9,522 bases of DNA, taken from a bacterium. Lineage in GTDB: Bacteria; Blakebacterota; Blakebacteria; Blakebacterales; Blakebacteraceae. The notes under the pieces were generated by a model that was given only the letters and a program-made list of their open reading frames with translations, had not been told where the DNA came from and ran no database searches. The stretch spans positions 1-9,522 of the forward strand of contig JALGWK010000068.1 of assembly GCA_025774205.1 (NCBI GenBank). The letters run 5' to 3'. Below are positions 1-9,522 of this stretch, piece after piece (the stretch's first letter is position 1; every line of letters begins with the position of its first letter). Made by a program: the position numbers and the translations under genes.

Positions 1-5
1 TCTCC

Positions 6-1196
6 TCACGTCACATGCGGGCGGACGACCCCCGCGAGTCGTTCCACTCCCTCATCGATCAGTTCCGGAGTGAGGTTGGCGTATGAGAGACGCATGGTGT
101 TGTGATGTCCACCGGTAGTGGAGAAGACCGCGCCCGGGATGTAGGCGACCTTCTGCTCGACCGCCTCGGTGAAGATCTCGGTAGTGTCGACGCTCTCCGG
201 CAGTTCGACCCAGGTGAAGATCCCTCCCTCCGGCCGGCTCCAGCGGGCTATGTCACCGAGATGGGAATCGAGCGCCCTGAGCATCGCAGTACCGCGCTCC
301 CGGTAGGCGTCCCTGCTCCTCTCCAGATGAGCCGGCAGCAGTCCCCGGTCGATGAATTCCATGACCATCCGCTGGGTCAGGGTGGAGGATTCGAGATCGA
401 ACGATTCCCTGAGCACCGTGACGGTCGGAGCGAGATCGACGGGCGCCACGATCCAGCCGAGCCGCAGGGCGGGGGCCAGCAGTTTCGAGAAGGATCCGAG
501 GTAGAAAACCCTGCCCGCCTCATCGAACGACCGGATCGGGGGATCGAGTTCCCCTTCGAAACGGAGAAGCGAATAGGGATCGTCTTCTATGAGAGGAATA
601 GCATGTTCGGCGCAGAGGGCCGCCACTCTCTGCCGGTCGTCGATCGACAGACTGATCCCCAGGGGATTGTGGAAGTTCGGGATCACCACGGCGAGTCGCG
701 GAGACGGGGAGGAGGTGATAGCGGCTTCAAAGCCGTCGATGTCGTGGCCGTCCACCGGATCGATCGTGAAGGAGACCACCTTCGCTCCGCGTCCCGAGGT
801 GACCTGCTGGACCCCGGTGAAGGTCAGGCTCTCCAGAACGACCGGTTCGCCCCGGTCGAGGAAGAGCCGGGAGACGATGGCCAGTCCCTGCTGGGCGCCG
901 TTGGTGATGAATACTTCTTCCGGGGAACACCTGACGCCCCGTTCGTTCATGTGGGCGGCGATCCATTCCTGGAGTGGTCGCCACTGGGGGCTGTACTGGA
1001 GTGTCTTCGGTCCGTCGCGGGTCAGGACCGCGTCGAGGCACTCCCGGATGGTGTCGACCGGCAGGACATCGTTGGCAGGAAGACCGCCGGCCATGGAGAT
1101 GATTTCGGGATCGACAGCCAGGCAGAGAAGGTCGCGCATCACCGAGCGCTTCAGATCGGAGACGCCCTCGCTCAAACGATGTGAGTCAGTATACAT
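6..1196 (-). CDS. PLP-dependent aminotransferase, fold type I (LysN / 2-aminoadipate transaminase-like)
   Basis: This is a complete 396-residue protein ending at TGA (6-8 on the plus strand). It looks like a class I/II aminotransferase of the kind that resembles the catalytic half of MocR regulators. Visible features are the N-terminal DPEIISMAGGLP segment (29-40), the ITNGAQQG cofactor-phosphate region (97-104), PNFHNPLG (173-180), IEDDPY with the PLP-nitrogen aspartate D206, the Schiff-base lysine K238 in SFSKLLAP, and R369 in NTMRLSYAN for the substrate carboxylate. The usual NPTG is NPLG here. There is no N-terminal winged-helix domain, so it is an enzyme rather than a MocR regulator. The frame is open up to 1280, but ATG 1196 fits the family's usual start best; its ribosome site is weak. 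Substrate is unknown. It is divergent from the molybdenum hydroxylase operon and may share control with it (inference). Confidence 0.9.
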   Translation of the reverse strand: MYTDSHRLSEGVSDLKRSVMRDLLCLAVDPEIISMAGGLPANDVLPVDTIRECLDAVLTRDGPKTLQYSPQWRPLQEWIAAHMNERGVRCSPEEVFITNGAQQGLAIVSRLFLDRGEPVVLESLTFTGVQQVTSGRGAKVVSFTIDPVDGHDIDGFEAAITSSPSPRLAVVIPNFHNPLGISLSIDDRQRVAALCAEHAIPLIEDDPYSLLRFEGELDPPIRSFDEAGRVFYLGSFSKLLAPALRLGWIVAPVDLAPTVTVLRESFDLESSTLTQRMVMEFIDRGLLPAHLERSRDAYRERGTAMLRALDSHLGDIARWSRPEGGIFTWVELPESVDTTEIFTEAVEQKVAYIPGAVFSTTGGHHNTMRLSYANLTPELIDEGVERLAGVVRPHVT

Positions 1197-1211
1197 GGGG
1201 CCATCATATCG

Positions 1212-1234
1212 ACCCTGTTCGAAGCGAACAAGGT
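1212..1234. promoter_or_regulatory. Inverted repeat, candidate operator next to the aminotransferase start
   Basis: The arms TGTTCG and CGAACA (1216-1221 and 1225-1230) are perfectly complementary around a 3-base centre. They extend to 10-base arms (1212-1221 and 1225-1234) with one mismatch. The site lies 16 bases upstream of the minus-strand ATG, where a bound repressor could block initiation. The binding protein is unknown, and no regulator gene is present in the window. Confidence 0.4.
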
Positions 1235-1292
1235 GCAGAAAGGAAGGTTCTCCGGTATACTCCCCGCGAATTCGAAGCACCGGAACAGCTTG

Positions 1293-1316
1293 GTGTCATG
1301 TCACGTGACAGGGCAC
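1293..1316. promoter_or_regulatory. Palindrome, candidate operator of the molybdenum hydroxylase operon
   Basis: A perfect 12-base palindrome, TGTCACGTGACA (1299-1310), sits inside a longer symmetric block of 24 bases in which 10 of 12 base pairs match. It ends 28 bases before the ATG at 1345 and just upstream of the ribosome site. This places it well for an operator or a dimeric-regulator site. The identity of the regulator is unknown. Confidence 0.45.
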
Positions 1317-1330
1317 TAGCAACACACTTC

Positions 1331-1336
1331 AGGGAG
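1331..1336 (+). promoter_or_regulatory. Ribosome binding site of the first small-subunit gene
   Basis: AGGGAG lies 8 bases before ATG 1345 and supports that start. Confidence 0.65.
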
Positions 1337-1344
1337 ACCCATCC

Positions 1345-1752
1345 ATGCCTGTCTACACTCTCACGGTGAACGGAACGCGTCACACGGTCGACGTGGACGC
1401 CGACACGCCTCTGCTCTGGGTACTGAGGGACGATCTCGGTCTGACCGGGACCAAGTACTCCTGCGGCGTCGGTATCTGCGGTTCGTGCGCGGTGATCGTG
1501 AACGGTTCGCTCGAACGGTCGTGCGTCGTGCCGGTGAGTGCCGTCGATGGCGCCGAGGTCATGACCATCGAGGGACTCTCCTCCGACCGGAGTCATCCAC
1601 TCCAGCGGGCCTGGATACTGCTCGAGAGCAATCCCGATCCGAGCGATGAGGATATCGACGTCGCCATGAATGACTTCCTCTGCCGCTGCGGGACCTACCA
1701 GCGGATACGGGAAGCGATCCACCGCGCCGCAAAGGAGATGAACGATGTCTAG
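1345..1752 (+). CDS. [2Fe-2S] small subunit of a molybdenum hydroxylase (IorA-like), lacking the CGYC motif
   Basis: This is a 135-residue electron-transfer subunit of the xanthine oxidase family. The N-terminal plant-ferredoxin-type domain is complete: C40, C45 and C48 in CGVGICGSC, with C60 following. The C-terminal helical domain normally binds a second [2Fe-2S] cluster with one CxxC pair and one CxC pair. Here the CRC pair is present (C113, C115), but the QCGYC segment is missing. Compared with the second small subunit in this window, the distance from HPLQ to the next NP is shorter by exactly 20 residues, with the join at about residue 91 (near base 1617). The protein as written should therefore lack ligands for one cluster. 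Family members are normally about 150-160 residues. The stop overlaps the start of the large-subunit gene by 8 bases. Family assignment is secure; whether the deletion is real is not. Confidence 0.9.
1612..1623 (+). other. Deletion junction 1 (in frame, about 60 bases missing)
   Basis: The protein reads HPLQRAWI directly into LLESNPDPS. In the paralogue at 5619-6083 the equivalent points are separated by 20 further residues that include QCGYC. The loss keeps the reading frame. Confidence 0.75.
1732..1737 (+). promoter_or_regulatory. Ribosome binding site that fixes the large-subunit start at 1745
   Basis: AAGGAG lies 7 bases before ATG 1745, inside the end of the small-subunit gene. It shows that the native start of the large subunit is 1745 rather than the in-frame GTG at 1846, which has no good site in front of it. 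Confidence 0.7.
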
Positions 1753-3819
1753 GGTCGTCAGAGTAGACCGCCGCGACTTCATGAAGATCTCCCGGATGAT
1801 GCTGAAGCCGCCGGGGCAGCCGTCGAGCTGAAACCGAACGTCTTCGTGGCCATCGATACCGACGGCAAGGTCACTATCTGGATGCCGAGACCCGAGATGG
1901 GGCAGGGTTCCCGTACCGGACTGACGATGATCCTGGCTGACGAACTGGAAGCCGATTGGGATCGCATCGAACTGATCCAGGCCCTGGCGGGCCCGCGCGC
2001 GGTATGGGGGAGCATGACGGCCGGGGGCTCCACCAGCATCCGGCAGTTCTGGGGACCGATGGGGGACGCCGGCGCTACCGCGCGCCAGATGCTCGTGGCC
2101 GCGGCCGCGGCCCGCTGGGGAGTGCCGGTGGAGACCTGTCGCGCCGAAGGACACGCGGTCCACCGGGGAACGACCGGAGAGAAGCTGGGATACGGTGAAC
2201 TGGTCGAGGATGCTGCGCGACTGCCGGTTCCGGAGGAAGTGGTCCGCAAGGACCCGTCCGAGTTCCGCTACATCGACCGGCCGATCCCCCGGCTCGACAT
2301 CCCCTCGAAGGTGGATGGAAGCGCCGTGTTCGGATTCGACTTCCGGGTGCCCGACATGAAGTTCGCCACCATCAGGCGCTGCCCGGTGTTCGGCGGTCAG
2401 CTGAGGGGCTTCGACGACACCGAGACCCTGCGGGTGAACGGCGTGGAACAGGTGGTGGAATTCTCCGAGGGGGTCGCGGTCGTCGCCGGCTCCTCCTGGG
2501 CGGCGATGAAGGGTATGGACGCCCTCGTCATCGACTGGGATGAAGGCCCGAACGCCGGGCTCTCCTCTGAACAGATCCATGACCAGCTCGCGCAGGCCGC
2601 CACCGAGGAACCGATGGAGGCGGAGAGGACCGGGGATGATCCCCGGGCGATGCTCGACGGCGCGGCAAAAAGAATAGAGGCCGTCTACGAATGCGCCTAC
2701 GTCTCCCACTCGCCGATGGAACCGATGGTCGCTACTGCGCATGTCCATAAGGATTCCGTGGATGTATGGGTCCCGACGCAGGCGGCCCAGACCTGCCAGA
2801 ACACCGCCGCGCGCGTGCTCGACATGCCCCGTGAACAGGTCAGGATCCATACCCTGTTCAGCGGGGGTGCTTTCGGGCGCCGCCTGCAGGCCGATTACGT
2901 CTCCGACGCGGTGCAGATCTCGCGGTCGATCGGCGGTCCCGTCCAGGTTTTCTGGACCCGGGTCGAGGACACCCAGCACGGGTTCTACCGGCCGATCAGC
3001 CGCCACCACCTGGAAGCGGGTTTCGACGCGGCGGGGAACTTCACCGTCTGGCGGCACAAAGTCGTGGCCCATTCCATGTCGTCGAGGACGGACCGGGTCG
3101 ACAACAGCGCCCTGGCGGGAGCCAGGAGCCTCAGCTACGACTGGCCGAGTTCGCTGATCGAATGGAAGATGTCGAACACGCCGATCCCGGTCGGCGCCTG
3201 GCGGTCGGTGTACGCCGCCCAGGGCTGGTTCGCCACCGAAGGGTTCATAGATGAGGTCGCCGCCGAACTGGGACGTGATCCCTTCGAGTTCCGGATGGAA
3301 CTGCTGAAGGATGATCCGAGGATGCAGGAGGTCCTCAGGGTCGCGGCAGAGGCTATCGGCTGGAGTCGCGAGACACCGGAGGGCACCGGGATCGGTATCG
3401 CCTGCGGGTTCTGCTTCGGGGGGCGGGTAGCCCATGCCGCCGAAGTTTCGGTGGACTCCCGTCACCGGGTGAAGGTGCACCGGATCGAGAGCGCCATCGA
3501 CTCCGGCTGGGTGGTGAATCCCGATTCGGTCGCGGCACAGGTGGAGGGAGGAGTCGTCCTCGCCCTGCAGACCGTACTCCACGGTGAGATCACCCTCCGG
3601 AACGGCCGGGTGGAACAGGAGACCTTCGCCGAGTTCCCGCTCGTCACCATGGAAGAGGCGCCGCTCGTGAACACCCACATCGTGAAGGGCGGCTCCCCCC
3701 TCGGGGGAGTAGGGGAACCACCGATCCCGCCGCTGGCGCCGGCGGTGGTGAACGCCGTCTACGCCGCCACGGGCAAGAGGCTGCGTTCGATACCGATCAG
3801 GACCGACGACCTGCGATGA
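1745..3819 (+). CDS. Molybdopterin-binding large subunit (IorB-type), reading frame broken near the 5' end
   Basis: This is the catalytic subunit of a xanthine-oxidase-family hydroxylase that binds the molybdenum cofactor. Starting at ATG 1745 the frame gives [16 protein letters not shown], a Tat-type n-region, then runs into a stop at 1829-1831. The rest of the protein is one frame over, from about 1801 ([20 protein letters not shown]) to TGA 3817-3819. The hydrophobic Tat stretch is in neither frame, so bases are missing here; simple slippage cannot explain it. The body looks full length: EMGQG at about 1894-1908, GGAFGRR at 2863-2883 (the GRR form typical of isoquinoline 1-oxidoreductase-like enzymes rather than GGGFGGK), GAWRSV near 3196, and the catalytic base glutamate of GVGEP at 3715-3717. 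A GTG at 1846 could start a leaderless cytoplasmic form, but this is unlikely to be native. It overlaps the next gene by ATGA. Substrate unknown. Confidence 0.85.
1789..1804 (+). other. Deletion junction 2 (frameshift; Tat hydrophobic region missing)
   Basis: Upstream of here the coding frame is that of ATG 1745; downstream it is that of the 3819 stop. Restoring one frame needs a number of bases equal to 1 modulo 3 (for example 58 or 61). The family normally has some 15-20 hydrophobic and linker residues at this place. Confidence 0.7.
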
Positions 3820-4961
3820 ACGAACTCCGTGCTATCATCGCCAACTGGAAGGAACTGGCCGGGGAGGGCCGGCGATCGGTCCTGCTCACCCTGGTCGACG
3901 TGGTGGGATCCTCCTGCCGGCGTCCCGGGGCGCGCATGCTCGCCGATGAGGAGGGGTGGCTGGCCGGGCATATCGGCGGCGGCTGTCTCGAGGGGGACCT
4001 TCTCGAGCACGCCCGGGCAGTTCTCGAAGACGGTGATTCGAAAATCGTTACCTACGACCTCTCAGAGTCGGGTGAACTGGCCTGGGGGCTCGGGATCGGA
4101 TGTCCCGGGACGATCATGGTCCTCGTCGAGCCGTTCGATGAAACGCTGGTCGGGAGGTTCGAGTCGATCGCCTTCCAGGAAGAGGCTCTCGTCCCGGTGA
4201 CCGTTTTCCAGGCCGGTGATGAGGCTCCCTGGGGGGTGGGGGACCGCCGGGTCATCCGCTCGGACGGATCGATCGATCTCCCCCTGCCCGAGGGAATGTC
4301 CCCGGAAGCCATCGGGGAAACGGCCAGGCAGGTTCTCGAGGCCCGGAAGACCGTGGTCCGCGAGTTCGGAGAAGCTCCTTCCGGTTTCAGGGCGCTGGTC
4401 GAGTACCTGGCTCCGCCGCTGAAGCTGATGGTCTTCGGCGCGGGACAGGACACCACTGCCCTGCTGGTGCTCGCCGCTGACCTGGGCTGGGAGACAACCG
4501 TGGTCGATCCCGGCTCGGTCGTCGAGGCGCGCCGGCGGGTACCTGAAACGGTCCGCGTCATCAACGCCGAACCGGCCGATGTCATGGATGATCTGACTAT
4601 CGATGACCGGACAGCGGTGGTCATGCTTAGCCACCAGTTCCAGCGTGATCGGGCTCTCCTCGAATATCTCTCCCGGACCCGGGTGCCCTACGTGGGACTG
4701 ATCGGGGCGTACGCGCGCCGGGACGCCCTTCTTTCTGCCCTGGCTCCCGATCGCCTGGATGATCTCGAGGGACGACTCCACGCTCCGATCGGTCTCGACA
4801 TCGGGGGGGAAGGACCCGAAGAGATCGCCCTCTCGATCGCGGCGGAGATAACGGCAGTATTCAATGGCAGGTCGGGAGGGTTCCTGCGTGATGGCAGGGA
4901 CTCGATCCATGGACGACTCGACAATGAGGATAATCTCGAAGATGAGGCCCCCTCCTCATGA
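3816..4961 (+). CDS. XdhC/CoxI-family molybdenum cofactor maturation protein
   Basis: This 381-residue protein belongs to the XdhC/CoxI family, cytoplasmic factors that bind molybdenum cofactor, help its sulfuration and insert it into xanthine-dehydrogenase-type apoenzymes. The N-terminal XdhC_CoxI domain shows GSSCRRPGARM (31-41), the conserved GGGCLE (54-59, C57) and WGLGIGCPG (90-98). The C-terminal Rossmann domain begins at KLMVFGAGQDTTAL (203-216) and includes MLSHQFQRD (270-278), YVGLIGAYARRDAL (292-305) and HAPIGLDIG (322-330). It ends in the usual GGFLRDG...IHGR, followed by an acidic tail. ATG 3816 overlaps the preceding stop (ATGA) and the end overlaps the next start the same way, so translation is probably coupled. 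Its place between two hydroxylases suggests that it serves both. No defect is visible. Confidence 0.92.
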   Translation: MNELRAIIANWKELAGEGRRSVLLTLVDVVGSSCRRPGARMLADEEGWLAGHIGGGCLEGDLLEHARAVLEDGDSKIVTYDLSESGELAWGLGIGCPGTIMVLVEPFDETLVGRFESIAFQEEALVPVTVFQAGDEAPWGVGDRRVIRSDGSIDLPLPEGMSPEAIGETARQVLEARKTVVREFGEAPSGFRALVEYLAPPLKLMVFGAGQDTTALLVLAADLGWETTVVDPGSVVEARRRVPETVRVINAEPADVMDDLTIDDRTAVVMLSHQFQRDRALLEYLSRTRVPYVGLIGAYARRDALLSALAPDRLDDLEGRLHAPIGLDIGGEGPEEIALSIAAEITAVFNGRSGGFLRDGRDSIHGRLDNEDNLEDEAPSS

Positions 4962-5581
4962 GCGATGAGGCCATCCCGGGTGTTGACACCATCCCGGTGA
5001 TCGTGCTCGCGGCGGGCGGCTCCACCCGAACAAAGACTCCCAAGCAGCTTTTCAGATACGAAGGCAAAACCCTGCTGCGCCGGGCGGTGGAGACCGCCCT
5101 CGATTCCGACTGCGCGCCGGTCCACGTAGTGCTTGGCGCCGGGGCGGAACGCTTCTCGCACGAACTCATCGGCCTGCCGGTCCACGTGACCGTGAACCAT
5201 GAATGGGAAGAGGGGATCAGCAGTTCGATCCGGGCCGGTCTCCATGTCGCGACCGGTCAGGAGAGCAGCGTCCGGGCAGTGGTGTTCATGACTGTCGACC
5301 AGCCCTCCGTGACGGCGGAGATCCTGAACACCTTACGGCAGAAATACCGGGAGAGCAGGCCGCCGGTCGTGGCCTGCGCCTATGACGGGACCGTCGGCAC
5401 CCCGGCCCTCCTGGATGCGTCTCTCTTCGAATCGGTCCGGGCGCTGGAGGGCGACGCCGGAGCCAAGCTGATCATCCTCCAGCAGGAGGACGCGGCGTTG
5501 ACGATCGAGGCTCCCGACGCGGCGCTCGATATCGACACCGAAGAGGACCTGCTCCGATTGACAGATCAGACGAAGCAGTAA
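4958..5581 (+). CDS. MocA-like molybdopterin nucleotidyltransferase (NTP transferase fold)
   Basis: This 207-residue protein is of the MobA/MocA type, which attaches a nucleotide (CMP in MocA) to molybdopterin. The resulting dinucleotide cofactor is used by xanthine-oxidase-family enzymes. Visible features are the nucleotide-binding N-terminus LAAGGSTRTKTPKQL (17-31), EGISSSIRAG (85-94), the metal-binding DQP (114-116), GTPAL (147-151), GDAGAK (165-170) and DIDTEED (191-197). The usual RMG of the signature loop (LAAG-x-S-x-RMG-xx-K) is RTK here, an unusual change next to the catalytic loop. CTP use is inferred from the hydroxylase context, not proven. The start overlaps the XdhC stop by ATGA; TAA ends it at 5579-5581. 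Confidence 0.88.
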   Translation: MSDEAIPGVDTIPVIVLAAGGSTRTKTPKQLFRYEGKTLLRRAVETALDSDCAPVHVVLGAGAERFSHELIGLPVHVTVNHEWEEGISSSIRAGLHVATGQESSVRAVVFMTVDQPSVTAEILNTLRQKYRESRPPVVACAYDGTVGTPALLDASLFESVRALEGDAGAKLIILQQEDAALTIEAPDAALDIDTEEDLLRLTDQTKQ

Positions 5582-5617
5582 CCGAATTGGATGAAACAGT
5601 AACCGAGGTGGATGTGT
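5576..5617 (+). repeat. Imperfect 21-base tandem repeat spanning the MocA-like stop and the next ribosome site
   Basis: Two adjacent units (5576-5596 and 5597-5617) share CAGTAACCGA followed two bases later by TGGATG; 16 of 21 positions match. Unit 1 contains the stop codon TAA. Unit 2 carries the GAGGTGG ribosome site of the next gene. The 37-base gap between the two genes is mostly this duplication. Confidence 0.7.
5605..5611 (+). promoter_or_regulatory. Ribosome binding site favouring ATG 5619
   Basis: GAGGTGG (5605-5611) lies 7 bases before ATG 5619. An in-frame GTG directly before it (5616) is a less likely start. Confidence 0.6.
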
Positions 5618-5618
5618 G

Positions 5619-6083
5619 ATGAGAGAGACCATCGAATTCACCCTGAACGGAGAGCCGGTCAGCCTCGATACAGATGGCGACCGGATCCTCCTGTGGGTGC
5701 TTCGGACCGACCTGGAACTCACGGGAACCAAGTACGGTTGCGGCATCGGGCTGTGCGGATCGTGCACCGTCCTGGTGGATGGTGAGGCCGAACGATCGTG
5801 CGCGCTGCCCCTGCGGGCGGTGCGAGGCAGGGAGGTCGTCACGATCGAGGGCCTGGCCGGGGGCGAGGTGCTCCATCCCCTGCAGGAGGAGTTCGCCGAG
5901 CGGGGCGCGCTCCAGTGCGGGTACTGCACACCCGGCATGCTCATGAACGCCGCCGGACTGCTGAACGGGAATCCCCATCCCTCCCGGGAGGAGATCGTGG
6001 ACGGCATGGAGGGGAACCTCTGCCGCTGCGGGGCCCATAAACGGATCATCGAGGCCATCGACGCCGCCTCGAAGCGGATGTGA
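5619..6083 (+). CDS. [2Fe-2S] small subunit of a second molybdenum hydroxylase
   Basis: This 154-residue, apparently intact electron-transfer subunit has all eight cluster ligands. The ferredoxin-like domain has C41, C46 and C49 in CGIGLCGSC plus C61. The helical domain has C100 and C103 in QCGYC plus C135 and C137 in LCRCG. It has no signal peptide of its own; such subunits are thought to be exported together with a Tat-bearing large subunit. It serves here as the internal reference showing what the first small subunit lacks. TGA 6081-6083 is followed by the large-subunit start 8 bases on, so the two are expected to be made together. Confidence 0.95.
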   Translation: MRETIEFTLNGEPVSLDTDGDRILLWVLRTDLELTGTKYGCGIGLCGSCTVLVDGEAERSCALPLRAVRGREVVTIEGLAGGEVLHPLQEEFAERGALQCGYCTPGMLMNAAGLLNGNPHPSREEIVDGMEGNLCRCGAHKRIIEAIDAASKRM

Positions 6084-6087
6084 GGTG
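6081..6087 (+). promoter_or_regulatory. Ribosome binding site favouring ATG 6092
   Basis: TGAGGTG overlaps the stop of the small subunit and lies 4 bases before ATG 6092. The in-frame GTG at 6080-6082 would overlap this site and is not favoured. Confidence 0.5.
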
Positions 6088-6091
6088 GATC

Positions 6092-8260
6092 ATGACTGAT
6101 AACACAACCAGGGATTTCGATCCCGTCGATTTTGAACTGAGCAGCTGGTCGGAGGCCTTTCCCTTCGATCGCCGTGATTTCCTGAAGACCCTGGGAGCGG
6201 GGATATTCGTCTTCGTCACCCTTGGTGACCTGGCCGTCGCCGGCGAGCAGGGCGGCCGGAGCTACCCCGACGATATCAACGCCTACCTGCGGATCGGTGA
6301 GGATGGCCGGGTCACCATCTTCAGCGGCAAGATCGAGATGGGGCAGGGGGTGATGACCTCCCTGGCGCAGATGGCTGCCGAAGATCTGCAGGTGCCGTTC
6401 GGCGCGATCGACATGGTGATGGGTGACACCGATCAGTGCCCCTGGGATATGGGTACCTTCGGTTCGATGAGCACCCGGTTCTTCGGGCCCGCGCTGCGCG
6501 CCGCCGCCGCCGAAGCCAGGGAAGTCCTTCTCGGCCTGGCCGCCGAACACCTCGAGGCGCCCAGGAACCGGATGCGGGCCCATGAAGGCGTGGCCTACAT
6601 GGATTCCGATCGGTCGAAGCGGGTGACGTACGCTGAACTCACCCGGGGACGGCAGATCACCCGCGTGCTCGGAGAAGAGGCGGTCCAGAAGTCGGTCGCC
6701 GAGTTCACCGTCATGGGGAAGTCGTTCACGCGGCTTGACGCGACGGAAAAGGTGACCGGGAGCGCCGAGTTTGCCGGTGACATCCGACTGCCCGGGATGC
6801 TCTACGCGAAGATGGTGCGTCCGCCCTCCCATGACGCCACCCTCCGCACGGTCGACACCTCGGCCGCGGCCGCCATGCCCGGGATCACCGTTGTGGAAGA
6901 TGACGGGCTTATCGCCGTACTGCATGAGGATCCCGAGATGGCCGAACAGGCGCTGGGGAGGGTGCGGGCCGACTGGGATCGCCCGGAATCGGATCTGGAT
7001 GAGGAGAGCATCTTCGATCATCTGGTGAATGAGTATACCGATGGTCGGGCCTCTGACGTCCGGGGGGATCTCGCCCGGGGTGAGCAGGAGTCATCGATGC
7101 TCTTCGAAGAGACCTATCTCGATGGCTACGTCGCCCACGCGCCAATGGAGCCGCACACCTCGACGGCACAGATCGAGAACGGGAAGGCGACCGTCTGGGC
7201 GTCTACCCAGACGCCTTTCCCGGATCAGAGCCAGGTAGCCCGGGCACTGGGATTCAGTGAGGAGGACGTGCGGATCATCACCCCCTACGTCGGGGGCGGG
7301 TTCGGTGGCAAGACAGGGGGGCTGCAGAATATCGAAGCGGCAAAGCTGGCGCAGGTCACCGGCCGTCCCGTGCAGGTCGCCTGGAGCCGGGCCGAAGAGT
7401 TCTTCTACGACTCCTTCAGACCCGCTTCGGTGATAAAGATCAAATCGGGTGTGGATGGGAACGGCCGGATCCATCTCTGGGATTACCACGTCTACGCCGC
7501 GGGCACGAGGGGCGCCGATCAGCATTATGACGCGCCCCACAACAGCATCACCTCCTATGGAGGCTGGATGGGGGGCGGGGCGAGTCCGCACCCGTTCGCC
7601 GTGGGTGCCTGGCGGGCTCCGGGAGCGAACACCAACATCTTCGCCAAGGAATCCCAGATCGACATCATGGCCGCCGCGTTGAAGGTCGATCCCCTCGAAT
7701 TCCGTCTGAAGAACACCTCCGATGAACGGCTGATCGGGGTGCTGAAAGTGGTCGCCGACGCTTTCGGATGGCAGGCGGGAGCCGCTCCCGGCGGCCGGGG
7801 CCAGGGACTGGCCTGCGGGCTGGACGCCGGCACCTACGTGGCTCACATGGCGGAGGTGGAGGTCGATGAGCGGACCGGAGCGATCAAGGTCAACCGGATC
7901 GTCTGCGCGCAGGACATGGGCGTGGTCGTGAATCCGGACGGCGCGAAGATGCAGATGGAAGGGTGCATCACCATGGGACTGGGCTACACCCTGACGGAGG
8001 ACATCCGCTTCAGGGGTGGAGAGGTACTCGACCTCAACTTCGACACCTACGAGATCCCCCGGTTCTCCGGGCTTCCGGAGATCGAGACGATCCTGGTGAA
8101 GAACGACCTGGTGACGCCGCAGGGCGGGGGTGAGCCGGCGATCATCAGCATCGGCGCCCTGGTGGCCAACGCGATCTTCGACGCGGTCGGCGTGCGCCTG
8201 TTCCAGTTGCCCATGACCCCGGCGCGTGTCCGTGACGCGCTCGCCCGCAGAGGAGAGTGA
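6092..8260 (+). CDS. Molybdopterin-binding large subunit with Tat signal (second molybdenum hydroxylase)
   Basis: This is a complete 722-residue catalytic subunit of a xanthine-oxidase-family hydroxylase. It starts with a Tat signal: FDRRDFLK (25-32, RR at 27-28), then a hydrophobic stretch to about residue 46 and a likely cleavage region near AVAGEQ. Mature-enzyme motifs are EMGQG (82-86), VTGSAEFAGD with the first substrate-channel domain near the middle, AHAPMEPHT, VGGGFGGKTGG (from G401, the common xanthine-dehydrogenase form), FAVGAWRAPGANTN, QMEGCITMGLGY and the catalytic glutamate E681 in GGGEPAI. It pairs with the small subunit directly upstream. No FAD subunit is encoded, so electrons probably go to a periplasmic or membrane carrier not present in the window. 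It belongs to a different subgroup from the first large subunit. Substrate unknown. Confidence 0.94.
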   Translation: MTDNTTRDFDPVDFELSSWSEAFPFDRRDFLKTLGAGIFVFVTLGDLAVAGEQGGRSYPDDINAYLRIGEDGRVTIFSGKIEMGQGVMTSLAQMAAEDLQVPFGAIDMVMGDTDQCPWDMGTFGSMSTRFFGPALRAAAAEAREVLLGLAAEHLEAPRNRMRAHEGVAYMDSDRSKRVTYAELTRGRQITRVLGEEAVQKSVAEFTVMGKSFTRLDATEKVTGSAEFAGDIRLPGMLYAKMVRPPSHDATLRTVDTSAAAAMPGITVVEDDGLIAVLHEDPEMAEQALGRVRADWDRPESDLDEESIFDHLVNEYTDGRASDVRGDLARGEQESSMLFEETYLDGYVAHAPMEPHTSTAQIENGKATVWASTQTPFPDQSQVARALGFSEEDVRIITPYVGGGFGGKTGGLQNIEAAKLAQVTGRPVQVAWSRAEEFFYDSFRPASVIKIKSGVDGNGRIHLWDYHVYAAGTRGADQHYDAPHNSITSYGGWMGGGASPHPFAVGAWRAPGANTNIFAKESQIDIMAAALKVDPLEFRLKNTSDERLIGVLKVVADAFGWQAGAAPGGRGQGLACGLDAGTYVAHMAEVEVDERTGAIKVNRIVCAQDMGVVVNPDGAKMQMEGCITMGLGYTLTEDIRFRGGEVLDLNFDTYEIPRFSGLPEIETILVKNDLVTPQGGGEPAIISIGALVANAIFDAVGVRLFQLPMTPARVRDALARRGE
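8251..8257 (+). promoter_or_regulatory. Ribosome binding site fixing the class V gene start at 8265
   Basis: AGGAGAG lies 7 bases before ATG 8265, overlapping the end of the large-subunit gene. It supports this ATG over an upstream in-frame GTG at 8226. Confidence 0.65.
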
Positions 8261-8264
8261 AACC

Positions 8265-9522
8265 ATGAGCGCTCCACTGGTGACGTTCGACCATGCCCCT
8301 TCCGACGCCTGGTATCCGCCGAGACGGGAGTTCCTCTCCCGCCTGCTGGGTGGTGCGGCTGCAGCGGCAGTTCTGCCGGCCGGGATGGTCGCCGGATCAG
8401 AGGGATTATCCTCATCTCCACCGACCGGTCTCGGAGAGTCCTTCAAAAACGACCCGGTCGACGAGCGTTACTGGTCGATGGTGAAGGATCACTTCCCGCT
8501 CCGGGAGGATCTGATCGTCATGAACGCCGCCAATCTCTGTCCTTCGCCGTGGACAGTGCAGGAGGCGGTGTTCGGACTGACCCGGGACGTCGATGGCGAT
8601 CCATCCCACGCGAACCGGGGGAAGTTCGGCGACCTGCGCGATGAAGCCCGCGCCCTCCTGGCAGGCTGGCTGGGTGCCGATCCGGAAGAGATCGTGATCA
8701 CCAGGAACACCTCCGAGGGGAACAACGTGGTGATCAGCGGGCTCCGGCTCGGCCCCGGTGATGAAGTGGTGATCTGGGATCAGAACCACCCGACCTGCAG
8801 TCTGGCCTGGGATGTGGGCGCCCGCCGGCACGGGTATATGGTCAGGCGGGTGGCGACTCCACCCGATCCGGGATCGGAAGCGGATCTCATCCGACCGTTC
8901 CGTGAAGCGCTGTCCGCCCGGACCAGGGTGCTGGCGTTCAGTCATGTCTCCAATGTGTCGGGGGTGGCGCTGCCGGCCGGGAAGTTGTGCGAGCTGGCCC
9001 GGGAACGCGGTGTGATGACCCTTGTGGACGGGGCTCAGACCTGCGGGGCCGAGGCCCTCGATCTCCATGCCATGGGCTGCGACTTCTTCACGGGCAGCGC
9101 CCACAAGTGGCCGATGGGACCGAAGGAGACCGGGGTACTCTACGTCAGCAGGGAGCGGCAGGATGATGTCTGGCCGCTCATCGTGGGCATCGGCTGGGGT
9201 GAGAGTGACGCCGGTTCGAAGTTCGAAGCCCTCGGACAGCGGGATGATGCCCGGGTCTCGGCCGTGAAGGAAATGGTCGAGTTCCACGAGATGATCGGGA
9301 AGCGCCAGGTTGAGGAGCGGATTCGAGCCCTTGCTTCAGAAGTGAAACGTCAGCTCGCGGCCCGCTCCCCCCGGCGTGGATCTGGGCAGCGCCATGCGGG
9401 TCCTCTACGAGGAGCATTCGATCGGCTGCGCGGTGATGAGAGGTGACTTCGCGGGGATCCGGCTCTCCCCGCACATATACAACACGATGGAGGAAGTAGA
9501 GCGGGTGGTGGAGGCGATCGCC
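8265..9522 (+). CDS. Tat-type, class V aminotransferase-like PLP enzyme (isopenicillin N epimerase-like), frameshifted near the 3' end and cut by the window edge
   Basis: This is a fold-type I PLP enzyme of the class V / cysteine desulfurase superfamily. The N-terminus carries PPRREFLSRLLGG (RR at 20-21) and an alanine-rich hydrophobic stretch to about residue 44, which is a Tat-type signal or anchor. Catalytic features are RNTSEGNN, the N-Q-N-H-P-T strand region, D255 in LVDGAQ and the Schiff-base lysine K281 in GSAHKWPMGPKETG. From ATG 8265 the frame reads 393 residues to a stop at 9444-9446, but the last ~25 residues are unlike the family. From about 9367 the proper C-terminus (PPGVDLGSAMRVL...RLSPHIYNT) continues in another frame and is still open at 9522. 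The reaction is unknown; transamination, racemisation or desulfuration are all possible for this superfamily. Confidence 0.85.
9361..9375 (+). other. Deletion junction 3 (frameshift in the class V gene)
   Basis: The frame of 8265 reads family-like sequence to QLAARSP. The family-like continuation PPGVDLGSAM begins immediately after it in a different frame, across a run of six C (9367-9372). Frame restoration needs a number of bases equal to 2 modulo 3. Related enzymes usually carry about 20 more residues here (a PGV...SAGVV-type strand), so a loss of roughly 59 or 62 bases fits better than a one-base error in the C run. Confidence 0.65.

Follow-up and report, generated by a model that had tools for sequence, protein, structure and literature searches.

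The window is a stretch of 9,522 nucleotides (GCA_025774205.1, contig JALGWK010000068.1, positions 1 to 9,522 of the forward strand) from a member of the Blakebacteraceae (Blakebacterota), and it constitutes an entire contig (C214) of a 527-contig MAG. The host phylum is poorly sampled and the contig is metagenome-derived; four genomes represented the phylum in our comparison set. One divergent gene is followed by seven genes on the forward strand:

6..1280, reverse strand: class I/II aminotransferase, divergent (Pfam PF00155 only)
1345..1752, forward strand: small1, [2Fe-2S] subunit (PF00111 and a partial PF01799, positions 40-75 of 75)
1745..3819 (ATG 1745), forward strand: large1, molybdopterin subunit of the permuted IorB/AldH type (Pfam; 8gy3_C match)
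3816..4961, forward strand: xdhC, XdhC/CoxI-family maturation factor (PF02625, PF13478)
4958..5581, forward strand: mocA, MocA-like nucleotidyltransferase, predicted to act in MCD synthesis (PF12804, TIGR03310)
5616..6083, forward strand: small2, [2Fe-2S] subunit, intact (PF00111 and full PF01799)
6080..8260, forward strand: large2, Tat-type molybdopterin subunit of the permuted IorB/AldH type, intact (Pfam; 8gy3_C)
8265..9522 (ATG 8265), forward strand: class V PLP enzyme, Tat-type, PvdN-like (profile matches, alignment)

The seven-gene unit is closely packed: neighbouring genes overlap by 4-8 bp or are separated by 4-34 bp. ATGA or GTGA overlaps occur at three joints (large1-xdhC, xdhC-mocA and small2-large2), small1 and large1 overlap by 8 bp, and gaps of 34 bp and 4 bp separate mocA from small2 and large2 from the PLP gene. 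These ORF coordinates agree with the order, overlaps and short gaps described in the initial annotation, which was also correct that the contig holds neither an FAD subunit nor a regulator (HTH domains were looked for). A promoter and terminator scan of the stretch returned nothing exceeding shuffled sequences.

Both large subunits belong to the permuted type of the xanthine oxidase family, as indicated by their Pfam positions, in which part of MoCoBD_2 lies at the N-terminus and is followed by MoCoBD_1 and then by the remaining MoCoBD_2. The nearest solved structure for both is 8GY3, and 8gy3_C, the large subunit of a membrane-bound aldehyde dehydrogenase, gave a single colinear match (large1 2-657, large2 21-722) at low overall similarity (201-226 bits). 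Most classical hydroxylases align with large1 and large2 only piecewise, and matches to PaoC, 4-hydroxybenzoyl-CoA reductase and CODH were split. The catalytic Glu is present in a GEP motif near each C-terminus (GGVGEPPIP in large1 and GGGEPAII, containing the GGGEPA active-site segment, in large2), a family pattern seen in 49 of 56 large2-like rows. The two proteins are 35 % identical and their clades each occupy one side of a branch with 100 % support, which supports two old and separate lineages; a recent duplication of the hydroxylases is therefore ruled out, as had been anticipated. The loop difference on which that expectation drew, GGAFGRR in large1 against GGGFGGK in large2, is real in the window, and in relatives the patterns are GGGFGRR-type (20/25) and GGGFGGK (53/56). 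Gene order and clades together also uphold the view of two divergent hydroxylases flanking an XdhC-MocA pair. Both had been described as Tat-type: large2 has the start FDRRDFLKTLGAG in frame, and in large1 RRDFMK is present out of frame; Tat signals were judged here from the motif and alignment. The cluster cysteines of small2 are complete in alignment.

Apparent damage was seen in three of the seven genes, small1, large1 and the PLP gene, and the initial annotation was silent on these breaks. Aligned with four relatives (L131, L132, L135 and L137), small1 is approximately 20 residues short, and the gap takes in the CGYC cysteines of its second [2Fe-2S] (Fer2_2) domain. Large1 is not a single ORF: its Tat start and mature portion do not share a reading frame, the break falling between ~1790 and ~1845, and the hydrophobic stretch of the Tat signal is absent. 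In the PLP gene, 65 bp are absent near 9358-9365 compared to the same-genus homologue, a loss that causes the ORF to stop prematurely at 9446, while the true C-terminus is encoded in a different frame that runs on to the end of the contig. The lost cysteines, broken Tat signal and truncated PLP protein are what true pseudogenes would display, with a first hydroxylase decaying beside a working second; the intact genes (xdhC, mocA, small2 and large2) occupy the middle of the unit, and small1-large1 has no intact close homologue in which the lost bases can be seen. However, the remaining 650 aa of large1 are free of stop codons or other decay, and a loss of comparable size affects the same assembly elsewhere: 63 bp are missing from the rifampicin region of rpoB and ~31 bp from fusA, which is frameshifted (both on G000:C111). 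We therefore consider pseudogenes unlikely. Since rpoB, an essential gene, and fusA are affected in this way, the breaks in small1, large1 and the PLP gene are most likely assembly losses, and the three genes are thus probably intact in the organism. Missing cluster cysteines or signal peptides can be effects of assembly, and caution is warranted in reading them from an assembly that is without part of rpoB.

Between the two hydroxylases, XdhC displays an N-terminal XdhC_CoxI domain and a Rossmann domain, with PF02625 and PF13478 both above gathering scores, which places it in its family; its score against NF045664 was under the cut-off. TIGR03310 was the top NCBIfam match of MocA, at 132.1 bits against an equivalog cut-off of 186.45, and for this reason the name was kept at MocA-like. 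Both proteins have roles in cofactor maturation, and one xdhC-mocA pair near several hydroxylases is cited for pAO1 (PMC2997495). MCD is the likely cofactor at this locus, given the MocA-like gene, and the pair may be common to both hydroxylases; the combined order was not found in any relative.

The same-genus genome G001 (82 % complete) carries homologues of xdhC (79 % identical) and then mocA (71 % identical; L186). DNA homology begins at window position 3812, at xdhC, with unrelated divergent genes upstream in place of small1-large1, and large1 was not found in G001, G002 or G003. Because homology within the genus starts exactly at xdhC, small1-large1 is, on this comparison, a variable add-on. 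G001 also keeps the PLP gene, and since its contigs end inside mocA and begin inside the PLP gene, small2-large2 may lie in the gap between them, and the block of five genes from xdhC to the PLP gene may yet be conserved across the genus.

To place the unit more widely, 59 large2-family, 10 large1 and 7 PLP loci were compared. The seven-gene line-up was not seen in any other genome or locus examined. Across many phyla, and within the available flanks, neither large1 nor the PLP gene lies near large2 homologues (0/59 loci); the PLP gene did not co-occur with either hydroxylase in any of the three sets, and its family stands without the other six genes wherever the surroundings are readable. Small2 and large2 are paired in 51 of 59 loci, with xdhC and/or mocA adjoining them in several, mainly in Bacteroidota, and xdhC accompanies the small1-large1 pair in 4 of 10. 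The two-gene small-large family to which large2 belongs is widespread (about 50-62 % identity), extending through Acidobacteriota, Gemmatimonadota, KSB1, Bacteroidota and other phyla, including cultured Draconibacterium; this Tat-type Mo-hydroxylase family is apparently uncharacterised and would be amenable to study in an isolate. The only recurring neighbours of large2 in the 59 loci were xdhC/mocA and families present by chance; neither cytochrome c nor transporter genes recurred. For large1, relatives on annotated plasmids bear generic names only and have inconsistent neighbours.

The initial annotation had suggested that the unit, PLP enzyme included, may serve a single pathway, to be supported by conservation of the seven-gene order and contradicted by rare co-occurrence; the order was found nowhere else and co-occurrence was 0/59, and a single conserved pathway is not supported. 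A single dedicated envelope pathway, in which an amine or amino acid is converted by the PLP enzyme to an aldehyde or heterocycle that the two hydroxylases then oxidise one after the other, would fit the tight packing on one strand, the Tat-type signals on both the PLP enzyme and large2, and the G001 gap that small2-large2 may fill. We give it a slim chance only, as the PLP-hydroxylase pairing is nil in all 59, 10 and 7 loci, the PLP gene of G003 comes after a peptidase-like gene, and small1-large1 is missing upstream of xdhC in G001, with no large1 in G001-G003. A narrower, genus-conserved version, in which the PvdN-like enzyme makes an aldehyde or imine in the periplasm and the cofactor-sharing hydroxylase of xdhC-mocA-small2-large2 oxidises it, seems to us more doubtful again; if true, it would represent a PLP-Mo couple outside the cytoplasm.

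In line with its class V membership, the PLP enzyme has a Schiff-base Lys in SAHKW; this segment, GSAHKWPMGPKE, is conserved across all aligned relatives. Its best full-length match is PvdN (E 9e-35, using the intact G003 homologue), although the truncated window protein scored 131 bits against the 650-bit cut-off of NF051467 (PvdN), and by sequence it is PvdN-like in fold only. Membership of the class V/NifS superfamily, in one unit with XdhC, might suggest a sulfurase feeding sulfur to the hydroxylase Moco, as bacterial Moco is sulfurated by a NifS-like protein (PMC2997495). However, the RAGHHCAQ loop of SufS aligns with YEKHNIGCAVMRG, in which Ile takes the catalytic Cys position, and relatives such as L123 have no conserved Cys near that position; sulfuration, moreover, takes place in the cytoplasm, but the protein bears a Tat-type signal, and PvdN is its best full-length match. 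Without the catalytic cysteine and with an export-type signal, a NifS-like role was rejected, and we regard it as scarcely credible.

Taken together, the evidence makes it probable that three separately travelling modules (small1-large1, xdhC-mocA-small2-large2 and a solitary PLP enzyme) have been joined locally on one strand, with the maturation and export scheme set out below and with assembly losses. The parts are ordinary, but we have seen no precedent for the combination of seven genes, and what looks like a tidy operon on a single metagenome contig can arise when independently travelling modules meet by chance. Under this scheme, the genes may be co-transcribed; MocA would add CMP to Mo-molybdopterin, and XdhC would hold the cofactor for sulfuration with a housekeeping NifS/SufS partner and for insertion, still in the cytoplasm, into each of the two large subunits. 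Folded small-large pairs would then be exported by Tat through the signal of the large subunit, and in the periplasm the Mo centre of each hydroxylase could oxidise an aldehyde or another C-H substrate. As an FAD subunit is absent, the two [2Fe-2S] clusters would hand the electrons straight to an acceptor, for example a c-type cytochrome; the genome itself encodes TatC and yields one weak cytochrome c match. The PLP enzyme would be exported separately, folded with PLP, and would act on an amino acid or a peptide by a PvdN/PtaA-like chemistry of its own.

The hydroxylases resemble AldFGH (8GY3) and, by general architecture, isoquinoline 1-oxidoreductase (IorAB) in combining a small [2Fe-2S] and a large Mo subunit with permuted domains and no FAD subunit, and large2 also has a Tat-type signal in frame. 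The cytochrome c subunit of AldFGH has no counterpart on the contig, which ends at the PLP gene on the right. The nicotine and ketone dehydrogenases of pAO1 are cytoplasmic, FAD-containing, three-subunit enzymes, whereas the window enzymes are two-subunit, of a predicted exported type and accompanied by a PLP enzyme. The pAO1 nicotine cluster of Arthrobacter is similar in that these two molybdenum hydroxylases, the nicotine and ketone dehydrogenases, accompany one xdhC-mocA pair (PMC2997495). PaoABC-PaoD, the periplasmic aldehyde oxidoreductase of E. coli, is a Mo hydroxylase served by an XdhC-family chaperone of its own (PMC2997495); it includes an FAD subunit and a single hydroxylase, where the window has two hydroxylases and no FAD subunit, and PaoC gave partial matches only. 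The window PLP enzyme shares a Tat-type signal with PvdN and PtaA, both exported by Tat loaded with PLP (PMC6206403), and with PvdN a class V fold, a full-length match and the lack of a desulfurase cysteine; it differs in its score far under the NCBIfam cut-off and in a contig without pyoverdine genes. A literature search on the 8GY3 enzyme and on xdhC-mocA clusters with two hydroxylases gave no closer parallel.

On the left flank, the aminotransferase is MocR-like in its aminotransferase part, under the NCBIfam MocR-like cut-off and with no HTH domain. In G003, the gene that comes after a 65 % homologue of this aminotransferase encodes the FAD subunit of a third molybdenum hydroxylase (L195 context). 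By this likeness, a third hydroxylase, one with an FAD subunit and for which contig C505 is the candidate, probably adjoins the left end of the contig.

Our comparison found nothing unusual in the parts of the window, only in their local order. It spans contig C214 end to end, in a metagenome assembly of 527 contigs that is 86 % complete, and four genomes sampled the phylum in our comparison. Seven genes run on one strand from 1345 to the right end: the [2Fe-2S] and molybdopterin subunits of a first molybdenum hydroxylase (small1, large1), the maturation pair xdhC and mocA, the same subunits of a second hydroxylase (small2, large2) and a class V PLP enzyme. The initial annotation described these parts correctly, but overlooked breaks in small1, large1 and the PLP gene.

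Gene layout of the window
6-1280, divergent to the seven-gene run: aminotransferase
small1 to large1: 8-bp overlap
large1 to xdhC: ATGA overlap
xdhC to mocA: ATGA overlap
mocA to small2: 34-bp gap
small2 to large2: GTGA overlap
large2 to PLP enzyme: 4-bp gap, PLP start at 8265

Relatives of large2 with approximately 50–62 % identity were found at 56 genome loci across many phyla, and neighbourhoods were counted at these and three more (59 loci in all, of which 33 had 3 kb or more of sequence on each side). Small2 was adjacent in 51 of the 59, xdhC was nearby in five and mocA in six. Genes 3 to 6 of the window, xdhC-mocA-small2-large2, recurred in this order in the Bacteroidota loci L045, L053 and L058, and mocA-small2-large2 stood at a contig start in L056. 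Neither large1 nor the PLP gene was near a large2 relative at any of the 59 loci. The proposal of a single conserved pathway, to be judged by co-occurrence of its genes in other genomes, therefore fails for small1-large1. Such pairs do exist elsewhere, accompanied by xdhC at 4 of 10 loci. The large2 family (L014–L069, notably L046 and L047) is a widespread two-gene Tat-type molybdenum hydroxylase, apparently uncharacterized, that includes cultured Draconibacterium. One Cyclobacteriaceae locus (L058:5819-11008) carries two family members in tandem after xdhC-mocA-small2.

The two hydroxylases share one permuted subtype. In a domain search both large subunits open at the N-terminus with a part of MoCoBD_2, followed by MoCoBD_1 and the remainder of MoCoBD_2, and each gave a single colinear match (E 7e-66 and 3e-58) to 8gy3_C, the large-subunit chain of a membrane-bound aldehyde dehydrogenase. 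Unlike this chain, PaoC and similar canonical hydroxylases matched in split pieces. The view that no recent duplication produced the pair holds, as a 100 %-supported branch of a 73-row tree parts large1-like from large2-like rows and the loops steadily differ (GGGFGRR-type in 20/25 large1-like rows, with GGAFGRR in the window; GGGFGGK in 53/56 large2-like rows).

In G001, a genome of the same genus, a 4.1-kb contig carries xdhC and mocA (79 and 71 % identical to the window). DNA homology starts at 3812, four bases upstream of the xdhC start, and the genes further upstream are divergent and unrelated, indicating that small1-large1 is either an addition or was lost from G001. This contig breaks off within mocA and another opens within the PLP gene on the matching side, so small2-large2 could lie in the assembly gap between them; no trace of the pair was found in the G001 assembly. 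The PLP gene of a third genome, G003, is preceded by a metallopeptidase-reading gene (judged by eye), not large2. Across seven loci of the PLP family (≥44 % identity), including an Azospirillum plasmid, none of the window's hydroxylase or maturation genes stood alongside. Given its absence from the large2 loci, pathway membership of the PLP enzyme is unsupported, with the G001 gap leaving a small opening.

The PLP enzyme retains the Schiff-base lysine (SAHKW) and lacks a cysteine at the SufS catalytic position, and the intact G003 homologue best matched PvdN (E 9e-35). PvdN and PtaA undergo Tat export after PLP loading (PMC6206403). Taken together, motif and homology point to a periplasmic PvdN-like enzyme; a role as Moco sulfurase was rejected on the missing cysteine, the match to PvdN and the export-type signal.

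Three genes of the window are broken. The Fer2_2 profile match of small1 covers only positions 40–75 of 75, and alignment showed 20 residues, including the CGYC pair, to be absent (60 bp). The large1 start at 1745 reads 16 residues and then meets a stop; the mature part lies in a different frame, and the signal has lost its hydrophobic stretch. The PLP gene is missing 65 bp that its same-genus homologue in L120 has, with 81 % DNA identity on either side of the gap, and its C-terminus runs on in another frame. A loss of the size seen in small1 and the PLP gene was found in rpoB of the same assembly (L144/L147, G000:C111:7444-11109), without 21 residues (63 bp) that lie exactly in the rifampicin region and are present in G001, G002 and G003; a fusA-like 696-aa gene on the contig with rpoB has ~31 bp lost and a frame change compared to G001. 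As cell viability requires rpoB and fusA, losses of 30–65 bp belong to the assembly, which has systematic short losses, and by analogy the breaks in small1, large1 and the PLP gene are probably artefacts.

MocA transfers CMP onto Mo-molybdopterin, and XdhC-type chaperones hold the cofactor, help with its sulfuration and insert it (PMC2997495). One such pair lies near several hydroxylases on pAO1, where sharing was called speculative (PMC2997495); here, one pair may serve both hydroxylases. In the two exported small-large pairs, electrons would leave Mo by way of two [2Fe-2S] clusters and reach an acceptor in the periplasm. On substrates, acceptor, maturation sharing and co-transcription alike, we infer. 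The window's genome gave one weak cytochrome c match and a TatC in three matched pieces of differing frames (L200, L201, G000:C124:12574-13194), which fits the same assembly losses.

A third molybdenum hydroxylase probably lies next to the aminotransferase. The G003 homologue of the aminotransferase (65 %) is followed directly by an FAD subunit (PF00941 and PF03450; L195, G003:C119:832-2975), and the same FAD gene family precedes a fused Fe-S/Mo protein in G000:C505 (of the window's own genome), G001:C167 and G003:C161. The aminotransferase gene ends at base 6 of the window, and this synteny suggests that the FAD gene likely lies just past the left end, and C505 (L151) is probably the left neighbour of C214. 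The G001 locus (L152, G001:C167:3665-8602) is a molybdenum cofactor island, in which genes for MoaA, a molybdate transporter of the MOT1 type, MoeA and a MOSC protein come after the FAD-type hydroxylase.
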